A DNA stretch of 60,287 bases from a bacterium (GCA_017541465.1 JAFXYZ010000027.1:1-60287); one strand, 5' to 3'; positions 1 through 60,287 are shown, counted from the first letter of the stretch. Numbers and translations are program-made. The notes: generated from the sequence alone by a model not told the origin.

Positions 1-244
1 AATACATAGTATCCAAAGCAACCTCTAATTTTGTCTTATTCATTGTGAGAGGCTCGTTCATACTGTTTGAAAAGTCAATAATGAATAATATCTTTTCTTT
101 TGAATCGTTGTAGTCACTCTGACTTGCATTATATTTGTAACCCGGTGTATATGAATAATTAAAATTATTCTTCGCAAAAACTATCCCTGTTGATGTTAAA
201 AGTATAAATAAAAGTATTATTGAGCCTAAAAATTTTTGTTTCAT
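1..244 (-). CDS. Secreted VWA-domain protein, N-terminal part (runs off the window)
   Basis: Translating the minus strand from the ATG at 244-242 gives 81 residues with no stop before the window edge. The start is a signal peptide: MKQK, a hydrophobic stretch to about residue 20, and a likely cleavage after VFA. After a Tyr/Asn-rich linker comes ILFIIDFSNSMNE (about residues 52-64), which holds the D-x-S-x-S metal-site (MIDAS) motif at the start of a von Willebrand factor A domain. VWA domains bind proteins through a divalent metal; the partner is unknown here. A good ribosome site (GAGAGGAAAT) lies just upstream of the ATG and an extended -10 box lies at 317-325. The signal and MIDAS motif are visible; the rest of the protein is not. 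Confidence 0.8.
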   Translation of the reverse strand, partial: MKQKFLGSIILLFILLTSTGIVFAKNNFNYSYTPGYKYNASQSDYNDSKEKILFIIDFSNSMNEPLTMNKTKLEVALDTMY

Positions 245-316
245 ATTTCCTCTCGTATATTCAGAAGATTAACAAAGAAAATCCTTCCTGTCATCACCAA
301 AAGTCTTACAACATTG

Positions 317-325
317 ATTATATCA
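317..325 (-). promoter_or_regulatory. Extended -10 promoter element for the VWA gene
   Basis: Read on the minus strand this is TGATATAAT, a consensus -10 with the TGn extension, about 70 nt upstream of the VWA start codon. The same nonamer precedes pcrA (5924-5932) and the M24 peptidase gene (10764-10772). Confidence 0.5.
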
Positions 326-375
326 TCTATCTGATAATATAAACGAAATATTAAAAAATTAGTTCAAAAATAACA

Positions 376-406
376 AAAAAGAGCCCTTTTGAAGGCTCTT
401 TTTGTT
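376..406 (-). terminator. Rho-independent terminator after the 54-aa gene
   Basis: A 10-bp stem (AAAAAGAGCC paired with GGCTCTTTTT, positions 376-385 and 394-403) has an 8-nt loop and T runs on both strands. It sits 20 nt past the stop of the minus-strand 54-aa gene, so it probably serves that gene. It also separates it from the VWA gene. Confidence 0.75.
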
Positions 407-425
407 GAATATATTGTATTGAGAA

Positions 426-590
426 CTAATGCCAGCCTAAGATTTTCTTAGACCAAGTAAAATTGTCAATATCAAGACCGTTGAAGGTGGTTTTAATGCA
501 CTGCTTCTTTAAATATTGTTCAAATTCTTCAGTAAATTTTGACTTCAAACTCGGCTTTTCTGCTTTGAAATCTACGACAAGTTTACTCAT
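426..590 (-). CDS. Small 54-aa protein of unknown function
   Basis: The ATG at 590-588 opens a 54-codon frame ending at TAG (428-426). It starts MSKLVVDFKAEKPSLK and ends KKILGWH. An almost ideal Shine-Dalgarno (AAGGAGATG) lies 5-6 nt before the ATG and a strong terminator follows, so the gene has start, stop, ribosome site and terminator despite its size. It is soluble and charged, with one Cys (about residue 32) and no signal or membrane segment. I do not recognise the family. AT-rich sequence upstream contains TATAAT-like boxes (around 669-674 on the minus strand). Confidence 0.6.
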   Translation of the reverse strand: MSKLVVDFKAEKPSLKSKFTEEFEQYLKKQCIKTTFNGLDIDNFTWSKKILGWH

Positions 591-794
591 AGTTCATCTC
601 CTTATTATTATTTGTTACTTATATGAAATAGCCATGTGGCCCGATTTTTTCTTCCACTTAATACTATAATTATAACATATATTATATTTGTCCTTTTCGG
701 CAGAATTTATAATGGTTTATTAAAATAATTGTTATACTTGTAATAGAATACTTGTAAAATTTAATTAATTAAATTGTTTATTTAACTTAAAAAT

Positions 795-1949
795 TTAATC
801 ATTAAATTTAGGATTTACTGCAAGCCATTTATAAGCGGGGTTTTCGTCATTCTGAGGTATATCAGTCACAAAAGTACCGCCGTATCTTCCCCTGATGAAG
901 TTCAGATAACCCTGCTGAGCAAGATTTTGAAGTGCTTTTCTGATTGTATTTGAGCTTACATCAAGAAGTTCAGAGAGTTCTTCCATAGAAGGAAGTTTAT
1001 CCCCGATTTTATATTCGGTAATAATAATGTTTTTAATTTTATTCTCAATTTTTTGATAGCTGTATTGCATAGCAGTCTGAGCCGAAGCAAAAATCGAGTT
1101 TTCAATTTTAGGCTGAAGCGCAGGGGAATCCGGCATTTTAATTAATGTTGTACCGTATTGTCCTCTTCTCGTGAATAAAATACCTTCATCAACAAGAGAT
1201 GAAATAGCATCGTGCATTGTTTTTATGCTTACATTGAACTTTTCAGCCAGGCTCTCATGTGAATTAATTTTATCCCCGATTTTGTAGTTATCTTTAATGA
1301 AATCTTTTAATTCCTCTTTAACCTTATCAACAAGAGTGCTTGTCTGAATATCGGTTAATATTTCAAAGTCATCAAGAGAAATATTTTTCGGAACAGATTT
1401 TAAAATCCAGTTTGCATCGTTTCCTCTTGTCTGGCGGGAAGATAAAATACCTAAATTACATAAATATTCGTAAGCAAGTCTTACTGTGTTGGTTGAAACA
1501 CCCAAGTCATCAGCCATTTTTCTTGTTGAAGGAATGGGAGAACCGACTTTAATGTGCTTTTGGATAATAATTGCCTGAATACTGTCAATAATTTTTTCTC
1601 TTTTGGTTGTTAATTTTCTGACAGGGGCAATAGGGTTTGTTGCGTTGTTGACGGAAACCATAGTACCGATTTTTTGTTTTGAAGTCAAATATCCTTCATC
1701 TTCAACGTATCTGATAGCATTTTGAACAGTGCCTATGCTGACACCCAGATAGCTCGAAAGCTGAGATTTATTCGGCAGAAGGTCGTTATTCTTAATCTTG
1801 TTCGATTTAAAGAGTGAAGTGAGCCAGTTTATAATCCATTTTTTAATAACAACATCCTTTGATTCATATGATGCAGAGAAATCCGGGATTTGTTTTGGAA
1901 GCTCATTTATATCAATTTTTCGTTGTTTTAATTCTGTCACAATTAACAT
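795..1949 (-). CDS. Transcription regulator with four tandem GntR-type winged helices
   Basis: This 384-aa protein consists almost entirely of four consecutive GntR-like winged helix-turn-helix units, at about residues 35-100, 115-180, 205-272 and 298-363. Each has the family pattern: KIxxxIKxxI, then G..LPS...LA..L.VS..TV..A...L...G.L, then a wing with RG.YGG or similar. Units 3 and 4 are nearest the consensus (KIGDKLPSMEELSELLDVSS). Ordinary GntR regulators have one such unit plus an effector-binding domain; no effector domain (FadR, UTRA or aminotransferase type) is seen. DNA binding is well supported; target and signal are unknown. The ATG has its AGG directly next to it, so the true start may be the GTG at codon 4, which is better spaced from AAAAAGG. 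A TATAAT box lies at 2054-2059 (minus strand). Confidence 0.85.
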   Translation of the reverse strand: MLIVTELKQRKIDINELPKQIPDFSASYESKDVVIKKWIINWLTSLFKSNKIKNNDLLPNKSQLSSYLGVSIGTVQNAIRYVEDEGYLTSKQKIGTMVSVNNATNPIAPVRKLTTKREKIIDSIQAIIIQKHIKVGSPIPSTRKMADDLGVSTNTVRLAYEYLCNLGILSSRQTRGNDANWILKSVPKNISLDDFEILTDIQTSTLVDKVKEELKDFIKDNYKIGDKINSHESLAEKFNVSIKTMHDAISSLVDEGILFTRRGQYGTTLIKMPDSPALQPKIENSIFASAQTAMQYSYQKIENKIKNIIITEYKIGDKLPSMEELSELLDVSSNTIRKALQNLAQQGYLNFIRGRYGGTFVTDIPQNDENPAYKWLAVNPKFND

Positions 1950-2397
1950 CCTTTTTATTTTCCTCTCTAATTATAAATACAGATGAGAAATTTTTTGTTA
2001 TTGTGACCGGAAATCTTAAACTTTTGTTACTTTAAAAAACAATTTTTTGCTAAATTATATTAACAAAAGCACTTCAACATAGCGCGAATTTAGTGACATA
2101 AAATATTTGCGTTACAGACCTTTTAGAATTGATAACTCAACGTCTAAACTCGTTAGCTCTCTGTATAATTTTAGGCAAAAAAAATGTTTGCAGTAGTGCA
2201 AACATCAAATAAACACGAGGATATTAAGAGAGAGAGAGTAATCTTTTGTTGAATCATTGTGTCTAAAATGACTGATTCGTTTTTTTTGGTGGTCTTTGGT
2301 TCTTTCTGACTTAATAACCTCTGGTACTTATATAAAGTATTTTTTTATTTGGAAATTGACTATTTGACTCAATTCCTTTAATATTTCTTTACATTAA
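1950..2397. other. Gene-free stretch between the GntR-type gene and the response regulator
   Basis: No credible reading frame is seen in these 448 nt. The left part holds the probable promoter of the GntR-type gene (minus-strand TATAAT at 2054-2059). The middle holds the terminator at 2177-2205. From there to 2397 it looks like the 3' untranslated region of the leftward response-regulator transcript, with an AG-repeat tract near 2227-2239 and a weak dyad GAATCA...TGATTC (2251-2278) followed by T residues. No tRNA or known RNA motif was recognised. Confidence 0.5.
2177..2205 (-). terminator. Rho-independent terminator for the response-regulator transcript
   Basis: A perfect 9-bp stem (ATGTTTGCA / TGCAAACAT, 2184-2192 and 2197-2205) with a 4-nt loop is followed, on the minus strand, by a run of seven T. 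It ends transcripts moving left from the response-regulator gene, leaving a 3' UTR of about 190 nt. A role as an operator dyad for the neighbouring GntR-type gene is a less likely alternative. Confidence 0.65.
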
Positions 2398-3066
2398 TTA
2401 TACAATCCCCTCTCTGAGGGCTTTTACGGCAACCTGGGTTCTGTCATCGACTAGAAATTTTTGAATAATATTACAAACATGTGCCTTTGCAGTATGCTCA
2501 GAAATACACAAAATCTTTGCAATTTCGCTGTTAGATTTCCCGTCAACAACCAGCTTCAAGACTTCATACTCTCTGTTTGTAAGGTTTGCGTGTTTAGCTT
2601 TAAAATTTGAGTTTGAAATTTTGGTCTTATGAACAAGATGAATATTGTTGCTTCTAATTATTTTGACGGCCCTGTGGTCTATCCAGAGAGAGCCATCCTT
2701 AACCGTTCTTATGATAAACATAAGGTCATCAGAGTTAATATCCTTGTAAACAAGAGCAAAAACACCTGTTTCGAGAGCATCTTTTACATATTTATCGCAT
2801 AAATCACCCGAAATAATAATTATTTTGGCATCCGGATTTTTCTCTCTGATTTCCCTGGAAGCCTTAATACCGTTAATATCAGGGAGGATAATGTCCATTA
2901 AAATCACATTCGGACGCTTCAGAAGTGCCTTTGAAACAGCCTCTCTTCCGCTTCCCGTCTCATCTATGACTACAATATCCTCTGAATCATCAAAAAGAGT
3001 TTTCAAACCGGCTCTTATAATCTTCTGGTCTTCAACAATCATTAAGGTAATTTTATCTTCACTCAT
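2398..3066 (-). CDS. NarL/FixJ-type response regulator
   Basis: A 222-aa two-component response regulator. Residues 6-122 form the receiver: acidic pocket E12/D13, phospho-acceptor D58 in ILMDIILPDING, S86 in the ISG switch position and the conserved K108. Residues 158-222 are a LuxR-type helix-turn-helix (LTNREYEVLKLVVDGKSNSE, then IA..L.IS..TA..HV..I..K). It should bind DNA after phosphorylation by a sensor kinase, but no kinase gene lies nearby, so it is an orphan here. The start is backed by CGGAGAAAATTT upstream. Two copies of the ATCG...TAGAT motif lie 120-210 nt upstream and could be its control sites; that is inference. Confidence 0.9.
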   Translation of the reverse strand: MSEDKITLMIVEDQKIIRAGLKTLFDDSEDIVVIDETGSGREAVSKALLKRPNVILMDIILPDINGIKASREIREKNPDAKIIIISGDLCDKYVKDALETGVFALVYKDINSDDLMFIIRTVKDGSLWIDHRAVKIIRSNNIHLVHKTKISNSNFKAKHANLTNREYEVLKLVVDGKSNSEIAKILCISEHTAKAHVCNIIQKFLVDDRTQVAVKALREGIV

Positions 3067-3187
3067 AAATTTTCTCCGTTAATGATTATGAAATTATTTT
3101 TTTGAAAAATAATTATCCAAATTAATATTTTTTTTAACTATTAAAAATTTTTTAAAAATTAAAATTTTAAATTTGTTATCACAATAA

Positions 3188-3216
3188 ATCGAATAGATAT
3201 ATAGCTATAATATTTT
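3188..3216 (+). repeat. Roughly 29-bp AT-rich motif, copy 1
   Basis: ATCGAATAGATATATAGC followed by TATAATATTTT. It matches copy 3 (3912-3940) at 24 of 29 positions without gaps. It lies upstream of the response-regulator gene. Possible protein-binding site; unidentified. Confidence 0.45.
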
Positions 3217-3245
3217 CAATAATGTTATAAATATTATTAATATAT

Positions 3246-3276
3246 ATCGTGTAGATTTATATAGATAAAATATTAA
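3246..3276 (+). repeat. Roughly 29-bp AT-rich motif, copy 2
   Basis: Starts ATCGTGTAGATTTATA and ends AAATATTAA. It matches copy 3 if two extra bases are allowed in the middle. It is 58 bp from copy 1, in the same direction. Confidence 0.4.
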
Positions 3277-3291
3277 CAGGGAGTTTAAGAA

Positions 3292-3699
3292 TCAGAATTT
3301 AATAACCCCAAACTGACCTGTAAAAATTCCGTAGAAAAGAGAAAAGAATACATAAAGCAAAATTATTGCAAGCGCAAAGAGAAGAAGTGTGAAAAGAACA
3401 AATACTGCGCAGGAAAGAATAATTGCTACGGAATAGAGAAAATCATATTTCTTTTCAATTTCTGAGTAATCAAGGAAAGTTAAAAATCTTCTGAAAATAG
3501 CAATATAAATTACAACGGAAATAATTATCGCAATAAAAAGTTTCGGAATCATATAATTGAGGTTGGAATCTTTAAACATGAGAAGATAATCAATCCAGCA
3601 GGTAAACGCAAAAGCAATTACAAAATAAACGAGAGTAAGAGCTATACTCATATTTCGTTTTGCAAAAGTATCAAATGTTAAGTTGTCATCCTTCTTCAT
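3292..3699 (-). CDS. Small multi-pass membrane protein
   Basis: This 135-aa protein is very hydrophobic. Likely membrane helices are at about residues 16-42, 48-70 and two close-packed ones within 83-128. The first 15 residues and the loops hold most of the charge (KKDDN, RRF, EIEKK). No family is recognised and no catalytic motif is seen. AAGGTT lies upstream of the ATG as a moderate ribosome site. It is transcribed away from the FAD oxidoreductase across a 287-nt region rich in dyads, so the two may share control. Confidence 0.6.
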   Translation of the reverse strand: MKKDDNLTFDTFAKRNMSIALTLVYFVIAFAFTCWIDYLLMFKDSNLNYMIPKLFIAIIISVVIYIAIFRRFLTFLDYSEIEKKYDFLYSVAIILSCAVFVLFTLLLFALAIILLYVFFSLFYGIFTGQFGVIKF

Positions 3700-3771
3700 A
3701 TAATTAACCTTATATATCCCTATATAAAAATAATATCATTTGAGTTTTATAGTTCAAATATTTAACAATTT

Positions 3772-3789
3772 ATTCACAATATTGTGAAT
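3772..3789. promoter_or_regulatory. Perfect 18-bp palindrome, candidate operator
   Basis: ATTCACAATATTGTGAAT is a perfect dyad with no spacer, in the divergent region between the small membrane protein (start 3699) and the FAD oxidoreductase (start 3987). It has the size of a dimeric repressor site. No T run follows it, so it is not a terminator. Confidence 0.5.
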
Positions 3790-3805
3790 CGCAGAATTAA
3801 ACATC

Positions 3806-3819
3806 GACCTCAGGAGGTC
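3806..3819. promoter_or_regulatory. GACCTC/GAGGTC dyad
   Basis: GACCTCAGGAGGTC is a perfect 6+6 inverted repeat around AG, followed on the plus strand by ATTTTTG. It could be a second operator or a weak hairpin. There is no plus-strand gene upstream for it to terminate. Confidence 0.35.
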
Positions 3820-3911
3820 ATTTTTGATAAATTTATGTTATTTAAGGGGTATAAATCTATGTCAACTGTCTTAAAATCGGCCTTGTTACATAATATATAT
3901 TATAACTACCT

Positions 3912-3940
3912 ATCGTATAGATTTATAGCGATAATATTAA
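3912..3940 (+). repeat. Roughly 29-bp AT-rich motif, copy 3
   Basis: ATCGTATAGATTTATAGC followed by GATAATATTAA, 46 nt before the FAD oxidoreductase start. Its core ATAGATTTATA (3917-3927) also occurs inverted at 3850-3860, giving an 11-bp inverted repeat about 56 nt apart. See copies 1 and 2. Confidence 0.45.
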
Positions 3941-3986
3941 TATAAAAATCGTAAACTAATATTAAATAAATATCCCTGTTAAATAA

Positions 3987-5291
3987 ATGAATTATACTAA
4001 TAATATGGATAAATTAAAATATGATGTTGTAATAGTCGGCGGGGGTACATCAGGGGTTGCCTGCGCTTATACAAGCTCTAAGCTCGGACTTAAAATCCTT
4101 TTGCTCGAAAAGTCTGATGTATTAGGCGGTGCTATAACACAGGGACTTGTTATCCCTGCAATGAAAACCGATGATAAAAATATTAACAACGACTTTTATT
4201 ATGATTTAATTAAATATTCAAAAGAATTTAATGCGCAGATAAAATATTCAGACGAAAACGAAGGCTGGTTTAACCCGGAACTCTTAAAAATCGTTTTTGA
4301 TAAGATGCTATCAGATGTCAATTGTGATGTTTTGTTTTCTAGTGAAGTAATTAGTATCAACCCTCACCCCAGCCCTCTCCCCAAAGAGAGGGAGTCAGTG
4401 TTTTCTTTAAATATCATGTCAAGAATGTTATCGTTACATATCGAAACGAAATGTTTAATAGACGCAACAGCTAACGGAAAAATTTTTGAGATTTTAAATT
4501 TAAAATTTCAAAAAAAATTAAAAAATAATTTTCAGACACCAAGTTTAAGATTTATGATTTCAAATGTTGATTTGAAAGTTTTTGAAAAATGGATTATGGA
4601 GTTAGATAACGATAGAGAAGTTACAACCTCATGTAAGGTAAACGGGCAGATAAACCTTTCGACTGCATACACCTGGGATAAGAACAAGACCTGGGCTCTC
4701 AGGCCTGTATTTGAGAAGGCTATAGAAAATCATGACCTTGAAGTTGAGGATAGTGCCTATTTTCAGCTCTTCACAGTACCTTCTATGCCGAATACCGTTG
4801 CGATGAACTGCCCTCAAGTACTTATAAATAAAGATATTGAAACACCTTTTGAATACTCTGAGTGCTTAAAAACCGGAAGAGAAAAGGTTTTAAGACTTCA
4901 TAATTTCTGCAAAAAATATTTAAAAGGTTTTGAAAACTCTTTTATATCACATATCTCGGACACTCTTGGGATAAGAGAAGACAGAAGGGTTGAGGGTAAA
5001 TATATTTATACGAAAGATGATATTAGCAGTTCTAAAACATTTGATAATATTGCTTTTGCAGGTGATTATCCGATAGACATTCACTCAAACGATGAAAATG
5101 TCTGCGAAAGCATAAGACAAAACTACTATGTACCGATAGAGTGCCTTATGTCAAAAGATTACGATAATTTATTTGTCATCGGCAGGTGTTTAAGCGCTGA
5201 TTTTACATCTCAGAGCGCACTCAGAATACAAAGACACTGCTTTTCAATGGGCGAAGCCGTTGCAAAATATATAGCGCATAACAGAAAATAA
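3987..5291 (+). CDS. FAD-dependent oxidoreductase (FAD_oxidored family)
   Basis: A 434-aa flavoprotein. Residues 12-41 hold the Rossmann FAD site: VVIVGGGTSGVACAYTSS with GxGxxG-type glycines at 18-23 and the ribose-binding E41. LGGAITQG (about 46-53) follows, and the C-terminal FAD contact is NLFVIGRCLSADFTSQSA. This is the FAD-dependent oxidoreductase family seen in many gut bacteria; the substrate cannot be read from sequence. A proline-rich insert, NPHPSPLPKERE (about residues 125-136), is encoded by a palindromic repeat (4360-4394) and seems to be a later insertion in a loop. There is no clear Shine-Dalgarno before either the ATG at 3987 or the in-frame ATG at 4005. Confidence 0.8.
   Translation: MNYTNNMDKLKYDVVIVGGGTSGVACAYTSSKLGLKILLLEKSDVLGGAITQGLVIPAMKTDDKNINNDFYYDLIKYSKEFNAQIKYSDENEGWFNPELLKIVFDKMLSDVNCDVLFSSEVISINPHPSPLPKERESVFSLNIMSRMLSLHIETKCLIDATANGKIFEILNLKFQKKLKNNFQTPSLRFMISNVDLKVFEKWIMELDNDREVTTSCKVNGQINLSTAYTWDKNKTWALRPVFEKAIENHDLEVEDSAYFQLFTVPSMPNTVAMNCPQVLINKDIETPFEYSECLKTGREKVLRLHNFCKKYLKGFENSFISHISDTLGIREDRRVEGKYIYTKDDISSSKTFDNIAFAGDYPIDIHSNDENVCESIRQNYYVPIECLMSKDYDNLFVIGRCLSADFTSQSALRIQRHCFSMGEAVAKYIAHNRK
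4360..4394 (+). repeat. Palindromic CT-rich repeat inserted within a coding region
   Basis: A GC-rich stretch beginning CCCTCACCCC contains an inverted repeat CCCTCTC...GAGAGGG (4373-4379, 4386-4392). It resembles the intergenic palindromic repeats that give HPSPLP-type peptides when translated in many bacteria. Here it keeps the FAD oxidoreductase frame open. Its composition contrasts with the AT-rich gene around it. Confidence 0.6.
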
Positions 5292-5324
5292 TCTGAAATG
5301 CGCTTTTAAAAATTATATTAAATA

Positions 5325-5885
5325 TTAATCTAAATAGAAAGCAGTAACGACCTTATGGGAATCTTCAGCATACTCAATTGCTTTATACAAAGTATTTGAA
5401 GTATGTGAGAGGAAGCAAATTAACTGCTGACCTTCATCGATGATTTCTCTGTTACAAACACGGCTTGCATCAGCGAGTGTCATCATTGACCTATCGGGAT
5501 GTTCGATGATATGAGGAACACCGATTAACTGATCCTGAACGTCAGAGGGCTGCTGGCCGATGGTCTGAGGAAGAATAACTCTGAGTTTATCAGGGTTTGC
5601 CTTCATAGCACCTCGTATTGTTGCTGCGTTTGTTCCGCTTGAACCACCTGAAGTGATGATAGTGTTACCCTGAACAACGAGTGCATAGGCAAGCACCTCA
5701 ATAATCTGCTGATGAGTTATCGGCAGATTACGGCTTCCGATGATAGCAACTTTCTTGGCTGACTGCTGAATTGTAGCAAGCTCCATAGCAAGTTCATCAA
5801 CGTTGTCTTCATTGTGGTCTTCGACTTTGTCCAAATCATCAAGAGGAACCATAATTGATTGTTCTTGTTTGTTTTCGTCCGACAT
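5325..5885 (-). CDS. DprA/SMF-like Rossmann protein of cyanobacterial type
   Basis: A 186-aa protein. After an acidic N-terminal 45 residues comes one Rossmann-like domain: KKVAIIGSRNLPITHQQ, ALVVQGNTIITSGGSSGTNA, IRGAMKANPDKLRVILPQ, SRVCNREI, QQLICFLSHTSNT and the end HKVVTAFYLD. This pattern is, from memory, very close to short cyanobacterial proteins annotated DNA recombination-mediator protein A, which share the SGG..GTNA..IRGAM and CNKEI...QQLICF segments. DprA loads RecA on single-stranded DNA during transformation, but this short form lacks the other DprA domains. A lysine decarboxylase/LOG-like nucleotide-binding fold is the alternative. Stand-alone gene on the minus strand, divergent from pcrA. 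Confidence 0.75.
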   Translation of the reverse strand: MSDENKQEQSIMVPLDDLDKVEDHNEDNVDELAMELATIQQSAKKVAIIGSRNLPITHQQIIEVLAYALVVQGNTIITSGGSSGTNAATIRGAMKANPDKLRVILPQTIGQQPSDVQDQLIGVPHIIEHPDRSMMTLADASRVCNREIIDEGQQLICFLSHTSNTLYKAIEYAEDSHKVVTAFYLD

Positions 5886-5923
5886 TTAATTTCCTGTTCA
5901 ATTTACTTTAAAAATATCTTTTA

Positions 5924-5932
5924 TGATATAAT
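5924..5932 (+). promoter_or_regulatory. Extended -10 promoter element for pcrA
   Basis: TGATATAAT, 38 nt before the pcrA ATG. No good -35 is visible at 17 bp, as expected for an extended -10 promoter. Confidence 0.5.
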
Positions 5933-5970
5933 ACATATATTACCACAAAATTTGAAAAATAAAAGAGATA

Positions 5971-8394
5971 ATGAAAAATATTTTAGAAACACTTAACAGA
6001 GAGCAGAAGGAAGCTGTTCTCCATGATTCAGGGGCATTGTTAGTATTGGCGGGAGCGGGAAGCGGTAAAACAAGAGTTTTGACCGTAAGAATTAAACAGC
6101 TTGTAGATTCGGGAGTAAACCCCGAAAACATCATGGCGGTAACCTTCACAAATAAAGCCGCAAAAGAAATGGTGGAAAGACTGTCTAAATTAATAGGTGA
6201 GGAAAAATCGAAAAAACTCTTTGTCGGCACTTTTCACTCTATTGCGGGAAGAATTTTAAGATACGATATTGACAAATATAAAGATTTAGAAGGAAAATCC
6301 TGGAACAGAAACTACGTCATTTATGATGAACAGGACTCTCTTAACATAATTAAACAGGCGATTAAGAAATGTAATCTTGATGAAAAAATTTACCAGCCAA
6401 AACTTGTAAAAACAATCATTTCAAATGCCAAAAACAAGATGCAGGATGCTTTCACCTACTCAGAAAGAGCAAAAGACTTTCGCTCACAGAAATACAGCGA
6501 AATATATCTTGAATATGAAAAACAACTTCAGTTAAATAACGCACTTGATTTTGACGACATGCTCACTATTGCAGTTAAACTTCTTGAAACAAATGAGCAG
6601 GTCAGAAATAAGTATTATAACAGATTTAAACATCTTCTTGTTGATGAGTTTCAGGACACAAACCTATCACAGTACCGTTTTATTAAAGCTATTTACGCAA
6701 ATAATCTGCCTGAAAGCGAAATACCGAAAGATAAGAGTTTATGCGTCGTAGGTGATATAGACCAGTCGATTTACAGCTGGAGAGGGGCTGATTTCAGAAT
6801 ACTTCTCAATTTTCAGAGCGAATATAAAAATGCACAGATAATCAAGTTAGAGCAGAATTACCGCTCAACCGAAAACATTTTAAACGCAGCAAATGAAGTT
6901 ATTAAGAATAACACCCAGCGAATATCAAAAAATCTCTATTCGAACGCAGGTAACGGCTCAAAAATAAATGTTTATGAAGCCTCTGACGAAACAGACGAAG
7001 CGGTTTATGTAGCAAGAATGGTAAAAAGACTCTGCAATAACGGCCACAAACTCTCGGATATTGCCGTTTTATACAGAACAAATTCCCAGTCAAGAACCTT
7101 AGAGGAAGCATGTATCTCAAACCATATTCCCTACAGAATTTATGGCGGGCTGAAGTTCTATGACAGAAAAGAGATTAAGGATATTGTCGCCTATTTAAAA
7201 GTTATCTATAATTTTAACGACTCAGTCAGTTTAAAAAGGATAATTAATACCCCCAAACGCGGTATAGGTGCCGAAACTGTCAATAAATTAGAGACCTCCG
7301 CCCAGGATAACGGATTATCCCTGTTTGAGCTTATAACTTCACTTGATGATTATGAGGTAAATCTTTCACCTGCGACAAAAACAAAGATAAAAAACTTTGC
7401 AGAGCTTATATTTGACCTCATTGACAGTTCAAAAGTTATGAATATTCCCGAGTTTTTAAAGCATTTAATCGACAAAACCGGCTATATTCAGGCAATAAGA
7501 GAAGAGGATGACGAAGAAACGGCAGAAGGCAGAATAGACAACCTTCAGGAGTTCATCACAGTTGCGACTGAATTTGAACCGACTGAAACGGATAATATCA
7601 TCGGCGAATTTTTAACCCAGGTCTCTTTGGTGTCCGATTTAGACTCTATGGATGAAGCAAATGAGGTCTTAACTCTTATGACACTTCACAGTGCTAAAGG
7701 ACTTGAGTACGATGTCGTCTTTTTAACGGGTTTAGAGGAAGGAATTTTCCCGCATAACAACTCAAATACAACAAATACAGAGCTCGAGGAAGAAAGAAGG
7801 CTCATGTATGTCGGTGTTACGAGAGCCAAAAAGGATTTATTCATCACACACGCAACAAAAAGAAGAATGTGGGGTGAATCAAGATATAATAACCCGAGCA
7901 GGTTTATAGCCGAAATTCCTGCTCACCTTTGCGAATTTGACAGCTCGGACGGTTTCAGCTCAACGTCACAGAGAAGTTCGTTTTCAAGCGCAGTTAATAC
8001 AATAAGGAATTCCTCATCATCTTCTTCTGTTATAAGACAAAGTTATGACGGTTCTATAGCACCCGTAACCTCCTTCGGTAAAAACTTTGTGTCACCGCAA
8101 AAGAGGAAGGCAAACCTTATCAAAAGTCAGGAAAACCTTAATAATATCGCTAAAAAGCAGGAAGAGGACAAAAAGAAAATAGAAGAAATTCTGAAGAATA
8201 ACCCCATAAAACAAAAAATTCTTGCCAGGTTATCCCAATTCAAGCAGGGCGACAGGGTTTTTCACACAAAATACGGGGTAGGAACAATATTATCTGTCAC
8301 GAATGACGGCAGTGCTACCACCTTCAAAGTCGATTTTAAATCTCAGGGAGTAAAAGAGCTCGATGGCGCACTCTCAGGGCTCAAAAAGTTTTAG
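5971..8394 (+). CDS. pcrA: UvrD/PcrA-family 3'-5' DNA helicase
   Basis: An 807-aa superfamily 1A helicase that unwinds DNA in repair and clears RecA or stalled complexes. Motif I is AGAGSGKT (27-34), motif Ia is AVTFTNKAA, motif II is VDEFQDT (about 224-230) and motif III is GDIDQSIYSWRGAD (261-274). Motif V includes TLHSAKGLEYDVVFLTG and motif VI YVGVTRAKKDL. A Ser-rich linker at about residues 665-700 joins a C-terminal Tudor-like end, GDRVFHTKYGVGTI (about 755-768), typical of PcrA/UvrD. Length is slightly above the usual 720-750 because of the linker. Its 3' end overlaps the convergent SpoU gene by 14 nt. Confidence 0.95.
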   Translation: MKNILETLNREQKEAVLHDSGALLVLAGAGSGKTRVLTVRIKQLVDSGVNPENIMAVTFTNKAAKEMVERLSKLIGEEKSKKLFVGTFHSIAGRILRYDIDKYKDLEGKSWNRNYVIYDEQDSLNIIKQAIKKCNLDEKIYQPKLVKTIISNAKNKMQDAFTYSERAKDFRSQKYSEIYLEYEKQLQLNNALDFDDMLTIAVKLLETNEQVRNKYYNRFKHLLVDEFQDTNLSQYRFIKAIYANNLPESEIPKDKSLCVVGDIDQSIYSWRGADFRILLNFQSEYKNAQIIKLEQNYRSTENILNAANEVIKNNTQRISKNLYSNAGNGSKINVYEASDETDEAVYVARMVKRLCNNGHKLSDIAVLYRTNSQSRTLEEACISNHIPYRIYGGLKFYDRKEIKDIVAYLKVIYNFNDSVSLKRIINTPKRGIGAETVNKLETSAQDNGLSLFELITSLDDYEVNLSPATKTKIKNFAELIFDLIDSSKVMNIPEFLKHLIDKTGYIQAIREEDDEETAEGRIDNLQEFITVATEFEPTETDNIIGEFLTQVSLVSDLDSMDEANEVLTLMTLHSAKGLEYDVVFLTGLEEGIFPHNNSNTTNTELEEERRLMYVGVTRAKKDLFITHATKRRMWGESRYNNPSRFIAEIPAHLCEFDSSDGFSSTSQRSSFSSAVNTIRNSSSSSSVIRQSYDGSIAPVTSFGKNFVSPQKRKANLIKSQENLNNIAKKQEEDKKKIEEILKNNPIKQKILARLSQFKQGDRVFHTKYGVGTILSVTNDGSATTFKVDFKSQGVKELDGALSGLKKF

Positions 8395-9124
8395 ACAGTT
8401 CATATAAAACAAGGCTGACGGCTGTTGAAAGATTTAAAGATTCAACACTGCTGTTTATAGGTAGAATAAAGTTATTATCAGCCGATTTTGTTGTGTTTTC
8501 ACTTAACCCCTCAGCCTCTGAGCCAAACATAATAACATAATTACCCTTTATTTCGGATAATAAAATATCAGATTTCTTATGAAGGTTAGTTGAAATAAAC
8601 TTAAAATCTTTAAAATCGCTTCTAACTTCGCTAATCGATTTATATTCAATAAAAGGCATTTGAAAGAAAGTTCCTGCGGAAGAGCGGATTGTTTTTGGGG
8701 AATATAAATCACAGCAGTCACCGAGAAGTATAATTAAATCAATATTAAACGCGCAGGCGCTTCTGATTATTGTTCCTAAATTTCCGTTATCTTTTATGTT
8801 TTCCAATAAAAGAATTTTTGAAGATTTTTTGTTTAGCACAAAATTTTTCTTCTCGACAACACTCAAAACAGGAGGAAGGCTCTCAGTCGTTGAAATTTTC
8901 CTCATAACCTTTTCATTGACTTTATATAAAATATCGTCTTTTATATTAAAATCTTTTTCAGATAGAGTAAAAACATATTTTAAGTTAAAACCGTTATTTA
9001 AAGCGCCTTCAAGAGCCTTTTCACCTTCAACGATAAAAAGGTTATTTGTATCTCTGAATTTTTTTATGGAAAGAGATGAGACGAATTTCACAAGTTCATT
9101 ATTTAGAGAGGTAAGTTCTTTCAT
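8381..9124 (-). CDS. SpoU/TrmH-family RNA 2'-O-methyltransferase
   Basis: A SPOUT-class rRNA/tRNA ribose methyltransferase of about 247 aa. Residues 1-95 are the substrate-binding domain (FIVEGEKALEGAL). The catalytic domain has motif 1 ILLLENIKDNGNLGTIIRSA (N, G and R conserved), motif 2 YVIMFGSEAEGLS and motif 3 NFILPINSSVESLNLSTAVS. The start at 9124 (MKELTSLN) is chosen because AGGAGGAG precedes it; a longer frame to 9142 is open but lacks a ribosome site. It overlaps the upstream peptidase gene by 26 nt, so the two are probably co-transcribed. The exact RNA target cannot be told from sequence. Confidence 0.9.
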   Translation of the reverse strand: MKELTSLNNELVKFVSSLSIKKFRDTNNLFIVEGEKALEGALNNGFNLKYVFTLSEKDFNIKDDILYKVNEKVMRKISTTESLPPVLSVVEKKNFVLNKKSSKILLLENIKDNGNLGTIIRSACAFNIDLIILLGDCCDLYSPKTIRSSAGTFFQMPFIEYKSISEVRSDFKDFKFISTNLHKKSDILLSEIKGNYVIMFGSEAEGLSENTTKSADNNFILPINSSVESLNLSTAVSLVLYELSKTF

Positions 9125-10748
9125 ACTCCTCCTGCCAGTCAAGATACCATTTAAATTCCTGTTTTGTTAAAAGACTTCTATCGACGAGTTTATCTTCAAA
9201 CTTATATTTTGAAAGGGTTTCAGGCATGATAATATCGTTTAATTTATTTGCATAAACCGTATTTTCAAGCCTTACACCGCCAAACCCCTGTTTATATGCC
9301 CCGGGCTCTATTGAAAAAACTGTGTTTTCGGTTATATCAACTTTTGAGAGTTTGTGTTTTGAAAGAGTTACAGGGGGCTCATGGACACTGATACCGACTC
9401 CATGCCCTGTTCCGTGGGCAAAAGGATATTCGGTGCCAAGCCCTTTTTCAATAACCTTTCTTGCGTTATTGTCGATATTATAATATTTTTTAGTTGGCTT
9501 ATGATACGCATTCAAAAAGGCTTTTAAAACGACTGTATATACTTTTTTCTGCTCGTCAGAGGGTGTCCCCTTTATAAATGTCCTTGTCGTATCAGTTGCA
9601 TAACCGCCCTCAAAATAAGCACCATAGTCAATTAAAAGGAAATCGCCGTCTTTTACAATTTTATCTTTTGAAGGTGTTCCGTAATGAATTATTGCTGAAT
9701 TTTCACCACACGCAACAATCGGCTTAAAACTAAGGGCATAAGCGCCGTTTGAATAAAGACTGTCCACAAGTGCTCTTGAATAATCAAATTCGGAGTATTC
9801 CACTTCCGATGAGAGCATCTGTTCAATAATTTCAAGGGCTCTGTCCGTATTATAAAAGCACTCTTTAAAGTGTTCAATTTCGCTGTTATTCTTAATATGT
9901 TTCCGGGAAAAATCTTTATCAATCTTTTTATTCGATTTATCAATTAACCTGAAGTCATAAAGCGAAATTGACTTTTTCTGATAGAGGACATCAGAGTTTT
10001 TGATGTTTTTGAGGTCTTTATAATACTCATCAAAAAACTTGGTTTTAATGAATTTTGACTTAAATTCTCTCTCTGAATTAACATATAAAGTAGCACCCGA
10101 AGGGTTGATAATGAGTTTTGAGGGAAATGATGAAGAATAAGGAAAATCAAAGCTTCTGAGGTTTGTTAAATACGCAATATCAGTTAAATCGGTAACCAGC
10201 AAATAAGAATTTTGAAATTGCCGGAGGAGTTCAGAAATCTTATCGTCAGCGGACTTACCTGAAATTTCAAGAGGAATTTCATTAATATCAAAAAATTTTT
10301 CGGAGCTAAGTGAGGACTCGCAAACTTCAATTCCGTCTTCATTCAGAGGTTTAAACTTAATGTTTTTGGGTTTTCCCTCTTTTTTAAACTTGTCAAACAA
10401 AAATTTTGAGATTTTCTTTGCGGGCACACCCAAAACAAAATTTTCACCCAGAACCTCAAACATAGCTTCATATAAATATTTATCGAGCGGAACTTTAACT
10501 ATTTCAATGAAATCATCCCTGACTTCAATATCAGCCTGGGCATGATAGCGGGTATCAACAAATAAATAAACCTTATCTTTGGTCGCGACACCCATAGAAG
10601 TTGAGCCCGAAAAATTAGTTAATTTAAAAGAAGAATTGAGCTCTAAAACATTATATTCCATCAGAAACTCGTTTGAAGAGTTGAAATATAACCCGTCAAT
10701 TTTGTTTTCCTTCAGATATATCTTTAATTTATCAAATAATTCTCTCAT
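9099..10748 (-). CDS. Xaa-Pro aminopeptidase, M24 family, three-domain type
   Basis: A 549-aa cytosolic metallopeptidase removing N-terminal residues before proline. Two creatinase-like N-terminal domains (about 1-150 and 160-290) precede the pita-bread catalytic domain. Metal ligands seen: D374 (LLIDYGAYF), D386 (YATDTTRTF), the His of HGTGHGVG (445-452), E481 (FSIEPGAY) and E495 (VRLENTVY). The length fits the eukaryotic-like APP1 subgroup rather than the 440-aa PepP. A TGATATAAT box 15 nt upstream suggests a very short leader. The small gap to the divergent miaB (47 nt) holds promoters for both. Confidence 0.9.
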   Translation of the reverse strand: MRELFDKLKIYLKENKIDGLYFNSSNEFLMEYNVLELNSSFKLTNFSGSTSMGVATKDKVYLFVDTRYHAQADIEVRDDFIEIVKVPLDKYLYEAMFEVLGENFVLGVPAKKISKFLFDKFKKEGKPKNIKFKPLNEDGIEVCESSLSSEKFFDINEIPLEISGKSADDKISELLRQFQNSYLLVTDLTDIAYLTNLRSFDFPYSSSFPSKLIINPSGATLYVNSEREFKSKFIKTKFFDEYYKDLKNIKNSDVLYQKKSISLYDFRLIDKSNKKIDKDFSRKHIKNNSEIEHFKECFYNTDRALEIIEQMLSSEVEYSEFDYSRALVDSLYSNGAYALSFKPIVACGENSAIIHYGTPSKDKIVKDGDFLLIDYGAYFEGGYATDTTRTFIKGTPSDEQKKVYTVVLKAFLNAYHKPTKKYYNIDNNARKVIEKGLGTEYPFAHGTGHGVGISVHEPPVTLSKHKLSKVDITENTVFSIEPGAYKQGFGGVRLENTVYANKLNDIIMPETLSKYKFEDKLVDRSLLTKQEFKWYLDWQEEYERTYLSK

Positions 10749-10763
10749 AATTTACCAAAAATG

Positions 10764-10772
10764 ATTATATCA
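10764..10772 (-). promoter_or_regulatory. Extended -10 element for the M24 peptidase gene
   Basis: TGATATAAT on the minus strand. Only 15 nt separate it from the ATG at 10748, so the 5' UTR is predicted to be under 10 nt. Confidence 0.5.
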
Positions 10773-10783
10773 CATGTTCATTG

Positions 10784-10789
10784 TATAAT
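10784..10789 (+). promoter_or_regulatory. -10 box of miaB, predicted leaderless start
   Basis: TATAAT ends exactly 6 nt before the miaB ATG (10796). Transcription would start at or next to the A of ATG. No Shine-Dalgarno is present. The GerMN gene (44115-44127) has the identical spacing. Confidence 0.5.
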
Positions 10790-10795
10790 TAAATC

Positions 10796-12115
10796 ATGAA
10801 AAAGTTTTATATTGAAACACAGGGCTGCCAAATGAACAAATCCGACACCGAAAGAATGTCGGGAATGCTTATGTCACTTGGAATGGAAGAAACGGATAAC
10901 GAAAAAGAAGCAGATTTATTAATCATAAACACCTGCTCTATCCGTCAGCTTGCAGAAGATAAAGCCTTCAGTAAACTCGGGGTTTGGGGCAAACTTAAAA
11001 AGGCAAGACCTGAGATAAAAATCGGAATCTGCGGCTGCGTTGCACAGGTAAAAGCAAAAGAAATCAAAAAGCGCGCACCTTATGTCGATTTAATCTTCGG
11101 TACTCACAATATTTATGAACTTCCTAAACTTGTTGAAGAATTGAAAAACACAGATGAAAGAATAATTTCTGTTACAAATAACCCGTATGTTCCAGAAAGT
11201 GATTACCCGATAAACAGAGCAAAATCTGTTAATGCCTGGATACCAATTATGGAAGGGTGCAATAATTTCTGTACCTACTGTGTTGTTCCTTTTACAAGAG
11301 GAAGAGAGCGAAGCAGAAGAATTGAAGATATTGTAAAAGAAGCTAAAAAGTCTTTAGAACAGGGTTATAAAGAAATAACACTTCTCGGACAAAATGTTGA
11401 CAGCTACGGAAAAGATTTTAATGACGGACAAACAACATTAGCGAACCTTTTGAGGGAATTAAATAAAATAGAAGGCAAATTCAGACTGAGATTTGTTACT
11501 TCTTACCCGACAGACATCACTGATGACTTAATTAATGCCGTTAAAGAATGCGATAAAGTCGCAAAATACTTCCATATCCCGATGCAGTCAGGAAATACTG
11601 AAGTTTTGAAAGCAATGAACAGGCGATATACAAGAGAACAGTACGGCGAAATAATCAAAAAATTAAGAAAAAGCTATAAAGAAGTTTCAATAACCTCTGA
11701 TTTTATCGCGGGTTTCCCGGGTGAAACCGAAGAACAGTTTAATGATACCCTGAGCGCAATAGAGAAATTTGAGCTCGATTACTCAAATACAGCGGCATAT
11801 TCACCCAGACCGAATACAAAAGCAGCTAAAATGACCGATTTATTCCTCTCTGAAAAAGTAAAATCAGACAGACTATTCAGGCTCAATGAATGCAATAAAA
11901 AAGCTGTAATGCACTCAAATCAAAAATGCCATAATAAAATTTATGAGGTGCTTGTCGAGGATATTAAAACAGAAGACGGCGAAAGAACCCTGACAGCAAG
12001 AACAGAGGGAAATAAAATCGTTCATATAAAATCCGATAAAAATAATATCGGTGATTTTCTGAACGTTAAAATAACTGGCTCAAATGTCTGGTGTTTGTTC
12101 GGGGAAGTTGTATAA
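10796..12115 (+). CDS. miaB: tRNA-2-methylthio-N6-dimethylallyladenosine synthase
   Basis: A 439-aa radical-SAM methylthiotransferase adding the 2-methylthio group at A37 of tRNAs that read UNN codons. The N-terminal domain binds an auxiliary 4Fe-4S cluster through C11 (IETQGCQMN), C47 (INTCSIR) and C81 (ICGCVAQ). The radical-SAM triad is C155, C159, C162 in MEGCNNFCTYCVVPFTRGRE. The GQNVDSYG and HIPMQSGN motifs and a C-terminal TRAM domain (about 370-439) are typical of MiaB rather than RimO or MtaB. The ATG follows directly on a -10 box with no ribosome site. Confidence 0.95.
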   Translation: MKKFYIETQGCQMNKSDTERMSGMLMSLGMEETDNEKEADLLIINTCSIRQLAEDKAFSKLGVWGKLKKARPEIKIGICGCVAQVKAKEIKKRAPYVDLIFGTHNIYELPKLVEELKNTDERIISVTNNPYVPESDYPINRAKSVNAWIPIMEGCNNFCTYCVVPFTRGRERSRRIEDIVKEAKKSLEQGYKEITLLGQNVDSYGKDFNDGQTTLANLLRELNKIEGKFRLRFVTSYPTDITDDLINAVKECDKVAKYFHIPMQSGNTEVLKAMNRRYTREQYGEIIKKLRKSYKEVSITSDFIAGFPGETEEQFNDTLSAIEKFELDYSNTAAYSPRPNTKAAKMTDLFLSEKVKSDRLFRLNECNKKAVMHSNQKCHNKIYEVLVEDIKTEDGERTLTARTEGNKIVHIKSDKNNIGDFLNVKITGSNVWCLFGEVV

Positions 12116-12160
12116 AACTTCATTTTTGCGAATTTTTATCCTGATGGTATTTCGTTCTGT

Positions 12161-12371
12161 CAATTTGAAATTCCTCCATGCTCACAAAACTCGCCTTGCG
12201 GGCTTCGCCCTAGCCGGCTCATTTTGTTCGCTATCCAGACTCACTTCGTTCCGTCCGTACGGTACAATTGAAATTCCTCCACGCTCACAAAACTCGCCTT
12301 GCGGGCTTCGCCCTAGCCGGCTCATTTTGTTCGCTATCCGGACTCACTTCGTTCCGTCCGTACGGAATTTC
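12161..12371 (+). repeat. Two tandem copies of a 103-bp GC-richer structured repeat
   Basis: Two near-identical units (12167-12262 and 12270-12371; period 103 bp) lie between miaB and the 95-aa gene. Each opens with GAAATTCC; the second closes with GGAATTTC, its inverted complement. Within each unit are nested inverted repeats: ACAAAA...TTTTGT, GGGCTTCGCCC and CGGAC...GTCCG, ending with the palindrome CCGTACGG. The copies differ at a few sites only. The composition differs sharply from the AT-rich surroundings. It looks like a REP/MITE-type element and makes a spurious open frame at 12084-12449. Confidence 0.75.
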
Positions 12372-12396
12372 AAAAAAAAAGAGGGCATAAAGCCCT
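12372..12396 (-). terminator. Leftward rho-independent terminator
   Basis: AGGGC-ATAAA-GCCCT (12382-12396) is followed on the minus strand by nine T. It points left, but no gene on that strand ends nearby. It could stop read-through from the ABC permease gene (ends 12980) or end an unannotated short minus-strand RNA. Confidence 0.5.
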
Positions 12397-12603
12397 ACTG
12401 TCTGGAATTAAGAATAGTTGGAAGTATGAAAAAGATTACTTATATATAACTTGATTTGAACTAAGATAACAATTCCCCTTTGGTATATTTTATTTATACA
12501 CTTTAGTCTAATTGACAAGAATAAGTGCATATTATACACTAAATCATTTTTTATTAATATTTCAATAGTTTTAGCAATTGTTAAGGAATATTAAAAATAG
12601 GAC

Positions 12604-12632
12604 TTGACAAAAAATCATCTATGTTCCATAAT
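12604..12632 (+). promoter_or_regulatory. Sigma-70-like promoter for the 95-aa gene
   Basis: TTGACA (12604-12609), a 17-bp spacer and CATAAT (12627-12632): a perfect -35 with a 5-of-6 -10. It lies 54 nt before the ATG at 12687, the clearest housekeeping promoter on the plus strand here. Confidence 0.7.
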
Positions 12633-12686
12633 AAAAGTGTTCAATAAAGTGTAATCGAAACACTTGAACTGAGAAAGAGGTAAGAA

Positions 12687-12974
12687 ATGAGAATAGATGC
12701 AATAAAAAACTCCTATACTCCGACATTCAGACAGAATAATGCTGTTGTCGCTTATCCTGAATTATCTTACAGAAAGTCACAGATTAACGTCTACGAAACA
12801 GATCCTTTCCAAAACGGTTTAAATTCCATAGTTAAGAAGTTTGAAAAGGCTTACAGATTATTATTCACACCTGAAATAGACAAAAAATCAAGCGACATCA
12901 AAAACAGCATCGATTTAATCATCGATGGGGATAAGGAAGGTAAGTCAGGGGAAAAATTAAACGCAGTTGCGTAA
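12687..12974 (+). CDS. Small 95-aa lineage-type protein with an N-terminal M-x-I...TFRQN motif
   Basis: Starts MRIDAIKNSYTPTFRQN. The opening M-R-I-D-x-I and the short aromatic/basic motif at residues 13-17 resemble the starts of other unknown proteins in this window (27022, 26336 and 27876 leftward). The rest is soluble and helical, with conserved-looking charged segments and no signal or membrane segment. It has its own strong promoter and a ribosome site (AGAGGT). Function unknown. It ends 5 nt before the 3' end of the convergent ABC permease gene. Confidence 0.6.
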   Translation: MRIDAIKNSYTPTFRQNNAVVAYPELSYRKSQINVYETDPFQNGLNSIVKKFEKAYRLLFTPEIDKKSSDIKNSIDLIIDGDKEGKSGEKLNAVA

Positions 12975-12979
12975 AAATT

Positions 12980-13870
12980 TTACTCCCCTGAACCGAATTT
13001 TGTTCTGATTTTCCACTGAAAAAGAGTTAGACACCCTATAACCACAAATAAAATATAAGCTAAACTCGAGGCTTTTCCTAAATTAAAATATTCAAAAGCA
13101 TTTTTATAAAGCCAGTAAACGAGGATATTTGTTGAATTATTTGGTCCGCCCTGTGTCATTAAATAGACTAAATCAAAGACCTGGAAAGAACTTATCGTAG
13201 TTATAACGACTACAAAAAATATTGTAGGCGCAAGAAGGGGAAGTGTTATCTTAAAAAAGGTTTTTAAAGCAGAAGAACCATCAATTTGTGCGGCTTCATA
13301 GAGTTCGGAATTTATTGTTGCAAAGCCTGTAAGCATAATAACGGTATTGTATCCGATCAATTTCCACACCGAAACTATTATAATAGAGATTAAAGCCGTT
13401 TCTGGGGAATATATCCAGCCTAAATTTGATTTTAAAACAGTATGTAAAAAGCCTACATTCGGATCAAATACCCACTGCCAGACCATCGCAATAGCTATCA
13501 TAGGTGTGATAAACGGGATAAAATATACTGTTTTTAATAGTTCATTGAGTTTTGTTTTATGGTATAAAACAGAAGCGAGAATAATAGGTATAATTGTCGC
13601 AAAAACAGTAACCGAAAGAGAATAAACAAGGGTATTAAACAAAACAAACCAGAACATTTTTGATTGTAAAAGTTCAAGATAATTGAAAAATCCGACAAAT
13701 TTAATGTCTGAAAGCAGATTCCAGTTGGTGAAACTGAGACAAAAAGAAATTATTGTCGGAATAAAAATAAAAAGTGCACAACCTAAAATACATGGCAGAA
13801 TAAATAGCCACGGTGAAAGGTTTGAGTTTTCTTTATTAAACTTAAATAACATTTTGATTTTATAAGCCAT
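12980..13870 (-). CDS. Sugar-type ABC transporter permease (MalF/UgpA family)
   Basis: A 296-aa inner-membrane subunit of a carbohydrate-type ABC importer. Six membrane helices are predicted, the first at about 18-40 (LFILPCILGCALFIFIPTII). The EAA loop that docks on the ATPase is EAAQIDGSSALKTFFKITLP (about 193-212), matching the MalF/UgpA class. No partner permease, binding protein or ATPase gene adjoins it, which is unusual. The -10-like TATTAT lies only 7 nt before the ATG and there is no ribosome site, so translation may be leaderless. An alternative start is the ATG at 13852. Confidence 0.88.
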   Translation of the reverse strand: MAYKIKMLFKFNKENSNLSPWLFILPCILGCALFIFIPTIISFCLSFTNWNLLSDIKFVGFFNYLELLQSKMFWFVLFNTLVYSLSVTVFATIIPIILASVLYHKTKLNELLKTVYFIPFITPMIAIAMVWQWVFDPNVGFLHTVLKSNLGWIYSPETALISIIIVSVWKLIGYNTVIMLTGFATINSELYEAAQIDGSSALKTFFKITLPLLAPTIFFVVVITTISSFQVFDLVYLMTQGGPNNSTNILVYWLYKNAFEYFNLGKASSLAYILFVVIGCLTLFQWKIRTKFGSGE

Positions 13871-13877
13871 TTTATCT

Positions 13878-13883
13878 ATAATA
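13878..13883 (-). promoter_or_regulatory. -10-like box 7 nt before the ABC permease start
   Basis: TATTAT on the minus strand (5 of 6 to consensus). Its closeness to the ATG suggests a leaderless or nearly leaderless transcript. Confidence 0.3.
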
Positions 13884-13927
13884 GATTTAGTATATAGTTT
13901 TTCTTCAGAAATAACAAGGGATATGAC

Positions 13928-15406
13928 ATGGCAATTATAAACAAACTGAGTGCTTTTGGTAAAAATGACATAAGAGGAATATATTCCGAGGACATTACCG
14001 AAGAGCTATTTTATTATGTGGGACGTGCTTTTGCCAGATACGTTCGGGAAAGAACCGGACTGGAGAGGAATGAACTCTGGATTTCAATAGCAAGAGATAC
14101 AAGACTTCATTCACCCTCTTTGATGAGTGTTGTTATAAAAGGACTTCAGCACGCAGGCGCAAACGTTGTCGTCCTGGGAATGACACCCACACCTTTGGCA
14201 TATTACAGCGAATTTATAAAAATTCCCTATAAAGATGAAGAAATTAAAGTTAATGCTTCAATGATGGTTACCGCAAGCCATAACCCGAGCGAATATAACG
14301 GGCTCAAAATGACCTGCCAGAGAGCTTCTCTCACTGAAGCAGATATTCAGAGAGTTAAAGAAATCACGGTTGAAGAGCTGAATGCACAGACACAATTCGG
14401 CAATCACGGGATGAAAATCGAGTTTGATATTGTTAAACACTATCTTGAAAACACCGCAAAGTATTTTGAGCAGACAGGCACAGGGATAAAGGTGGTCGTT
14501 GACAGCGCAAACGCAACCGCAGGAATTATTGCCCCGCAATTATACAGAGAACTCGGTTGTGAGGTAGTTGAGCTATTCTCAGAGCCTGACGGAAACTTCC
14601 CTAATCACCACCCGAATCCGAGTGATGAAAAGACATTAGATGCTATCAAAAAGAAGGTTAAAGAAGAGAAAGCAGATGTCGGAATAGCCTTTGACGGAGA
14701 CTCTGACAGAATCGGCGTTATAGATAATGAAGGCAATTACCTGACAGGTGACAGACTTCTTTATATTTATGCTTCGGATATTGTTCCCGAGCTTGTTAAA
14801 AGAGGTGAAAAGCCTGCCGTTGTTTCAGAAGTGAAATGTTCTCAGGTATTATTTGATTCCATAGACGAAATGGGCGGTAATGCCGTTATGTGTAAAACAG
14901 GCCACGGCTACATTAAATCAAAAATGAAGGAAACAAACGCAATTCTCGCGGGTGAAATGAGCGGTCACATGTTCTTTAAGGACAGATACTACGGCTTTGA
15001 TGACGCAATTTACGCAGGCTGCAGAATTATTGAAATTATTGCCAAGAATAAAGCACAAAACAAAGATTTCAGGCTATCAGACCTTCTTGAGCCCTTCAAA
15101 AAGGTTTATACCACCTCAGAGGTAAGGTATAAATGCCCGAACGATTTAAAAGATGCCGTTTTATATGAATTAAACGAAAAAATAAACAAGAATGAAATTG
15201 ATTTCGGTAAGAAGATTAAGGACATAATAACAATTGACGGACTACGAATTGTTTTTGATAATGGATTTGCGCTTATCAGAAAGAGTAATACAGAGCCTGT
15301 ATTTACCCTGAGATTTGAAGCAGATACCAAAGAGAGCGCGGAGGGCTTTAAAGATGCCATGATAAGCGCCTTAGATGAATGTATAAAAGATAATGAACAG
15401 GATTAA
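13928..15406 (+). CDS. Phosphomannomutase/phosphoglucomutase (alpha-D-phosphohexomutase)
   Basis: A 492-aa four-domain phosphohexomutase converting hexose 6-phosphates to 1-phosphates for nucleotide-sugar synthesis. The phosphoserine loop is MMVTASHNPSEYNG, with S117 as phospho-acceptor. The Mg site is FDGDSDRIGV (D256, D258, D260). The sugar-binding loop is GEMSGHMFF (about 347-355) and the phosphate-binding loop is RKSNTEPVFTLR near the C terminus. The GEMSGH loop favours mannose/glucose over glucosamine. AAGGGAT lies before the ATG. It leads a run with sppA (2-nt gap) and two envelope genes. Confidence 0.92.
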   Translation: MAIINKLSAFGKNDIRGIYSEDITEELFYYVGRAFARYVRERTGLERNELWISIARDTRLHSPSLMSVVIKGLQHAGANVVVLGMTPTPLAYYSEFIKIPYKDEEIKVNASMMVTASHNPSEYNGLKMTCQRASLTEADIQRVKEITVEELNAQTQFGNHGMKIEFDIVKHYLENTAKYFEQTGTGIKVVVDSANATAGIIAPQLYRELGCEVVELFSEPDGNFPNHHPNPSDEKTLDAIKKKVKEEKADVGIAFDGDSDRIGVIDNEGNYLTGDRLLYIYASDIVPELVKRGEKPAVVSEVKCSQVLFDSIDEMGGNAVMCKTGHGYIKSKMKETNAILAGEMSGHMFFKDRYYGFDDAIYAGCRIIEIIAKNKAQNKDFRLSDLLEPFKKVYTTSEVRYKCPNDLKDAVLYELNEKINKNEIDFGKKIKDIITIDGLRIVFDNGFALIRKSNTEPVFTLRFEADTKESAEGFKDAMISALDECIKDNEQD

Positions 15407-15408
15407 AG

Positions 15409-16428
15409 ATGAATAAAAACATACTTGCTTTAATAGTTATTTTTCTTTGTATTGGCTGCCTGGGCTTAGGTTATATAAATGCCTATAACAATAAAGATGT
15501 CATTACTCAGGACAGCAGCGAAGGAGGAAAGAAAAACAAAAATATTATCTCGACAGATGCAAAAGTCGGGGTTATAGACCTTCAGGGAGTAATTGAAAAC
15601 AGTGCGAAATCAGAGTTGTTCTCTATGGACTACAGCGCCTCAAATGCTCTTAAATCATTAAGATCAGCTGTTGATGATAACTCCGTAAAGGGTATAATTT
15701 TAAGAATAAACTCCCCCGGCGGAACGGTTGCGATGAGCCAGAATATCAATGAAGAGGTAATGAGAGTAAGAGCAAATAAACCAGTCATTGTTTTAATTGA
15801 GGATATGGCGGCAAGCGGAGGATATTATATTGCCTGCGCAGGTGACAGAATTATTGCTAAAGAAGGCTCTCTGACGGGAAGTATAGGTGTTATATTTTCC
15901 ACCTTTGATTTACATAAGTTAATGCAGGATAAACTTTTTATCAATTCAAACGTTATAAAGAGCGGAAGGTTTAAAGACATAGGCTCGAGTTACAGAGAAA
16001 TGACAAACGATGAAAAAACACTTCTTCAGGACATTGTAGATGATTCATACGAGCAGTTTATCTCGGCAATAGTAAACGGCAGGGTAAACCGAGACGATAA
16101 ATATACCGCCGAAAAGACTCATTTAACCGAAAATAAATTGAGAGAAATTGCTGACGGAAGAATATTTACGGGCTCACAGGCAAAAAAACTCGGGCTTGTC
16201 GATATAACGGGCGGAATAAACAAAGCGGAAGAAGTTATGCAAACAATGGTAAATGAAAAATTTAATTCAAAAACCAAAATCAAACTCGTCAACTACAACA
16301 AGAAATCAAGCCTGAACGAATATTTATTTGGTGTTACGGAATCCTTGTTTAACAGAAACCTTGAGGTTTCAAGCCTTCTTCCGGTCAGTATGAGATTAAC
16401 TAAGAGGCCTTTATATTTATGGGAATAA
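15409..16428 (+). CDS. sppA: Signal peptide peptidase SppA
   Basis: A 339-aa membrane serine protease that degrades released signal peptides. One N-terminal membrane anchor (about 5-25) is followed by an S49 peptidase domain facing the cell exterior. GIILRINSPGGTVAMS (95-110), then the nucleophile S136 in DMAASGGYYIA, and the general-base Lys at about 189 in SGRFKDIGS form the Ser-Lys dyad. LTGSIGVI (155-162) is also typical. The short single-domain length is that of Bacillus and cyanobacterial short SppA, not E. coli's 618-aa form. It overlaps the next gene by 10 nt. Confidence 0.93.
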   Translation: MNKNILALIVIFLCIGCLGLGYINAYNNKDVITQDSSEGGKKNKNIISTDAKVGVIDLQGVIENSAKSELFSMDYSASNALKSLRSAVDDNSVKGIILRINSPGGTVAMSQNINEEVMRVRANKPVIVLIEDMAASGGYYIACAGDRIIAKEGSLTGSIGVIFSTFDLHKLMQDKLFINSNVIKSGRFKDIGSSYREMTNDEKTLLQDIVDDSYEQFISAIVNGRVNRDDKYTAEKTHLTENKLREIADGRIFTGSQAKKLGLVDITGGINKAEEVMQTMVNEKFNSKTKIKLVNYNKKSSLNEYLFGVTESLFNRNLEVSSLLPVSMRLTKRPLYLWE

Positions 16429-16997
16429 CAATAAAAGAATATCTTGAAAATGTATTTAACCTTATTTTTTCACCAATCAAATTTTTTAACGGTGAAGAGA
16501 TAACTGTTTCGACAAGACAGGCACTCGGAACGGTCGTTCTTGTGAGTGCTTTTACTGTATTCGGTAACGGAATTGCCGATAAATCAGTTTTTGAACCGTT
16601 CTTTCCGTTTACCTTCTTTTTTATAATTATCGGAATAGCAATTTTATGGTTCTTAACAGGCTTATTTATTGAATTTATAGCCAAAATTTTCTCAAATGAA
16701 AACAGGCTCAATAAAATACTTTTTTATACCTCCTTTGCGATGATACCCTATATTTTCTTCGCACCGCTTGATGTGTTAAAAAAATCGGGCGAAATGTTCT
16801 ATACGGTCGGGGTTATAGCGGAAACACTTTTATACCTTTGGATAATTGTTCTTTATGCAATGGCAATTAAAAAGGCTTATCAAATCTCAATTGCAAGAGC
16901 ATTTATGATGTTATCCCTTCCTTTTATCTCAGTATTTTTTGCACTTACCTGGGCAATTTCATTTATTGCAAAAATGAGTTATATAAATTCTATATAG
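16419..16997 (+). CDS. Yip1-family membrane protein
   Basis: This 192-aa protein has about five membrane helices and the N-terminal FSPIKFFNGEE segment typical of bacterial Yip1-domain proteins (the usual pattern is P..F...). Function of bacterial members is poorly known. The start overlaps the sppA end, which indicates translational coupling. An envelope role fits the neighbours (sppA, a secreted repeat protein). Confidence 0.7.
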   Translation: MGITIKEYLENVFNLIFSPIKFFNGEEITVSTRQALGTVVLVSAFTVFGNGIADKSVFEPFFPFTFFFIIIGIAILWFLTGLFIEFIAKIFSNENRLNKILFYTSFAMIPYIFFAPLDVLKKSGEMFYTVGVIAETLLYLWIIVLYAMAIKKAYQISIARAFMMLSLPFISVFFALTWAISFIAKMSYINSI

Positions 16998-17021
16998 GAA
17001 TTTTAATTAAACGAAAAATCT

Positions 17022-17936
17022 ATGAAAACAAAAATTTTAAAAATATTTTTTATATTTATAACTCTTTCGGCAATATCGCTTGCGGGAACACTAAACGCTG
17101 CGCTTTTATCCGAAATCGAAAACAACTTCTTCGGTGTTGATTACCCTAAAGACTCTGATTTGGGAAGAATACAGAGGATAGAAAAAATACTATACGGAAC
17201 AACTCAGACCGGTGATTTAGCGGTAAGATTAAACAAAATCGCATCGGATACGGGAACTGTCGTAAAGAAGAAGGAAATGTCAAAAGCTGAAAAGGCTCTG
17301 CCTAATAATCTTTCGCAACAGATGAATAATAATCAGCCCCCCGAACAAAAAAAAGAGGACTATGTTGCGGAGGACTCATCTGTTAATTATCCTATTGTCG
17401 ATAAAATGGAACAAAAGGTATTCAATAAAGTCTATTCAAAAGAAAATATTTATACAAGATTAGACAGATTAGAGAAAAAAGCCTTCAATACAACCTATAA
17501 TAAAGAAGTATTAAACTCAAGGGTTGAAAGATTATCGGATACACTTTTATACTCGGAAAAGATTGCCCAAAAAGGCGATAACGATATTCTTCCCTACCCA
17601 CAGCAGATTAAAAGGAATACGGATAAATACCAAAATTCAACGGGAACTTATGCGGACGACAATATGACCGTATTACTTGCATCTATTGAGAGAAATGCCT
17701 TAGGAAATGTTTATATGAACGATTCTGTCGGTCAGAGATTAAACAGGCTTGAAAATCACATGCTCGGAAAAACCTTCCCGAATGAAACCCCAAAGAACAG
17801 ATTAGAGCGCCTCAGCTCGGTCGCTATGGCACAAAATAACTCTTACATATACGATAACAACAAAACCATGAGAAATGTCGCCACCTTCTCTCAAATAGGC
17901 GGAATTTTACTGATGATTTTGGCGATGATTCTTTAA
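17022..17936 (+). CDS. Secreted/anchored protein with six F-G-x-x-Y...R-L-x-R-L repeats
   Basis: This 304-aa protein has an N-terminal signal sequence (about 1-27, ending LNA) and a C-terminal hydrophobic segment (about 292-304). Between them lie six units of about 23 residues in three pairs (about 28-75, 124-173, 217-266). The unit is roughly [IL]-E-x-x-x-[FL]-G-x-x-Y-x-x-[ED]-x-x-x-x-R-L-x-R-L, for example IERNALGNVYMNDSVGQRL then LENHMLGKTFPNET. The pairs are joined by low-complexity Gln/Asn/Lys linkers. I believe similar repeats occur in cyanobacterial-lineage envelope proteins, but no function is known to me. A surface-binding or scaffold role is inference. Confidence 0.65.
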   Translation: MKTKILKIFFIFITLSAISLAGTLNAALLSEIENNFFGVDYPKDSDLGRIQRIEKILYGTTQTGDLAVRLNKIASDTGTVVKKKEMSKAEKALPNNLSQQMNNNQPPEQKKEDYVAEDSSVNYPIVDKMEQKVFNKVYSKENIYTRLDRLEKKAFNTTYNKEVLNSRVERLSDTLLYSEKIAQKGDNDILPYPQQIKRNTDKYQNSTGTYADDNMTVLLASIERNALGNVYMNDSVGQRLNRLENHMLGKTFPNETPKNRLERLSSVAMAQNNSYIYDNNKTMRNVATFSQIGGILLMILAMIL

Positions 17937-18497
17937 TTATGCCTTTTCGTCAAGTGTTGTCTTGACTTCAGGCTCATAAGAAGCATAGTAATTTTCATCA
18001 ACTTTTTTCGGATCGCTTTTTCTGATTAAATCAACCGCACTTTCACCTGCTTTTGAAGCAAGTTCATAACCGCCTATTGAAGCAGCAACAAAGGCTAAAC
18101 CTGTGAGAATAGAAGTACCGATATTTTGGGCTTTAACATTTTTGGTGCATTTTTTCATAAGCCAGTTTGCACCCTGTTTAACCCAATTGCCGATTTTACC
18201 CTTCTTCATCTGACCTTCACACAGGAACATTCCTGTTAAACCTGCTGCGGATGAAACACCTGTTTTGACTTTATCATCAGATTTATAAACATTATAAGCA
18301 CAGGAGGCAATTAATAAGGGATTAACGACTTTCCCTGCCCATTTGCTTGCCGTCTGAACGGCAGAAGCATGAGAAACACTTCCTGCGACTTTCGTTCCGT
18401 TTGCGAGAGCAACACCGCCTCTCAAAGGGTTATTTGTCTTAACCGCTTTGTCGGCATTTCTCATTGTAAATATCATACTTGCTACAGCATTAGCCAT
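17937..18497 (-). CDS. Hypothetical protein with weakly hydrophobic segments
   Basis: This 186-aa protein is rich in Ala, Gly and Lys. Segments at about 57-70, 80-92 and 128-146 (SILTGLAFVAASIGGYELAS) are hydrophobic enough for membrane association. The N terminus MANAVASMIFTMRNADKAVK is amphipathic; the C-terminal 30 residues are charged. No family is recognised. GGAAT upstream of the ATG is a possible ribosome site. Its stop is directly next to the stop of the convergent repeat protein. Confidence 0.6.
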   Translation of the reverse strand: MANAVASMIFTMRNADKAVKTNNPLRGGVALANGTKVAGSVSHASAVQTASKWAGKVVNPLLIASCAYNVYKSDDKVKTGVSSAAGLTGMFLCEGQMKKGKIGNWVKQGANWLMKKCTKNVKAQNIGTSILTGLAFVAASIGGYELASKAGESAVDLIRKSDPKKVDENYYASYEPEVKTTLDEKA

Positions 18498-18663
18498 ATA
18501 GTTATTCCAAATTAAACTTACCTTACATGTTTATAAAAACAATTTGAGTTTCAAAATTGACTTCAAAGATTAAATTTCTTAATAATTGAAACAATTTTTC
18601 TATACAATTAATTACGTGGATGTTTAAATAGACTAAGAGTTATTAGTTAATTGGGAGAAAGAA

Positions 18664-19815
18664 ATGAAAGACAAAACATTTTTAATGATTCCGGGACCTA
18701 CACCTGTTCCCGAAAGAGTATTACTCGACATGGCAAAACACCCGATAGGACACAGAAGCACTGAGTTTTCAAAGGTCTTGGAAAGTATATATTCCGATTT
18801 AAAAATGTTTTTCAGAACAAAAAATGATGTTCTTGTCTTTACCGCAAGCGGAACGGGAGCAATGGATGCAGCACTTTCAAACCTCGTTAATAAAGGCGAT
18901 AAAGTACTTTCTCTTGTTATAGGCAACTTCGGACAAAGATGGGCTAAAATTGCTAAAAACTATGGCGCAGAAGTACAGACTATAGAGGTTGAACCCGGAC
19001 AGGCTATTAATCCTGATGAGTTAAGAAAAGTTCTTGAAGCAGACGTTAACAAAGAAATAAAAATCGTTACTTTAACCCATAACGAAACCTCAACAGGTGT
19101 AACAAACGATTTAAAAACACTCGCATCGATTATCAGAGAACACGGCGCAATCAGTGTTGTTGACGGTGTTACAAGTTTGGGCGCTATTCAGTGCGAAATG
19201 GACGAATGGGGCATTGACGTTTTAATTTCGGGCTCACAAAAAGGCTTTATGATACCCCCCGGACTTTCCTTCCTTGCTGCAAACGAAAGAGCCTGGGCAG
19301 TAGCTGAAAAATGTGAAAGACCATCCTTCTACTTCAACTGGGCATCAAACAGAAAATCACTGCTTGAAAATTCAACCGCCTTCACTCCTGCAGTAAACCT
19401 CTTTATGGCATTAAAATCAGCCTTAGAGATGATGAAGGATGAGGGAATTGAAAATATCTGGCTCAGACACAAAAGAAACGCAAAAGCACTGAGAGCAGGT
19501 ATAAGAGCTTTAGGCTTAAAGCTCTTTGTTGAGGATGAAAAAATTGCAAGCTATGCTGTTACTGCAGTTCTTCCACCTGAAAATATATCGGTTCCCGACA
19601 TAAGAAAAGTCTTAAAGAACGACTATGACATTGTTGTAGCTAACGGTCAGAACAAATTAAAAGACAAAATCTTCAGAATGGGGACATTAGGGTTTGTCTC
19701 GGAAAGAGACGTAATAACAGCCATAGGTTCACTGGAAGCAACTCTTTATAAACTGGGCTACAAATTTGAGCCCGGAGTTGGTGTTGGCGCAGTAATAAAA
19801 GAATTTATGAAATAA
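18664..19815 (+). CDS. Class V aminotransferase (serine-pyruvate / alanine-glyoxylate type)
   Basis: A 383-aa PLP enzyme. The start FLMIPGPTPVPE and the GHR at 29-31 are typical of the AGT/SPT subgroup. PLP contacts include ASGTGAMDAA (61-70) and VVDGVTSLGA (165-174), with the Schiff-base lysine K193 in ISGSQKGFMIPPG. It is followed 12 nt later by serA, so it probably acts in serine synthesis, transaminating 3-phosphohydroxypyruvate or hydroxypyruvate in place of SerC; that role is inference. GGGAGAAAG is the ribosome site. Confidence 0.88.
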   Translation: MKDKTFLMIPGPTPVPERVLLDMAKHPIGHRSTEFSKVLESIYSDLKMFFRTKNDVLVFTASGTGAMDAALSNLVNKGDKVLSLVIGNFGQRWAKIAKNYGAEVQTIEVEPGQAINPDELRKVLEADVNKEIKIVTLTHNETSTGVTNDLKTLASIIREHGAISVVDGVTSLGAIQCEMDEWGIDVLISGSQKGFMIPPGLSFLAANERAWAVAEKCERPSFYFNWASNRKSLLENSTAFTPAVNLFMALKSALEMMKDEGIENIWLRHKRNAKALRAGIRALGLKLFVEDEKIASYAVTAVLPPENISVPDIRKVLKNDYDIVVANGQNKLKDKIFRMGTLGFVSERDVITAIGSLEATLYKLGYKFEPGVGVGAVIKEFMK

Positions 19816-19827
19816 GGACAAATAATA

Positions 19828-21420
19828 ATGAAAGTATTAATAACGGATAAAATTAATCAGGCTGCAGGGAAAATTCTCGAAGGAACGGCAGAGGTCGAAT
19901 TTATTCCGACTCTGACCGAAGATGAGCTTTGCGAAAAAATTAAGGGCTTTGATGCTCTTATGGTAAGAAGCCAGACAAAAGTAACAAAGAAGATTATTGA
20001 AGCCTCCGACTGCCTTAAAATTGTCGGAAGAGCAGGTGTAGGTGTTGACAATGTTGATATAGAAGCCGCAACGCAAAAAGGGATTATTGTTGTTAATTCA
20101 CCAGACGGAAACACGAACGCAGCGGCTGAACATACAGTTGCAATGATGCTTGCTATGTCAAGAAACATACCAAAAGCCGCCGAAAGTACAAAACAGGGTT
20201 TGTGGGAACGCTCAAAATTTACCGGAGTTGAAGTTTTTGGTAAAACTTTAGGTATTATCGGTTTCGGAAAAATCGGCTCACACGTTGGAAAAGTCGCTTT
20301 AGCACTCGGAATGAAGGTTGTAGTTTGTGATCCTTATACTTCTCAGGATATAATAGAGAGATTTGGCGCAAAATACGTCAAAAATCTTGATGAATTTTGG
20401 GGACAGTGTGATTACATAACAATTCACACCCCGAAAACTAAAGAAACCACCTCTTTAATCAACAGAAACACTCTTAACAGAATGAAAAAAGGTGTCAGAA
20501 TAATCAACTGCGCAAGAGGAGGAATAATTGATGAAGCGGCACTTAAAGAAGCTATTGAATCAGGTCAGGTCGCGGGTGCAGCAATAGATGTTTATGAAAA
20601 TGAACCCAATATTAAAGAATCACCGCTTCTTAACTGCGAAGGGAATATTGTTTTAACCCCACACCTCGGTGCAAGTACGGCTGAGGCTCAATATAATGTT
20701 GCAATAGACGTTGCAACACAGATAAAAGAGGTTTTATCGGGCGGAAGTGCAAAATCTGCGGTTAATATTCCCGCACTTAAAGCTGATTTAATCAAGCCCG
20801 TTCAGGATTATATGCAGATTACGGAAAACCTCGGCGAACTGGTTATGCAGATTTCAAAAGGTAATTTAAAGACCATAAAAATCTCTGTAAGCGGAAATCT
20901 TGCGGAATTAAACGTACTTCCACTTGAAGTAGCCGTTCAGAAGGGTGTTTTCAGTAATATAAGCGAAAACGTAAACTTCGTAAACGCACCGATTATTGCT
21001 AAAAACAGAGGTATTAACGTTATAACCTCAAAACTTCAGAAGGATTCAACCTTCTTAGGTTCTATTGAGGTTAAGGTTGTAACCGATGAAGGTGAATACA
21101 GTGCCGTTGGGGCTATGATTTCAGAGCACATGCCAAGAATAGTCAAAATCAACGACTACAACACAAGTATTGAGGCGGAAGAAAATATGCTTATCGTACC
21201 GCACGAAAACAAGCCTTCAATGATTGCAAAGGTTGCAACTGTTATTGGTGAAAACAACATTAACATTAACAGAATGCAGGTTGCACAAAAATCCACCAAT
21301 AACGACAATGTTTCAATAATGATAATTAACACTGATAAAGACGTTGATTTGCTCACACTTGAAAAAATTGATGCCATAAACGGTGTTAATGAAGCATGCT
21401 ATATTAAATTAAAAGGCTAA
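19828..21420 (+). CDS. serA: D-3-phosphoglycerate dehydrogenase, long form
   Basis: A 530-aa enzyme making the first committed step to serine: 3-phosphoglycerate to 3-phosphohydroxypyruvate with NAD. Substrate residues are in MVRSQTKVT and GRAGVGVDNVD; the NAD fold has LGIIGFGKIGSHVG (141-154); catalytic His is in LTPHLGAST (about 277-285). An intervening domain (about 320-450) and a C-terminal ACT domain (about 455-530: IAKVATVIGENNININRMQV) are present, so feedback control by serine is likely. This is the long type found in cyanobacteria, actinobacteria and many others. Between the aminotransferase and hisS. Confidence 0.95.
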   Translation: MKVLITDKINQAAGKILEGTAEVEFIPTLTEDELCEKIKGFDALMVRSQTKVTKKIIEASDCLKIVGRAGVGVDNVDIEAATQKGIIVVNSPDGNTNAAAEHTVAMMLAMSRNIPKAAESTKQGLWERSKFTGVEVFGKTLGIIGFGKIGSHVGKVALALGMKVVVCDPYTSQDIIERFGAKYVKNLDEFWGQCDYITIHTPKTKETTSLINRNTLNRMKKGVRIINCARGGIIDEAALKEAIESGQVAGAAIDVYENEPNIKESPLLNCEGNIVLTPHLGASTAEAQYNVAIDVATQIKEVLSGGSAKSAVNIPALKADLIKPVQDYMQITENLGELVMQISKGNLKTIKISVSGNLAELNVLPLEVAVQKGVFSNISENVNFVNAPIIAKNRGINVITSKLQKDSTFLGSIEVKVVTDEGEYSAVGAMISEHMPRIVKINDYNTSIEAEENMLIVPHENKPSMIAKVATVIGENNININRMQVAQKSTNNDNVSIMIINTDKDVDLLTLEKIDAINGVNEACYIKLKG

Positions 21421-21424
21421 AATA

Positions 21425-22642
21425 ATGAATATTAAAGCACCGAGAGGAACAAAAGACATATTGCCCGAAGAAGCTGTTTCATGGCAGAATATCGAAAAAA
21501 TTGCACTTGAACTTTTCACAAGCGCAGGTGTTAAAGAAATAAGAACACCTATTATTGAAGACACTAACCTTTTTGAAAGAGGTGTCGGAGATACTACGGA
21601 CATAGTTAATAAAGAAATGTACACCTTTGAAAAAGGCGACCGATCACTGACTTTGCGCCCGGAAAACACCGCAGGTGTCGTAAGAGCATATCTTGAACAC
21701 GGGATGTTCAGAATAAGCCCTCCCGTTAAACTCTGGTACAAAGGTCCAATGTTTCGCTATGAGAACCCTCAGGCTGGCCGTCAGAGGCAATTTCATCAGA
21801 TAGGTATGGAAATATTCGGAGAGAAAAAACCGACCGCTGATGCCGAAGCTATCAGCCTTGCGGTACAGTTTTTAAACAGGCTCGGGTTAAATGATTTGAC
21901 TATTGAAATAAATTCTCTCGGCTGCGATGAGTGCAGAAAAAAATTCAGAGAGAAATTAAAATTTGTGTTAAAACCATATTTACCGCAGCTTTGCGAGGAC
22001 TGTCAGACACGATTTGAGAAAAATCCGCTGAGAATACTCGACTGCAAAAATGAAAACTGCAACAAAATTTTTGAGAGTATAAGTGAGCAAAAGGACTGGA
22101 ACAAAATCGATTTATGTCCGGAGTGTCTCGACCACTTCAACACTTTGAAAGATTATTTAAGAGCTTTGGACATCAAATACGTTGAAAACCCGAATTTGGT
22201 CAGAGGACTTGATTACTACACAAGAACGGTTTTCGAGATAAAATCCTTTAACCTCGGCTCACAAAACGCAGTCTGCGGAGGCGGAAGATATGATAATCTT
22301 GTCTCTCTAATGGGCGGTGACAATACCCCGGCAGTCGGCTGGGCGATGGGTGTTGAGCGGTTAAATTCCCTTCTTCCCCAAAAAACTGAAGAATTGCTTG
22401 ATTATTTTGTAGTATCAACCGACTCAAAAGAAGCAATAAAGCTGGTCAACCTTTTGAGAAATAAAGGGAAAAGCGCGGAATTTGATTTCTCCGGAAGAAA
22501 ATTTACAAAACAGCTCGAAAAAGCATCAAAAGTCGCCAAGAAGGCAATAATTCTCGGGGAAGATGAAATCAGTAACGGATATTTAACCGTTAAGGATTTA
22601 TCGACTTCAGAGCAGATTAAGACGGACATAAATAATTTATAA
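21425..22642 (+). CDS. hisS: Histidyl-tRNA synthetase
   Basis: A 405-aa class II synthetase. Near the start is APRGTKDILPEE; motif 2 is GPMFRYENPQAGRQRQFHQ (108-126); histidine-specific segments are LVRGLDYYTRTVFE and VCGGGRYDNL; motif 3 is GWAMGVERL. A Cys-rich stretch (about 160-230, with C-x2-C, C-x2-C and C-x4-C pairs) may bind zinc, as in some low-GC forms. The C-terminal anticodon domain ends at 405. It is 4 nt after serA and closed by the terminator at 22645-22676. Confidence 0.95.
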   Translation: MNIKAPRGTKDILPEEAVSWQNIEKIALELFTSAGVKEIRTPIIEDTNLFERGVGDTTDIVNKEMYTFEKGDRSLTLRPENTAGVVRAYLEHGMFRISPPVKLWYKGPMFRYENPQAGRQRQFHQIGMEIFGEKKPTADAEAISLAVQFLNRLGLNDLTIEINSLGCDECRKKFREKLKFVLKPYLPQLCEDCQTRFEKNPLRILDCKNENCNKIFESISEQKDWNKIDLCPECLDHFNTLKDYLRALDIKYVENPNLVRGLDYYTRTVFEIKSFNLGSQNAVCGGGRYDNLVSLMGGDNTPAVGWAMGVERLNSLLPQKTEELLDYFVVSTDSKEAIKLVNLLRNKGKSAEFDFSGRKFTKQLEKASKVAKKAIILGEDEISNGYLTVKDLSTSEQIKTDINNL

Positions 22643-22644
22643 CA

Positions 22645-22676
22645 AAAAAGAGAGGTTTGAGACCTCTCTTTTTTTA
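22645..22676. terminator. Bidirectional terminator between hisS and the convergent membrane-protein gene
   Basis: An 8-bp stem AGAGAGGT / ACCTCTCT (22649-22656 and 22662-22669), loop TTGAG, with A residues before and T residues after, so it can work in both directions. It lies 3 nt past the hisS stop. Confidence 0.85.
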
Positions 22677-22690
22677 TATATTAACTTATA

Positions 22691-23341
22691 TTATTTTGTT
22701 TTATAAGACCAAATAGTCATAAATACACCGAGAACCAGAAGAACAATTAAAACGAGCCCCGCAGGGTATGTCGTTTTAATTAATGTTACAGGGTTAAAGG
22801 AGTGTACGGTATTACCCATATTTATATAGAAAAATACGCAAATAAATGTAAAAATTGTACTGACTATTGCCTGTCCGAAATAGAGATTAGGTCCTGCCTT
22901 TTCCATCTGAACAACATCTCCATCAACAATAACGGTAACCTTCCTCGATTTTGAGAAACAAACCCAAAGAACAACGAATAATAATACAAATTCAATAAGA
23001 TAGAAGAGATATAAAACATTCATTTTTGTAAAGAAAGCAATTGTCGGATTATCTCTGTCGTATTTAACCAATTTAACAGAACCGGGGGCGGGATTAAAAG
23101 AGTTTTTGCCTTTAGAAGTAATTAAGAAATCATTACTGCCTACTTTATAGCGATAGAAAAACTTTCTGTCGCAACCGTTTTCTGAACAAACTCTCTGCGA
23201 ATCACCTGTATAAACAGATGGTGTAGTAATATAATTACTTGTTTCGTTTTCAAAATCGATGGTTTCCTGGAAGCAATAGTAAATAACAAAATTGAGCAAT
23301 AATGCCAAAATTACTATTATAATTTTCGTTGCGGTATTCAA
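22691..23341 (-). CDS. Membrane protein, DUF3592-like
   Basis: This 216-aa protein has an N-terminal membrane helix (6-24), an outward domain of about 85 residues with a C-x4-C pair (CSENGC), and three further helices (about 107-130, 155-175, 187-211). The segment NPAPGSVKLVKYDRDNPTIA resembles the G..V.V.YDP.NP signature of DUF3592 proteins, whose function is unknown. It is on the minus strand downstream of the ankyrin gene (32-nt gap), so the two may be co-transcribed. Confidence 0.6.
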   Translation of the reverse strand: MNTATKIIIVILALLLNFVIYYCFQETIDFENETSNYITTPSVYTGDSQRVCSENGCDRKFFYRYKVGSNDFLITSKGKNSFNPAPGSVKLVKYDRDNPTIAFFTKMNVLYLFYLIEFVLLFVVLWVCFSKSRKVTVIVDGDVVQMEKAGPNLYFGQAIVSTIFTFICVFFYINMGNTVHSFNPVTLIKTTYPAGLVLIVLLVLGVFMTIWSYKTK

Positions 23342-23373
23342 TTTATTCTCCTCATCTTCTCTTACTAAACATT

Positions 23374-24249
23374 TTATAATCTCGGTTGATAATACTGAAT
23401 AGGATTATCACCTTTATACTCGGAATTTTTAATATCAACAACTGTGTTATTATCAATAACGAAGGATTTATAGTCTTTACATCTGTTGATAAGAATTTTT
23501 TTGTTATCCATCGGTGACTCTTTTCTTACCAGCCAGAATTTTTTATTTGCCGGGTTATTTACATATTTTGAATAAAGGTTAACGTAAGTAACCTCCATTG
23601 AATCCTTACCGAGATGTGCCGTAGAAACGGGTTTCCCGTAAAGCTGAATAATATCATCAAGAGATAAACCGATTAAGGAATCATTCAAAGGCATCATTTT
23701 GCATGATTTCCAGGTTTCAATAGCCTTCCAGTGTTCGGCATTTTTTAACATCTGTCCCTGCATCTTATAATATGCAATATCGCACTTATTGAACTTCTTA
23801 TAATCATTAAACATATTAAAGGCAGTATAATTCTTTAGTTTAATAGAAAGAGAAACAGGGTTTACCGCATACTGAAAATCGTGCTGCGCGGTATAATCTG
23901 CACCGTGTTCAAGTATAAGTCTGAGCATTTCGACATCATCAGGATTATTTCTGATGACAAGTCTCAATACAGGTGACAGACCTCTTTTAGAACGAAAATC
24001 CGGATCTGCACCATAATCAAGAAGAAGCTGAGCTGCCTTTACATCGTTTTTATCGATTGCCAAAATAAGAGGAGTAAATTCCCCGTCAGAGGTGATAATA
24101 TTAGGATTAGCACCATTCTTAAGTAATTTAAGCAAGTCTCCGTGGTTACCTTTTTCAACCGCTCTCAAAAGACTTGCATCGGATGATTTAGCCATGCATA
24201 CGGGAATCATCAAAAGAATAAATAAAAATAAAATTATAAGTTTCTTCAT
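23374..24249 (-). CDS. Exported ankyrin-repeat protein
   Basis: This protein of about 291 aa starts with a signal peptide (MKKLIILFLFILLMIPVCMA). Ankyrin repeats follow: LLRAVEKGNHGDLLKLLKNG, TPLILAIDKNDVKAAQLLLD, SPVLRLVIRNNPDDVEMLRL and a degenerate fourth. The C-terminal 140 residues have no recognised fold but contain LIGLSLDDIIQLYGKPVS, a pattern seen in small outer-membrane-type domains. The start at 24249 is preferred over 24264 because GGAGTG precedes it by 7 nt. A periplasmic protein-binding role is inference. Confidence 0.8.
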   Translation of the reverse strand: MKKLIILFLFILLMIPVCMAKSSDASLLRAVEKGNHGDLLKLLKNGANPNIITSDGEFTPLILAIDKNDVKAAQLLLDYGADPDFRSKRGLSPVLRLVIRNNPDDVEMLRLILEHGADYTAQHDFQYAVNPVSLSIKLKNYTAFNMFNDYKKFNKCDIAYYKMQGQMLKNAEHWKAIETWKSCKMMPLNDSLIGLSLDDIIQLYGKPVSTAHLGKDSMEVTYVNLYSKYVNNPANKKFWLVRKESPMDNKKILINRCKDYKSFVIDNNTVVDIKNSEYKGDNPIQYYQPRL

Positions 24250-24364
24250 TTTCACTCCAAACATTATATATTATATAATATTTTTTATTATCCTGCCAGA
24301 CATCATAAAAATGGTGTATTTATTATATAATAAAAATTGGTCGAACATGACAAAATGATTAAAA

Positions 24365-25720
24365 ATGGAAAACGGAACAAAAGATTTAACACAGGGTAAT
24401 CTCTTAAAAACGCTTTTATTATTTGCGTTTCCGTATATTGTAGCAAATTTTCTTCAGGCACTCTACGGCGCAACGGACATCTTTGTCACAGGTCATTTTT
24501 GCAAAAGCTCAACTGTTTCAGCGGTTGCACTCTCAAGTTACCTTATGCAGACCATTACCTTCCTCTCAACAGGCTTTACAGTCAGCGCAACGATTTTAAT
24601 CGGCAATTACTTCGGTGCAAAAAAATATGACGATATACAGAAAATAATAAATACAACTCTGTATATTTTCACAATATTTTCGCTGATAATGACTTTTCTG
24701 CTTTTATTTTTCGCGAGTGACTTATTATCACTTTTAAAAACTCCCCCTGAAGCCATTGAAGAAGCCATAAGTTATACAAGATACTGCGCCTTCGGAATTA
24801 TATTTATAGTATTTTTCAACCTGATAAGCTCGATTTTAAGAGGAGTTGGGAACTCAACCGCCCCGATGGTATTTGTCGGAATAAGTTCATTTTTAAACCT
24901 CATTTTAAATGTAATATTAATAGGATATTTTAATTTAGGGGCTGTCGGGGCTGCGCTTGCAACAGTCATTTCTCAGGCGGTAAGTGTTACAATCGCGATT
25001 TTATACATAAAAAGAGGAAACTTCGTTTTCAGCATAAAATTCAGACATATAAAATACTATAAAGAAATAGCAATGAGAATTTTTAAGCTCGGACTTCCTT
25101 TATCTCTTCAGGACACTATTATGCCCATATCCTTTATGGTTTTATACACTCTCTCAAATTCAATGGGAGTAGCCGAGTCCGCCGCATACGGTACAATAAC
25201 AAGATTAAATGCTTTTCTGATGCTTCCCGCAGGTTCTTTTGCAATGGCGCTCACTGTTGTAGCGGCACAAAATATGGGGGCACAAAAATTTGACAGAGCA
25301 TATAGAGCCCTCGGGTACTCAATATCCGTCTCATTTTTCTTCGGAATAGTATTCTTTATCTGGCAGCAGGTTATCCCCGAAAGCGCAGTTTCAATCTTCT
25401 CAAAGGATACATCTATTATAGATGCCGGCTCAGATTTCCTTCGTTCCTTCAGTTACGATTACCTTCTGGTTCCGTTCGTATTCTGTCTGCACGGTTTCCT
25501 GAACGGGCTCGGAAGAACAATGTTCAGCTCGGTAAATAACACCATAGGGGCATTTTTAATAAGAATACCGGCAGGTTTTTACTTTGGAACAATGGCAGGT
25601 GCGACACTGTTTAACATCGGTATAGCAGCGCCATTAACCTCCGTCATAACAATTACAAGCGCAGGAATTTATATTCTTGCTTTAAAGAAGAAGAATAAAC
25701 TGTTTTCCACTATGCCTTAA
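24365..25720 (+). CDS. MATE-family efflux transporter
   Basis: A 451-aa inner-membrane exporter with twelve predicted helices in two MatE halves. The first half starts LLKTLLLFAFPYIVANFLQALYG-type sequence, including the residues typical of helix 1 and ATDIFVTGHF. The second half starts MRIFKLGLPLSLQDT. It most resembles DinF/NorM-like Na+ or H+ antiporters; the substrate is not predictable. The start has no good ribosome site; TATATAAT-like boxes lie about 40 nt upstream in the divergent gap to the ankyrin gene. Its end overlaps the convergent gene by 11 nt. Confidence 0.92.
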   Translation: MENGTKDLTQGNLLKTLLLFAFPYIVANFLQALYGATDIFVTGHFCKSSTVSAVALSSYLMQTITFLSTGFTVSATILIGNYFGAKKYDDIQKIINTTLYIFTIFSLIMTFLLLFFASDLLSLLKTPPEAIEEAISYTRYCAFGIIFIVFFNLISSILRGVGNSTAPMVFVGISSFLNLILNVILIGYFNLGAVGAALATVISQAVSVTIAILYIKRGNFVFSIKFRHIKYYKEIAMRIFKLGLPLSLQDTIMPISFMVLYTLSNSMGVAESAAYGTITRLNAFLMLPAGSFAMALTVVAAQNMGAQKFDRAYRALGYSISVSFFFGIVFFIWQQVIPESAVSIFSKDTSIIDAGSDFLRSFSYDYLLVPFVFCLHGFLNGLGRTMFSSVNNTIGAFLIRIPAGFYFGTMAGATLFNIGIAAPLTSVITITSAGIYILALKKKNKLFSTMP

Positions 25721-26336
25721 CGTTTTCAAGTTTAGGGGAAGCGGGAGTAAGGTTTGAAACGTTATTAGCCTGGGGTTTTTGTTCACCTTTTTTTCTGCCC
25801 GTTATCCTGTTTGCGATAGGATTTAAAAGTATAGGACCTATAAATCTGTAGATAGTAGCAAAGACAACAAGTGTCTTTAAGTTCTTCAGACCGTTGAGAG
25901 AATTTTTAAGAACGGTCGGATCCATAGAAGGATTTGCCGCCTTAAAGGTCTTTGAGAAATTATCTATACCTTTATTTACGACATTATCAAGGGTATAAGC
26001 CCCGATAGCAGAGAAGGCGGTAACGAGAGCCTGGTAATAAACCTCTGTTTTCTTCTGCTCCTTGCTGATTTTATCGTTTCTCATAGCGCCGACAACATAG
26101 AAGGTGGAAAGCCATAAACTCTCTGCCGCTATTAAGTGGGGAAGATATTTTTGACTCTTTGCAAGTCCTTTCGTAAGTTTTGCAAAGCCGTTTGTATCAA
26201 CGACTTTAGAAATACCGCCTGCAAGTACATCAGTGAGTTTATTATAGGCATTTGCGCCTAAGCCCTTAAAAGACTGTTGTTTTGAAGGGTTGATAACAGT
26301 TTTGTTAATTTGGGGTGTAAAAGGTGTAATATTCAT
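25710..26336 (-). CDS. Lineage-type unknown membrane-associated protein with SFKGLG motif (paralog B)
   Basis: This 208-aa protein begins MNITPFTPQINK and has SFKGLG at residues 22-27, then hydrophobic helical segments (about 70-90, 105-125 and 155-175: LKTLVVFATIYRFIGPILL). It has a basic, Gln/Asn/Pro-rich C terminus. It shares its layout (M-x-I start, about 20-35 residues, SFKGLG, membrane-like body, polar tail) with the gene directly upstream, so the two look like diverged tandem paralogs. Start and upstream stop share one base (26336). Function unknown. Confidence 0.65.
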   Translation of the reverse strand: MNITPFTPQINKTVINPSKQQSFKGLGANAYNKLTDVLAGGISKVVDTNGFAKLTKGLAKSQKYLPHLIAAESLWLSTFYVVGAMRNDKISKEQKKTEVYYQALVTAFSAIGAYTLDNVVNKGIDNFSKTFKAANPSMDPTVLKNSLNGLKNLKTLVVFATIYRFIGPILLNPIANRITGRKKGEQKPQANNVSNLTPASPKLENVKA

Positions 26337-27022
26337 TAGTTACCCCCTTTCTCAAATTTAGAGGGAGCAGGTAGTTTAGGCTGTTGCACCTCTTGTTGTA
26401 CTTGTTTGGTGTTCTCATTCTTTTGAGCTTCATCCTTATTCTTTCTTATACCGAACATGGCAAGCATAGGAGGAACAAGTGCAACGGTTGCCATGGCCCT
26501 GAGGGGCATAAATACGGGCTGATGAATTCTCTTAGCAAGCTCTTTAAATACTTTTCCGTCTCTGACAGCTAACTGCTCAGCATGTTTTTGGAGATATTTA
26601 AATGAGCCGTCAGGAAGTTTTGTTGTCATTATTTTATCTACAGCATCAGATATAGGGTGAGCGAAACAGACTGTAAACAGAAAACCTAAAGCCCCTGAGG
26701 CTGCTGCGTGAGCTGCTCTAAACTTATTTTTATCCTTTTCGACTTCTGTTTTGGCAGGTGTCATAAGAGTTACTGCCGGTCTTAAAAGACAAGTTATCAA
26801 AAGAGCATACATCGCTTCTATTACGAGTGTATTTTTATTTGAATATAATAATAAATTTTTAAATCCTTTAGATCTTGCTAACTTCTGAGCTATCGCGCCT
26901 TCACCTAAACCCTTGAAGGAGGGAACAGAATTTTGTTTCACATTATTATTTATCGGTACTTCCTTTGGAACTGCCGTTCGTTTGGGGTAGCTGTCGGTTA
27001 GTGTAATCGGGTTAATCTGCAT
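26336..27022 (-). CDS. Lineage-type unknown membrane-associated protein with SFKGLG motif (paralog A)
   Basis: This 228-aa protein begins MQINPITLTDSY and has PSFKGLGEGA at residues 34-43. Hydrophobic segments follow at about 66-85 (VIEAMYALLITCLLRPAVTL), 110-128 (GALGFLFTVCFAHPIS) and 172-192 (RAMATVALVPPMLAMFGI). The C-terminal 30 residues are Lys/Glu/Gln/Pro-rich. First gene of a two-gene unit with the next paralog. No known domain is recognised. The short motif near the N terminus, after a disordered-looking lead, looks like a sorting or docking signal; that is inference. Confidence 0.65.
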   Translation of the reverse strand: MQINPITLTDSYPKRTAVPKEVPINNNVKQNSVPSFKGLGEGAIAQKLARSKGFKNLLLYSNKNTLVIEAMYALLITCLLRPAVTLMTPAKTEVEKDKNKFRAAHAAASGALGFLFTVCFAHPISDAVDKIMTTKLPDGSFKYLQKHAEQLAVRDGKVFKELAKRIHQPVFMPLRAMATVALVPPMLAMFGIRKNKDEAQKNENTKQVQQEVQQPKLPAPSKFEKGGN

Positions 27023-27095
27023 TTCTCTGTTTCCTTATAGTGTTTATATAAAACTTCATTTGAATATTTTTTGCTAGTGTAAAAAAATAATATAT

Positions 27096-27126
27096 AAAAA
27101 AGAAAAAGCACAAACGTGCTTTTTCT
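27096..27126 (-). terminator. Rho-independent terminator after the 77-aa Cys-containing gene
   Basis: A perfect 11-bp stem (AGAAAAAGCAC / GTGCTTTTTCT, 27101-27111 and 27116-27126), 4-nt loop, with a T run on the minus strand after it. It lies 8 nt beyond the stop of the minus-strand gene at 27135. Confidence 0.8.
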
Positions 27127-27134
27127 TCTTCATT

Positions 27135-27368
27135 CTAATTCGTTCCACCGCCTGCTGAGTACATCACACCGAGTCTTGCGCAGTTGTCGCGGTAATTGCT
27201 CTCGGTTTTATCCGGCTCAGACTTCACAAACTTGTCCTGACACTCCGCAGCCTTATTACCTTCTGATTTCTCATTCGGTATCGGCGGTTTTGTCGGACTC
27301 GCCCCTTTGTTGTACGCACAACTTGGAGAAGTGCATATCTGATATCCTGTTATCTGCGGAATATTCAT
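27135..27368 (-). CDS. Small 77-aa Cys-containing unknown protein
   Basis: Starts MNIPQITGYQICTSPSCAYN. Four Cys (about residues 12, 17, 43 and 63) are spread over a polar, Lys/Ser/Pro-rich chain with no membrane segment. CAGGAGAA is a strong ribosome site, a terminator follows, and the gene lies 13 nt after the Glu/Lys-rich gene, so the pair is probably one transcript. The N terminus resembles the 77-aa protein at 56827-57060 (M-x-I-x-x...Cys, G-rich, similar size), but overall similarity is low. Function unknown. Confidence 0.6.
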   Translation of the reverse strand: MNIPQITGYQICTSPSCAYNKGASPTKPPIPNEKSEGNKAAECQDKFVKSEPDKTESNYRDNCARLGVMYSAGGGTN

Positions 27369-27381
27369 TTCGTTCTCCTGT

Positions 27382-27876
27382 CTAATTTACTGAGCCTGCT
27401 GAAGATTTTGCAACAGTTTGTTCGGCATTTGTAACTTCTATATTTTTCTTCTTAAATAAATTTTTGAAGAAATTCTTTACTTTGTCAATTATATTTGTTT
27501 TTTTCTTTACATTTTCATCGTCTGAAGGTTTCTGTTCCGCATTTTCAGGAGCCTGAGGAATTTCATCCTTTACTTCTTCTTTTACTTCTTCAGTTTCTTT
27601 GACTTCGGCTTCCGGTTCAGGTTTTTCTTCTGCGATAACTTCTTCTTTAACCTCTTCAGCTTTAACTTCTTCAGGCTTAACCGCGGGAGTTTTCACAAAA
27701 GTATCGTCTGATTTAACTTCAGGCTTAACTTCTTTATCAGCTGATGGTACAAAAGAATCCTTCTGAGGCTGCATCGCTAATTGTGCGAACTGTGAATTAT
27801 CAGACTTTGGCATATCCTGTTTGGCTAAAAACTGTGCCATAAAATCGTTGTTAGAATTAATATTGTCAATTTTCAT
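27382..27876 (-). CDS. Glu/Lys-rich low-complexity protein
   Basis: This 164-aa protein starts MKIDNINSNNDFMAQFLAKQ. Residues 45-125 are built of EVK, EEV and KPE repeats and are probably disordered. A short basic amphipathic helix follows (about 130-146: IIDKVKNFFKNLFKKK), which could bind membrane or nucleic acid. The ending is AGSVN. The M-K-I-D-x-I start matches the other lineage-type unknown genes nearby. Divergent from the GGDEF gene. No function can be assigned. Confidence 0.6.
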   Translation of the reverse strand: MKIDNINSNNDFMAQFLAKQDMPKSDNSQFAQLAMQPQKDSFVPSADKEVKPEVKSDDTFVKTPAVKPEEVKAEEVKEEVIAEEKPEPEAEVKETEEVKEEVKDEIPQAPENAEQKPSDDENVKKKTNIIDKVKNFFKNLFKKKNIEVTNAEQTVAKSSAGSVN

Positions 27877-27975
27877 CTTACACCTAAAAATCTATACTCA
27901 CTCAAAAATCGTAAACTTAAAAATTTGACTATATTTAAAGATATATTTACAATAAGTAATAAACAGGGGAAATGT

Positions 27976-29850
27976 ATGCCAAATAAGATAAAAGAAGACT
28001 TTTCATTTAAAATTATATTATTAATTTCAATAATTATTCTCATTTCGGCATGTTTTCTTTCTGAGAAAACAATATCAAAACTTCCCCTTTTTAATACCAC
28101 CTCTCTTATCACCACAACCGAAGCAAAGACCTTTGATTTAAGACAAAGATACCTCTCAAACTTCAGAAAGCCCTCAGATGAAATCATAATAATCTGCGTG
28201 GATAACCACAGTTTTGAATATATGACAAAAAAATTCGGCTACTGGCCCATGCCAAGAAGTGTATACACGGATATGATTGAATACGTTATGAAACAAAACC
28301 CCAGGGTTTTTGGTATAGATATTCAGTTTACGGGGGAATGGACAAACAGACCTCAGGATGACATAAACCTCGCAAGAGCCTTTGAAAAATATGATAATAT
28401 CTTCTCTGCCCTGTATTTTGATGATGCCCCGAGTTCAAAAAGAACACCTCAAAACATCAGTGAAAAACACTCAAGCAATCTAAAAATCAAGTCAGATTAT
28501 TTTGAGCCCTATTACCCCAAAAACTTCAGAGCCTCATATCCGCTCATGCTGGAAATCGGAAATCTTGCGAATGTAAACATTAATGACTATTACGATGGTA
28601 TTGTAAGAGCCCTTCCGATGTTCGTTGAATACCCCGTATATGACGAAAATCTCAATATTACAGGTTCAAGATACTACCCTAATCTTGCTCTTCGGATAGT
28701 TTCAAAATATGCAGGGCATAACTATAAAGGTTATTTGATAGATAAAAACAATAATATTATTGTCGGAAATAAAAAAATACCGATGAAATCAAACACAGAG
28801 GTCGTTTTAAACTGGTATTACAAAATAAATGCAAATCAGGATAATATTTATACTTCTTTTTATAAAACAGTTCCCTTTAAAGACCTCTATGACGATATTG
28901 AACGTGCCAAAAACGGCGAAGCGACAAGGCTTGACAATGATTTATTCAGGGATAAAGTTGTTCTTTTCGGCTTTACCTCTGAATCCCTGTTCGATTTAAA
29001 AACGACACCCGTTGAAAAATACCTTCCGGGGGTTGAATTATACGGAATTTTCACAAACAATTTTATTGATAACTCTTTTATCGTGAAGGTTAATGAAAAA
29101 CAAACTTTAATTTTATCTCTTCTAATATTTTCAATTCTCTTTACCGGGTTTTATTACTATAAACCAAACCTTCAGAAACTCACATGTTTTATTGGCCTGG
29201 TAACAGGATATATTATTCTATCTTACCTTCTGATGTTTTATAAATATCTCTGGCTTCCTTTGATTTTGCCTTTATTTTCTATTATTTTATCTTACCTTCT
29301 CGCTCTTGTTCTCAACTATTTCACAAAATCAAAGGACTATGACAGGCTTTATAAACTTGTTAATATAGATGATTTGACGGGGTTGTACAACAAAAGATTT
29401 TTCACGAAGCACATGGAAATGAATATAGAATACTCCTCAGTCTATAAAAAGCCGTTTTCTCTTATTATGATTGATATAGACCACTTTAAAAAATTCAACG
29501 ATACTTTTGGACACCTCTCAGGTGACTGCGTATTAAAACAGGTCGCAGGGTATTTAAAGGAAGTAACCGGGGATAAAGGTGTTGTTTGCAGGTATGGGGG
29601 CGAAGAAATGTGCGTAATTCTTCCTCATACAAACTTTGATGATGCCGAAAAACACGCATGGGAACTTTGCAAGAAGATAGCCACCTCCGAATTTATTCTC
29701 GCTGACGGACAAAAAACAAGTGTAACAATAAGTTTAGGAGTAAGCGAATACCCTTCGAGCGCAACAACGACAATAAAACTCGTAGAAGTAGCGGACAGAG
29801 GACTATATTTCGCAAAAGAACACGGACGAAACCAGGTAGGAAAAAGCTAA
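27976..29850 (+). CDS. CHASE2-GGDEF diguanylate cyclase
   Basis: A membrane sensor predicted to make cyclic di-GMP. One N-terminal helix precedes an extracytoplasmic CHASE2 domain (FDLRQRYLSN..., IIICVDNHS, YWPMPRSVY, VFGIDIQF). Three closely spaced helices follow, then a GGDEF domain with DDLTGLYNKRFF, MIDIDHFKKFNDTFGHLSGD and the active-site motif GGEEM in CRYGGEEMCVIL. The last motif residue is Met instead of Phe, usually tolerated. The RxxD inhibitory site before it is not present at the usual spacing. The start at 27976 is chosen because CAGGGGA precedes it; the longer frame begins with a TTG at 27925 without a ribosome site. It overlaps lplA by 4 nt at the end. Confidence 0.9.
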   Translation: MPNKIKEDFSFKIILLISIIILISACFLSEKTISKLPLFNTTSLITTTEAKTFDLRQRYLSNFRKPSDEIIIICVDNHSFEYMTKKFGYWPMPRSVYTDMIEYVMKQNPRVFGIDIQFTGEWTNRPQDDINLARAFEKYDNIFSALYFDDAPSSKRTPQNISEKHSSNLKIKSDYFEPYYPKNFRASYPLMLEIGNLANVNINDYYDGIVRALPMFVEYPVYDENLNITGSRYYPNLALRIVSKYAGHNYKGYLIDKNNNIIVGNKKIPMKSNTEVVLNWYYKINANQDNIYTSFYKTVPFKDLYDDIERAKNGEATRLDNDLFRDKVVLFGFTSESLFDLKTTPVEKYLPGVELYGIFTNNFIDNSFIVKVNEKQTLILSLLIFSILFTGFYYYKPNLQKLTCFIGLVTGYIILSYLLMFYKYLWLPLILPLFSIILSYLLALVLNYFTKSKDYDRLYKLVNIDDLTGLYNKRFFTKHMEMNIEYSSVYKKPFSLIMIDIDHFKKFNDTFGHLSGDCVLKQVAGYLKEVTGDKGVVCRYGGEEMCVILPHTNFDDAEKHAWELCKKIATSEFILADGQKTSVTISLGVSEYPSSATTTIKLVEVADRGLYFAKEHGRNQVGKS

Positions 29851-30863
29851 ACGGCTATTTCATCAAACAGTTTTCTCAAATCAATATAAACCTTATTCTT
29901 TTTAGCATTTGTCGTTTTATTAATCAGCTCTTTAAATATTCTGTCAAGGTTATCAGAGTTAATTATCTGATGAAGTAAAGCCTTTTTGAGAAGAGGAGGA
30001 ATGTCAAAATAAAGAGTGTCTGAGTAAACATCAATATCAGCGATATAATTACCCGTCAGGCAGAGGTTAATATTTATGCTTCCCCACTCAAACCTGTCGT
30101 ATAACTCCAAATCAGCATCAAACTTAGGGTTAAAAATCCAGTCGGAGGAGGTTAGTAATTTAATATTCTTTTCAAAATCGTCCTGCGAAAATTCTGGGTA
30201 ATAGCAAACATCTGAAGAAGGAAAACAACTCAAAAACTCAGATGAGATTTCCTCCGATAAAATATCAGAATTGATTTTATCATTTAGTTCAGTAAGGTTG
30301 ATAACCCGAGAGCGGACGGAATCAACTCCTTTAGCTTTTAATTTGTTTATATCGGGGGTTAAAGCGCCAAAAATAAGGTCAGGTTTTGTATTAATCAGTA
30401 AAGTCCCATGGTGAAGAGAGGCATATTTTGAATTATAAAAAGCACTCCCCGAAAACTTTTTCCCATCAACTGTCAAATCATTTCTTCCTGAGAGCTCAGA
30501 AGAAATTCCGAAATTAAAAAGCGCATTTTGGATAATTTTATAGTTATTTTTTAAATTATGAAGATCGGAAGATGAAATAAAAGAAAAATTAAGGTTTCCT
30601 ATGTCGTGAAAAACAGCACCGCCACCCGTAAGTCGTCTTGAAATTAAGATTTTATTATCATGGCAGAATTTTAAATTACATTCAGAGTAAACATTCTGGT
30701 TTCTTCCGAGAACTATTGTCTTGTCGTTTTTCCATAAAAACAGAGCAAGAGAAGACTCTCTTTCCTCTTTAAATTTGTGCTCAATAAATTTATACATGGA
30801 AAATTCAAGAGCAAGGTTCTGAAAAACATCACTGTTCTTAGATTTTACTATATAAACCTTCAC
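29847..30863 (-). CDS. lplA: Lipoate-protein ligase A
   Basis: A 338-aa enzyme attaching free lipoate to E2 or GcvH proteins via lipoyl-AMP. The N-terminal BPL/LplA catalytic domain has NLALEFSMYKF, the RRLTGGGAVFHDIGNLNFSF motif (lipoate-binding loop) and the catalytic Lys in LTVDGKKFSGSAFY. LHHGTLLI is also typical. The C-terminal accessory domain (about 255-338) is present, so one protein should do both activation and transfer. It overlaps folD by 4 nt (start at 30863, folD stop at 30860), so it is the last gene of the leftward folD unit. Confidence 0.92.
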   Translation of the reverse strand: MKVYIVKSKNSDVFQNLALEFSMYKFIEHKFKEERESSLALFLWKNDKTIVLGRNQNVYSECNLKFCHDNKILISRRLTGGGAVFHDIGNLNFSFISSSDLHNLKNNYKIIQNALFNFGISSELSGRNDLTVDGKKFSGSAFYNSKYASLHHGTLLINTKPDLIFGALTPDINKLKAKGVDSVRSRVINLTELNDKINSDILSEEISSEFLSCFPSSDVCYYPEFSQDDFEKNIKLLTSSDWIFNPKFDADLELYDRFEWGSININLCLTGNYIADIDVYSDTLYFDIPPLLKKALLHQIINSDNLDRIFKELINKTTNAKKNKVYIDLRKLFDEIAV

Positions 30864-31726
30864 CTTAAATCTCCGTACTGAGCCCTGATTTTTTGGTGAA
30901 AATTATATAATTCATAAGTATTTTCAAGAAGCATGGCGATGGTTATAGGTCCTATACCTTTTGGAACCGGGGTAATATAAGATGTCATATCCTTAACACC
31001 ATCAAAATCGACATCCCCTGTGATTTTACCCTCAACCCTGTTTATTCCGACATCGATGATGACAGGATTTCCCGAAATATAAGATGAATCAATTAAATGC
31101 GGTTTACCGACAGCGCAGACAATAATATCAGCCTTTTTGGTAATATCGCGTAAATTTTGTGTTTTACTGTGGGCAAGTGTAACAGTTGCATTTTCTCTCT
31201 GAAGAAGCAGAGCCATAGGCTTTCCGACTATTAAAGAACGTCCTATCACAACGGCATTTCTGCCTTCAAGAGGGATATTGTAGTGCTTTAAAAGTTTTAT
31301 TATACCTTTTGGGGTGCAGGGAAGAGAGACAGGCTCAGAGCCCGAAAACAGTAAACCTAAGTTATAGGGTGAAAAGCCGTCAACATCTTTTATCGGCGAA
31401 ATTGCCTGAAGAACTGAAGATTTATTAATATGATCAGGAAGAGGAAGCTGAACTAAAATAGCATCAATGGTTTCATCTCTGTTCAAAATCTCAATCTGAT
31501 TTAAAAGATTAATATCTGAAGTATCTTTAGGAAGCTCAATAGTTATTGAATCTATTCCGACACGTTTTGCTGCAAGTTGTTTATTTTTGACATAGATCTG
31601 GCTCGCAGGGTTATCACCGACAATAACAACGGCAAGTTTAGGCTTAGAGGGAAGTGATAAAATTTTTTCTCTCAATTCCTCTTCAATTTTTAGTGCAAAA
31701 CCTTTTCCGTCTAATATTACTGTCAT
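30860..31726 (-). CDS. folD: Bifunctional methylene-THF dehydrogenase/cyclohydrolase
   Basis: A 288-aa FolD: 5,10-methylene-THF to 5,10-methenyl-THF (NADP) and then to 10-formyl-THF. Catalytic Lys lies in YVKNKQLAAKRVGI; ILVQLPLPDH binds folate; the NADP fold has AVVIGRSLIVGKPMALLL; VDFDGV and the C-terminal PVPKGIGPITIAMLLENT are standard. Its product feeds Fmt (37327-38277) and interlocks with GlyA (34426-35685), both in this window. It is 8 nt downstream of the CooC-like gene. Confidence 0.96.
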   Translation of the reverse strand: MTVILDGKGFALKIEEELREKILSLPSKPKLAVVIVGDNPASQIYVKNKQLAAKRVGIDSITIELPKDTSDINLLNQIEILNRDETIDAILVQLPLPDHINKSSVLQAISPIKDVDGFSPYNLGLLFSGSEPVSLPCTPKGIIKLLKHYNIPLEGRNAVVIGRSLIVGKPMALLLQRENATVTLAHSKTQNLRDITKKADIIVCAVGKPHLIDSSYISGNPVIIDVGINRVEGKITGDVDFDGVKDMTSYITPVPKGIGPITIAMLLENTYELYNFHQKIRAQYGDLR

Positions 31727-31734
31727 CTTAACTC

Positions 31735-32481
31735 CTAATTTACGGGCAAATTAAGCCTGTAGAATAATTCCTCCATAGAAGTATCGACAACAGGTGAATT
31801 TAAGGAAATTCTGTTCTTCTTCATATCCATATCTTTCGGTATAATACCGATTGTGCTGAGGTCGTAACGTTCCAAGAGTTCATACAACGGCTCCATTTTG
31901 TGCTTGTCAACTCTGTTTATAACAACGGTAATCTGAGTTCCTGCGGCATATTTTGCACTGTATTCTTCAATCCTTTTGGCTAAATCAATAGATGCTTCAT
32001 TCGGAAGAGCAAGAATAATGGCGCAGTCTATCTGAATATCTACAAGCTGACAAAGATATTTTAAATCAAACTCACAGTCAAAGAGAACAAAATCATACCT
32101 GTTAAAGAGTTTAACAAGAGCATCGTTAATCTGTTTTGTGATAGGGCAGCGGCAGTCTTTTGAGCCGATAAGCCAGGAAACGATAATATCGGTATTGTCA
32201 TCAATAGGAACGATAATATCTTCAAGCGCCCATTCAACATATTCAGACTTAGACATATTCTCGGGAATACCCGTTCTGTATTCGTGTTTACCGCTTCTGA
32301 TACCGTAAATTGTGTTTCTTATATCGAGCCCGAAGCTGTGAGCAAGTTCTGAAGTTAAATCATTATCAAATAAAAGAATTGATTTATCGGGATAATGTTT
32401 TTTCAGAGTGCGCCACAAAGACTTAATAACCGTAGTCTTTCCTGAACCGCCTTTTCCCGTAACTGCTACTGATATTGTCAT
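31735..32481 (-). CDS. CooC-like MinD/ParA-family ATPase with a CxC motif
   Basis: This 248-aa P-loop ATPase has the deviant Walker A GKGGSGKTT (9-17, with the signature K10), a Walker-B-like FVLFDCEFD and the switch region FDNDLT (38-43). D109-C110-R111-C112 gives a CxC motif at about the position of the dimer-interface nickel site of CooC, the maturation ATPase of carbon monoxide dehydrogenase. N-I-R and P-K-D-M-D near the end are typical nucleotide-base contacts. CooC family membership is well supported; the metal and client protein are unknown, and no CODH/ACS gene lies in the window. It sits between queE and folD on one leftward transcript. Confidence 0.78.
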   Translation of the reverse strand: MTISVAVTGKGGSGKTTVIKSLWRTLKKHYPDKSILLFDNDLTSELAHSFGLDIRNTIYGIRSGKHEYRTGIPENMSKSEYVEWALEDIIVPIDDNTDIIVSWLIGSKDCRCPITKQINDALVKLFNRYDFVLFDCEFDLKYLCQLVDIQIDCAIILALPNEASIDLAKRIEEYSAKYAAGTQITVVINRVDKHKMEPLYELLERYDLSTIGIIPKDMDMKKNRISLNSPVVDTSMEELFYRLNLPVN

Positions 32482-32493
32482 TCATCAACCCCG

Positions 32494-33180
32494 TTATCTC
32501 AAGCCCAAAAACGTGTGCATCTGCGGAATAAGTCTGACGTTCGGATATTTCGCAAGGAATTTATCCATAACGGAAACAGAGAAATTAATATCCTCAAGAA
32601 GTTTTCCATCCTTCATCATAGGCTGAAGCGCAATAAAACATTTTGTATCGTTTGCAAGTTCGCAAATCTTGGCTATTTCTTCATCATTGATATTCGAATC
32701 AAAAACAACTTTGATGAAAATATTCTTCTGATAATCTTTAGCTATATTAATAAAACGTCTGTGAATATCGTGTTTTGATTCATGCCCTGTTGCGGAGGCG
32801 AGTTTATAGTCCATTGAGATAATATCAACCATACTGATAATATCCTGGAGGTTATAGTATAAAATTCCGTTGGTTTCTAAATAAATCTTTTTATTGCCTA
32901 TCTCGGGAAGGAACTCTTTAAGAAAAGCTGTTTCCAAAAGCGGTTCACCGCCTGTCAGTGCGACACTGTGACAACTGTCTAAATCAAATTTTGAAACCTC
33001 ATCAATGAGTTCTTCAACTGAATATTCTTTATTCTTATCAGGGTTTCTGAAATCGGTATCACAATACCTGCAATCAAGATTACATCTGCCGAAGCGGATA
33101 AACAACTGTTTTAATCCCGTATATAGCCCTTCACCCTGAACTGATGTGAAGATTTCATTTATCAAAACTTTATCACTCAT
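32494..33180 (-). CDS. queE: 7-carboxy-7-deazaguanine synthase QueE-like radical SAM enzyme
   Basis: A protein of about 228 aa with the QueE N-terminal signature INEIFTSVQGEGLYTG, followed by the radical-SAM cysteines in RCNLDCRYCDTDF (C-x3-C-x2-C) and SVALTGGEPLLE. QueE makes 7-carboxy-7-deazaguanine in the queuosine pathway. No other queuosine gene is in the window, so the role rests on sequence only; a related radical-SAM activating enzyme is possible. The start is set at the ATG 33180 with GAGAGG upstream; an in-frame GTG at 33186 is possible. It overlaps the dnaJ-like gene. Confidence 0.82.
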   Translation of the reverse strand: MSDKVLINEIFTSVQGEGLYTGLKQLFIRFGRCNLDCRYCDTDFRNPDKNKEYSVEELIDEVSKFDLDSCHSVALTGGEPLLETAFLKEFLPEIGNKKIYLETNGILYYNLQDIISMVDIISMDYKLASATGHESKHDIHRRFINIAKDYQKNIFIKVVFDSNINDEEIAKICELANDTKCFIALQPMMKDGKLLEDINFSVSVMDKFLAKYPNVRLIPQMHTFLGLR

Positions 33181-34285
33181 TTTCACTTACCTCTCTGACA
33201 TTATAAGCAGACAACTTCTTTAACTGCTTATAGTGTTTAATTTCATCGTTTGAATATGTGGGCGGAATTTTAATTGTTACGGTTGCAATAACATCCCCCT
33301 TATTGTTTGTCTCCTTATCAACCAGCCCTTCACCTGAAATTCTGAATTTCTGACCTGAATTTGTCATCGGGGGCACTTTCATCTTAAAAATTCCCTGAGG
33401 AGTAGGTATTTCGACGGTAGCACCCAAAACAGCCTCATAGGGAGTAATCGGAACATCACAGAGAATATTTAAATTATCATATTTAAACATATCAGAATGC
33501 TGAACGATAACATTTAAATATAAATCGCCGTCCTCAGAGCCATCAGGGGAAGAATTACCTTCGCCCTTAACCCTGATTTTAGAGCCGTTCATAATACCTG
33601 CGGGTATTTTTACGTTTAATTTTTTATAAATTGAAATTTCGCCCGTTCCCTGACACATAATACAGGAAGCACCGTTTACAAACTTCTTCCCTCCGCAGTT
33701 CGGGCATGGTGCACTGTGAAGAATATTAACTATTCTGCTTGTACCTTCTATCGCTTCATTTACGGTAACGGAAATATCCATATAAATATCAAGAGTTTCC
33801 TCAGCCGAAGAAGAGACTTTTTCCTCTTTTTTGTCATCGGAGGAAAAGAGAGTATTCATAACGTTGCTGAATTTAGAGGTAAAATCCTCCTCTTTTTTCT
33901 TTGACTTTTTCTTTTTGGGAACTTCGGGCGCATCATCCTCATCGGGGATATCTGCCTGCTTGATTTCCTCCTCCTTCATTTTCTCTTCCTTCTGAGGTTC
34001 AGAAGGAGTTTCGGGAGTTATATGAGGTTCTTCAGTTTTATTGTGATAGTTCTTTGAAAGATAGTAAGAGTAGAGAATATCATATTTCTTCCTCTTCTCG
34101 GGATCTATCAAAATTTCATAGACGTCCTTTAATTCTTTGAATTTTTCGGTATCCTGAGGATCTGAACTCACATCAGGGTGGAGTTTTCTGACAAGAGTTC
34201 TGTAAGCAACCTTAATTTCAGTCGGAGTTGCATCACTTGTCACACCAAGCATTTTATATAAATTTTTGTTGTAAAAATTCGACAT
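33173..34285 (-). CDS. Atypical DnaJ-type co-chaperone with one zinc centre
   Basis: A 370-aa J-domain protein. The J domain (8-75) has the essential HPD at 36-38. In place of the Gly/Phe linker is a charged Glu/Lys/Pro-rich segment (about 80-160). The Cys-rich domain is reduced to two CxxC pairs, C194/C197 and C208/C211, enough for one zinc; ordinary DnaJ has four pairs and two zincs. C-terminal substrate domains follow (VKIPAGIMNGSKIRVKGEG, GDLYLNVIVQ, PITPYEAVLGATVEIPTP). It should deliver substrates to a DnaK not in this window. First gene of the leftward cluster with queE, the CooC-like ATPase, folD and lplA. AGGTGATG is the ribosome site. Confidence 0.85.
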   Translation of the reverse strand: MSNFYNKNLYKMLGVTSDATPTEIKVAYRTLVRKLHPDVSSDPQDTEKFKELKDVYEILIDPEKRKKYDILYSYYLSKNYHNKTEEPHITPETPSEPQKEEKMKEEEIKQADIPDEDDAPEVPKKKKSKKKEEDFTSKFSNVMNTLFSSDDKKEEKVSSSAEETLDIYMDISVTVNEAIEGTSRIVNILHSAPCPNCGGKKFVNGASCIMCQGTGEISIYKKLNVKIPAGIMNGSKIRVKGEGNSSPDGSEDGDLYLNVIVQHSDMFKYDNLNILCDVPITPYEAVLGATVEIPTPQGIFKMKVPPMTNSGQKFRISGEGLVDKETNNKGDVIATVTIKIPPTYSNDEIKHYKQLKKLSAYNVREVSENE

Positions 34286-34385
34286 AACATCACCTATCTT
34301 TTAACATTATATCTAAACAGAGAAACTTATGCGGAATATTAAGTAATTGTAAAATAAATTCTTAAAATTGTTCAAACGGAAAAAA

Positions 34386-34391
34386 TATAAT
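34386..34391 (+). promoter_or_regulatory. -10 box upstream of glyA
   Basis: TATAAT, 34 nt before the glyA ATG, in the 140-nt divergent gap. No good -35 is seen at 16-18 bp. Confidence 0.35.
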
Positions 34392-34425
34392 AAAATATTA
34401 TTAACAGAAAATCAGGAGAATATTT

Positions 34426-35685
34426 ATGATTACAAAGAGAGATAATATAGACATTTTGAGGGCTCAGGATCCCGAAATTGCACAATATATCGACAAAGAA
34501 CTCGAAAGACAGCAGAATAATATCGAGCTTATTGCAAGCGAAAACTTCACTTCACTTGCCGTAATGCAGGCGTGTGGTACTGTTCTGACAAATAAATACG
34601 CGGAAGGGAAACCACACAAGAGATACTATAACGGCTGCGAGGAAATAGACAAAATAGAAGAGCTCGCGCAGGAAAGAGCAAAAAAACTCTTTGGCGCAGA
34701 CCACGCAAACGTACAGCCACACTCAGGCGCACAGGCGAATATGGCAGTGTTTATGTACGCACTTAAACCCGGTGATACAGTTCTTTCAATGGATTTATCA
34801 AACGGAGGTCACCTCTCACACGGCTCACCGGTGAATTTTTCGGGAATGTATTTTAATGTAATTCCTTATGGAGTTAATGAATACGGCGAAATCGATTATG
34901 AAAACGTAAGAGAGCTGGCTCATAAAAACAAACCGAAACTCATCATCTGCGGTGCAAGTAATTATTCAAAAATTATAGATTTTAAGAAATTTAAAGAAAT
35001 AGCAGATGAAGTCGGAGCTTATCTGCTCGCCGATATTGCACATATCGCAGGGCTCGTGGTTGCAGGGGAACACCCCTCGCCCGTTCCTTATGCTGATTTT
35101 GTTACCACTACAACCCATAAGACTTTAAGAGGTCCGAGAGGCGGAATTATTATGTGCAAAGAAGAGCATGCTTTAGGTATTGATAAGGCAGTTTTCCCAG
35201 GCACTCAGGGAGGACCTTTAGAACATATCATCGCCGCAAAAGCGGTAGCTCTGAAGGAAGCTATGAGCGAAGAGTTTAAAGAATATGCAAAACAGGTGGT
35301 TAAAAATTCAAAAGCCTTAGCCAAAACCTTAATGGAAGAAGGGCTTGATATTGTAGGTTCAGGCACAGACAACCACGTTATGACACTTGACCTCAGAAGG
35401 TTAAACAAGACAGGAAAAGATATTGCAAATATCTTAGAGAAGGTCGGAATAACCGCAAACAAAAATACGGTTCCAAACGATCCTCAGAGCCCGTTTGTGA
35501 CAAGCGGTGTAAGGCTCGGAAGTGCTGCCGTTACGACAAGAGGGTTTAAAGAAGAGGACATGGTCGAAGTCGGAAAAATCATATCCGCTGCGGTTACTAT
35601 ATCCCCTGACGATGAAGTTTCCATTGAAAACCTGAGAAAACGCTCACTTGTACTCTGCGCAAAACACCCTCTTTATCAGGATTAA
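34426..35685 (+). CDS. glyA: Serine hydroxymethyltransferase
   Basis: A 419-aa PLP enzyme interconverting serine + THF with glycine + 5,10-methylene-THF. [11 protein letters not shown] (33-43), [17 protein letters not shown] (55-71) and the PLP lysine K232 in [14 protein letters not shown] are diagnostic. Length is standard. AGGAGA is the ribosome site. It leads the long rightward run ending near 45021. With serA and its aminotransferase at 18664-21420 supplying serine, and folD at 30860, it supports the formyl-THF supply used by fmt three genes downstream. Confidence 0.97.
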
Positions 35686-35691
35686 TGAACA

Positions 35692-36765
35692 ATGCAGTTA
35701 AACTTTTTATCTGAAGCACATATCATAGGAACGGTAATTTCCTTTATTATCGGGGTATTTGCGGTGCAGTATGTAATTCAGTTTTCAGAGAAAAATAACC
35801 TGATGGATAAACCGGGGGAAAGGAAAATTCACTCTCACCCGACACCAAGGCTCGGGGGAGTTGCTATTTGGCTTTCTGCGATGCTGACCTTCGGGGCTCT
35901 TATTCTGCTGAGTTATTATCCCTACGGCTCTCTGCTCTCAGGAATACTCTTAGGAAGCTCTCTGATGTTTCTTCTCGGGCTTGTTGACGATATTTACGGC
36001 CTTGACGCAAAATTTAAGCTGTTTATACAAATAACCGTTGTAACGATAGTATTTTGCCTGGGGGTAAGGATAACAAACCTCTATATACCGTTTATGGGGC
36101 TTTTTGCACTTCCTCTATGGCTGTCATACATAATAACGACACTATGGATAGTCGGTATAACAAACGCAATAAACTTTATTGACGGGGTTGACGGACTTGC
36201 GGGCTCTGTTATTACGATTAGTTCCATTACTTTAGGTCTTATCGCAACCTGCATGGTGCCGACAAACACAGTAAGCACACTGATTGCGTTCATTCTTGTC
36301 GGTTCAATGCTAGGATTTTTAACCTACAACTTTAACCCCGCAAAAATATTTATGGGGGATTCGGGGGCACTGTTTGCAGGCTTTATTCTCTCAACACTTT
36401 CCGTTGTTTTTATGAAGAAAACCGAAAATATTACAATGTATGCACCGATTTTAATACTGTCCGTACCCATACTGGATATAACCTTTTCTTCTCTCAGACG
36501 TTTAATGAAAGGTATTTCCCCGTTTGTTGCAGATGCAGGTCATATACATCATAAACTTTTAAATTTTGGGTTATCTCAAAATCAGGCAGTTGCGGTTCTT
36601 ACGACTTTCGCACTTCTGTCAGGCGCTGCTGCGACTTATTTTGTATCATCGGATTTAATTAAATATTTTATATACGCAGTCGGCATAATCTGTGTTATGC
36701 TGGTGTTAAACTTAATTGCAAGAAACAAAGGAGAAGCGGATAATGTCGATACTAAACGTGATTAA
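35692..36765 (+). CDS. Undecaprenyl-phosphate N-acetylaminosugar-1-phosphate transferase (WecA/TagO/MraY superfamily)
   Basis: A 357-aa multi-pass enzyme (about ten or eleven helices) that starts lipid-linked glycan synthesis by moving a sugar-1-phosphate from a UDP-sugar to undecaprenyl phosphate. Family motifs: GERKIHSHPTPRLGG (about 42-56), LGLVDDIYGLDAKFK, NFIDGVDGLAGS, FNPAKIFMGDSGALF with the key Asp, and DAGHIHHKLLNFGLS. The last is the HxHH-type signature of the WecA/TagO group rather than MraY. It acts at the inner face of the membrane. The 3' end overlaps def by 23 nt. Confidence 0.92.
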   Translation: MQLNFLSEAHIIGTVISFIIGVFAVQYVIQFSEKNNLMDKPGERKIHSHPTPRLGGVAIWLSAMLTFGALILLSYYPYGSLLSGILLGSSLMFLLGLVDDIYGLDAKFKLFIQITVVTIVFCLGVRITNLYIPFMGLFALPLWLSYIITTLWIVGITNAINFIDGVDGLAGSVITISSITLGLIATCMVPTNTVSTLIAFILVGSMLGFLTYNFNPAKIFMGDSGALFAGFILSTLSVVFMKKTENITMYAPILILSVPILDITFSSLRRLMKGISPFVADAGHIHHKLLNFGLSQNQAVAVLTTFALLSGAAATYFVSSDLIKYFIYAVGIICVMLVLNLIARNKGEADNVDTKRD

Positions 36766-37330
36766 ATACGGCGATCCTGTTTTAAGACAAAAATCAAAAG
36801 AAATATCTAAAATAAATAAAAAAGTTATAGAGCTCGTAAACAATTTGTATGACACTATGTACGCAAAAAACGGTGTCGGACTGGCTGCACCTCAAATCGG
36901 TGTGAATCTGAGAGTTTTTGTTATAGATACTGCGTTTGGAAACGAAAAACCAAGACCTATTACCTTTATCAACCCTAAAATTCTCAAGCTCGAGCATCCG
37001 ATGAATTCATTTGAAGGTTGTCTGAGCTTCCCCGATGCCTATACAAACGTAAGAAGATATAAGTATGTAAAGGTTAAGGCTCTGAATATAAAGGGAAGAC
37101 CGTTTATTCTTGAAGAAGATGGCGGAACACTTCTTGCAAAAGCTATTCAGCATGAATATGACCACCTTGACGGAAAATTATTCGTAGATCACTGCAGAAA
37201 CAGGTTTGATACGGATGCAATACTGACGGAAAAAGGACTTCCGCCAGTTGACAGCAACTATCTGCTCGATGAAAACGAAATGGAAGCCCTTATAGATGAT
37301 ACGGAAACCGAAGAAGAACAACAACAATGA
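36743..37330 (+). CDS. def: Peptide deformylase
   Basis: A 195-aa metal enzyme removing the formyl group from new proteins. The three signatures are GVGLAAPQIG (44-53), EGCLSFP (91-97, C93 a metal ligand) and QHEYDHLDG (136-144; H137 and H141 metal ligands, E138 catalytic). The start is set at 36743 where AAAGGAGAAG precedes; a longer frame from 36716 would start at TTG without a site. The C terminus has an extra acidic tail (about 180-195). The stop overlaps the fmt start by 4 nt, as in many genomes where def and fmt are paired. Confidence 0.96.
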   Translation: MSILNVIKYGDPVLRQKSKEISKINKKVIELVNNLYDTMYAKNGVGLAAPQIGVNLRVFVIDTAFGNEKPRPITFINPKILKLEHPMNSFEGCLSFPDAYTNVRRYKYVKVKALNIKGRPFILEEDGGTLLAKAIQHEYDHLDGKLFVDHCRNRFDTDAILTEKGLPPVDSNYLLDENEMEALIDDTETEEEQQQ

Positions 37331-38277
37331 TTAATATAGTATTCTTAGGAACACCGCAAATTGCGGTCAACAGTATAATGAAACTGCTTAATTTCTCTGA
37401 TATTAAGATTTGCGCGGTCGTAACACCAAACGATAAGCCCGCGGGAAGAGGGAATAAACTGACACCATGCCCCGTTAAAGTTTGCGCTCAGAATAATGCC
37501 TTGACACTGTTTCAGACTGATTCAATAAGAAAAGATAAAGAATTAATCGAAAAATTAAGGGAGATTAACCCTGATTACTTTATCACTTTTGCATTCGGGC
37601 AGATTTTATCCCAGGAGGTACTGGATATTCCAAAGAAGCACACCATAAACTTACATGCCTCACTTCTTCCGAAATACAGAGGGGCAAACCCGATTCAGAG
37701 GTGTATTTATAACGGCGACTGCGAAACAGGTATAACTACAATGATTACGAGACTGGAACTTGACGCAGGACCAATCTGCCTTCAGCAGAAAATTAAATTA
37801 ACTCCAGATATGACCTCTCTTGATTTAGAGAAAATAATTAGCGATGAATCCCCGTTTCTTTTATACAGAACAATAAAAGGACTTGAAGCAGGCACAGTTA
37901 TACCTACCGAGCAGGATAAGGGTTGTGTTTGCTTTGCGGATAAATTTAATAAGGAAGATGCAAAAATCAGCTGGGATGAAACAAGCGAAAATATTCACAA
38001 TAAAGTAAGAGCATTTGCAAATAAACCCAATGCCTTTATCCTTCACAAAAATAAAAACGTAAAAATATTAGAAACGCAATTTATTGAAGTATGCTCTGAC
38101 GGAAAATGCCAACCGGGTGAAATAGTTAAAATCACAAAAGAAGGCATTGAAGTCAGAACAAAAGACGGAAGCATATTAATCAAAAAAGTCAGACCTGAGA
38201 GCAAAGGTGAAATGTCAGGAAAAGACTGGGCTAACGGCATGAAATTTAAAGAGCACGATAACCTGGGGGAAGAATAA
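37327..38277 (+). CDS. fmt: Methionyl-tRNA formyltransferase
   Basis: A 316-aa enzyme adding the formyl group to initiator Met-tRNA using 10-formyl-THF. The N-terminal domain begins INIVFLGTPQIAVNS and has TPNDKPAGRG, the catalytic-site segment INLHASLLPKYRGANPIQ and TTMITRLELDAGPI. The C-terminal OB-like tRNA-binding domain (about 205-316) is complete. Coupled to def by a 4-nt overlap and to aroH by a 1-nt overlap. Confidence 0.96.
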   Translation: MINIVFLGTPQIAVNSIMKLLNFSDIKICAVVTPNDKPAGRGNKLTPCPVKVCAQNNALTLFQTDSIRKDKELIEKLREINPDYFITFAFGQILSQEVLDIPKKHTINLHASLLPKYRGANPIQRCIYNGDCETGITTMITRLELDAGPICLQQKIKLTPDMTSLDLEKIISDESPFLLYRTIKGLEAGTVIPTEQDKGCVCFADKFNKEDAKISWDETSENIHNKVRAFANKPNAFILHKNKNVKILETQFIEVCSDGKCQPGEIVKITKEGIEVRTKDGSILIKKVRPESKGEMSGKDWANGMKFKEHDNLGEE

Positions 38278-38651
38278 TGTTTCAAAGAGGAATAAGAGGT
38301 GCAACAACGGTTGAAATTGACACACCTGAAGAAATATCGGGCGCAACGGTTGAACTTTTAAACAAAATTCTTCTGGATAATAAAGTCAATACAGAAGACA
38401 TTTCTCACGTTATTTTTACTATGACGGGTGATTTAAAATCTGTTTACCCTGCAAAATTTGCGCGGGAAAATATAGAGGGATTTAACAGAGTTCCAATGGT
38501 TTGTTTTCAGGAGCTCAGTATTGAAAATTCAATGAAAAAGTGCATAAGAGTATTAATGGTGATTAATACGGAAGTTCTTGAACAAAAGGATATTAAACAC
38601 ATTTATTTAAGAGAAGCAAAGAAGCTGAGAGAAGATTTATCAAATGCGTAA
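38277..38651 (+). CDS. aroH: Chorismate mutase, AroH type
   Basis: This 124-aa enzyme converts chorismate to prephenate for Phe/Tyr synthesis. It has the AroH-class pattern of Bacillus subtilis and cyanobacteria: RGIRGATTVEIDTPEEI (5-21), then EDISHVIFTMTGDLKSVYPAKFAR and a C-terminal IRVLMVINTE...HIYLREAKKLR. The catalytic arginine and the Arg of the FARE segment are present. The start shares one base with the fmt stop (TAATG). Its place among translation genes is unusual in function, but the tight overlaps make co-transcription likely. Confidence 0.92.
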   Translation: MFQRGIRGATTVEIDTPEEISGATVELLNKILLDNKVNTEDISHVIFTMTGDLKSVYPAKFARENIEGFNRVPMVCFQELSIENSMKKCIRVLMVINTEVLEQKDIKHIYLREAKKLREDLSNA

Positions 38652-39756
38652 ACTTCGTGTTTTGGTTGCAGGGGCTGACTCTACGACCTATACAATACTC
38701 AAATATTTACAAAACAGCGAGCCAATTGAGGCGCTATATACTCTGCCGGCAAATGAAATGCTCTCCGGTATGTGCGAACTGGTCGATATAAAAGAAAATG
38801 ACATAGGCGGGATAATCGGTTTTGCAAAAGAAAAGCAGATTGATTTAACCATAGTAACCTCCCAAATTCTGATAGTAAACGGAATTGCGGATGCTTTTGA
38901 GCAGAACGGACTGACAATTTTTGCGCCCAAGAGAGAGTCTGCCATAGTGACCTATTTCAACGGCGCAGCCAAAAAGACAATGTATAAGCTCAAAATACCG
39001 ACAACAAGGTTTGCAATTTTTGATAAACTCCCTAATGCACTTGCTTATTTAAGACAAATGCACTTTCCCGTTTATGTAGAGCCTGATTTTAAGATTTTGA
39101 CGGAGGAAAAGAAAGAGTATCAATATTACTCTCAGGCAAAACAGGCCATTGATGATTTGTTTTATGACGGGGAAGAGAGAGTTGTTGTGGAAGAAAATAA
39201 CCCTGCCTGGAGAGATTATAACCTTTATTTTCTGACAGACGGCTACAGCGCATATTTAGTAGGCACAACGGAATATGACGAAAATGAAATAGCCGTATCC
39301 CCTATTGTTTCAATGTCTCAGGGAATGATAAATCATATTAAACACAATGTTGTTTTAAAATTAATAGATGACATAAGAAATTTTTCATCGGAATACAGCG
39401 GAATATTAGGTGTAAAAATAAAATCAGACGGAAGAATATATAAAGTCATTGATTTTATGTCCACCTTCGATAAATATGACCTTGAAACAATACTTCCGAC
39501 ACTTAAAAACGATTTACTTGAGCTTTTTTATTCCTCGGCAACGGGCTCTTTATCGGATGAATTTAAAAATTTATCCTATAATTCGCTATATGCATGCTCG
39601 ATTTTGACGGATACAAAGCCTTCAGTTGAGGTACAATCTTATACAATGATTAGTGAAGATATAGGAATAGTTACGACAGTCGGCTCAACGGTAACAAAAG
39701 CGAAGGAAAAACTTCAGGAAGCACTGAGTTCAGACAGGACAATAATACAACAATGA
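38644..39756 (+). CDS. PurD-like protein with degenerate catalytic motifs
   Basis: This 370-aa protein follows the layout of glycinamide ribonucleotide synthetase (PurD). The N-terminal domain KLRVLVAGADSTTYTILKYL, ELVDIKENDIGGIIGFAKEK and IDLTIVTSQ...GLTIFAPKRESA aligns with the PurD N-domain, but GREHA is replaced. The ATP-grasp part (LKIPTTRFAIFDKLPNALAY, FPVYVEPDF, ERVVVEENN) has lost the KADGLAAGKGV-type loop, GGMGAYSP and the metal-binding NxRxGDPE (here FMSTFDKYDLE). It is shorter than the usual 420 aa. I infer a non-catalytic or neofunctionalised paralog. It overlaps aroH by 8 nt and ylxR by 4 nt, so it is kept in the translation operon. Confidence 0.7.
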   Translation: MRKLRVLVAGADSTTYTILKYLQNSEPIEALYTLPANEMLSGMCELVDIKENDIGGIIGFAKEKQIDLTIVTSQILIVNGIADAFEQNGLTIFAPKRESAIVTYFNGAAKKTMYKLKIPTTRFAIFDKLPNALAYLRQMHFPVYVEPDFKILTEEKKEYQYYSQAKQAIDDLFYDGEERVVVEENNPAWRDYNLYFLTDGYSAYLVGTTEYDENEIAVSPIVSMSQGMINHIKHNVVLKLIDDIRNFSSEYSGILGVKIKSDGRIYKVIDFMSTFDKYDLETILPTLKNDLLELFYSSATGSLSDEFKNLSYNSLYACSILTDTKPSVEVQSYTMISEDIGIVTTVGSTVTKAKEKLQEALSSDRTIIQQ

Positions 39757-40031
39757 AAAAATCAGATAAAAAATTTAAAAGAAAATGTATAATCTGCAAC
39801 GAATACAAAGAGAAAACAGATTTAATAAGATTTATACAAAGCCATGACACGGAAGAAAAGGAAAATGATAAAAACATAAAAATTTTCGGTCGCTCTTTTT
39901 ATATTTGCGATAAAAGAGAATGCCTTGAAAAGGCACTCAAAAGCAAAGCGCTGAGCAAATATACAAAACTTAATACCCTCAGGAATATTACAAAAACGAT
40001 TAAAGAAATATTAAATTCCGAAAATAATTAA
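39753..40031 (+). CDS. ylxR: YlxR/RnpM-family RNA-binding protein
   Basis: A 92-aa protein of the DUF448 family (YlxR, recently linked to RNase P modulation as RnpM). Typical elements: RKCIICNEYKEKTDLIRF at the start, then IFGRSFYICDKRECLEKALK, with the C-x2-C and C...C pairs in the usual places. Its slot directly before infB is the conserved one. A longer, charged insert (about 31-45) separates the two halves. It overlaps the PurD-like gene by 4 nt. Confidence 0.88.
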   Translation: MKKSDKKFKRKCIICNEYKEKTDLIRFIQSHDTEEKENDKNIKIFGRSFYICDKRECLEKALKSKALSKYTKLNTLRNITKTIKEILNSENN

Positions 40032-40051
40032 CAAACTTCTCTTGTTTGTAG

Positions 40052-40057
40052 TATAAT
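40052..40057 (+). promoter_or_regulatory. Possible internal -10 box before infB
   Basis: TATAAT in the 53-nt gap between ylxR and infB, 27 nt before the infB ATG. No -35 match at 17 bp; it may allow extra infB transcription. Confidence 0.25.
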
Positions 40058-40084
40058 CTTATCAGATACAAATAAGAGAAAACA

Positions 40085-42844
40085 ATGGAAAAAGAAAATA
40101 TAAGGGTATATGAACTGGCAAAAGAATTAGGGCTTCAGAACAAAGCCTTAATTGAGCACATGGAAAAACTCGGGATAAAAATTAAATCCCATTCTTCAAC
40201 ACTGACAATTTCACAGGTAGAGCAGATTAAGAACTCCTTTAAACCGAAAACGGAAGAGCCTGCTAAAAAGCCGAAAGCATTTATTATTAAGAAAGCAGCA
40301 AAGGTACAGGAAGAGCCTAAACAAGAAGAACAGGCAAAAGAAGAAGAAATCAAATCTGATGAAGAAAATAAACCTTCAGTCAGCTCTATCCATGAAATAA
40401 TCAAAAATAACAAGAAAGTCAGAGCAGAAGAGAAAAAAGAACCCGAAACAAAAGAGGAAATTAAAGAAGAAAAAGCCGAAGTAAAAGAAACTCCCGAAAT
40501 AAAGAAGGAAACGGCTGAAGAAGTTAAAGAAGAAGCTGTAAAAGAAGAAACGAAAGCCGAAGAGGAAGAAGTTAAACAAGTCAAAGCAGCTGATATAAAA
40601 TCACTTCTCGAATACAATAACAGAAACAGCCAGAAAAGACGCGCCGAAATGTTCGCTGAAGCCAAACGTCAGGAGAGAAAGAAACTCCAGGAAGAGCAGC
40701 TTAAAAAACAAAACGAACAAAAGGCAAAAGATGAAGTTAAAAATAACGAAAACAAAAACAGAAACGATAAGTTCCAAAAGCCCGGTCAAAGACAAAATGT
40801 CCAGGGACAAAACAACCAGCAAAAGCCGTCAGACAGAGGGCAGGGTGGCGAAAAGAAGATACAGAGACATATAATTTCCCAGGACATATATGATAACAAA
40901 GGTCAGAGAAACCAGGTCGGTAAGAAAAAGGACTGGGATAAAAAGAAACAGTATAAAAACAAAGAAGAAGAACAGGAATTAATCAGCCTTGAAAAGGCTA
41001 TTGCGCAAAAGCACAAGAAAAAATCGCACACCGATGAAAATGAAGTCGTAATCACGCAGGTTGTAATCTCAGAACCGATTACCGTTGCAGCTTTAGCTGA
41101 AAAAATAAACAAAACTCCTGCTGAAATTGTTAAATTCCTTATGATGAACGGAATTATGTCAACAGTCAACAACGTCATCGATGTAGAGACACAGAAAAAA
41201 GTCTGCGCAAACTTTGAACTTGAAGTCCTTGACGAAGATTTAGACAAATATATTGAAGAAGAGCTCAAGAAGGAAGAAAAACAAAAAGAGCTTGAAGAAA
41301 CAGATGAATCGCTTCTTGTCAGCAGAGCTCCGGTTGTCAGTATTATGGGACACGTTGACCATGGTAAAACAACTCTTCTCGACTCTATCAGAGCTTCAAA
41401 ACATAAAATCGTTTCAACCGAAGTCGGTGGCATAACCCAGTCAATAGGTGCTTATACCGTTTACCAGAAGGGTAAAAAGATTGTATTCATTGATACCCCC
41501 GGTCACGAAGCCTTCACCGAAATGAGAGCAAGAGGTGCAAAATCAACCGATATTGCAATTCTTGTTGTTGCGGCTGATGACGGCATTATGCCCCAGACCA
41601 TTGAAGCAATTAACCACGCAAAAGCGGCTGAAGTACCTATCATTGTTGCAATAAACAAAATGGATAAGGAAACAGCAAACCCTGACAGAATTATGCAGCA
41701 ATTAACCGAATACGGCTTAGTTCCCGAAGAATGGGGCGGTGATACAGTTTGCGTTAAAGTCAGTGCGCTGAAAGGTGACGGAATTGATGAGCTTCTTGAG
41801 TACATTTTGTTGTTATCTGAAGTTCAAAACCTCAAGGCAAACCCGAAGGCAAGAGCTCAGGGTGTCATTATCGAAGCAAATCTTGATAAAGGGAAAGGAC
41901 CTGTAGCAACACTTTTGGTACAAAACGGAACACTAAAGACAGGCGACTGCTTTGTTGTAGGAAGTGTCTGCGGAAGAGTAAGAGCTCTGTTATCAGATTC
42001 AGGAGAAAGATTAAAGGAAGCAGGACCTGCCACACCTGTTGAGATTTTAGGGCTTGAAGAAGTACCTCAGGCAGGCGATACCTTAGAAGCGGTTGAAAAT
42101 GAAAAGGTTATGAGAGCTATATGCGATGAAAGAAAAGAAAAAGAACATCTTTCAAAATTAGAATCAATGATTCCTGCGCATATCAGAAACGATTTAGCGA
42201 AGAATAACGGTGAAGATGACAATATTAAACATCTTAACCTGATTATCAAAGCAAACACTCACGGCTCTGCAGAAGCTGTTTCGCAGGGTGTTGCACAGCT
42301 TGAATCAAAAGAGATAGTTATAAAAATTATCCACGTTGGTGTCGGTGATGTTTCAGAGGCTGACGTTAAACTTGCAAACGCAAGTAACGCAATTATTTTA
42401 GGCTTTGGTGTTAAAGAAGACACAAATGCCCAGCTTATTGCCGAAAAAGAAGGGGTAACTATAAAGAAATACAACATCATTTATCAGGTGCTCGAGGACA
42501 TCGAACATACAATGCTGAAACTCTTAGAGCCTGAGATTAAAGAGGTTGCTCTTGGTGTTGCCGAAGTCAGACAGATATTTACAATAGGTAAAGTCAACAA
42601 AATTGCGGGCTGCTATGTAACCGAGGGTAAAGTTGTAAGAAACAAAACCGCCGTTGTTGAAAGAGACGGAATTGAAATCTTCAGAGGTCAGATAGATCAG
42701 TTAAAGAGATTTAAAGACGATGCAAAAGAAGTCCAGCAGGGCTTTGAATGCGGTATTTCCTTCGCAAAATTCAACGACCTCAAAGAAGGCGACATCATCA
42801 GAGTTTCTACAACGGAAGAAGTTGAAAGACAGGTTCTTGTCTAA
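40085..42844 (+). CDS. infB: Translation initiation factor IF-2
   Basis: A 919-aa GTPase placing initiator tRNA on the ribosome. An N-terminal IF2_N-like domain (about 5-55) is followed by a long Glu/Lys-rich, likely disordered stretch (about 60-310). A second IF2_N domain is at about 330-385 (TVAALAEKINKTPAEIVKFL). G1 is GHVDHGKTTL (about 422-431), G3 is DTPGHEAFTEM and G4 is NKMDK. Domains II to IV fill the rest and end RVSTTEEVERQVLV. Long N-termini of this kind are normal for IF-2. Order ylxR-infB-rbfA-truB is the standard one. Confidence 0.97.
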   Translation: MEKENIRVYELAKELGLQNKALIEHMEKLGIKIKSHSSTLTISQVEQIKNSFKPKTEEPAKKPKAFIIKKAAKVQEEPKQEEQAKEEEIKSDEENKPSVSSIHEIIKNNKKVRAEEKKEPETKEEIKEEKAEVKETPEIKKETAEEVKEEAVKEETKAEEEEVKQVKAADIKSLLEYNNRNSQKRRAEMFAEAKRQERKKLQEEQLKKQNEQKAKDEVKNNENKNRNDKFQKPGQRQNVQGQNNQQKPSDRGQGGEKKIQRHIISQDIYDNKGQRNQVGKKKDWDKKKQYKNKEEEQELISLEKAIAQKHKKKSHTDENEVVITQVVISEPITVAALAEKINKTPAEIVKFLMMNGIMSTVNNVIDVETQKKVCANFELEVLDEDLDKYIEEELKKEEKQKELEETDESLLVSRAPVVSIMGHVDHGKTTLLDSIRASKHKIVSTEVGGITQSIGAYTVYQKGKKIVFIDTPGHEAFTEMRARGAKSTDIAILVVAADDGIMPQTIEAINHAKAAEVPIIVAINKMDKETANPDRIMQQLTEYGLVPEEWGGDTVCVKVSALKGDGIDELLEYILLLSEVQNLKANPKARAQGVIIEANLDKGKGPVATLLVQNGTLKTGDCFVVGSVCGRVRALLSDSGERLKEAGPATPVEILGLEEVPQAGDTLEAVENEKVMRAICDERKEKEHLSKLESMIPAHIRNDLAKNNGEDDNIKHLNLIIKANTHGSAEAVSQGVAQLESKEIVIKIIHVGVGDVSEADVKLANASNAIILGFGVKEDTNAQLIAEKEGVTIKKYNIIYQVLEDIEHTMLKLLEPEIKEVALGVAEVRQIFTIGKVNKIAGCYVTEGKVVRNKTAVVERDGIEIFRGQIDQLKRFKDDAKEVQQGFECGISFAKFNDLKEGDIIRVSTTEEVERQVLV

Positions 42845-42855
42845 CGGGTGAAATT

Positions 42856-43209
42856 ATGACATTAAGAAACGAAAGAGTCAGAAAGCAGTTAATAAGAGAG
42901 ATTTCGGACATTATTCAAAGAGAGCTCCAGGACTCAAGAATAACGGGGATAGTTTCAATTACTGATGTCGAGGTTTCGCACGATAACTCTTTTGCAAAGG
43001 TTTATTATTCCGTTTTCGCGCCTGAAGGTGCAAACAAAGAGCTTACTATACAGGCTATAACAGAGAATGTTCCCCAGATAAGATATGAAATAGGGAAAAG
43101 AATAAGACTAAGATATACCCCTGAGCTGAGGTTTATCCCTGATGATTCTATCGAAAGAGGGGCAAAGGTAACAGAGCTCATCAACAAAATCTCAAGAGGC
43201 GAGATTTAG
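42856..43209 (+). CDS. rbfA: Ribosome-binding factor A
   Basis: This 117-aa KH-like protein helps 30S maturation near the 16S 5' end. RNERVRKQLIREISDIIQRE, SRITGIVSITDVEVSHDNSFAKVYYSV-type sequence and LRYTPELRFIPDDSIERGAKV are diagnostic. It is 11 nt after infB and 2 nt before truB. Confidence 0.96.
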   Translation: MTLRNERVRKQLIREISDIIQRELQDSRITGIVSITDVEVSHDNSFAKVYYSVFAPEGANKELTIQAITENVPQIRYEIGKRIRLRYTPELRFIPDDSIERGAKVTELINKISRGEI

Positions 43210-43211
43210 TT

Positions 43212-44078
43212 TTGTTGTTAGGGTTTCTGAACATCTGCAAACCTGAAGGAATGACAAGCAACCACGTCATTTCTGTTTTAAGACGTTCTCTAAAAATTAA
43301 GCAGATAGGCTTCGCAGGAACTCTTGATCCGCTGGCGGAGGGTGTTTTGCCTGTTGCTGTAGGTAAAGCTGCAAGACTTATTGATTACTTAAACACCGAA
43401 AAATCATATATAGCAACCGCAAAATTCGGCGAAATATCAACTACTTTTGACAGAGAAGGGGAAATAACAAAAATCGAAAATGCCCCTGAAATAAAAAGAG
43501 AAGATATTATTTCAAAATTAAAGGATTTTGAAGGCGAAACGAAACAAAAACCGCCCATCTACAGCGCCGTACACGTAAACGGCAAAAGGTTATATGAACT
43601 TGCAAGAAAGAATATTAAGGAAGAAGAAATAGAGATACCCGAAAGAACAATATTTATCTCAAAAATTGAGCTTGTTGATTTTAATAAAGAAGAGCAGTGT
43701 GCAAAAATATTAATAGACTGTTCAAAAGGAACTTATATCCGCTCAATAGTCAGCGACTTAGGGAAAATGCTAAATTCGGGCGGAGTTATGACTAATTTAA
43801 AGAGAATAAATTCTTCTGGATTTAAAATAGAAAATTCAATTCTGCCGGATAAAATCAACACTGATAATGTTAATGCGTATTTAATAAGCCCAAATGAAGT
43901 AATAGACAGTTTAACAACAGAAATAAATGAAAAGGAATTTAGGAGAATACGGTTCGGAAACTCTATTCCGACCGATATTACAAGCGAAAAACCGGTTTTT
44001 ACAAAATATAATGGTGAAATAATTGCGCTTGCAAAGACTGATAAGGGATTATTAATTCCGCAAAAAGTTTTTATATAA
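43212..44078 (+). CDS. truB: tRNA pseudouridine55 synthase
   Basis: A 288-aa enzyme converting U55 of tRNAs to pseudouridine. LNICKPEGMTSNHV, then GFAGTLDPLAEGVLPVAVGKA with the catalytic Asp, KSYIATAKFG, QKPPIYSAVHVNGKRLYELAR and GTYIRSIVSDLG are diagnostic. A C-terminal PUA-like end is present. The start codon is TTG (43212), 2 nt after the rbfA stop, with AGAGGCGAG upstream. A second TTG follows at once. Confidence 0.95.
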   Translation: MLLGFLNICKPEGMTSNHVISVLRRSLKIKQIGFAGTLDPLAEGVLPVAVGKAARLIDYLNTEKSYIATAKFGEISTTFDREGEITKIENAPEIKREDIISKLKDFEGETKQKPPIYSAVHVNGKRLYELARKNIKEEEIEIPERTIFISKIELVDFNKEEQCAKILIDCSKGTYIRSIVSDLGKMLNSGGVMTNLKRINSSGFKIENSILPDKINTDNVNAYLISPNEVIDSLTTEINEKEFRRIRFGNSIPTDITSEKPVFTKYNGEIIALAKTDKGLLIPQKVFI

Positions 44079-44114
44079 AAATTGTTACAATAAAACCAGA
44101 CTTAAAATTGATAG

Positions 44115-44120
44115 TATAAT
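44115..44120 (+). promoter_or_regulatory. -10 box of the GerMN gene, predicted leaderless start
   Basis: TATAAT ends 6 nt before the ATG at 44127, the same geometry as miaB. No Shine-Dalgarno is seen between them. Confidence 0.45.
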
Positions 44121-44126
44121 AGATTT

Positions 44127-44756
44127 ATGAATAATTTTTCAAAGATAGTAATTTTAATAATAATTGTTTTGAGTGTCTTATTTGTCAAAGACAATTTTGG
44201 CGATAATATCGGGAATTTTATCAATAAACACACTCCTTTTGAGGTGCAGAGAAAGAACCCCTTCGGAACTCAGAAGGAGGTTAAAAAGCCTGAGGTTAAG
44301 AAAGCAGAGAAGAGCGAAAACAAATCAAAAATTGAAAAGGATATTAAGATTTACTACCTTACACTTGATAAAAACTCAAATCCCATTTATAAACCTATTT
44401 TGAGGGCTAATTTAGGAAAAGAGAGCAGGCTTGAATATTCAATAAGAGAGCTTTTAAAAGGGCCTGATTTACTCGAAAAATCTAAGGGTACATACAGCGA
44501 AATTCCCTCTGCAACAAAACTTTTAAGTATAACCGAAACAGAGAAAACCGCAATTATAAACCTGAGCGATGATTTTGAATTAGGCGGAGGCACTGACAGT
44601 ATTTATTCAAGGCTTATGCAGATAATCAAAACATCACTTGCAAATGCGCAGGGAAGAAAGGTATATCTTCACATTAACGGCAAACAGGCTGATTTTGTCG
44701 GCGGCGAAGGGATAATGGTCACTCAGCCCCTGAAAGAGAATTCCTTAGGTGAATAA
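44127..44756 (+). CDS. Membrane-anchored GerMN-domain protein
   Basis: This 209-aa protein has an N-terminal membrane anchor (about 4-21, FSKIVILIIIVLSVLFV), a Lys/Glu linker (about 50-70) and a GerMN domain (about 75-195): YLTLDKNSNPIYKPI, LEYSIRELLKGPD, SEIPSATKLLSI, AIINLSDDFELGG, YSRLMQIIKTSL. GerMN domains occur in Bacillus GerM and also in cyanobacteria and other non-sporulating bacteria. They are thought to act at the cell envelope, partly in concert with SpoIID/amidase proteins; a SpoIID-like gene lies 1 kb away. GAAGGAGG-like sequence inside the gene is coincidental. Confidence 0.82.
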   Translation: MNNFSKIVILIIIVLSVLFVKDNFGDNIGNFINKHTPFEVQRKNPFGTQKEVKKPEVKKAEKSENKSKIEKDIKIYYLTLDKNSNPIYKPILRANLGKESRLEYSIRELLKGPDLLEKSKGTYSEIPSATKLLSITETEKTAIINLSDDFELGGGTDSIYSRLMQIIKTSLANAQGRKVYLHINGKQADFVGGEGIMVTQPLKENSLGE

Positions 44757-45021
44757 AGATTTAGACTATTATATGAATTTAAACTGGACTTTAATTGAGG
44801 GTACAGACCTCGATTTCAACGGGGAAGTTTATCATTATATTGAGATAAAGGAAATTCCCAGTTTCACCTTTTGCGCAAAAACTCAGCAGGGTTGCAGGGA
44901 TAACTATAAAAAACAACTCAGGTGGACATTAAAGATTATGCTCGAGGATGACGATACCCATATAGTCGAGCCCGGTGAGGATACGGGAGACGACACCGAT
45001 TGGGAAAGTCTTTGCCCTTAA
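44749..45021 (+). CDS. Small acidic 90-aa protein, possibly HicB-like
   Basis: Starts at a GTG (44749) overlapping the GerMN gene by 8 nt; an ATG at 44773 is an alternative. The core YHYIEIKEIPSFTFCAKTQQ followed by a helix (NYKKQLRWTLKIML) has the beta-beta-beta-alpha look of HicB or similar small ribbon folds, but similarity is weak and no toxin gene adjoins. The last 25 residues are strongly acidic (EDDDTHIVEPGEDTGDD). Two Cys lie in the core and one at the C terminus (SLCP). Function unknown. Last gene of the long operon, before the terminator at 45157-45190. Confidence 0.55.
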   Translation: MNKDLDYYMNLNWTLIEGTDLDFNGEVYHYIEIKEIPSFTFCAKTQQGCRDNYKKQLRWTLKIMLEDDDTHIVEPGEDTGDDTDWESLCP

Positions 45022-45156
45022 ATTTGAGGAAGCAGAATGAATAATGAGGAAATAATTAATTATACGGAATTTTAAAATAACATATATTTCGGATTATCAG
45101 AAACAGTCAAAATTATAGATTACTTAAAACTTAATGAAATAACAGGATTATAGGAT

Positions 45157-45190
45157 AAAAAAGGACTTGTGAAAATCACAAGCCCTTTTT
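45157..45190. terminator. Bidirectional terminator between the translation operon and HU
   Basis: AAAAAGG-A-CTTGTG pairs with CACAAG-C-CCTTTTT (one A/C mismatch) around an AAAAT loop, with T runs on both strands. It lies 20 nt past the HU stop and serves the rightward operon as well. Confidence 0.8.
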
Positions 45191-45210
45191 AAGTTCATTT
45201 TAAAGACAAA

Positions 45211-45483
45211 CTATTTTACAGCGTCTTTAAATCTCTTACCAGCAGAGAAAGCGGGAACAGTTTTAGCAGCAATTTTAATTGAAGCACCTGTTTGAGGATT
45301 GCGGCCTGTTCTAGCTTTTCTTTTTCTGGCTTCAAATGTACCAAAACCAACCAATGTAACTTTTTTACCTTTGGATACAGTTTTTTGAATTGAGTCAATA
45401 GTAGCTGATAATACGTCAGCAGCTGCTTTTTGAGAAACCTTTGCTTTTTTAGCGATTTCTTTTACTAATTCTTCTTTGTTCAT
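45211..45483 (-). CDS. HU-family nucleoid protein
   Basis: A 90-aa DNA-bending histone-like protein: MNKEELVKEIAKKAKVSQKA, GKKVTLVGFGTFEARKRKAR, TGRNPQTGASIKIAAKTVPA and F-SAGKRFKDAVK. The RNPQTG arm that intercalates into DNA is intact. The start is set at 45483 because GGGAGG precedes it at 6 nt; an open frame continues upstream to 45513 but lacks a ribosome site and overlaps the -10 box. A single-subunit HU (homodimer) is likely. Confidence 0.96.
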   Translation of the reverse strand: MNKEELVKEIAKKAKVSQKAAADVLSATIDSIQKTVSKGKKVTLVGFGTFEARKRKARTGRNPQTGASIKIAAKTVPAFSAGKRFKDAVK

Positions 45484-45512
45484 ACGAACCTCCCTTTTTT
45501 TATTACATGACA

Positions 45513-45540
45513 ATTATACAAATTTTTCCGAATTTAGCAA
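45513..45540 (-). promoter_or_regulatory. Strong sigma-70-like promoter of the HU gene
   Basis: On the minus strand: TTGCTA (45540-45535), 16-bp spacer, TATAAT (45518-45513). The -10 lies 29 nt before the HU ATG, consistent with an abundant protein. Confidence 0.7.
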
Positions 45541-45604
45541 GCATTTTAAGATATATTACCAAAATACTTAAATTACGGAGTAACGAAAAGCCGTATAAAC
45601 AGTG

Positions 45605-46504
45605 CTAAATATCCCATTTTTTGCTTAATTTGGCGAATTTAATATCTTTGTAATAATAGTTTAAAATTGAATAGGCATTGTAGCCCATTTTAGCCAAATT
45701 ATTCGCGCCATGCTGACTCATTCCGACACCATGCCCATGCTTTTTGATGCCCTCATCATAAGATGGAACTGATTTTAAGAAGGGAAGGTTATGTGACCAC
45801 GGACCGCCGGAGTTTGTTGTCTGACCACCGGCTGACGCACAGTAATAAGCGGGAATAACCTGTTTATTATATACAAGAACAATATCCTCTGTATCTTTAA
45901 CCGCTCTGTTTGAAGTATCTCTTTCAGCAGATGCACCGCCATAAGCCTGGTCTTTTGGAGTATCATCAAGGTCATAACCCTGAGAGGCATGCTTATTGAG
46001 GTTTGCAATAGCATAACTCCTTGCGGCTATTGCCTGAGCCTTCAGGGCCTCCTGAGGCCATTTTGCAGACATTTCAGAGGGTACGACACCTTTTAAATAC
46101 ATCTCTAAAGGGAGTTTGTTAATAAGATTAACGGAATGAGGATAGCTTGTAATTATAAATTCACCTCTGTACCATGCTTTTTTTGTTGAAAGATACCCAT
46201 TTTGTTTATCGGGCTTAATGGTAACTGATTTTGAACCGGTTTTTACATATTTGGAGCTGATTTTGATTGCTATTTGGTTACCCTCAGTTTTAAAGAAATA
46301 ATACTTCATCGGAGAGAGCTTCATAATCATATCCCCGGAAAAAGCATCATACATAGTAGCATCAACACTTGAAGCAATATAGACCTGAGAACACTGGGTA
46401 CAAAGTCCGATTTTTATGGCATGGGCATCACCAGTGGTAAAAAACAAAACCACAATAGAAAACAGAGCTATAAAACAGGTTTTGAACTTCAAAATAAAGG
46501 ACAT
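45605..46504 (-). CDS. SpoIID/LytB-domain exported protein
   Basis: A protein of about 299 aa with a signal peptide (about 1-28, FSIVVLFFTTGDAHA). The SpoIID domain has LPLEMYLKGVVPSEM (catalytic Glu in VPSEM), WPQEALKAQAIAARSYAI, YGGASAERDTSNRAV, YYCASAGGQTTNSGG and HGHGVGMSQHGANNLAKMGY. SpoIID is a lytic transglycosylase acting on denuded glycan, and LytB-type members stimulate amidases. In a lineage with no other visible sporulation gene it probably remodels peptidoglycan in growth or division. The start at 46504 has AGGAAAGGGG upstream. A -10 box lies at 46527-46532. It is divergent from the flagellar operon. Confidence 0.9.
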   Translation of the reverse strand: MSFILKFKTCFIALFSIVVLFFTTGDAHAIKIGLCTQCSQVYIASSVDATMYDAFSGDMIMKLSPMKYYFFKTEGNQIAIKISSKYVKTGSKSVTIKPDKQNGYLSTKKAWYRGEFIITSYPHSVNLINKLPLEMYLKGVVPSEMSAKWPQEALKAQAIAARSYAIANLNKHASQGYDLDDTPKDQAYGGASAERDTSNRAVKDTEDIVLVYNKQVIPAYYCASAGGQTTNSGGPWSHNLPFLKSVPSYDEGIKKHGHGVGMSQHGANNLAKMGYNAYSILNYYYKDIKFAKLSKKWDI

Positions 46505-46526
46505 GCATACCCCTTTCCTAAACAAA

Positions 46527-46532
46527 ATTATA
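46527..46532 (-). promoter_or_regulatory. -10 box of the SpoIID-like gene
   Basis: TATAAT on the minus strand, 22 nt before the preferred ATG at 46504. Its place inside the longer reading frame supports the shorter start. Confidence 0.4.
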
Positions 46533-46661
46533 ACACAAGACAAACTACATCAAATAACCGATATAAATGAGAAGAGGATTAATTATTTCAACCAAAAAAA
46601 TGACTACATTTGACTTTAAATAATTTATCATTAAAACGTAGATGTTAAGTAAGGGAAAATT

Positions 46662-47357
46662 ATGTCTATAAAAGGTGAAATAGTATTTAATGAAAATCCG
46701 GTTATGTACCCTATCCGTGCCATGCAGACACAAACCGAACTGCTTGCTATTACAAACGAAAACATAAACGGCTTTGACAAAATAGGCTATCAAGCAAAAA
46801 GACCTGTTGTTTCATCTTTTGCGGAATTTTTAGGCCCGAAAGCCATTTCAACGACTATTGACGACTCGGTCGGAAGAATAGGTGCTACGGGAAATCCTTT
46901 GGATATTGCCTTAGGGGAAAAAGGATATTTTCAGATACAGACACCAAACGGAATACAACTTTCAAGAGACGGCAGATTAAAATATACAAAAGAGGGTGAA
47001 CTTCAGAACCTTGAAGGTTATCCCATACTTTCAAACAACGGTGATAAGATAATTCTTCCGCTTCTTCCCGAAACCATTGACGATTTAAAGATAGATTTAG
47101 ACGGAAGAGTGAGTGTCCTTGACAGAACACAAAAGAAATTTATCTTCGCGGGAACGATAGGCGCTTTCACGCAGGAGGGTGTCGGCCTGTTGCATCCTAA
47201 AATAACCCAGGGGTATATTGAATCCTCGAATGTTGATATAACCTCAGAATTTATTCAGGCAACACCATATATGAAAAACTTCAAGTTAAACAGACAGATG
47301 TATACAATGGTAAACACAAGCATGAGAAACGTCATCTCATCACTCGGACAGGTATAG
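46662..47357 (+). CDS. Flagellar basal-body rod protein, FlgF/FlgG family (first copy)
   Basis: This 231-aa rod/hook-family protein has the N-terminal axial helix (MYPIRAMQTQTELLAITNEN, then IN-G-DKIGYQAKR), a central domain with PLDIALGEKGYFQIQTPNG (about 82-100) and the SRDGRLKYTKEGELQN segment. The C-terminal axial helix is SSNVDITSEFIQATPYMKNF...MYTMVNTSMRNV. These are marks of FlgF/FlgG/FlgE. The length suits FlgF. The Asn-rich N-terminal signature (NIANxxTxGY in the family) is altered to ENINGFDKIGY. First gene of the flagellar operon, with AAGGGAAAA upstream. Confidence 0.8.
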   Translation: MSIKGEIVFNENPVMYPIRAMQTQTELLAITNENINGFDKIGYQAKRPVVSSFAEFLGPKAISTTIDDSVGRIGATGNPLDIALGEKGYFQIQTPNGIQLSRDGRLKYTKEGELQNLEGYPILSNNGDKIILPLLPETIDDLKIDLDGRVSVLDRTQKKFIFAGTIGAFTQEGVGLLHPKITQGYIESSNVDITSEFIQATPYMKNFKLNRQMYTMVNTSMRNVISSLGQV

Positions 47358-47368
47358 GAGAATAAATA

Positions 47369-48085
47369 ATGTCCCGCTCATTCCAAGGAATAATAACAAA
47401 AGGAATAATTAACTCAGAGCTTCAGTTTGAAAAACTCGCATATGTATCCACAAACGTTGCAAATATGAACACAACCGGATATAAAGGAGTTAAATTTGAG
47501 CAAATGTTAAATGACCAGGGATATTTAACAGGAGTTGTAAGAAGAGATTATACCCAGGGCGACCTTTTGAGAACAGGTGATGACTTTGATGTTGCGGTGG
47601 AGGGTGAAGGCTTTATTCCGATAACCTCGCCAAACGGTGAAGTCTGCTACTCAAGAGAGGGTAAATTTAAACTTGATAAAGACGGGTATTTAATTACGCT
47701 TGACGGCTATTTAGTCGGTGACGGAATACAGCTTCCGACAAACTATGATAACCTCAGAATAAAACAAAACGGGGATGTTGAAGTTTATACAAACGACAGA
47801 TCTCATGTTGAGGTGCTCGGAAATATTCCCGTTGTAACCTTCCCTAACCAGGCAGAACTCAGAGCAGGTGATAATAATAAATTCTATATTACAGAGGGTT
47901 CAGGCGAGCCTATGCTCAAAAAAGACGGAAAGAAACTCGTTCAGGGATCACAGGAGGGCTCTAACGTAAATATGTTTGACAGTGTTAACGAGGTTATGAG
48001 ACTGAATGCTTCAATCACGGCAAGTATCAGAGTTATGACGACTGTTAACGAAATGTATAATCAGATAATAAGTATGAATCAGTAA
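47369..48085 (+). CDS. Flagellar basal-body rod protein, FlgF/FlgG family (second copy)
   Basis: A 238-aa protein with AYVSTNVANMNTTGYKGVKF (the canonical NxANxxTxGYK start), FDVAVEGEGFIPITSPNGE and SREGKFKLDKDGYLITLDGYLV. The C-terminal helix starts SNVNMFDSVNEVMRLNASITA. Either FlgG or FlgF; family membership is firm, the exact name is not, since both copies are close to 235 aa and shorter than typical FlgG (about 260). The two genes are 11 nt apart and together probably form the distal rod. Confidence 0.85.
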   Translation: MSRSFQGIITKGIINSELQFEKLAYVSTNVANMNTTGYKGVKFEQMLNDQGYLTGVVRRDYTQGDLLRTGDDFDVAVEGEGFIPITSPNGEVCYSREGKFKLDKDGYLITLDGYLVGDGIQLPTNYDNLRIKQNGDVEVYTNDRSHVEVLGNIPVVTFPNQAELRAGDNNKFYITEGSGEPMLKKDGKKLVQGSQEGSNVNMFDSVNEVMRLNASITASIRVMTTVNEMYNQIISMNQ

Positions 48086-48095
48086 GGAGTAGAAA

Positions 48096-48443
48096 ATGTA
48101 TAATCCGATAGATTCAATAGACGGCGGAACAAGACTTTTAGGGCTTATAGCGGCAAGACAGAAAATGCTTTCCAGCAATATCTCAAATATGGATACTCCG
48201 GGATATACCAGGCAGGATATCTCCTTCAGCCAGTTTTTAGCACCCGAAGTCAGCCCGCTCGAAACTAAATTATCACAGAAAATGGGTACAAAAAACATCT
48301 GGTCGGAGTTCAGCAATGAAAAGGTTGATGTAGGTAAAGAGCTTGCGGAAATGCAGAAGAACTACCTGACTTATACCTTAGCGACAAGAAAAGTCAGTTC
48401 AACAATAACGCAGATGAGAACAGCTATTAATATGGGGCAGTAA
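48096..48443 (+). CDS. flgB: Flagellar basal-body rod protein FlgB
   Basis: A 115-aa proximal rod protein. N-terminal AARQKMLSSNISNMDTPGYTRQDISF and C-terminal KVDVGKELAEMQKNYLTYTLATRKVSSTITQMRTAIN match FlgB. It is a little shorter than the usual 125-140 aa. Rod subunits are exported through the flagellar export gate. 10 nt after the previous gene and 3 nt before flgC. Confidence 0.9.
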   Translation: MYNPIDSIDGGTRLLGLIAARQKMLSSNISNMDTPGYTRQDISFSQFLAPEVSPLETKLSQKMGTKNIWSEFSNEKVDVGKELAEMQKNYLTYTLATRKVSSTITQMRTAINMGQ

Positions 48444-48446
48444 TAA

Positions 48447-48887
48447 ATGGGAATATATGATTCAATGAACATCGGGGCGAGCGCAATGAGCGTTCACGCA
48501 AAAAGATTAGCCATAAGCTCAATGAATATGGCAAATATAGACACCCCGAACTATATAAGAAAAATTCCGATGATAGCATCCACTCAGAATGCTTCATTTC
48601 TGAGCATACTGGATTCAATGAGAACGCCCATGGCACCGGGGGCTATGCCTTATGCTACAGGCGGTGTTGCTTTTACGGGAATAGTTGAAGATCCTACATT
48701 AGGCGAAAAAATATATAAACCGGGGCATCCTGATGCGGATGAAAACGGATATATAAGAACTTCCAACGTAAATCCGCTTGTTGAAATGTCGGATGCAACG
48801 ATGTCACAAAGAGCCTATGAAGCAAGCATCGCGATAGTTTCGATTAGTAAGGCAATGGCGGAAAAAGCGGTAAGTATGGGACAATAA
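48447..48887 (+). CDS. flgC: Flagellar basal-body rod protein FlgC
   Basis: A 146-aa proximal rod protein: GASAMSVHAKRLAISSMNMANIDTPNYIRK at the start, the FlgC-specific YKPGHPDADENGYIRTSNVNPLVEM in the middle and SQRAYEASIAIVSISKAMAEKAVSMGQ at the end. Length and order after flgB are standard. Confidence 0.93.
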   Translation: MGIYDSMNIGASAMSVHAKRLAISSMNMANIDTPNYIRKIPMIASTQNASFLSILDSMRTPMAPGAMPYATGGVAFTGIVEDPTLGEKIYKPGHPDADENGYIRTSNVNPLVEMSDATMSQRAYEASIAIVSISKAMAEKAVSMGQ

Positions 48888-48904
48888 TAACAGGCAGGGG
48901 ATAA

Positions 48905-49555
48905 ATGTTTTCAGGTAAGATACAGGGATTAATAAATTCATCAAGCGAAGCAAATGCAGCAAAAAGGGCTGAACAGTTAAATCAGTACGTTGAAAATCTC
49001 AATAAGGTTGCAAATAAAGAAATTCAGCAGGAGGACTATTTCAAGGAAATTCTGAAGTCCTCTGAGGGTGTTGCTTCAAAATTCAAGCTTTCTCAACCCT
49101 TCGTCAATACACCTATTATGACGGAGGCACAGGAGGAGGTTGAAGAATATTTGGGAAATTCAGATATTAAACCGACAAAAAACCAGATACTTGATTTAGT
49201 TTCAAAAATTTCGGAAAAATATGATATGGATGAAGACCTGGTCAATGCCGTAATAAGACAGGAATCAGGTTTTAAAACCGATGCGGTATCCTCCGCAGGA
49301 GCCCAGGGACTTATGCAGTTAATGCCTCAGACGGCAAAGGCTCTCGGGGTAAAGGATGCTTTTAATCCCGTTCAGAATATAGAAGGCGGAGTAAAGTATC
49401 TTAAAAATATGATGGACAAATATAACGGAAATGTAATTCTGGCACTTGCAGCCTATAATGCAGGCCCGGGAAATGTTGATAAATATAACGGAGTTCCCCC
49501 GTTTAAAGAAACTCAGAATTACGTAAAAAACATTTTGGCAAACTATCTTAAATAG
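48905..49555 (+). CDS. Lytic transglycosylase (SLT domain) in the flagellar operon
   Basis: This 216-aa protein has an N-terminal helical region (1-95) and an SLT/GEWL domain (about 100-216). The catalytic Glu is in VNAVIRQESGFKTDAVSSAGAQG-type sequence, followed by LMQLMPQTAKALGV, NIEGGVKYLKNMMDKYNGN and LALAAYNAGPGNVDKY. It should cut glycan strands so the rod can cross the cell wall, replacing the muramidase part of FlgJ. No signal peptide is seen, so it may leave through the flagellar export apparatus; that is inference. Between flgC and fliE. Confidence 0.88.
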   Translation: MFSGKIQGLINSSSEANAAKRAEQLNQYVENLNKVANKEIQQEDYFKEILKSSEGVASKFKLSQPFVNTPIMTEAQEEVEEYLGNSDIKPTKNQILDLVSKISEKYDMDEDLVNAVIRQESGFKTDAVSSAGAQGLMQLMPQTAKALGVKDAFNPVQNIEGGVKYLKNMMDKYNGNVILALAAYNAGPGNVDKYNGVPPFKETQNYVKNILANYLK

Positions 49556-49566
49556 AGGAGAAGGTC

Positions 49567-49899
49567 ATGAACAACTTTATACCAAGCGTAAATATGTTTT
49601 CACAGATAAATCAGGCAAAATACTTTGATACGTTAAACGGACCGTTTAAACTTGATGCCATAAGCGAAACCCCGAATACCTCATTTAAAGATGTACTCGC
49701 CGGAATGGTAAGTAATGTTAACGAAGAGATACAAAAACCTGACGAACTTCTGACCTCACACATGAACGGAAACAGCGACGTTGATGTTCATGATGTTATC
49801 ACTGCCATCTCTAAAGCTGAGCTGGGAGTAAGTTTGGCGACACAGGTAACCTCAAAAGTCGTAAGTGCATATAACACTGTAATTCAAATAAGTGTATAA
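49567..49899 (+). CDS. fliE: Flagellar hook-basal body protein FliE
   Basis: This 110-aa protein joins the MS ring to the rod. The C-terminal SDVDVHDVITAISKAELGVSLATQVTSKVVSAYNTVIQISV follows the FliE pattern (D.H.vm.A..KA...l....vRnk...AY.eI..M.V), and TSFKDVLAGMVSNVNE is the usual central helix. Position after flgBC supports the call. AGAGGAGAAGG is the ribosome site. Confidence 0.87.
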   Translation: MNNFIPSVNMFSQINQAKYFDTLNGPFKLDAISETPNTSFKDVLAGMVSNVNEEIQKPDELLTSHMNGNSDVDVHDVITAISKAELGVSLATQVTSKVVSAYNTVIQISV

Positions 49900-49938
49900 A
49901 ATTTGTCCTATATACTTACCCTCTGATAAAAAAAATAG

Positions 49939-49944
49939 TATAAT
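49939..49944 (+). promoter_or_regulatory. Possible internal promoter -10 before fliF
   Basis: TATAAT in the 79-nt gap between fliE and fliF. An AGAGGAG stretch (49957-49963) lies 15 nt before the assigned ATG, so the fliF start is not certain. Confidence 0.3.
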
Positions 49945-49978
49945 TACATGATTATAAGAGGAGATAATAAGATTAGGG

Positions 49979-51640
49979 ATGCAAAAACTCCAGGAATTAT
50001 TACAGAATAAAAATGTTTTATACGGGCTCATAGGCGCGGTTGTACTGATTATAATACTTATAATCAGTCTTGCCGTATTCGGGCCTAAAGGAAGTTCTCA
50101 GTCGGAAGAAGCCGGAAACAAGCCTATTGAAGCGGATGTTAATTTATTAACAACGGATAATCTCGGAAAAGCACTTGAGGTTCAGGCACTTTTGGCAAGA
50201 TACGGTATTACTGCCGTAAGAGAAATGGATGGTACGAAATCAAAAATCGTACTGAAGGCAAAAGATAAAATCAAACAGAGCCAGAGAGACCAGGCGCTTC
50301 TGGTTATTGTTCAGAGCGGTCTGATGGACCAATATACAGGGCTTGAGATATTTGATAAAGGTGATTTTACATCAACAAAAGAGGATAAGAGAATAAGACT
50401 TGTAAGAGCCATAAATGGTGAGCTTTCAAGACTGATAAGAAAAATTCCTCCGATAGAAAATGCTTCTGTTTTTGTTTCAATACCCGAGCAGACAATGTTT
50501 ACTGCGGACAGAAAGCCTGTTACGGCAACTGTTCAGCTGGTTGTTCCGAGCGGAATAAGACTTGAACAGTCCAAAATTAAAGCTGTTGAAAACCTTTTAC
50601 TGGGAAGTGTTTCAGGGCTTACCTCAGATTATATTTCAATAACGGACACTAACGGAAATGTTTATTCAAGTTTAATCAACGCACTTGATGACCAGATTGC
50701 AAAACTTCAGGAAAATGACAGTTATATGCAAAATAAGGTCAGTGCGCAGTTAGACAGACTTATAGGAAAAGGAAACTATGTTGTAACAGTCAGCACCTTC
50801 CTGCGCCAGGCACCTACAGAGACGACAAGAATTGAATACGATCCGAATTCAAAAACGGCACTCTCTGAGCAAACCTTCCAGGAGGGGCTGGGTGATACAC
50901 AGAAGGATGCAAACAGCGGTTCGGGTGCGGTCAGTGTTTATGTACCTGAAGGTGTTCCGACCTCTTCATCTTCTTCCTCTCAAGACAGAAAATATACAAG
51001 GTCAGCTCAGGAAACACAGTACGGGGTTTCTAAATCGCAGACAAGCGAATACTTTAAGCAGGGAATTATTGAAGATATAACGATAGCGGTAACACTTGAT
51101 GCAGCCGCAATGCCGTCAAATCTGAGTGAAGATGAACTTAAAAATATCATAGCAAGAGCCGCTTCGCCGAAAGTCAGCGCAGACAATGTTTCTATCGCAT
51201 ACTCAGAGTCTATTCAGCCCTATCTTGCAGGGGATAAAGCGGTTAATCTTCCCAAACCCGATGAATCGGGAAATCCCTGGTGGGTTGCAATTGTTCTTCT
51301 CATAGGCGGTTTAATCTTCGGATTTATCTTTGTTTCGAGAAGATTAAGAGCAACCTCACAGAGACAGAAAGAAGAACTTGATCAGTTAAGAGAAAAGACA
51401 GAGGCGCAGGATAAACAGATTATGGACGTAAACCTGAAGGCAGCAGAACTGACGGAAAAGCAGGATATTATCTCTCAGCAGTTAATCGAGCAGTCAAACA
51501 GACGCCAGCTGGAAAAGAGAAATTCTGATTTAGCGACAGCGCAAATAAATGAAACTCTTGAAGATATTTCGGATGATATTGCGTTCAGCGATGAAGCAGA
51601 AACGATAGAAAAGATTAAAAACTGGATAGAAAAATCATAA
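49979..51640 (+). CDS. fliF: Flagellar MS-ring protein FliF
   Basis: A 553-aa inner-membrane ring protein. Helix 1 is at about 12-37. The periplasmic ring-building motifs include VNLLTTDNLGKALEVQALLARYGI, GELSRLIRKIPPIENASVFVSIPEQ, VTATVQLVVPSGIRLEQSKIKAVENLL and GLTSDYISITDTNGNV. Helix 2 is at about 427-446 (WWVAIVLLIGGLIFGFIFVS). The cytoplasmic tail (about 450-553), which in other bacteria binds FliG, ends DEAETIEKIKNWIEKS. AGGG lies directly next to the ATG, so its ribosome site is unusual. Confidence 0.92.
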   Translation: MQKLQELLQNKNVLYGLIGAVVLIIILIISLAVFGPKGSSQSEEAGNKPIEADVNLLTTDNLGKALEVQALLARYGITAVREMDGTKSKIVLKAKDKIKQSQRDQALLVIVQSGLMDQYTGLEIFDKGDFTSTKEDKRIRLVRAINGELSRLIRKIPPIENASVFVSIPEQTMFTADRKPVTATVQLVVPSGIRLEQSKIKAVENLLLGSVSGLTSDYISITDTNGNVYSSLINALDDQIAKLQENDSYMQNKVSAQLDRLIGKGNYVVTVSTFLRQAPTETTRIEYDPNSKTALSEQTFQEGLGDTQKDANSGSGAVSVYVPEGVPTSSSSSSQDRKYTRSAQETQYGVSKSQTSEYFKQGIIEDITIAVTLDAAAMPSNLSEDELKNIIARAASPKVSADNVSIAYSESIQPYLAGDKAVNLPKPDESGNPWWVAIVLLIGGLIFGFIFVSRRLRATSQRQKEELDQLREKTEAQDKQIMDVNLKAAELTEKQDIISQQLIEQSNRRQLEKRNSDLATAQINETLEDISDDIAFSDEAETIEKIKNWIEKS

Positions 51641-51657
51641 CAAACAGGGAGTGAAAA

Positions 51658-52617
51658 TTGGCAATAGCAGGATTTAACTATAAAGAACTTGCTGCGGAAC
51701 TGGCAAAACAAGCAGTAGCGCTTGTGCCTGAAGACATCCCTATGCCCGAAAAAAAATATATTATCACTCTTATAAACAATTTCTGCATAATTTCGGGAAA
51801 ATCTTTGAATGATGATCCGAATATTAAATTTGATGCTTCACAGGCAACTATCATCACACAGTTTATCGGAGAATGGGCTTTTCATAAGTCAATAGACTTA
51901 ATCAGAGGGGGAATACCTCCTCAGTTAAGAGATCCGATAATGCAAAAACTTGCCTTTGCTATATTTGAGGAGGCAAAACTTGCACTGATTAAGAAACTCC
52001 CCGATGAACAGGTAGTTAATCTTGTTGAGAACAAAGTAAACCAGGTATTTGGTGCTGAAATTCAGGGTTATGTTCAGAAGGGTGCAATAACTCCCGAGCA
52101 GGCTCAGAACGTACTTCAGCAGTCTAATATTGACTCAATGGCACAAAAAGAGAATGAAGTTGTTGCCAAATTTTCAAACAAAAAAATTCTCAAACTCGTT
52201 GCAATGGCAATGATATTAAAGAAAATGCCCCAGGAAAAGGTCAAAGCGATTTTAGACAGCCTTGATCCTCACGATGTGAAATTTATCATCGACCACATGA
52301 AGGTTGAAAATCTTGAAAATAAAATCGATAAATCAATCGTCTTAGAATCCTTATATGACATAAGAAGAGAACTTCCCGAGCCCAAAGAAATCAATGTTGA
52401 AAAGGTTATGAGGAAGTTAAACAGGGCGGTTTCTCTTTCAAAACCGCAGGTTATAGAAGCCGTAATAAAACAGGAAAGGTCAAACGTCAAAAACTTTATC
52501 TATGACCAAAAGTTTCCGACACTCTCTGTTTTCACCCCGAGTATGCTCCAGATTATATCAGATTATCTTGAAGAAAAATTAAATGATTATAAAGAAAAAC
52601 CAAGCGAAAATAAATAA
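51658..52617 (+). CDS. Unrecognised protein in the fliG position
   Basis: This 319-aa cytosolic, mostly helical protein lies between fliF and fliH, exactly where fliG normally is and of similar length (FliG is about 330 aa). I cannot find the FliG signatures (the middle-domain EHPQTIA, or the charged torque helix of the C domain). Segments such as KKMPQEKVKAILDSLDPHDVKFIIDHM and PEPKEINVEKVMRKLNRA have the look of ARM-type helical repeats, which fits a diverged FliG, but this is inference. The start is TTG with GGGAG upstream. The 3' end overlaps fliH by 35 nt, so it is tightly coupled to the export genes. Confidence 0.6.
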   Translation: MAIAGFNYKELAAELAKQAVALVPEDIPMPEKKYIITLINNFCIISGKSLNDDPNIKFDASQATIITQFIGEWAFHKSIDLIRGGIPPQLRDPIMQKLAFAIFEEAKLALIKKLPDEQVVNLVENKVNQVFGAEIQGYVQKGAITPEQAQNVLQQSNIDSMAQKENEVVAKFSNKKILKLVAMAMILKKMPQEKVKAILDSLDPHDVKFIIDHMKVENLENKIDKSIVLESLYDIRRELPEPKEINVEKVMRKLNRAVSLSKPQVIEAVIKQERSNVKNFIYDQKFPTLSVFTPSMLQIISDYLEEKLNDYKEKPSENK

Positions 52618-53311
52618 AAACATTAAGGTTGAGCCTAAGCAGCCGAGCGCGAGCCCGGAAATTGATTCTGTTCAAAACCAGACTGAAGATGAATTAGAAT
52701 TAGAGCAGGATATAAAAGAGGTAACACTTGAGCAGATAGCCTTTGAACAGAGAGAAGAAAGAAGAGAAGGCTCAAGAAGAAGGGGTTACCGCAGAACAAA
52801 CGACCGAATGATTTTGACAAGAGCCCAGGAGGAGGCGGTCAAAATTAAAAACGATGCCTGGAGCGAAGGGTATCAAAAGGGTATTGAAGAGGCTCAAAAC
52901 CAGCTTTCTGCACTGAATAAATCAATAGAAGAATATTTTAACTATAAAGGTGTTGTTGTTGATGCAATTTCGCAGAGTGTATATGATATAGCCCTTGAAA
53001 TTGCGCAAAAAATACTTAAAAAAGAAATAGCTTCAGACGACAGCGCAATGCTCAATATGATAAAAGATATTTTATCTGATATAAACAGACACGAGAGCAG
53101 AATAACGCTCAAGGTCAGACCTGATGATGTAAACGGGATAAAGAAGCACTTTGATGAGCTTTTCCCCGAAGGGTTATTTGATGCGAAAGTTTCTGTTTTG
53201 GCAGATAAGACAATACAGGAGGGCGGTGTAATCGTCGAAACGTCAAACGGAATAGTAGATGCAAGGCTCGAAACCCAGCTCGAAATTCTGAAAAATGCGT
53301 TTAAAACTTAA
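52583..53311 (+). CDS. fliH: Flagellar export ATPase regulator FliH
   Basis: This 242-aa protein has an acidic then Arg-rich N-terminal region (about 25-75, with REERREGSRRRGYRR). A helical part with A-x-x-EGYQKGIEEAQNQ (the Gly-spaced FliH-type helix) is followed by the C-terminal V-ATPase E/FliH domain: AISQSVYDIALEIAQKILKKEI, RITLKVRPDDV, VSVLADKTIQEGGVIVETSNGIVDA. It should bind FliI and anchor it at the export gate. Overlaps the preceding gene by 35 nt. Confidence 0.88.
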   Translation: MIIKKNQAKINKNIKVEPKQPSASPEIDSVQNQTEDELELEQDIKEVTLEQIAFEQREERREGSRRRGYRRTNDRMILTRAQEEAVKIKNDAWSEGYQKGIEEAQNQLSALNKSIEEYFNYKGVVVDAISQSVYDIALEIAQKILKKEIASDDSAMLNMIKDILSDINRHESRITLKVRPDDVNGIKKHFDELFPEGLFDAKVSVLADKTIQEGGVIVETSNGIVDARLETQLEILKNAFKT

Positions 53312-53328
53312 AGGGTATAAAAGGGATA

Positions 53329-55425
53329 GTGGCAAGTTCAGAGAATAAAAGTGTTTTATTTGAAGTATCACTGGCAATATTTATCATATTGCTTATTTTG
53401 ATATTGCTTTTGGAAATGCCGACCTGGGTAATCAACTGCTCCATCAGTTTTAATATAGCCCTCGGAATAACCCTTATGATGATAGCGATTTATGTCCAAA
53501 GACCGCTCGAGCTTTCTGCATTTCCTTCAATTATCCTTATCGGAACCTTGTTCAGACTGGTTTTGAGTATTGCTTCAACAAGACTTATTCTGGCAAGAGG
53601 TGACGCGGGTGAAGTCGTTAAAGCATTCGGCGAGTTCGTTACCGGAGGTAACCTAATTGTCGGTTTTGTAATATTTTTGATTATTACCATCGTTCAGTTT
53701 TTGGTTATCACAAAAGGTTCAGAACGTATTGCAGAGGTTGCGGCGAGGTTCGCACTCGATGCTATGCCCGGAAAACAGATGACAATTGACGCAGACTTCA
53801 ATGCAGGCTTAATTTCACCTGAAGAAGCGGTTAAGAGAAGAGAGGATTTACAGAGAGAATCAAACCTCTACGGTTCAATGGATGGTGCGATGAAGTTCGT
53901 CAAAGGTGATACTTTGGCGGGTATCATCATCGTTATAATTAATATTGTAGGCGGTTTGGCGGTAGGTATTCTGCAACAGGGAATGCCTGCAGGCGATGCG
54001 GTTACAAAATATACGGTATTGACGGTTGGTGACGGTTTGGCATCTCAATTACCTTCACTTTTGATGTCTATCTCAGCAGGTATCGTAATGACACGTTCAA
54101 CAGCGGCAAGCCCTTCGTTAGGTCGTGACTTAGCGAACCAGTTATTGAATAAACCTTACAGCTTGTTCGGAGCAGGGATATTCTTATTCCTTATCGCCTG
54201 TACGTCTGGATTTACGGGATTACCGTTCTTTCCATTCTTTATTTATTCAATTTTGCTTGGAATTGCAGGGATGTCAATTCTCGTAAACCAGGATGTTCAG
54301 TCGCAATTAGGACAGATTGAAAACGTTAAAAGAAATATGCAGGACCTTGTTAATCCAAACAGAATGTATGAAAGACTAGGTGTTGATGTACTTTCACTTC
54401 AGGTCGGCTCAGCACTTCTTGTAATTGCCGATCCTGAGCAGGAGGGTTTGCTTCTTCCGAAAATTGCGGCATTAAGACAGAGAATAACGGATACTTTAGG
54501 TTATATTATCCCGAACATAAGAATTATGGACTCTTCGGCACTGGAACCGAATGAATATATCATTTCAGTCAGAGGAAACACAGTAGCGTCAGGGTATATT
54601 TACCCCGGGAAAGTCATGGTTATCGCTGACCAGTGGGATTCAACGGGAGCAGATGTTCCAAAAGATGCTATTATCGGTGTTGATCCTACATATCAGACAC
54701 AGGCATACTGGCTGAACCCCAAGACCATTCCGACTGGGATAAAGGTTGCACCTGTTGAATGTATAGACGTTATAATCACTCACCTTCAGGACTGCGTAAG
54801 AAAATACGTTGATGAAATTATGACAAAGACTGATGTTCTGAAGTTAATTGAGCTTGTTAAAAGCCAGGATCCTACACTGGTCAATGACCTCGTTCCTGCG
54901 ATTATCTCAACGAGCGACCTCAGAAAGATTTTTGTAAACTTAATCAGGGAAAAGGTTTCCATAAGAGATATTATGTTTATTTTTGAAAGACTTTGCGATT
55001 ATGCAAGATTTTCAAAAGAGCCCGATATCCTCTCTGAGAGGTTAAGAACGGCACTCGGCAGGCAGATTTGTCTTGCGAATATAACGCCGGATAAGGTTTT
55101 ATATGCACTGACACTATCCTCCGAATGGGAAAAGACACTCGATGACAGTTGCCAGAGAACAGAGCTCGGCACAATGTTTTTGTTAAATCCCTTACAGGTT
55201 CAGGAATTGATAGAATCTGCGGTTTCAACCTTAATTAAGGCAAGACAGAATATATCGGTACAGCCCGTAATACTTTGCTCACCTAGAATAAGACTTCCTT
55301 TATATCAATTACTCGAAAGACACATCCCGACTATTGTTGTTATTTCATACTCGGAACTTATAACTGATGTGAGAGTCGAGGCGGTTGATACAATAGGGGA
55401 ATCAATTAATTATAATTTCGGATAA
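53329..55425 (+). CDS. flhA: Flagellar export gate protein FlhA
   Basis: A 698-aa integral membrane protein. About eight helices fill residues 1-320, with conserved FPSIILIGTLFRLVLSIAST, RGDAGEVVKAFGEFV, IVQFLVITKGSERIAEVAARF (with the FHIPEP-type loop ALDAMPGKQM) and DADFNAGLISPEEAVKRR. The large C-terminal cytoplasmic domain (about 330-698) docks export substrates and chaperones. The start codon is GTG with AAAGGGAT upstream. The partner gate genes flhB and fliPQR are not in the window. Confidence 0.96.
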   Translation: MASSENKSVLFEVSLAIFIILLILILLLEMPTWVINCSISFNIALGITLMMIAIYVQRPLELSAFPSIILIGTLFRLVLSIASTRLILARGDAGEVVKAFGEFVTGGNLIVGFVIFLIITIVQFLVITKGSERIAEVAARFALDAMPGKQMTIDADFNAGLISPEEAVKRREDLQRESNLYGSMDGAMKFVKGDTLAGIIIVIINIVGGLAVGILQQGMPAGDAVTKYTVLTVGDGLASQLPSLLMSISAGIVMTRSTAASPSLGRDLANQLLNKPYSLFGAGIFLFLIACTSGFTGLPFFPFFIYSILLGIAGMSILVNQDVQSQLGQIENVKRNMQDLVNPNRMYERLGVDVLSLQVGSALLVIADPEQEGLLLPKIAALRQRITDTLGYIIPNIRIMDSSALEPNEYIISVRGNTVASGYIYPGKVMVIADQWDSTGADVPKDAIIGVDPTYQTQAYWLNPKTIPTGIKVAPVECIDVIITHLQDCVRKYVDEIMTKTDVLKLIELVKSQDPTLVNDLVPAIISTSDLRKIFVNLIREKVSIRDIMFIFERLCDYARFSKEPDILSERLRTALGRQICLANITPDKVLYALTLSSEWEKTLDDSCQRTELGTMFLLNPLQVQELIESAVSTLIKARQNISVQPVILCSPRIRLPLYQLLERHIPTIVVISYSELITDVRVEAVDTIGESINYNFG

Positions 55426-55435
55426 ATAAAAGAAA

Positions 55436-56788
55436 ATGTATTTAGACCAGAACATAGAAAAATCAATAGAGTTTATGAAACGGCGCGCCAATGAAATCAT
55501 TGACACGACACATCTTTATCACTACAAGGGCTCTGTTACAAAACTTGTCGGACTGACGGTTGATGTCCAGCTGCCGGGACTTAAACTCGGTGATTTATGT
55601 TTTATTGAAACCTCGGAAGGTGAAAAGAAGGCTGCTGAGGTCGTTGCGTTTAAAGGTGATGTTGCCCAGCTTCTACTTCTCTATGACGGCGCGGGGATAG
55701 GGCAGGGAAGTCTCGTTCAGACAACCGGAAAGCCGATTAAAATTCCTGTCGGTGATTTCCTGCTCGGAAGAATAATTAATCCGTTAGGAGAACCCATAGA
55801 CGGCAAACCGCTTGATACAACAGGCGCGCAGTGGATGAATATTGACAATGATCCTCCTCAGGCATTTGAAAGACCGATTATTAATACAATTTTTGCAACG
55901 GGAGTAAGGGCGATAGACGGAACACTGACACTCGGGGCAGGTCAAAGAATGGGGCTGTTTGCAGGCTCAGGTGTAGGTAAATCAACGATGCTCGGTATGA
56001 TAGCGAGGAACTCGGATGCTGATATAAACGTTGTTGCGCTCATCGGAGAGCGAGGCAGAGAGGTTAAAGAGTTTATTGAGGACTCTCTCGGGGAAGAGGG
56101 TATGGCAAAATCAGTCGTTGTCTGCTCAACGGGAGACCAGCCGCCTTTAATCCGTATGAAGTGCCTGCATAGTGCAACTGCGGTTTGTGAATACTTCAGA
56201 GACCAGGGGAAAAAAGTTTTCCTTATGACAGATACCGTAACCCGTTGTGCAATGGCAGGAAGAGAGGTCGGACTGTCTATCGGCGAACCACCTACTATAA
56301 AAGGGTATCCGCCTTCAATTTTTTCCTGGCTTCAGAGGGTTTTGGAGCGAAGCGGAAACAGTCCGAGGGGTTCAATTACCGCGCTTTATACCGTCTTAAT
56401 GGAAGGCGATGACGTAAACGATCCCGTTGTTGATACCGTAAGAGGTATTGTTGACGGACACATCTTCCTCTCGAGAAAAATTGCAGAGATGAACCACTAC
56501 CCCGCTATTGATATTCTCGGGAGCATAAGCCGTCTGATGAGCGCAATAGCAAGTGAAGAGCATAAAGAAGCGGCTTCTAAGATCAGGAAAATTATGGCGC
56601 TCTACAGAGAAAACAAAGATCTTATTGATGTCGGTATGTATAACCCGGGTTCAAACCCCAGGCTTGATACCGCAATAGAGCTTATGCCTCAGATTAACGC
56701 GTTTTTACAGCAGAGAACCTCTGATATTGTTCAGTTCGATAACACGATTGAAACTATGATGAATATTGTAAGAGATGTTGATATATAA
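55436..56788 (+). CDS. fliI: Flagellar export ATPase FliI
   Basis: This 450-aa F1-beta-like ATPase energises substrate unloading for flagellar export. Walker A is FAGSGVGKST (about 178-187), then IGERGREVKEFIED, VFLMTDTVTRCAMAGREVGL (Walker B region) and GEPPTIKGYPPSIF. The C-terminal helical domain ends MMNIVRDVDI. The gap after flhA is 10 nt. It is the last gene of the operon, closed by the hairpin at 56787-56816. Confidence 0.96.
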   Translation: MYLDQNIEKSIEFMKRRANEIIDTTHLYHYKGSVTKLVGLTVDVQLPGLKLGDLCFIETSEGEKKAAEVVAFKGDVAQLLLLYDGAGIGQGSLVQTTGKPIKIPVGDFLLGRIINPLGEPIDGKPLDTTGAQWMNIDNDPPQAFERPIINTIFATGVRAIDGTLTLGAGQRMGLFAGSGVGKSTMLGMIARNSDADINVVALIGERGREVKEFIEDSLGEEGMAKSVVVCSTGDQPPLIRMKCLHSATAVCEYFRDQGKKVFLMTDTVTRCAMAGREVGLSIGEPPTIKGYPPSIFSWLQRVLERSGNSPRGSITALYTVLMEGDDVNDPVVDTVRGIVDGHIFLSRKIAEMNHYPAIDILGSISRLMSAIASEEHKEAASKIRKIMALYRENKDLIDVGMYNPGSNPRLDTAIELMPQINAFLQQRTSDIVQFDNTIETMMNIVRDVDI

Positions 56789-56816
56789 AAAAATTCCCTG
56801 AAAAATCAGGGAATTT
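56787..56816. terminator. Terminator between fliI and the convergent 77-aa gene
   Basis: An 11-bp stem AAATTCCCTGA / TCAGGGAATTT (56791-56801, 56806-56816) with a 4-A loop. T residues follow best on the minus strand, so it serves the small gene and probably also the flagellar operon. Confidence 0.75.
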
Positions 56817-56826
56817 AATTTATTTC

Positions 56827-57060
56827 TTAGCCCATCCATTCGTGGCTGTTAATTTTTCTCTTGTAGTATTCTTCGGGTGACTCAACCTTAGAGGCTTGTG
56901 TGTGTTTAATTTGTTCTATTGCCTGTTCTCTTTTTAATAATTCGGTGAGCGGAGTGAAATAGCAGTCGTCTCCGCCGTATCTTGACCAGACACCTGGCTC
57001 TCCGCCGGGACCTTTTTCAAGACAGTATTTTTTCTGAATAGCGGGGGTAATATTAATCAT
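56827..57060 (-). CDS. Small 77-aa unknown protein
   Basis: Starts MINITPAIQKKYCLEKGPGG, with two Cys (13 and 33), a Gly-rich first half (GPGGEPGVWSRYGGDDC) and a helical second half (LTELLKREQAIEQIKHTQ) ending NSHEWMG. No signal or membrane segment. The M-x-I-x-x-A start and size recall the other small unknown proteins of this window. It has its own terminator; AGGAG lies upstream of the ATG. Function unknown. It sits between the flagellar operon and feoB. Confidence 0.55.
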   Translation of the reverse strand: MINITPAIQKKYCLEKGPGGEPGVWSRYGGDDCYFTPLTELLKREQAIEQIKHTQASKVESPEEYYKRKINSHEWMG

Positions 57061-57153
57061 AATTAAAAACTCCTAATCTGAATTTCTTATTCCTCACAAA
57101 TTAATGTGCGTAAATATAAATTTTGTTAAGATAAAAAATATTATTAAGAAATA

Positions 57154-59520
57154 TTAAACAATTAAAATTAATCTGTAAACAAGAAAAGCAACAAACCAGG
57201 CAATAGAGCACTGAAGAAGAACGATACCGACCGCATATCTTTTGCCGAGTTCTCTTTTAACGGTAGCAATAGCAGCAACGCAGGGGGTATAGAGAAGGCA
57301 GAAAATTAAAAATACAAAAGCGGTTGTATTAGAGAAGAGTGCAGGGAGCTGGGAAGTACCGCCCGATAGGACACTCAGAGTAGAAATAACACTCTCTTTT
57401 GCCATAAACCCGGTTATAAACGCGGTTGAAATTCTCCAGTCGGAAATTCCGAGGGGCTCAAAAATCGGGGTGATAAAACTGCCGAGATGTGCCAAAAGGC
57501 TCTGTGAGGAATCGGAAACAAGATAAAGTCTTGAATCAAAGGACTGAAGAAACCAGATTATAATCGCAGCAAAGAAAATTATAGTGAAGGCTTTGGTAAC
57601 AAATCCTTTAGCCTTATTGTAAATCAGTCTTACAACATTCTGAAAAGAGGGCATTCTGTAGTTAGGAAGCTCCATAACGAAGGGAACGGGGTTGCCTTTA
57701 AAGAAGAAAATTTTAAGAAGAAAGGCAAAAGTAATACCGACAATAACACCTATTAAATAGAGTGCAACAATAACAAGCCACTGTTTTTCAACAAAAAACG
57801 CGGCAGTAAAAAGAGTATAAATAGGAAGTTTTGCGCTGCAGCTCATAAAAGGAACGAGCATAATTGTCATTTTTCTGTCCCTCTCAGAGGGCATTGTACG
57901 CGCTGACATAATCGCAGGAACGCTACACCCGAAGCCTATTAACATAGGAACAAAACTTCTGCCCGAAAGCCCGATTTTTCTCAGGAGTTTATCCATTACA
58001 AACGCAACTCTTGCCATATATCCGCTGTCTTCAAGCAGAGAGAGAAAGAAAAACAAAACAACAATAATGGGAAGAAAACTAAGAACACTTCCAACCCCGG
58101 CAAAAACACCGCCTATAATCAAAGAATGAATGGTGGGATTAAGCCCGTAAGCAGTTAAACCGTTATCAACAAAGGCGGTAAAAGTTTCTATCCAGCCCGA
58201 TAAAATTTCAGAAAGCCACGCACCAAACGGCCCGAAGGTCATATAAAAAATAAAGGCAATAATAATCAAAAAAGCCGGGAAAGCGGTATATTTACCCGTC
58301 AAAATCTTATCGGCTCTTGCCGAGAGAAGATACCCCTCACTCTCCCCCTGTCTTACGACACATCGCGAGCAGAGAGAATCGATAAATTCAAACCTCATAT
58401 CGGTAAGGGCAGCCTGGGAATCAAGCCCCGTTTCGGCTTCCATCTGAGATACAATTTGTTTAAAAGTATCGGCTTCATTTTTGTCGAGGGCAAGCATATT
58501 TAAAACAAGCAAATCACCTTCGGCGAGTTTCGTTGCGGCAAAGCGGAGAGGTAATTTACACCGGAGAGCATGGTCCTCAATCAAGTGCTGCATAGAGTGA
58601 ATGGCTCTGTGGACTGCACTTCCCGCACCCTCAGACGAGCAAAAATCATTCTTGTTTGGCTTTTCTTCAAACCTGGCTACATTCACGATGTGGTCTAAAA
58701 GTTCATCTATACCTTCATTTTTAAGAGCGGAAACAGGAACAACGGGAACACCGAGTTCATGTTCTAAGCCGTTAATATCAATACTTCCGCCGTTTTCTCT
58801 TACCTCATCTATCATATTTAAGGCTATAACCATCGGAATATCAAGCTCAATTAACTGCATTGTCAAAAGCAGGTTTCTTTCAATGTTTGTAGCATCAACG
58901 ATATTGATAATTCCGTCGGGTTTATCCTGAAGAAGGAAGTTTCTTGTAAGAATTTCCTCGTGGTTATAAGGGGAAAGCGAATAAATTCCGGGAAGATCGG
59001 TTATCGTAACCCCCGGTTTATTCAGAACTTCACCGTCAACGCGGTCAACAGTAACCCCCGGAAAATTGCCAACATGCTGATGTGAGCCGGTAAGCCTGTT
59101 AAAAAGTGTCGTTTTACCGCAATTTTGGTTTCCGATTAAAGCAAGTTTCACATCTGTCTTTGCCTGGGGCATTTTGATTTTGTTAAGCTCATAAATCTGC
59201 TTTTCACCCTTTTGAGAGTGCTGAACTTCCGAGAAAGTAATTTTATTCGGAACAACCTTCTTTGGTTCATGAATATCCCGAATAATAATCTTAGAAGCAT
59301 CGGCTTTTCTTAAAGTTAAGACATAGCCCCTGACTCTGAATTCAAGAGGATCACCGAACGGCGCGGTTTTAAGCAGAACCACCTCTGTATTCGGGGTTAA
59401 CCCCATATCAAGAATATGCTTTCTCAAACTCTTATCTTCGCAAAAAACTTCCTTAATATATGCCCCTTTTTTAAGGGGCAGTTTATCAAGTGTTAATTGT
59501 TCCGATATATTGTCTGACAT
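57154..59520 (-). CDS. feoB: FeoA-FeoB fusion, ferrous iron transporter
   Basis: A 788-aa protein. Residues about 10-85 form a FeoA (SH3-like) domain (LPLKKGAYIKEVFCED, ILDMGLTPNTEVVLLKTAPF, GDPLEFRVRGYVLTLRKADA). After a linker, the FeoB G domain starts at about 123: G1 GNQNCGKTT (130-138), G2 in the GVTVDRVDG segment, G3 DLPGIYSLSP and G4 ALNMIDE. The membrane part has the two Gate cores, including GFGCSVPAIMSARTM and PFMSCSAKLPIY with their Cys residues. It imports Fe2+, the main form in anoxic habitats. It starts 2 nt after the leuS stop, so it is probably co-transcribed with leuS. Confidence 0.95.
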   Translation of the reverse strand: MSDNISEQLTLDKLPLKKGAYIKEVFCEDKSLRKHILDMGLTPNTEVVLLKTAPFGDPLEFRVRGYVLTLRKADASKIIIRDIHEPKKVVPNKITFSEVQHSQKGEKQIYELNKIKMPQAKTDVKLALIGNQNCGKTTLFNRLTGSHQHVGNFPGVTVDRVDGEVLNKPGVTITDLPGIYSLSPYNHEEILTRNFLLQDKPDGIINIVDATNIERNLLLTMQLIELDIPMVIALNMIDEVRENGGSIDINGLEHELGVPVVPVSALKNEGIDELLDHIVNVARFEEKPNKNDFCSSEGAGSAVHRAIHSMQHLIEDHALRCKLPLRFAATKLAEGDLLVLNMLALDKNEADTFKQIVSQMEAETGLDSQAALTDMRFEFIDSLCSRCVVRQGESEGYLLSARADKILTGKYTAFPAFLIIIAFIFYMTFGPFGAWLSEILSGWIETFTAFVDNGLTAYGLNPTIHSLIIGGVFAGVGSVLSFLPIIVVLFFFLSLLEDSGYMARVAFVMDKLLRKIGLSGRSFVPMLIGFGCSVPAIMSARTMPSERDRKMTIMLVPFMSCSAKLPIYTLFTAAFFVEKQWLVIVALYLIGVIVGITFAFLLKIFFFKGNPVPFVMELPNYRMPSFQNVVRLIYNKAKGFVTKAFTIIFFAAIIIWFLQSFDSRLYLVSDSSQSLLAHLGSFITPIFEPLGISDWRISTAFITGFMAKESVISTLSVLSGGTSQLPALFSNTTAFVFLIFCLLYTPCVAAIATVKRELGKRYAVGIVLLQCSIAWFVAFLVYRLILIV

Positions 59521-59522
59521 AT

Positions 59523-60287
59523 TTAGCCTTTAACTACAATATTTACGAGTTTTGAGGGAACGACAATTACTTTGACGACTTCTTTTCCCTCAAGAAGTGC
59601 CTTAATTTTTTCGCTGTTTAAAGCGATTTTTTCGAGTTCTTCTTTTGAAGTATCGGTATCGACTTCAATTTTATCCTTAACCTTGCCGTTAATCTGGGCT
59701 ACAAGAGTAATCGTGCCTGATTTAGCGAGATTTTCATCAAAAGACGGCCACTCCTGAGTGTGAATTGAAGTTTTTCCGCCGTAAGAGGAATAAATTTCCT
59801 CCGCCAAATGAGGAACAACGGGAGCTAAGAGCTTCAACAGAGAAATCAGAGCAAAGCCCAAAACGTTTTTATCCTCATCAGAATACTCAGTCTTAGGATT
59901 CGTATATTCATAAAGAACATTTACAAACTCTCTGTATTTGGAAATAACGGTGTTAAACTGGAACTCATGAGAAATATCGTTTGTGATTTTCTTTATGGCA
60001 ATATGAGTTTCTCTTACAAGTTTATTGTTTTCCTTTGTGAGAGTTGAAACGTCAGGCAGTTTATAATCAAAAACGATATTATTCTGCATAGCGGCAAATA
60101 AACGCCATACACGGTTCAGGAACTTATAGCAGCCCTCAACACCAGCATCTGACCAGTCAAAGTCTCTTTCCGGAGGTGAATCGGAAAGAATAAAAAGACG
60201 TGCGGTATCTGCGCCGTAGTTAGCGAAGATGTCATCGGGATCAACAGTATTTCCTTTTGATTTTGACATCTTAGAGCCGTCTTTTAA
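59523..60287 (-). CDS. leuS: Leucyl-tRNA synthetase, C-terminal part (runs off the window)
   Basis: The last 254 residues of a class Ia synthetase. The frame is open to the window edge and reads DGSKMSKSKGNTVDPDDIF, the KMSKS catalytic loop, so the ATG inside that motif is not the start. ANYGADTARLFILSDSPPERDFDWSD and the VEGCYKFLNRVWRL helix are LeuRS-specific; the anticodon-binding helical domain and the C-terminal domain (VAQINGKVKDKIEVD) follow. Two nt before feoB. Confidence 0.95.
   Translation of the reverse strand, partial: LKDGSKMSKSKGNTVDPDDIFANYGADTARLFILSDSPPERDFDWSDAGVEGCYKFLNRVWRLFAAMQNNIVFDYKLPDVSTLTKENNKLVRETHIAIKKITNDISHEFQFNTVISKYREFVNVLYEYTNPKTEYSDEDKNVLGFALISLLKLLAPVVPHLAEEIYSSYGGKTSIHTQEWPSFDENLAKSGTITLVAQINGKVKDKIEVDTDTSKEELEKIALNSEKIKALLEGKEVVKVIVVPSKLVNIVVKG

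What the first reader, a model, noticed from the sequence alone, without database searches (positions are those of the whole stretch)
25710..27876. Shared N-terminal M-x-I...SFKG-type motif in a cluster of unknown proteins
Proteins at 26336-27022 and 25710-26336 both carry SFKGLG at residues 35-40 and 22-27. Those at 12687-12974 (TPTFRQN) and 27382-27876 (KDSFVPSA) have a related aromatic motif near the start. All of these, plus those at 27135-27368 and 56827-57060, open with M-x-I or M-x-x-I and an Asn/Pro/Ser/Thr-rich, disordered-looking lead. The bodies are unrelated. A common lead with different bodies is how sorting or docking signals look, so this may mark an undescribed targeting system of the lineage.
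Basis: inference. Interest (0 to 1): 0.65.

Follow-up and report, generated by a model that had tools for sequence, protein, structure and literature searches.

The report
Shared N-terminal docking motif in Gastranaerophilales
Dozens of unrelated proteins in this group of non-photosynthetic gut relatives of cyanobacteria begin with the same short, floppy "M-x-I ... S-F-x-G" tag, which looks like an undescribed address label that may dock them to a shared partner, possibly a leftover flagellum-like secretion machine.

Summary
In a 37% sample of this Candidatus Gastranaerophilales genome, SFKG occurs 9 times within residues 4-60 and twice in all later residues (p=3e-5). It is tied to M-x-I/M-I starts (22/144 vs 12/710, p=2e-10), and 32 carriers use 32 different codon sets, so selection is on the protein. 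Consensus: M-x-I-x-x-I, a polar Asn/Pro/Gln/Ser/Lys-rich spacer, then [VIL]-S-F-[KST]-[GS].

It recurs across the order, not in other orders of the class or in Cyanobacteriia. Bodies differ: RtcB, Ski2-like helicase, PGM/PMM, GGDEF, FHA, amidohydrolase, uridine kinase, HEAT, two membrane families. In homologues the spacer is scrambled but the box stays (35/42 and 33/37 leads against shuffle means of 6-7). Fused versions of the window pair carry up to four boxes, so it behaves as a short linear docking motif.

The partner is unproven. My candidate is an order-wide flagellar-type T3SS kept without flagellin (window 46662-56788) plus a universal FlhA-C-only protein found almost only in this order. 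Export is possible but not shown.

The parts
26336..27022 (-). q1: 228-aa protein, leaded; helical body with hydrophobic segments, no Pfam family; first gene of a conserved pair
26909..26920 (-). SFKG box of q1 (residues 35-38)
   Evidence: box kept in 33 of 37 distinct leads of homologues
25710..26336 (-). q2: 208-aa protein, leaded; second gene of the pair; profile found in the order and in no other order of the class
26262..26273 (-). SFKG box of q2 (residues 22-25)
   Evidence: box kept in 35 of 42 distinct leads of homologues
12687..12974 (+). 95-aa protein with M-x-I start and TPTFR: doubtful member (no Gly at the box)
27382..27876 (-). 164-aa Glu/Lys-rich protein, M-x-I start, no SFxG box: not counted as member
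27135..27368 (-). 77-aa Cys-containing protein, M-x-I start only, no box: not counted as member
56827..57060 (-). 77-aa protein, M-x-x-I start only, no box, just downstream of the T3SS ATPase gene: not counted as member
46662..48887 (+). four rod-type genes (two FlgF/FlgG-like, FlgB-like, FlgC-like) of the flagellar-type T3SS; candidate docking machine (inference)
48905..49555 (+). SLT transglycosylase in the T3SS cluster
49567..49899 (+). FliE-like; its own N-terminus reads M-N-N-F-I ... TSFKD
   Evidence: PF02049, 7e-17
49979..51640 (+). FliF/YscJ-like ring protein
52583..53311 (+). FliH-like
53329..55425 (+). FlhA/SctV (FHIPEP), the order-wide 'class 2' copy present also in genomes without flagellin
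55436..56788 (+). T3SS/flagellar ATPase (FliI/SctN)

Best explanation
The lead is an order-specific short linear motif that docks its carriers to a common partner. An extreme N-terminus M-x-I-x-x-[IVL] and a box [VIL]-S-F-[KST]-[GS] are joined by a disordered-looking polar spacer of free length. The box was grafted many times onto accessory proteins and enzymes, and it occurs in several copies on the fused q1-q2 membrane-type proteins. Shown: enrichment, protein-level selection, attachment to unrelated bodies, conservation of the box in scrambled leads, restriction to the order. Inferred: that it binds something. Also inferred, less surely: that the partner belongs to the conserved non-flagellar type III secretion apparatus of the order, with the standalone FlhA-C-domain protein as the most likely receptor, so that the carriers are brought to, and perhaps exported by, that machine. 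I put the docking core at about 0.8 and the T3SS link at about 0.4.
For: Docking core: SFKG 9 vs 2, SF[KSTGR][GAS] 33 vs 35, M-x-I link p=2e-10; F-specific; 32 codon sets in 32 carriers; 62 body clusters give one logo; homologue leads keep the box 35/42 and 33/37 against shuffle means 6.0 and 6.9; four leaded RtcBs (three of them 54-60% identical to the one here) have unrelated leads but SFRG/SFKG/SFGN/AFNG at the same place, while the other RtcB copies start directly at the catalytic domain; leaded PGM/PMM has about 53 extra residues compared with an outgroup homologue. Whole-genome DNA pattern: 498 hits vs 180 control in 115 genomes of the order, 203 vs 153 in 79 genomes of other orders; of the matches printed, at least 23 from the order are in-frame, stop-free M[KN]I...[STCR]FxG openings and none of the 46 outgroup ones is. 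Up to four boxes in fused q1-q2. T3SS link: FlhA class 2 is in nearly all genomes of the order, including those without flagellin such as this one; an FlhA-C-only protein of about 490-500 aa is universal in the order and nearly absent outside it, the same range as the box; it lies next to q1/q2 paralogues in G000 contig C22 and in G031 (L117). Isoleucines at positions 3 and 6 match the hydrophobic signal of early flagellar substrates (PMC8983047). The lead is rich in N, P, Q, S and poor in L, A, E. A phosphoglucomutase that gained a T3S signal is known in Chlamydia (PMC9251005).
Against: No binding or secretion was tested. Box positions as early as residue 5 (10 of 22 at or before residue 18) break the 19-30 residue spacing found for early flagellar substrates. 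Internal boxes in fused q1-q2 are not needed for an N-terminal export signal. Several bodies have hydrophobic segments, unusual for T3SS cargo. Other orders of the class have class-2 FlhA without the box. Adjacency to the FlhA-C-only gene is seen in only two genera. In the same-family sample outside this genome the enrichment by 20-kb sampling was weak (p about 0.02-0.05); the pattern scan and the homologue leads carry that claim.
Confidence: 0.42

Rival explanations
1. The box docks carriers inside the cell to a hub that has nothing to do with secretion (a membrane or polar scaffold, perhaps organised by the multi-box q1-q2 membrane-type proteins), so that enzymes such as RtcB, PGM, GGDEF and the helicase are gathered at one place.
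For: Cytosolic-type bodies; multiple boxes in linkers and FKGG-like tails of q1-q2 proteins; box present at very short distance from the start.
Against: Families f2-f4 show box enrichment but few detectable q1 genes, so q1/q2 are unlikely to be the universal hub. No other order-specific hub was found. No BMC shell proteins.
Confidence: 0.35
2. The lead is a genuine N-terminal export signal: carriers leave the cell through the non-flagellar T3SS as effectors (a stronger form of the T3SS link in the best explanation).
For: Composition, disorder-like lead and hydrophobic positions 3 and 6 (compare PMC8983047); accessory rather than core bodies; leaded RtcB and PGM/PMM have unleaded paralogues; precedent of secreted metabolic enzymes (PMC9251005).
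Against: A strictly conserved linear box is unusual for T3S signals (general knowledge); spacing rule broken; internal copies; membrane-type bodies.
Confidence: 0.25
3. The box is a structural element, for example a first beta strand or latch packing on its own body.
For: In short members (MRINNISFTGNLYL, MDNISFSGRILF) the box runs straight into an alternating hydrophobic stretch that looks like a strand.
Against: Bodies belong to many different families; spacer length varies; RtcB and PGM/PMM domains exist without it.
Confidence: 0.1
4. Chance or composition artefact, or a DNA/mRNA-level feature near start codons.
For: Asn/Ser/Lys-rich leads raise the odds of S-F-K.
Against: Shuffled leads reach at most 14 of 42 against 35 observed; 32 different codon sets; L/Y/I swaps are not enriched.
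Confidence: 0.03

Closest known systems
Early flagellar/type III export signals: hydrophobic N-terminus plus gate recognition motif (PMC8983047)
   Same: Two-part N-terminal signal, small hydrophobic residues at positions 3-7, Phe-containing second part (from general knowledge F-x-x-x-hydrophobic), unfolded spacer of free sequence
   Different: Box is S-F-x-G, often too close to the start, and repeated internally in fused q1-q2
Chlamydia T3S-secreted metabolic enzymes, e.g. CT295 phosphoglucomutase (PMC9251005)
   Same: A secretion lead gained by a housekeeping-type enzyme, here also a PGM/PMM
   Different: No shared linear box was mentioned in the passages read; secretion was assayed there and is not shown here
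Bacterial microcompartment encapsulation peptides (PMC7221423, PMC12108088)
   Same: Short tags on unrelated enzymes that bring them to one place
   Different: From general knowledge those are mostly amphipathic helices; this lead is polar and disordered-looking; no BMC shell genes in 59 relatives
Phe-containing transit peptides of primitive plastids (from memory)
   Same: N-terminal, disordered, one essential Phe, unrelated bodies, cyanobacterial kin
   Different: Organellar import, no Gly box; a resemblance recalled, not tested

Membership tests
Early flagellar/T3SS substrates | Small hydrophobic residues at positions 3-7 | tested here: met
   69% hydrophobic at position 3 and 48% at position 6 in 62 body clusters; position 3 was partly selected for by the search, position 6 less so
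Early flagellar/T3SS substrates | F-x-x-x-hydrophobic gate motif at least 19-30 residues after the start | tested here: not met
   +4 is LIVMF in only 39%; F at residue 18 or earlier in 10 of 22
Early flagellar/T3SS substrates | Exported by a T3SS | not testable with these tools
   needs a secretion assay
Early flagellar/T3SS substrates | A T3SS exists in the same cell | tested here: met
   window 46662-56788 and class-2 FlhA in nearly all relatives searched
BMC encapsulation peptide | BMC shell proteins encoded in the genome | tested here: not met
   PF00936 in 0 of 59 genomes, controls positive
Short linear motif (SLiM) | Short, conserved while flanks diverge, in disordered stretches of unrelated proteins | tested here: met
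   disorder is judged from composition only, the models were too poor
Short linear motif (SLiM) | Binds a defined partner | not testable with these tools
   partner unknown
Flagellum (for the window T3SS cluster) | Flagellin gene in the genome | tested here: not met
   PF00669: no hit in G000, hits in 37 of 59 genomes searched

The most novel reading that the evidence does not exclude
Gastranaerophilales carry an order-wide non-flagellar type III secretion machine with a dedicated standalone FlhA-C receptor, and the M-x-I...SFxG lead is its address label, feeding dozens of accessory enzymes and membrane proteins to it.
Probability: 0.3. Interest if true: 0.87.

Novelty: new variant of a known kind. 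Interest (0 to 1): 0.68.

Why it matters
It gives a handle on many 'hypothetical' proteins of a common but mostly uncultured gut lineage: one box groups them and predicts a shared partner. If the partner is the leftover flagellar-type T3SS, the partial flagellar gene sets reported for these bacteria (PMC5877343) would be a working machine with its own cargo list, testable at once. If the partner is something else, the box is still the bait to find it.

Tried and rejected
Bacterial microcompartment targeting: rejected, no shell proteins. Codon- or DNA-level motif: rejected. q1/q2 as universal receptor: unlikely, box enrichment also in families where q1 is rarely detected. Loss of the T3SS in G106, which lacks a class-2 FlhA hit, as a natural knock-out: rejected, its T3SS ATPase is present. 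C-terminal FKG tails as a general rule: not enriched genome-wide; they are a q1-family trait. Structure prediction of q1 alone and of leaded RtcB from three sequences: too poor to use (mean pLDDT 46 and 40), so no fold search was made. Profile A2 could not seed a collection scan.

Full report
WHAT WAS CHECKED. The window lies in a 2.1-Mb, 74-contig genome whose leaded RtcB has a relative, 57% identical, in a record named 'Candidatus Gastranaerophilales bacterium'. Of the four other listed proteins, none has the S-F-x-G box; they share only the M-x-I-type start.

IS IT MORE THAN CHANCE. I read 722 kb of the same genome in 40 stretches, called ORFs by script, and compared residues 4-60 with later ones. 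SFKG: 9 against 2 (p=3.2e-5). SF[KSTGR][GAS]: 33 against 35 (p=5.6e-7). Carriers are concentrated among proteins starting M-x-I or M-I, 22/144 against 12/710 (p=2e-10). Replacing F by L, Y or I abolishes the effect, and 20 Cyanobacteriia stretches show none. Thirty-two carriers use 32 different codon combinations, so the feature is at protein level.

LOGO. From 104 carriers in 62 body clusters across the order: position 3 hydrophobic in 69%, position 6 in 48%, then [VIL] 61% - S/N/A/T - F - K/S/T/G - G/S/A, followed by weakly hydrophobic positions. The start and the box were part of the search, so the new information is the isoleucine at 6, the hydrophobic residue before the serine, and the preference for S, K/S/T and G. 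The spacer is rich in N, P, Q, S, K and poor in L, A, E. F lies anywhere from residue 5 to 41 in this genome's core set.

BODIES. Pfam finds RtcB, a DSHCT/Ski2-type helicase, FHA, PGM/PMM and GGDEF in this genome, and amidohydrolase, uridine kinase, an alpha-amylase-family enzyme and HEAT repeats in relatives; most carriers match no family. The cleanest grafts: a second RtcB with a 28-residue extension while the other RtcB copies start at the catalytic domain, and PGM/PMM with about 53 extra residues over an outgroup homologue.

CONSERVATION. Three relatives of the leaded RtcB (54-60% identical) have unrelated leads but keep a box at the same place: SFRG here, SFKG, SFGN and AFNG there. For the window pair q1/q2, 33 of 37 and 35 of 42 distinct homologue leads keep a box where shuffled leads give 6-7 on average and never more than 14. 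In several genera q1 and q2 are fused into one protein that carries a box near the N-terminus and up to three more in the linker.

RANGE. A DNA pattern for M[KN]I followed at 8-18 codons by S-F-[codons ANN]-G was counted in 194 genomes of the class: 498 against 180 control in the order, 203 against 153 in other orders. Of the printed matches, none of the 46 from other orders is in frame and stop-free, while at least 23 of about 104 from the order are (I pasted only part of the order's list, so this is a lower bound). Stretches from other orders of the class show no link of M-x-I with the box. The q2 profile hits 115 genomes, all of this order.

A CANDIDATE PARTNER. The window holds a flagellar-type T3SS cluster: rod-type proteins, SLT transglycosylase, FliE, FliF, FliH, FlhA, FliI. 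This genome has no flagellin and no flagellar-class (about 870-bit) FlhA, yet the second class of FlhA (about 715-730 bits) is in nearly all relatives, flagellate or not. A further FHIPEP protein of about 490-500 aa with only the FlhA cytosolic domain behind a small N-terminal part is near-universal in the order and almost absent outside it, the same range as the box. It sits beside q1/q2 paralogues in this genome (contig C22) and in G031. That is a co-occurrence, not proof; other orders have the class-2 FlhA without the box.

HOW IT MAY WORK. Shown: a conserved linear motif on unrelated proteins. Inferred: docking to a shared partner (about 0.8). Inferred less surely: the partner is the T3SS platform, with the FlhA-C-only protein as receptor (about 0.4); actual export 0.25. 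For export: hydrophobic residues at 3 and 6 as in early flagellar substrates (PMC8983047), composition, and the precedent of a phosphoglucomutase gaining a T3S signal (PMC9251005). Against export: spacing rule broken in 10 of 22, internal copies, membrane-type bodies.

LIMITS. ORF starts were chosen by a simple rule; 37% of the genome was read; same-family sampling in 20-kb pieces gave only weak enrichment, so the order-wide claim rests on the homologue leads and the pattern scan. Structure models were too poor to use. No paper found describes such a motif, but the library held is partial.

Noticed in passing
own genome, e.g. L041:16421-17218, L024:1755-2525, L008:211-945, L024:16950-17846: About 19 type IV pilin-like proteins in a third of the genome; most prepilin leaders carry a conserved TPPY/TPPH, and a dispersed ~60-bp repeat (89-95% identical) lies in frame between TPPY and the cleavage site in several, as if leaders were hot spots for small repeat insertions.
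   Followed up: partly
L117:16755-18212 (G031); G000 contig C22:5019-6044; nearly all Gastranaerophilales searched: Standalone FlhA cytosolic-domain protein with an unrelated ~140-aa N-terminal part, near-universal in the order and nearly restricted to it.
   Followed up: partly
window 46662-56788 and relatives: Flagellar-type T3SS cluster kept in genomes without flagellin; in flagellate relatives a second, flagellar FlhA is present as well.
   Followed up: partly
L040:16392-18122 and L213:5989-7730: Leaded RtcB is followed in two genomes by a homologous small protein (155/173 aa) that also starts M-I; in this genome it has its own VSFG box.
   Followed up: partly
L037:18472-19383: A leaded protein whose SFSG box is followed by a hydrophobic stretch and LLSGC, a possible lipoprotein signal with an unusually long n-region.
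   Followed up: no
G012:C9:81080-82147, G114:C3:13748-14383, G123:C8:86748-87836: A further ~600-aa FHIPEP-like protein matching FlhA in pieces, seen in genus g13 genomes.
   Followed up: no
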